Under the pieces are notes generated by a model. The model had not been told where the DNA came from. It saw only the letters and a list, made by a program, of their open reading frames with translations, and ran no database searches. The translations under genes and the position numbers were made by a program. From Candidatus Cloacimonadota bacterium (GTDB lineage Bacteria > Cloacimonadota > Cloacimonadia > JGIOTU-2), in assembly GCA_021158425.1 (NCBI GenBank), contig JAGGUR010000033.1:1-10537 (forward strand): DNA of 10,537 nucleotides, given 5' to 3'. Shown in pieces: positions 1 through 10,537 of this stretch (positions within the stretch are counted from its first letter, which is position 1; each line of letters begins with the position of its first letter).

Positions 1-976
1 CTCTAATATCATGAAATTTTTTTAGTTTTTCTTCCTGGTCAATATTAACAATTCTATCTGGATTTTGATGTAAATATAATAAATCGCCAAACCATAACAC
101 AAGGAAGTCAAGAATGTCTTTTAATAAGTCTTTATTGCGATTTTGTTTAAAGTTCTCTGAAAAGTTGTAGATTCCTTCCAGGTTTTTATTCAAGATAAAA
201 TCCACGAAATTCAGAGCCATATTCCGGGTTTCTATTTGTTGGTTATGAGCCATAAGAATTGCTTTTGCCATATTTCCGTTTGAAATCCTCGCGATGATTT
301 CTGATTGCATATTTTCTATATTATACTTTTCTTTTAGGTGCTGTTTAATAATTTCTGTTGTAACAGCATTGAACCTTATTTTCTGGCATCTTGAAACAAT
401 GGTTGGCAAAAGTGCTGAAAGTTTTGTAGTAGTTAGAATGATGATAGCATATAATGGTGGCTCTTCAAGAGTTTTCAAAAAAGCATTTGCTGCAGACCTG
501 GTCATCTTGTCTGCTTCTGCGATAATAATAATGCGATATTTCCCTTCACCGGGTTTAAAATAAATTTTCCGTTCCAAATTCCGAATGGTATCAATCTGAA
601 TGGAAGTAGCTTTTGAAAATTGATAACGGGAGTATGGCGTGGATTTCAATTGTTCAATAAAATTCTGAACCTGGATTTGCTCTTTTTCTTTTTTATATCC
701 ACCTTCGGCAGATGTTTCAAATTTCGGAGTTGGGAAAACAAAATTTACATCAGGATGTGAAAAGTGGTCAATTTTGCGACAGGATGGACAGTTATCGCAA
801 GAATCATAATTTTTTTGATTAGGGCAGTTCACAACCTTTGCAAACTCAAAAGCAGTGGTTAGTTTACCGACACCTTCTGGTCCATAGAAAAGATAGCTCT
901 GTGTGACTTTTCCTGCTGACATAATATTCTTCAGAATATTTATTGCCTGTTCTTGACCTTTAATGTTAGAGAGCAT
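1..976 (-). CDS. holB: DNA polymerase III subunit delta' (3' end of gene beyond window)
   Basis: This is a clamp-loader subunit of the replicative polymerase, an AAA+ protein that helps load the sliding clamp in the cytoplasm. About 325 codons are visible; the gene runs off the left edge, so its C-terminus is missing. Visible motifs are a P-loop region GPEGVGKLT (residues 32-40), a four-cysteine zinc module (C51, C60, C63, C66), NAFLKTLEEPP, and the sensor-type SRC motif (S195-C197). The P-loop has Leu where Thr/Ser normally follows Lys, which fits delta' (often ATPase-dead) better than the gamma/tau subunit DnaX, whose GKTT is intact. The ATG at 976 has no clear Shine-Dalgarno and lies only 14 bases after the repeat at 991-1052. 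It is the last visible gene of the minus-strand cluster, 65 bases after the acetyltransferase stop, and that gap is mostly repeat. Confidence 0.93.
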   Translation of the reverse strand, partial: MLSNIKGQEQAINILKNIMSAGKVTQSYLFYGPEGVGKLTTAFEFAKVVNCPNQKNYDSCDNCPSCRKIDHFSHPDVNFVFPTPKFETSAEGGYKKEKEQIQVQNFIEQLKSTPYSRYQFSKATSIQIDTIRNLERKIYFKPGEGKYRIIIIAEADKMTRSAANAFLKTLEEPPLYAIIILTTTKLSALLPTIVSRCQKIRFNAVTTEIIKQHLKEKYNIENMQSEIIARISNGNMAKAILMAHNQQIETRNMALNFVDFILNKNLEGIYNFSENFKQNRNKDLLKDILDFLVLWFGDLLYLHQNPDRIVNIDQEEKLKKFHDIR

Positions 977-990
977 ATTTTAATTTTATT

Positions 991-1052
991 CGGAGTGTGC
1001 TGTTATGCTGAAAGTTCGTCCCGATTAAATCGGGACTCGTTTCAGCACTCCA
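991..1052. repeat. BIME-like element copy 1 (half element, one hairpin)
   Basis: This is the shortest of four related copies. It keeps the outer ends CGGAGTG and GCACTCC and one complete hairpin: GCTGAAA, then GTTC, then the perfect stem GTCCCGAT/ATCGGGAC, then TCG, then TTTCAGC. The first hairpin seen in other copies is deleted, leaving CGGAGTG joined to a linker like TGCTGTTAT. Read on the minus strand, the element contributes the last codons and TGA stop of the acetyltransferase gene and fills almost the whole gap before holB. There is no T-tract after the hairpin, so it does not look like a classical terminator. Confidence 0.88.
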
Positions 1053-1608
1053 ATAACTGTTTAATATATATACTTTTAAATTCATCAGCTAAAATATCCA
1101 TATAAAATATATCATATTTTTTGCCACCAATTATTTTAGCCTGTCTTCTTTTACCTATTGTCTTAAATCCAATTTTTTCATAGGATTTAATTGCTCTTTT
1201 ATTGAAACTGTATACTTCAAGCATTATGCTGTTCAAATTAAGGATATTAAAGCCATAGTCTAATATCAATTTTGTTGCTTCAGTTCCATAACCTTTGTTC
1301 CAATATCTTTTGTCTCCAATGAAAATACCGAATTCAGCCCTTTTATTTGGATGATTAATACTAAAAAGACTACAGTTACCTATCAAATTATCTGTTTTTT
1401 TATCTATGATTCCAAATACTTGTGCTCGGGTTTTGCTCATATCTTCTAATATTTCTTTTTCCTTTTGTAGAGTAATTTGCTCTCGTGAGAGACTCAAGTA
1501 TTTGCTAACTTCAAGGTCGTTAAGCCATTCTGTATACTTTTCTGCATCTTCAATATTGATAGGAGATAGATAACATTTATTTCCAATAAGTTTTTTGAAG
1601 TATTTCAT
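1042..1608 (-). CDS. GNAT-family N-acetyltransferase, RimJ/RimL/SpeG-like
   Basis: This 188-residue protein is likely a cytoplasmic acetyl-CoA-dependent acetyltransferase; the acceptor (ribosomal protein, polyamine, antibiotic or other) cannot be told from sequence. The N-terminus (LIGNKCYLSPINIEDAEKY) is the usual start of the RimJ/RimL-like branch. The acetyl-CoA pyrophosphate-binding motif A is RYWNKGYGTEA, followed by LILDYGFNILNLNSIMLEV and then NKRAIKSYEKIGFKTIG, the classic GNAT motif B helix and strand. The length is typical. The start at 1608 has an AGAAGG Shine-Dalgarno about six bases upstream, and only 17 bases separate it from the glnS stop, so the two are probably co-transcribed and perhaps coupled. 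The final residues (LEC) and the TGA stop lie inside repeat copy 1, after the conserved domain has ended. Confidence 0.9.
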   Translation of the reverse strand: MKYFKKLIGNKCYLSPINIEDAEKYTEWLNDLEVSKYLSLSREQITLQKEKEILEDMSKTRAQVFGIIDKKTDNLIGNCSLFSINHPNKRAEFGIFIGDKRYWNKGYGTEATKLILDYGFNILNLNSIMLEVYSFNKRAIKSYEKIGFKTIGKRRQAKIIGGKKYDIFYMDILADEFKSIYIKQLLEC

Positions 1609-1625
1609 TTCTGCCTTCTTAATTA

Positions 1626-3437
1626 TTACATACTTTCATCGGAGTGCGAAAACGCGTCACGACAAGTCGGGGCAAACTTTTCGCCTGTGCTGTTCTGCTG
1701 AAAGTTCGTCGCTTCGTTCCTCATTTCAGCACTCCAATCCTTGTTTATTTTTTTTTCTTCTGCCGCCTTCTGAATCTTTGCCCAGGGGTCCCGCAAAGTA
1801 ACTGTCCGATTAAATACAAGCATTTTGTCAGAAGAATCAGGGTCCACACAGAAATAGCCTTTTCTTTCAAACTGGTATCTATTTCCTATACTTGCATTCT
1901 TCAGACTTGGTTCCAATTTACATTCAGTTAAAATTTCCAGTGATTTTGGATTCAGATAATTTTTAAAATCATCTTTTTTAGATAGGGGATTTTCTACTGT
2001 AAAAAGTCTATCATAAAGACGGACTTCGGCATTAACAGAATGAGCGGCAGAAACCCAGTGTAAAGTTGCTTTCACTTTCCGTCCATCAGGCGAATCACCG
2101 CCACGAGTTTTAGGGTCGTATGTGCAATGCAATTCAGTCACCTTACCTGTATTTTTATCCTTAACAACTTTTACGCATTTGATAAAATATGCATATCGTA
2201 GCCTTACTTCCCGTCCAGGAGCCAGACGATAAAACTTTTTTGGAGGTTCTTCGCGGAAATCATCTTGTTCAATATATAACACCCGTGAAAATGGGACCTT
2301 CCGTATTCCCATACTTGGGTCTTCTGGATTGTTCACAGCATCCAATTCTTCAACTCTGTTTTGCGGATAATTATCTATTATAACTTTAAGAGGACGGAGA
2401 ACAGCCATCACTCGTGGAGCTCGTTTATTCAAATCTTCACGAATGCAATACTCAAGTAGAGCCAAATCAACTATACTTTCGCTTTTCGCCACTCCAATGC
2501 GTTCACAAAAATTTCTGATTGATTCAGGTGTATAGCCTCGCCTTCTCAAACCTGATATAGTTGGCATTCGTGGGTCATCCCATCCTTTGACATAACCACC
2601 TTCAACCAATTCCAGAAGTTTTCTCTTACTCATTATAGTATAACGGAGATTAAGGCGAGCGAACTCAATCTGTTGAGGATGATAAACTCGTAATTCATCA
2701 AGAAACCAGTCATATATTTCGCGGTTATTTTCAAATTCCAGAGTACAAAATGAGTGAGTAATTCTTTCTATAGAATCTTCAAGGCAATGAGCAAAATCAT
2801 ACATTGGATAGATACACCATTTATCACCCGTTCTGTGATGATGAGCATGCCGAATACGATAGATAAGAGGGTCTCGCATCTTCATATTTGGTGATGCCAT
2901 ATCAATCTTTGCCCGTAATACATAAGCACCGTCCTCAAACTCGCCTTTACGCATTCTTTCAAACAGGTCCAAATTCTCTTCAATGGAACGATTGCGGTAT
3001 GGACTTTCCTTGCCCGGCTGCTTTACAGTGCCCCGATATTCCCGAATCTCTTGCTCGTTTAGATTGCACACATAAGCTTTGCCTTCTTTAATTAATTGAA
3101 CAGCATATTCATACATTTTATCAAAATAATCAGAAGCATAGTACAATCTATCTCCCCAGTCAAATCCAAGCCAATGAATGTCTTCCTGAATTGCTTTGAT
3201 GTATTCAGGGTTTTCTTTTGTCGGGTTGGTGTCATCAAATCGTAGATTGCAAAGCCCTCCATATTGCTCAGCAATACCGAAATCAATACAGATTGCTTTA
3301 GCATGACCAATATGAAGATAACCGTTTGGTTCTGGCGGAAAACGTGTATGAACTCTGCCATCATATTTATTAGTTTTTAAATCATTTTCAACGATTGTTT
3401 TAAGAAAGTTTGTAGGCGTAGAATCCATGGAGTTCAT
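1626..3437 (-). CDS. glnS: Glutaminyl-tRNA synthetase with repeat-encoded C-terminal tail
   Basis: This class I synthetase attaches glutamine to tRNA-Gln in the cytoplasm. It is 603 residues, against about 554 for the E. coli enzyme. The catalytic Rossmann domain carries [13 protein letters not shown] with HIGH at 42-45, and the second signature MSKRK starts at M269. The anticodon-binding beta-barrel region follows from about 345 to 555 and ends in [15 protein letters not shown], which matches the natural C-terminal end of E. coli GlnRS. After [10 protein letters not shown] the remaining ~36 residues (W568 onward) are translated almost wholly from repeat copy 2, so they are an acquired tail rather than a GlnRS domain. 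The start at 3437 is supported by GGGAG eight bases upstream; M4 is an alternative without its own site. Sampled stretches look richer in G+C than gltX. Bacterial GlnRS is known to be of eukaryotic origin, spread by horizontal transfer. Confidence 0.97.
1640..1736. repeat. BIME-like element copy 2, inside the 3' end of glnS
   Basis: This 97-base copy is bounded by CGGAGTGC and GCACTCC. The first unit is a hairpin with outer stem GCGAAAA/TTTTCGC and an imperfect inner stem around CGACAAGTCG. The linker CTGTGCTGTTCT follows, then the second unit bounded by GCTGAAA and TTTCAGC. In this copy the inner stem of the second unit is decayed (GTCGCTTCGTTCCTC, not self-complementary), suggesting it is older than the copies around the RAYT gene. 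On the minus strand it is read in frame as GlnRS residues 568 to about 600. The other two frames in that direction hit TGA within the first 20 bases. Confidence 0.88.
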
Positions 3438-3485
3438 ATATACATCTCCCTTTTTATTATATTTTTATTTAAAAACAGTTCCATT

Positions 3486-3627
3486 CGGAGTGCTTGCCTT
3501 CGTTCCGATACATCGGGAGCGAAGCAAGGCAAAAACGAGTCCCGACGGGTCGGGAGGAACTTTTCGCTACTGTTACTATGCTGAAAGTTCGTCTCCCGAT
3601 AAATCGGGAGACTCGTTTCAGCACTCC
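3486..3627. repeat. BIME-like element copy 3 (expanded), 3' side of RAYT gene
   Basis: This is the longest copy, bounded by CGGAGTGC and GCACTCC. Its right-hand 73 bases (3555-3627) are identical to 4247-4319 of copy 4, including the linker TACTGTTACTAT and the hairpin with stem TCTCCCGAT/ATCGGGAGA. The left unit has inner stem TCCCGAC/GTCGGGA between CGAG and GGAAC. An additional imperfect hairpin (about 3492-3530: TTGCCTTCG, TTCCGAT, then ATCGGGA, CGAAGCAAGG) has been inserted next to the left end, giving three hairpins instead of two. The element ends 15 bases past the RAYT stop and begins about 48 bases upstream of the glnS start, so it sits in the leader of glnS if the cluster is one transcript. 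Confidence 0.9.
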
Positions 3628-3642
3628 TGCTATTATATTTTA

Positions 3643-4182
3643 CTAAAAATCATCCTCATCTCCTAACTCCAGATTGCGATAATCATATAAGGCAAATTGC
3701 ATTTGAAGTTCTTCTATTCCTTCTTTTTCCAATCTAATGTGGAAACTTGACCATTTATAATTTGAAATCTCTTTAACATACTTATGCTTTACCGGATTAT
3801 ACAAAATGTAGTTTAATCTTCTAAAATAATCTTTTTTGTTCCTCATACAAGTATCCCAATAATTATACCAGAGAGGTTTTACCTTAAATCCATTTATTTG
3901 GTTTATCTCAGTTGCACTTTTACGATGTATCTGTTGAATCAATTTTGGTAAGTCCATTCCCTTGCAACTCTTTGTCATTAAGTGATAATGGTTATCTAAT
4001 ATTACCCAATCTACCAATTTCCAATTTAACTTACCTATCCAATAATTTATCGCATTTAACAGACTTCCTTTTGCCTTATCATTTGCCAGCAGTTTTCTTT
4101 TCTTATAAACTGCACCTGTTATCATATAAAAGGTATCATTTAATAAAAGATGTGCTGGTGTATGTTGATATATTTTTAGCAT
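3643..4182 (-). CDS. REP-associated tyrosine transposase (RAYT, Y1/HUH, IS200-like)
   Basis: This 179-residue protein is a predicted single-stranded DNA nuclease of the Y1 HUH family, expected to cut and join DNA at REP hairpins. The metal-binding HUH motif is H65-Y66-H67 in VDWVILDNHYHLM. The catalytic tyrosine is probably Y125 in NYILYNPVKHKYV, which matches the YI..NPVKHG.V pattern of known RAYTs. The following YKWSSFHIRLEKEG matches the W..SSFH....G C-terminal signature of the RAYT branch, which true IS200 TnpA lacks. All key residues are present, so it looks intact. No Shine-Dalgarno is visible upstream of the ATG at 4182 (the leader is nearly all A/T), suggesting weak translation. Flanking repeats on both sides give strong contextual support. 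It has no tnpB partner. Confidence 0.9.
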   Translation of the reverse strand: MLKIYQHTPAHLLLNDTFYMITGAVYKKRKLLANDKAKGSLLNAINYWIGKLNWKLVDWVILDNHYHLMTKSCKGMDLPKLIQQIHRKSATEINQINGFKVKPLWYNYWDTCMRNKKDYFRRLNYILYNPVKHKYVKEISNYKWSSFHIRLEKEGIEELQMQFALYDYRNLELGDEDDF

Positions 4183-4213
4183 AATATTTTTTTATATAAT
4201 CAAAAAGTTATCT

Positions 4214-4320
4214 CGGAGTGCGAAAACGAGTTGCGATGAAATCGCAAGGAACTTTTCGCTACTGTTACTATGCTGAAAGTTCGTCTCCCGATAAATCGGG
4301 AGACTCGTTTCAGCACTCCG
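4214..4320. repeat. BIME-like element copy 4 (cleanest copy), between gltX and RAYT
   Basis: This 107-base copy is the best reference. Its outer ends CGGAGTGC and GCACTCCG are perfect inverted repeats. Unit A is GCGAAAA, CGAG, the stem TTGCGAT/ATCGCAA with a GAA loop, GGAAC, TTTTCGC. The linker is TACTGTTACTAT. Unit B is GCTGAAA, GTTC, the stem GTCTCCCGAT/ATCGGGAGAC, TCG, TTTCAGC. Units A and B are inverted versions of one another (GTTC on one side and CGAG on the other side of the inner stem), each preceded at its foot by GGAG on its own strand. The element ends three bases before the last base of the gltX stop codon. Confidence 0.92.
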
Positions 4321-4323
4321 TGT

Positions 4324-5772
4324 TTACTTATTAATAAGTTTCTCCAATCTTTTCACTGTTTCTTCTCTTCCAAGAATTTCTATGATTGTAGGTAATTCAG
4401 GTCCCGTACAACTTCCAAACAATGCAAGCCGAAGAGGAAAATATAATTCTTTTCCTTTCACTCCTAAGTCTTCCATTGTTTTTTTTATTAGCAAGTTTAT
4501 TTCATCCTCAGACCAATTCTCTTGTTTTTTCAGTTTTTTAATCCAGTAAGAATAAATTCTCTGGGAATTTTCTTCAGCAATTATAGCTCTATATTCTTCA
4601 GTAAATTCCAAATCAAAATAAAATTTTTTAGCAAATTCTACAAGTTGGGATAGGGTAGGAACACGTTTACGAGATATGTCAATAACTTTTAAATATTTTT
4701 CATTATCATTTATGTTAATTCCAGCTTTTTCAAAAAATGGTTTTGCTTTTTCACCAACATATTTGATATCCATGCTGCGAAGATAGTGTCCATTCATCCA
4801 ATTTAATTTTTCTATATCAAATACTGCTCCCGACTTGTTAATTCTTCTTAGAGAAAAATTTTTTTCTAATTCTTTTAAGGAATAAATCTCTTTATCGTCA
4901 GCAGAATGCCAGCCAAGCAAAGCAATAAAGTTAATTAAAGCTTCTGGCAGATAGCCTTTTTCAAGATAACTTTCTACAGCCACATCTCCCTGCCGCTTAC
5001 TCAATTTACTTCTATCTGGATTTAGCAAGAGAGGAAGATGAACAAATTTTGGCACTTCCCAACCAAAAGATTTATACAGAAAAATATGTTTGGGTACACT
5101 GGAAAGCCATTCCTCTCCGCGAATTATGTGTGTAATTTTCATCAGATGGTCATCAACGACATTTGCAAGATGATAAGTAGGGAATCCATCTGACTTAATC
5201 AATATCTGGTCATCAACAAGTGAATTATCCACTTCAACCCGACCATGAATTTTATCATAGAAGACAGTAGTCCCCTTTTTTGGAAATTTTAATCTGATTA
5301 CATATGGAATTTTTTTCTTCAGTTTTTCTTTAACTTCCTCTGTGGAAAGGTTTCTACATTTTCCATCATAAACTGGATTAAGCTTTCTTTTTCGCTGCTC
5401 TTCACGAAGTTTTTTCAAGCGTTCTTCTGAACAAAAACAGTAATAAGCATTGCCGGAATTCAGTAGTATTTGAGCATACTTTTTGTAAATATTTATCCGT
5501 TTAGATTGAACATAAGGACTGTAAGAACCCTCAATATCCGGACCTTCATCATAAGCAAGTCCGATTGCTTTTAAGGTGGATATCAGTTTTTCCAATGCAC
5601 CAGGGATATATCTTTTGCGGTCAGTATCCTCAATGCGAAGAATAAATTTTCCGTTATTTTTTCTTGCAAAAAGATAATTAAAAAGTGCTGTTCTTAGTCC
5701 GCCAACATGTAGAAACCCTGTTGGACTGGGTGCGAAGCGAACTCTGACTTCTTTATCACTTTTATAATTCAT
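4324..5772 (-). CDS. gltX: Glutamyl-tRNA synthetase
   Basis: This cytoplasmic class I synthetase charges tRNA-Glu with glutamate. It has 482 residues, normal for the bacterial family. The catalytic domain starts RFAPSPTGFLHVGG, with the HIGH-like motif HVGG at 22-25; RIEDTDRKR follows. The second signature is KLSKR at 256-260 followed by QGD, and the helical anticodon-binding domain ends at FGSCTGPELPTIIEILG before the C-terminal RLEKLINK. Because a separate GlnRS is encoded next door, it is likely a discriminating enzyme, but this cannot be decided from sequence here. The ATG at 5772 is preceded by an A/T-rich leader with only a weak ribosome-binding site. It is the first gene of the minus-strand cluster, and repeat copy 4 lies immediately after its stop. 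Confidence 0.97.
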   Translation of the reverse strand: MNYKSDKEVRVRFAPSPTGFLHVGGLRTALFNYLFARKNNGKFILRIEDTDRKRYIPGALEKLISTLKAIGLAYDEGPDIEGSYSPYVQSKRINIYKKYAQILLNSGNAYYCFCSEERLKKLREEQRKRKLNPVYDGKCRNLSTEEVKEKLKKKIPYVIRLKFPKKGTTVFYDKIHGRVEVDNSLVDDQILIKSDGFPTYHLANVVDDHLMKITHIIRGEEWLSSVPKHIFLYKSFGWEVPKFVHLPLLLNPDRSKLSKRQGDVAVESYLEKGYLPEALINFIALLGWHSADDKEIYSLKELEKNFSLRRINKSGAVFDIEKLNWMNGHYLRSMDIKYVGEKAKPFFEKAGININDNEKYLKVIDISRKRVPTLSQLVEFAKKFYFDLEFTEEYRAIIAEENSQRIYSYWIKKLKKQENWSEDEINLLIKKTMEDLGVKGKELYFPLRLALFGSCTGPELPTIIEILGREETVKRLEKLINK

Positions 5773-5810
5773 TATTTTATCTATTTAAAACCCTTTTAAA
5801 AATTTTTATA

Positions 5811-5838
5811 TTCATAATTTTTGGGTATTATTTGTCAA
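5811..5838 (-). promoter_or_regulatory. Candidate sigma70-type promoter for the gltX cluster
   Basis: On the minus strand there is a perfect TTGACA (5838-5833), a 16-base spacer, then TATGAA (5816-5811), a four-of-six match to TATAAT. This places a transcript start roughly 30 bases upstream of the gltX ATG. The surrounding sequence is very A/T-rich, so chance -10 matches are common; the intact -35 and the position just upstream of gltX are the real support. Confidence 0.45.
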
Positions 5839-5859
5839 GTTAGATTAATTATAAATAAT
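5832..5859 (+). promoter_or_regulatory. Weak candidate promoter for the C25 protease gene
   Basis: On the plus strand TTGTCA (5832-5837) is followed after 16 bases by AATAAT (5854-5859), each a five-of-six match to consensus. Its -35 box overlaps the -35 of the opposing gltX candidate. It would leave a leader of about 110 bases. A/T-rich context makes this a low-confidence call. The rest of the 205-base intergenic region shows only A/T runs. Confidence 0.28.
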
Positions 5860-5977
5860 TTTTTCTCCCCAATTTTTCAAAAAATAATAAATTTTATTCA
5901 AAATAATTTGACTAAAAAATATTACAACATTTTTTTGGTATTAAATAAATAAGGTTTATTTTGAAAGGCGGAATATT

Positions 5978-8900
5978 ATGAAAAAAAAGTATTTACCTCT
6001 ATTTTTACTTCTCTTTATTTTTTCGAGTGTATTTTTGTTCAGCGTAAATAATGCTCATGCAATAGCAATAACATATACAGATAGCTGGGGAAATTCTGGC
6101 TATAATTTAGATAGTGCAAATGAATCTGGCGTTGAAATAACTTTTTCAATCACAGAATTCTTTTTAGAGGACAGAGAAATTAATGGGCAGGTTATGCAAA
6201 CTTTGCATCTTTCAGGAGTTTTTCTTCCCAATGATGCCGGTGCACCCGACCTACCGTGTTCTGGTCGTTATATTGCGATTCCTCAGGGAGCATCAGCCAG
6301 TGTTCAAATCATTGCCTTACGCACGGAGACATTCCAGGATATAGATATGGCACCAGCATATCGTATTCCTCTTGAAACTGAAACCGGGCCACTTGAGTAC
6401 AGTAAAAATTTAGAAATATACTCAAAAGATGCTTTCTATCCTGAAAATCCTGTGATAATTTCTGAGCCTATGCAAATTCGTGGCATTGATGCAGTAATAC
6501 TTGGCATTACACCATTTCAGTATAATCCCATAACAAAAGAATTGGTTGTTTATCGTGATTTGAAAGTTGATATCACCTTTAATGGTGGGAATGGACATTT
6601 TGGGGAAGACAGGCTACGCAGTCGCTGGTGGGATCCAATATTAAATGATGTGTTACTTAACTATGCTTCTCTGCCCAAGATGAATTATAATTATCCCTCA
6701 AAATCTCGTGATGGTTTTGAATATCTTATTATTACACCTGACGACCCAGATTTTATTGCATGGGCAGACTCCATTAAGGTTTTTCGAACCTTACAAGGTA
6801 TTCTTACAGGTGTTGTGACAACCACTGAAGTTGGTGGAAATACAACTACTGCAATTGAAAACTATATCAACAATGCATACAATACTTGGGACCCTGCTCC
6901 TGTTGCAGTTCTTCTGTTAGGTGATTACGGAACAACAGGCAGCACAATCGTCTCACCTATCTGGTATGGGGGATATAGTCCATGTGCTTCTGATAATATC
7001 TATGCTGATATAGATGGCGACGACCTTCCGGAAATAGCTTTTGCTCGTATAACAGCGCAAGATGAGGATGATTTGTCTACAATGATTGGAAAATTTCTGA
7101 ACTATGAACGCACCCCACCAACAAATCCAGATTTTTACAATCATCCTATCGCTGCTGGTGGATGGCAATCAGATCGTTGGTTCATCCTTTGTAGCGATAT
7201 AATATATGGATTTTGGGAAAACGCACTTGACAAAAGCCCAGTCCGTGAATACGCTGGTTATAGCGGAGGAGCCCCTTCTTATTGGTCAACTAACTCTAAT
7301 ACTAGCCTTATTGTAAATTACTTCGGACCAGATGGTCTTGGGTATATTCCGGCGACACCATCTCATCTAACTGACTGGGGCGGAAACGCTTATCGTATAA
7401 ATACTGATATAAATAGCGGTGCTTTTATTATACAGCACAGAGACCATGGTGGTGAAACAGGTTGGGGTGACCCCAGTTATCACAATAGTGACCTTGCTGG
7501 ATTGAACAATAATGATCTTACTTTTGTCTTTTCTGTAAATTGTTTAACAGGTAAGTACAATTGGAGCAGTGAATGTTTTGCAGAAGCATTCCATCGTCAT
7601 GAAAAAGGAGCACTGGGTATTATTGCAGCATCAGAGGTCTCATTCTCTTTTGTGAATGATACTTATGTTTGGGGAATGTATGATAATATGTGGCCTGATT
7701 TTGACCCAGGATATGGAGGAAATGATTTTGATACTAACTTTATTCTTCCGTGTTTTGCTAATGCTTCTGGGAAATATTACCTCCAGGTTTCAAGTTGGCC
7801 AAGTAACCCAGGTTCTAAAAATACTGTTTATCATCTGTTTCATCATCATGGAGATGCATTTACTACTGTGTATTCAGAAATGCCACAGGACTTAACTGTA
7901 ATTCATAACCCTGTTCTATTAAGTGGCGTTGATTTCTTCACTGTAACAGCAAATGAGGATGCCCTTATCTCATTAACTGTAGACGGAGAAATTATTGGTA
8001 CTGGTGAAGGAACCGGAACGCCTATTAATATTACTATTCCACCACAATTACCGGGCAACAATATGATAGTTACTATTACCAAGCAGAATTATTACCGCTA
8101 TTCTGCTTCTGTAGAAATTATTCCACCAAGCGGTCCCTATGTTGTATACGATTCTCATATAATTAATGATATATTAGGCAATAATAACGGCGAATCAGAC
8201 TTCGGTGAAGAGATATTACTGGGTATGACCCTCAAAAATGTTGGCATACAAAATGCATATGATGTGGTTGCAACAATATCAACAGCAGATGATTATATCA
8301 CAATAACTGATAGTACAGAGAATTTTGGCACAATTCTAGCTAGTAGAGCAAAAACACGAATTGATGCATTTGATTTTAATATTGCTGATGACATTCCAGA
8401 CCAACATATAGTTATGTTTGACTTAGAAATAGCAGGAAGTGCAAAAGATACATGGGAAGCTTCATTTGCCATTGTAATTAACGCCCCTTATCTGACTATC
8501 GGCGACCTAATAATTGATGATTCTGGTGGCAATAATAATGGACGCTTGGATCCTGGAGAAACTGTTCATTTAATAATCCCTACAACTAATGATGGTCATT
8601 CGGACTCTCCAAATGCCACTGGAAACTTATCCTGTAGTAATGAGTATATTACTATTAACACAGGAACATCCGATTTGGGTGTTATTCCTGTAGATTCTAC
8701 TGAAAGTGCTATGTTTAATATAACAGTAGCTTCCGACACGCCAATCGGTATTACAATACCTCTTGATTATAATGTTATTGCAGGAAGTTATTCCGCGTCA
8801 GAATCCTTTTATGAACCTGTAGGCTTATCTATTGAAGATTTTGAAACAGGAGATTTCTCAAGTTATGATTGGGTGCAAGGCGGAAATGCAAATTGGACAG

Positions 8901-9883
8901 TAGTTACAGAAGACCCTTATGAAGGCACTTATTGTGCAAAGTCAGGAACAATTTCTCACAATCAGACTACAGAATTATCAATTAATGTGGATGTTTTTTC
9001 TGGAACTATTTCTTTTTACCGCAAAGTATCATCAGAAGCAGGTTATGATTATCTAAGATTTTACATAGATGGTGCTCAACAAGGACAATGGGCTGGCAAT
9101 GTTTCCTGGGGTGAAGAATCATATACAGTAACATCCGGTAATCATACCTTTAAATGGTCTTATGAAAAGGATGTTGGTGTTAGTAGTGGTAGTGATTGTG
9201 CCTGGATAGATTTTATAACTTTTCCACCAATATTGCCACCCGAGCCAGTGTTTTATTTAAATCCTACATCTATTGATTTTGGTGAGGTAACTGTCGGTGA
9301 TTCTTCTACTGCACAGTTTACAATACATAATTTAGGTGGCGATACATTAAGCGGCACCATTAGAACTCCAAACGGTTACACGGTTGCTGAAGCTGGAACT
9401 CAGTCTGGTGCCAAGAATCAAATGCCTTATAGCATACCTTTAGGTCAAAGTCAAACCTATGATTTGACTTTTAAGCCAACTGCATCTCAATCTTACAACG
9501 GTTCTGTTTTAATTATTGTATATCCTAATCAACGAGAGTTTCTTACATTAACAGGGACAGGTGTTCAGGTAAGTATTACTGAGTTAGATGTATTTGAAAA
9601 TACAGAATTATTAGGCAGTTATCCAAATCCTGCTATTAATTCTACAATCATAAAATATCAACTCAAAGGAAGTTCTAAATCTCAGGATGCAACTATTAAG
9701 GTTTATAATGTTCAGGGAGAATTAGTTAAAATAATCCAGGGCAAGAACGGTAAAGCTATATTAGATGTATCAGACATTGCAACGGGAATCTATTTCTACC
9801 AACTCTCCGCCAAAGGTGGATCCTCCTCTGGAGGAAAGACAGAGAACTACAATAAAATCAAAAAGATGATTGTGATTAGATAA
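5978..9883 (+). CDS. Secreted gingipain-like cysteine protease (peptidase C25) with type IX secretion sorting domain
   Basis: This 1301-residue protein is predicted to be exported and then displayed or released at the cell surface to degrade protein. The signal peptide has a KKK start and long hydrophobic core, with likely cleavage after AHA (residue 28). A C25 propeptide-like domain follows (about 35-235; GAPDLPCSGRYIAIP). The protease domain (about 245-590) carries the probable catalytic pair H490 in HRDHGGETGWGDP and C522 in SVNCLTGKYNW, 32 residues apart as in gingipain R. After it come an Ig-like domain (to about 715), two modules with calcium-loop-like motifs (NNNGESDFGEE near 734, GGNNNGRLDPGE near 850), a beta-sandwich module starting EDFETGDF near 953, an ASH-like Ig domain (SIDFGEVTVGDS near 1096), and the sorting domain from about 1205 (SYPNPAINSTI, GIYFYQL, KKMIVIR). 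Start: AAAGGCGG lies six bases before the ATG. It appears monocistronic, with its own terminator. Confidence 0.92.
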   Translation: MKKKYLPLFLLLFIFSSVFLFSVNNAHAIAITYTDSWGNSGYNLDSANESGVEITFSITEFFLEDREINGQVMQTLHLSGVFLPNDAGAPDLPCSGRYIAIPQGASASVQIIALRTETFQDIDMAPAYRIPLETETGPLEYSKNLEIYSKDAFYPENPVIISEPMQIRGIDAVILGITPFQYNPITKELVVYRDLKVDITFNGGNGHFGEDRLRSRWWDPILNDVLLNYASLPKMNYNYPSKSRDGFEYLIITPDDPDFIAWADSIKVFRTLQGILTGVVTTTEVGGNTTTAIENYINNAYNTWDPAPVAVLLLGDYGTTGSTIVSPIWYGGYSPCASDNIYADIDGDDLPEIAFARITAQDEDDLSTMIGKFLNYERTPPTNPDFYNHPIAAGGWQSDRWFILCSDIIYGFWENALDKSPVREYAGYSGGAPSYWSTNSNTSLIVNYFGPDGLGYIPATPSHLTDWGGNAYRINTDINSGAFIIQHRDHGGETGWGDPSYHNSDLAGLNNNDLTFVFSVNCLTGKYNWSSECFAEAFHRHEKGALGIIAASEVSFSFVNDTYVWGMYDNMWPDFDPGYGGNDFDTNFILPCFANASGKYYLQVSSWPSNPGSKNTVYHLFHHHGDAFTTVYSEMPQDLTVIHNPVLLSGVDFFTVTANEDALISLTVDGEIIGTGEGTGTPINITIPPQLPGNNMIVTITKQNYYRYSASVEIIPPSGPYVVYDSHIINDILGNNNGESDFGEEILLGMTLKNVGIQNAYDVVATISTADDYITITDSTENFGTILASRAKTRIDAFDFNIADDIPDQHIVMFDLEIAGSAKDTWEASFAIVINAPYLTIGDLIIDDSGGNNNGRLDPGETVHLIIPTTNDGHSDSPNATGNLSCSNEYITINTGTSDLGVIPVDSTESAMFNITVASDTPIGITIPLDYNVIAGSYSASESFYEPVGLSIEDFETGDFSSYDWVQGGNANWTVVTEDPYEGTYCAKSGTISHNQTTELSINVDVFSGTISFYRKVSSEAGYDYLRFYIDGAQQGQWAGNVSWGEESYTVTSGNHTFKWSYEKDVGVSSGSDCAWIDFITFPPILPPEPVFYLNPTSIDFGEVTVGDSSTAQFTIHNLGGDTLSGTIRTPNGYTVAEAGTQSGAKNQMPYSIPLGQSQTYDLTFKPTASQSYNGSVLIIVYPNQREFLTLTGTGVQVSITELDVFENTELLGSYPNPAINSTIIKYQLKGSSKSQDATIKVYNVQGELVKIIQGKNGKAILDVSDIATGIYFYQLSAKGGSSSGGKTENYNKIKKMIVIR

Positions 9884-9903
9884 ATAAACCCAAAATAGTT
9901 TAG

Positions 9904-9946
9904 AAAATCCTCGGATCCTTCCATTAGTAGATTCGGGGATTTTTTA
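9904..9946 (+). terminator. Rho-independent terminator after the C25 protease gene
   Basis: AAAATCCTCGGA (9904-9915) pairs with TTCGGGGATTTT (9932-9943), allowing G-T wobble pairs, around a 16-base loop, and the 3' arm runs into TTTTTT. It begins 20 bases after the stop codon of the protease gene, the expected place. Confidence 0.85.
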
Positions 9947-9986
9947 TTCTTGCTTATCTTTTACCAATGTATTTGTATACATAAAC

Positions 9987-10014
9987 TTGACATAAAATAA
10001 TTTAATTAGATAAT
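9987..10014 (+). promoter_or_regulatory. Sigma70-type promoter for the phosphofructokinase gene
   Basis: A perfect TTGACA (9987-9992) is followed by a 16-base spacer and GATAAT (10009-10014), a five-of-six match to TATAAT. It lies between the upstream terminator and the gene, with a transcript start expected near 10021 and a leader of about 40 bases. A GGAG ribosome-binding site is at 10047-10050. Confidence 0.6.
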
Positions 10015-10058
10015 TTTCTAAAATTAATAAACATAATAAACATATCGGAGAACAAAAA

Positions 10059-10537
10059 ATGAAAAAACTTGTTGGCAAGATGCTTATTGCGCAGGGAGGT
10101 GGACCAACTGCTGTGATAAACCAAAGTTTAGTTGGTGCAATACTTAAATCAAGAGAATTTCCAGAAATTACTTCTGTTTATGGAGCGGTTCATGGAGTAC
10201 GAGGAATAATTAATGAAGACCTTTTAGATTTATCAAATATTCCCAAAGAGAATTTAGAAAAAATTGCACAAACTCAATCGTCTGCCTTACTCTCCACAAG
10301 AGACAAGCCAGACAAAAAATATTGTAAAGAGATTTTAAATGTTTTACAAGCCCATAATGTTCACTATTTTTTCTACATTGGGGGAAATGACTCAGCAGAT
10401 ACCTGTAAAGTTATTAGCGAATATGCAAAAAATTCAAACTATAATCTGCGAACTATCCACATTCCTAAAACTATTGATAATGACTTGAAAGTAACTGACC
10501 ATTGTCCTGGCTTTGGCTCTGCTGCAAAATTTGTTAC
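10059..10537 (+). CDS. pfp: 6-phosphofructokinase, pyrophosphate-dependent type (5' part of gene)
   Basis: The enzyme phosphorylates fructose 6-phosphate to fructose 1,6-bisphosphate in glycolysis; the PPi type is reversible and uses pyrophosphate instead of ATP. Only 159 codons are inside the window. The N-terminal phosphate-binding loop is AQGGGPTAVINQS (11-23). YIGGNDSADT places Asp at 111 where ATP enzymes have Gly (position 104 in E. coli), and PKTIDND (136-142) has Lys at 137 where ATP enzymes have Gly (position 124). This Asp/Lys pair is the established signature of PPi use. The start is supported by GGAG eight bases upstream; M8 is an unlikely alternative. The gene has its own promoter and is separated from the protease by a terminator. 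The right edge cuts it in the catalytic domain. Confidence 0.93.
   Translation, partial: MKKLVGKMLIAQGGGPTAVINQSLVGAILKSREFPEITSVYGAVHGVRGIINEDLLDLSNIPKENLEKIAQTQSSALLSTRDKPDKKYCKEILNVLQAHNVHYFFYIGGNDSADTCKVISEYAKNSNYNLRTIHIPKTIDNDLKVTDHCPGFGSAAKFV

Follow-up and report, generated by a model that had tools for sequence, protein, structure and literature searches.

A RAYT gene between GGAG-footed REPINs in a Candidatus Cloacimonadota genome, and a related group of RAYTs in other phyla

The window, by which we mean the whole 10,537-nucleotide stretch of DNA that was analysed, is contig C49 of a fragmented Candidatus Cloacimonadota genome (G000; 953,954 bases in 173 contigs, 61.59% complete). 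It holds a RAYT gene and four REPINs, inverted pairs of REP units of which the pair acts as the mobile unit, and the RAYT lies between the last two (Table 1). As read from the DNA, all four REPINs are bounded by GGAG and CTCC, one at each end. Farther along (5978-9883) the window encodes a peptidase C25 protein of 1301 aa with a type IX secretion sorting tail.

Table 1. RAYT gene, leader and REPINs of the window, with the basis of each assignment
Feature	Position	Strand	Basis
REPIN 1, lone, unit B mostly deleted, between GNAT and holB	992..1051	.	folding, unit matches
REPIN 2, 3' end of glnS, inside last ~39 codons; units 1696-1735(-), 1641-1685(+)	1641..1735	.	unit matches
REPIN 3, between RAYT end and glnS; units 3579-3627(-), 3524-3568(+)	3487..3627	.	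folding, unit matches
RAYT / TnpAREP-like HUH-Y1 gene, 179 aa	3643..4182	-	profiles, motifs (HYH 65-67, W105, catalytic Y125)
Short leader, REPIN 4 to RAYT start codon	4183..4214	.	similar-length leader in G116
REPIN 4, between gltX end and RAYT start; unit A 4271-4319(-), unit B 4215-4260(+)	4215..4319	.	folding, unit matches

In profile searches the window RAYT scored 95.1 bits against NF047646 (REP_Tyr_transpos; cut-off 80), of which it is the only match in G000, and 33.3 bits against Pfam Y1_Tnp (cut-off 23). Its motifs are intact, with H65-Y66-H67 (NHYH) as the HUH motif and Y125-ILYNP, of type Y---NP, as the tyrosine motif. The best PDB match is E. coli TnpAREP (4er8, E 6.9e-17), followed by the ISHp608 transposase (E 0.0017). 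A profile score above the curated cut-off, an HUH motif with a single tyrosine in Y---NP, and flanking inverted multicopy REPs together place the ORF among the RAYTs. The gene looks to be under purifying selection (dN/dS 0.061 against G116, with dS at 1.58 near saturation; GNAT 0.092, holB 0.099). A search against plasmids gave only four weak matches, each below 33% identity. The original prediction, made from the sequence, had described a Y1/HUH gene with intact signatures between two repeats, the repeats as inverted hairpin units with GGAG at the foot in a REP/BIME architecture, and the host as a probable Cloacimonadota-type genome. These descriptions held: the motifs and the NF047646 score confirm the gene, the GGAG/CTCC ends at 3487-3627 and 4215-4319 confirm the hairpin units, the architecture is that of inverted hairpin pairs flanking the RAYT (with two further REPINs in the window), and the nearest RAYT locus, 83% identical, belongs to a record titled "Candidatus Cloacimonadota bacterium isolate NIOZ-UU1".

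In DNA folding of the plus strand, each REPIN being extended by one or a few bases at its ends, REPINs 4, 3 and 1 gave z scores of -8.2, -6.2 and -4.9, and for each of them none of 200 dinucleotide shuffles folded as well; REPIN 2 folded no better than chance (z -0.4, 69 of 200 shuffles as good). An extra inner hairpin lies inside REPIN 3 at about 3494-3531. The window glnS extends by some 39 codons beyond the usual end of its relatives' matches (residues 560-574), largely by reading through REPIN 2 (window 1626-1745), and small matches to this tail elsewhere coincide with matches to the unit model.

The original prediction had proposed a genome-wide search with a covariance model; one built from five window units found the repeat to be multicopy, with 26 units in G000 (61.6% complete), 7 in the window and 19 outside. 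The sequence GGAGTGCTGAAA occurs exactly 12 times in G000 (its reversed control 0 times, even with one mismatch), and by reading 11 of these occurrences are REP units, the copy on C142 being the exception. Units were also sampled from the window, the loci and fetched stretches of six genomes (20 stretches each from G116 and G120, plus G116:C347 whole); of 153 matches in that sample the best 150 (126 distinct) were aligned. The stem of the unit is supported by compensatory changes: in this alignment, which was fitted to the model and favours pairing, 88.6% of pair cells were paired versus 73.5% after shuffling and 30-58% in slid controls, and 13 of 15 stem pairs had changed on both sides versus a shuffled mean of 9.4. 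The foot is exactly GGAG in 123 of 147 non-redundant units and GTAG in 2 of 147, so that the family has neither the canonical GT[AG]G foot of REPs nor CGTC, which is absent among its 12 commonest feet. Among the 105 units parsed by a strict pattern (42 other units left out), the internal loop has GAAC in 99 and, opposite to it, CGA in 85. A conserved interior loop had been predicted and is present, but as CGA opposite GAAC and not as GTTC opposite CGAG; the fourth base of "CGAG" belongs to the upper stem because it covaries with its partner. Units longer than 35 bases vary in their inner part, of which 98 forms were counted.

Two types of unit can be told apart, A (TGCTGAAA..TTTCAGCA) and B (TGCGAAAA..TTTTCGC); 48 of the 57 REPINs are A/B heterodimers, and 42 of the 57 end in exactly GGAG and CTCC. 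The bases next to the feet of the family units revealed no clear cleavage signature, CT or other. A3 and G4 of the guide are identical in GTAG and GGAG, and therefore cutting at CT is the simplest prediction. An Rfam search of the window and five loci gave nothing above the gathering scores.

A protein search gave 12 relatives of the window RAYT. Starting from an alignment of 10 of them with it, we reached 175 related loci in named genomes and retained the best 80. According to their record titles, these 80 include Methylococcaceae, Beggiatoa-like bacteria, Desulfonema, Chloroflexi, Calditrichaceae, Kapaibacterium, KSB1, Scalindua, WOR-3 and Ignavibacteria. Of these best 80 of 175 loci, 72 have two or more GGAG-footed hairpins within 500 bp of the RAYT, five have one and three have none; GGAG ranks top among 256 tetramers. 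The corresponding scores over the same 80 loci were 5 for GTAG, 5 for GTGG and 9 for CGTC, and for tetramers of the same composition 9 (GAGG), 8 (AGGG) and 8 (GGGA); next in rank came GAGT (70), TGGA (49), AAAA (40) and CGGA (40), of which GAGT, TGGA and CGGA overlap GGAG and AAAA is plain. Under the stricter condition that hairpin stems be perfect and of length 7 or more, two or more GGAG feet were found at 46 of the 80 loci and two or more GTAG feet at none. Where the locus was long enough for distant windows, 52 of 59 were GGAG-positive near the gene versus 8 of 59 far from it. Stem sequences vary widely between loci of different phyla and GGAG stays constant. The hairpin that adjoins the L074 RAYT of Methylobacter tundripaludum SV96 occurs 37 times in that genome with at most two mismatches (26 exact; reversed control 0), two copies being at that RAYT and the rest dispersed.

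The RAYT tree comprised 96 rows: the window, 41 of the 80 loci, 53 Cloacimonadota loci and E. coli rayT. The other 39 of the 80 loci were left out by hand choice for variety, L151, L178, L179 and L180 as the same genes as kept rows, L177 as identical with the window, and L194 and L198 for broken frames. A row was labelled GGAG-positive if at least two GGAG hairpins with stems of at least 7 lay within 600 bp. In this quick maximum-likelihood tree (SH-aLRT support without bootstrap, and with a long-branch warning), one clade of 57 rows (SH-aLRT 96) contains 45 GGAG-positive rows, versus 2 of 39 outside it (L195 and L123, the flanks of L195 being by eye unlike GGAG REPs). The label changes 13 times on the tree versus a shuffled mean of 32.1, and none of 500 shuffles was as low; well-supported branches alone force 9 changes because GGAG-negatives are scattered within the clade. 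Of seven loci with poor counts whose printed flanks were read by eye, L087, L090, L105, L114 and L118 show GGAG hairpins, L116 is doubtful and L067 has none; several clade rows labelled negative are thus GGAG-flanked by eye.

The spacing from the conserved W to the catalytic tyrosine is 20 in all 51 assessable clade members (L115, L117 and L189-L192 being unassessable) and 21 in all 39 other rows; 41 loci had been fetched by two motifs, one of them at the W-Tyr site, and the spacing is thus partly fixed. Among the 16 clade rows fetched without those motifs, the 12 that are assessable all have spacing 20. Aligned to 4er8, the missing residue falls between W94 and E100 of E. coli TnpAREP, a stretch linked to GTAG recognition (PMC6006769, in part). 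At the level of sequence, then, a RAYT clade across many phyla has GGAG hairpins in place of GT[AG]G and a putative guide-recognition loop that is one residue shorter, and we infer a tie between the two. The flanks of two other RAYTs of the phylum, of the WxxRFDD type (L126, L127), hold palindromes such as CGTCAGGGA..TCCCTGACG.

A GTAG or GGAG foot had been taken as known in the original prediction; for GGAG no source was found, and the parts of the literature available give GT[AG]G or CGTC, plus some atypical feet. The word GGAG is absent from the main text of the REP/RAYT literature examined. Our search for a GGAG RAYT clade found no paper among the matches listed, which cover the relevant literature incompletely, and likewise no paper on REP-associated tyrosine transposases in Cloacimonadota and no REP paper on Methylobacter.

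Searches of 124 genomes of the phylum found NF047646 matches in 94 (above cut-off in 64) and, under the stricter filtering of large searches, which loses some weak matches, matches to the unit model in 7, all in the window's family: G000 (26), G116 (49), G120 (34), G118 (12), G117 (12), G119 (5) and G114 (2). NF047646 matches are numerous in some genomes (23 in G076, 19 in G095, 18 each in G066 and G114). Besides G000, the only family genome with a close orthologue of the window RAYT is G116 (83%); the best match is 41% identical in G120 and 34% in G118, and G117 has none. Units thus occur in both of the family genomes with the close orthologue (26 and 49) and in 5 of the 15 without it (2, 5, 12, 12 and 34). 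Copy number had been expected to track the presence of this RAYT, and a close tracking fails on those five genomes; REP number follows the cognate RAYT loosely. The case named in advance as contrary, that of units in relatives without any RAYT, did not arise: all five carriers lack the close orthologue but have other RAYT matches (1 to 18 each). The absences may also be assembly gaps, because repeat-flanked genes break assemblies. In G120 the 41% relative (L185) is accompanied by a separate GGAG family that differs in its stem, and the window-type units there look like orphans. Within the fetched stretches, the median nearest-neighbour identity of REPINs was 0.74 in G000 (n=11), 0.83 in G116 (n=22), 0.79 in G120 (n=17) and 0.83 in G118 (n=4), i.e., copies were not clearly more alike in the genomes with the close orthologue (G000, G116) than in G120 and G118. 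More than 100 REP copies per genome are usual (PMC2817692, in part), and the 26 units of the incomplete G000 fall below this.

gltX lies beside glnS in all 13 relatives with fetched stretches (out of 16 with a match to glnS; the contig of G113 ends within gltX), and a window-like RAYT is present in the stretches of one of the 13, G116. The window RAYT sits between gltX and glnS; G118 shares the outer flanks of this site and carries a single REPIN there without a RAYT, and in G120, G119, G117 and G116 no REPIN was seen there by reading. In G116 GNAT and holB flank the arrangement REPIN-RAYT-REPIN; the corresponding site of the window contains the shortened REPIN 1 on its own. The module occupies different sites in the window and in a relative, and for both sites there is a genome that has a lone REPIN instead. 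In G117 (L230) GNAT is absent and the glnS and holB sides are joined by one REPIN; between glnS and holB, G118 and G120 have neither GNAT nor a REPIN, so that loss of GNAT need not involve REPINs. The half of REPIN 3 away from glnS is 97% identical to REPIN 4 over 78 bases and its glnS-side half resembles the REPIN of G118; REPIN 3 looks like a hybrid of a resident, G118-like REPIN and a RAYT-borne one. Recombination between REPINs would be the simplest cause of the two-site occupancy, which is compatible with gain or loss and with RAYT or RecA alike, and a lone REPIN may be either a docking site or a scar. The system had been predicted to be working or recently working, and the reciprocal occupancy of two sites supports past mobility.

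Taken together, we consider it very probable that the window holds a REPtron, in which a RAYT of the GGAG clade lies between two REPINs, REPINs of the same family are dispersed, and recombination between REPINs is the simplest source of the module's two sites. That the RAYT is a bystander for copy number, the REPINs having spread inside larger repeats, mainly an element with TTAYTACTGGGGGCATAA-like inverted ends, and through homologous recombination, seems unlikely to us. Such a larger repeat, with inverted ends near TTAYTACTGGGGGCATAA, does exist: 21 arm copies (L299-L319) were found in 4 of the 12 genomes searched (13 in G116, 5 in G120, 2 in G000, 1 in G114), and in 20 of these a REPIN foot sits at one shared internal position. 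Both ends were found for 9 of the 21, spanning 215-307 bp in the eight with a REPIN foot and 187 bp in the one without. The two unit matches of G114 adjoin an arm of this element, and G117 holds 12 units with no match to the window RAYT, which also speaks for a bystander. Against it, by their flanks only 13 of the 57 REPINs (14 with L258) and 1 of 11 in G000 lie in the element, and in other phyla GGAG hairpins are concentrated around the RAYT, with the dispersed copies of M. tundripaludum SV96 in addition. Part of the REPIN spread may nevertheless be due to the larger element. No obvious target duplication was seen for this element, some copies have a second hairpin, and REP units occur in two further shared contexts (L001, L006, L239; L250, L272), perhaps larger repeats or conserved regions.

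The finding of a RAYT between hairpins at two sites, with a lone REPIN at the same sites elsewhere, could also be expected if REPIN-RAYT-REPIN were an insertion sequence of the IS200/IS605 type with subterminal hairpins and the lone REPINs its scars. We hold this to be highly improbable, because the window has YILYNP, i.e., the Y---NP motif of class 2 and not the Y---Q of class 1 (PMC6006769, in part), G000 has one NF047646 match versus 26 units, and the flanking elements are complete two-hairpin REPINs. The GGAG feet, for their part, might reflect nothing but shared descent of the repeats, with the reading by the enzyme unchanged and the foot incidental. Reading of the tetranucleotide foot by RAYTs has been studied in few proteins, and two of three RAYTs tolerate foot mutations for binding or cleavage (both PMC8266576, in part); the reading of GGAG is here deduced from sequence. 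An incidental foot is nonetheless decidedly unlikely in our view, since stems diverge widely across phyla and GGAG stays, and 123 of the 147 units of the window family keep it exactly.

By analogy with E. coli TnpAREP, the enzyme of this putative REPtron would use the GGAG foot and the CGA/GAAC internal loop to bind the hairpin in single-stranded form. Tyr125 would cut nearby and the ends would be rejoined, as in E. coli TnpAREP and the IS608-type guide model (PMC8266576, in part), and REPINs would be copied or exchanged as a result. The GGAG branch of enzymes may read a different address label than GTAG. More tentatively, and with slightly less than even confidence, we suggest that an undescribed RAYT clade of many phyla reads GGAG via its one-residue-shorter loop and that the gene travels by enzyme-driven exchange of REPINs, which would serve as its docking sites; homologous recombination could be the agent of this exchange instead. 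With its different foot and its diagnostic deletion of one residue, this large natural clade provides a clean counterpart for tests of the guide code, and the two-site presence/absence pattern makes it directly testable whether and how RAYT genes move.

Among known systems, the window RAYT resembles E. coli TnpAREP (rayT b0228; PDB 4er8) as an HUH-Y1 class 2 enzyme with inverted REP pairs. It differs in the foot (GTAG in E. coli, GGAG in the window family) and in the loop, which reads W-QPRFW-EH in E. coli and W-YNYW-DT, one residue shorter, in the window. An irregularity is conserved in the E. coli REP stem (PMC8266576, in part) and is common to the window family, where, unlike in E. coli, it takes the form of an asymmetric CGA/GAAC loop. 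With TnpAY1 subclass 2.8, compared here by description only (PMC6006769, in part), the window RAYT shares NHYH with its HYH, W[YH] (WY in the window) and Y---NP, but the subclass has GT[AG]G REPs and YIHYNP versus GGAG and YILYNP; the subclass is cyanobacterial in the sample of that study, which mentions relatives elsewhere. Like the GTAG and CGTC palindromic repeat superfamilies, the family consists of small dispersed palindromes with a tetranucleotide tag, but the tag is GGAG, for which no superfamily is named in the available part of PMC3733652; CGTC repeats are described there as not associated with transposase genes. Finally, its elements are inverted REP pairs like the REPINs of PMC3116915 (in part), a possible difference being that the two units of a pair are unlike, one A and one B, in 48 of 57.
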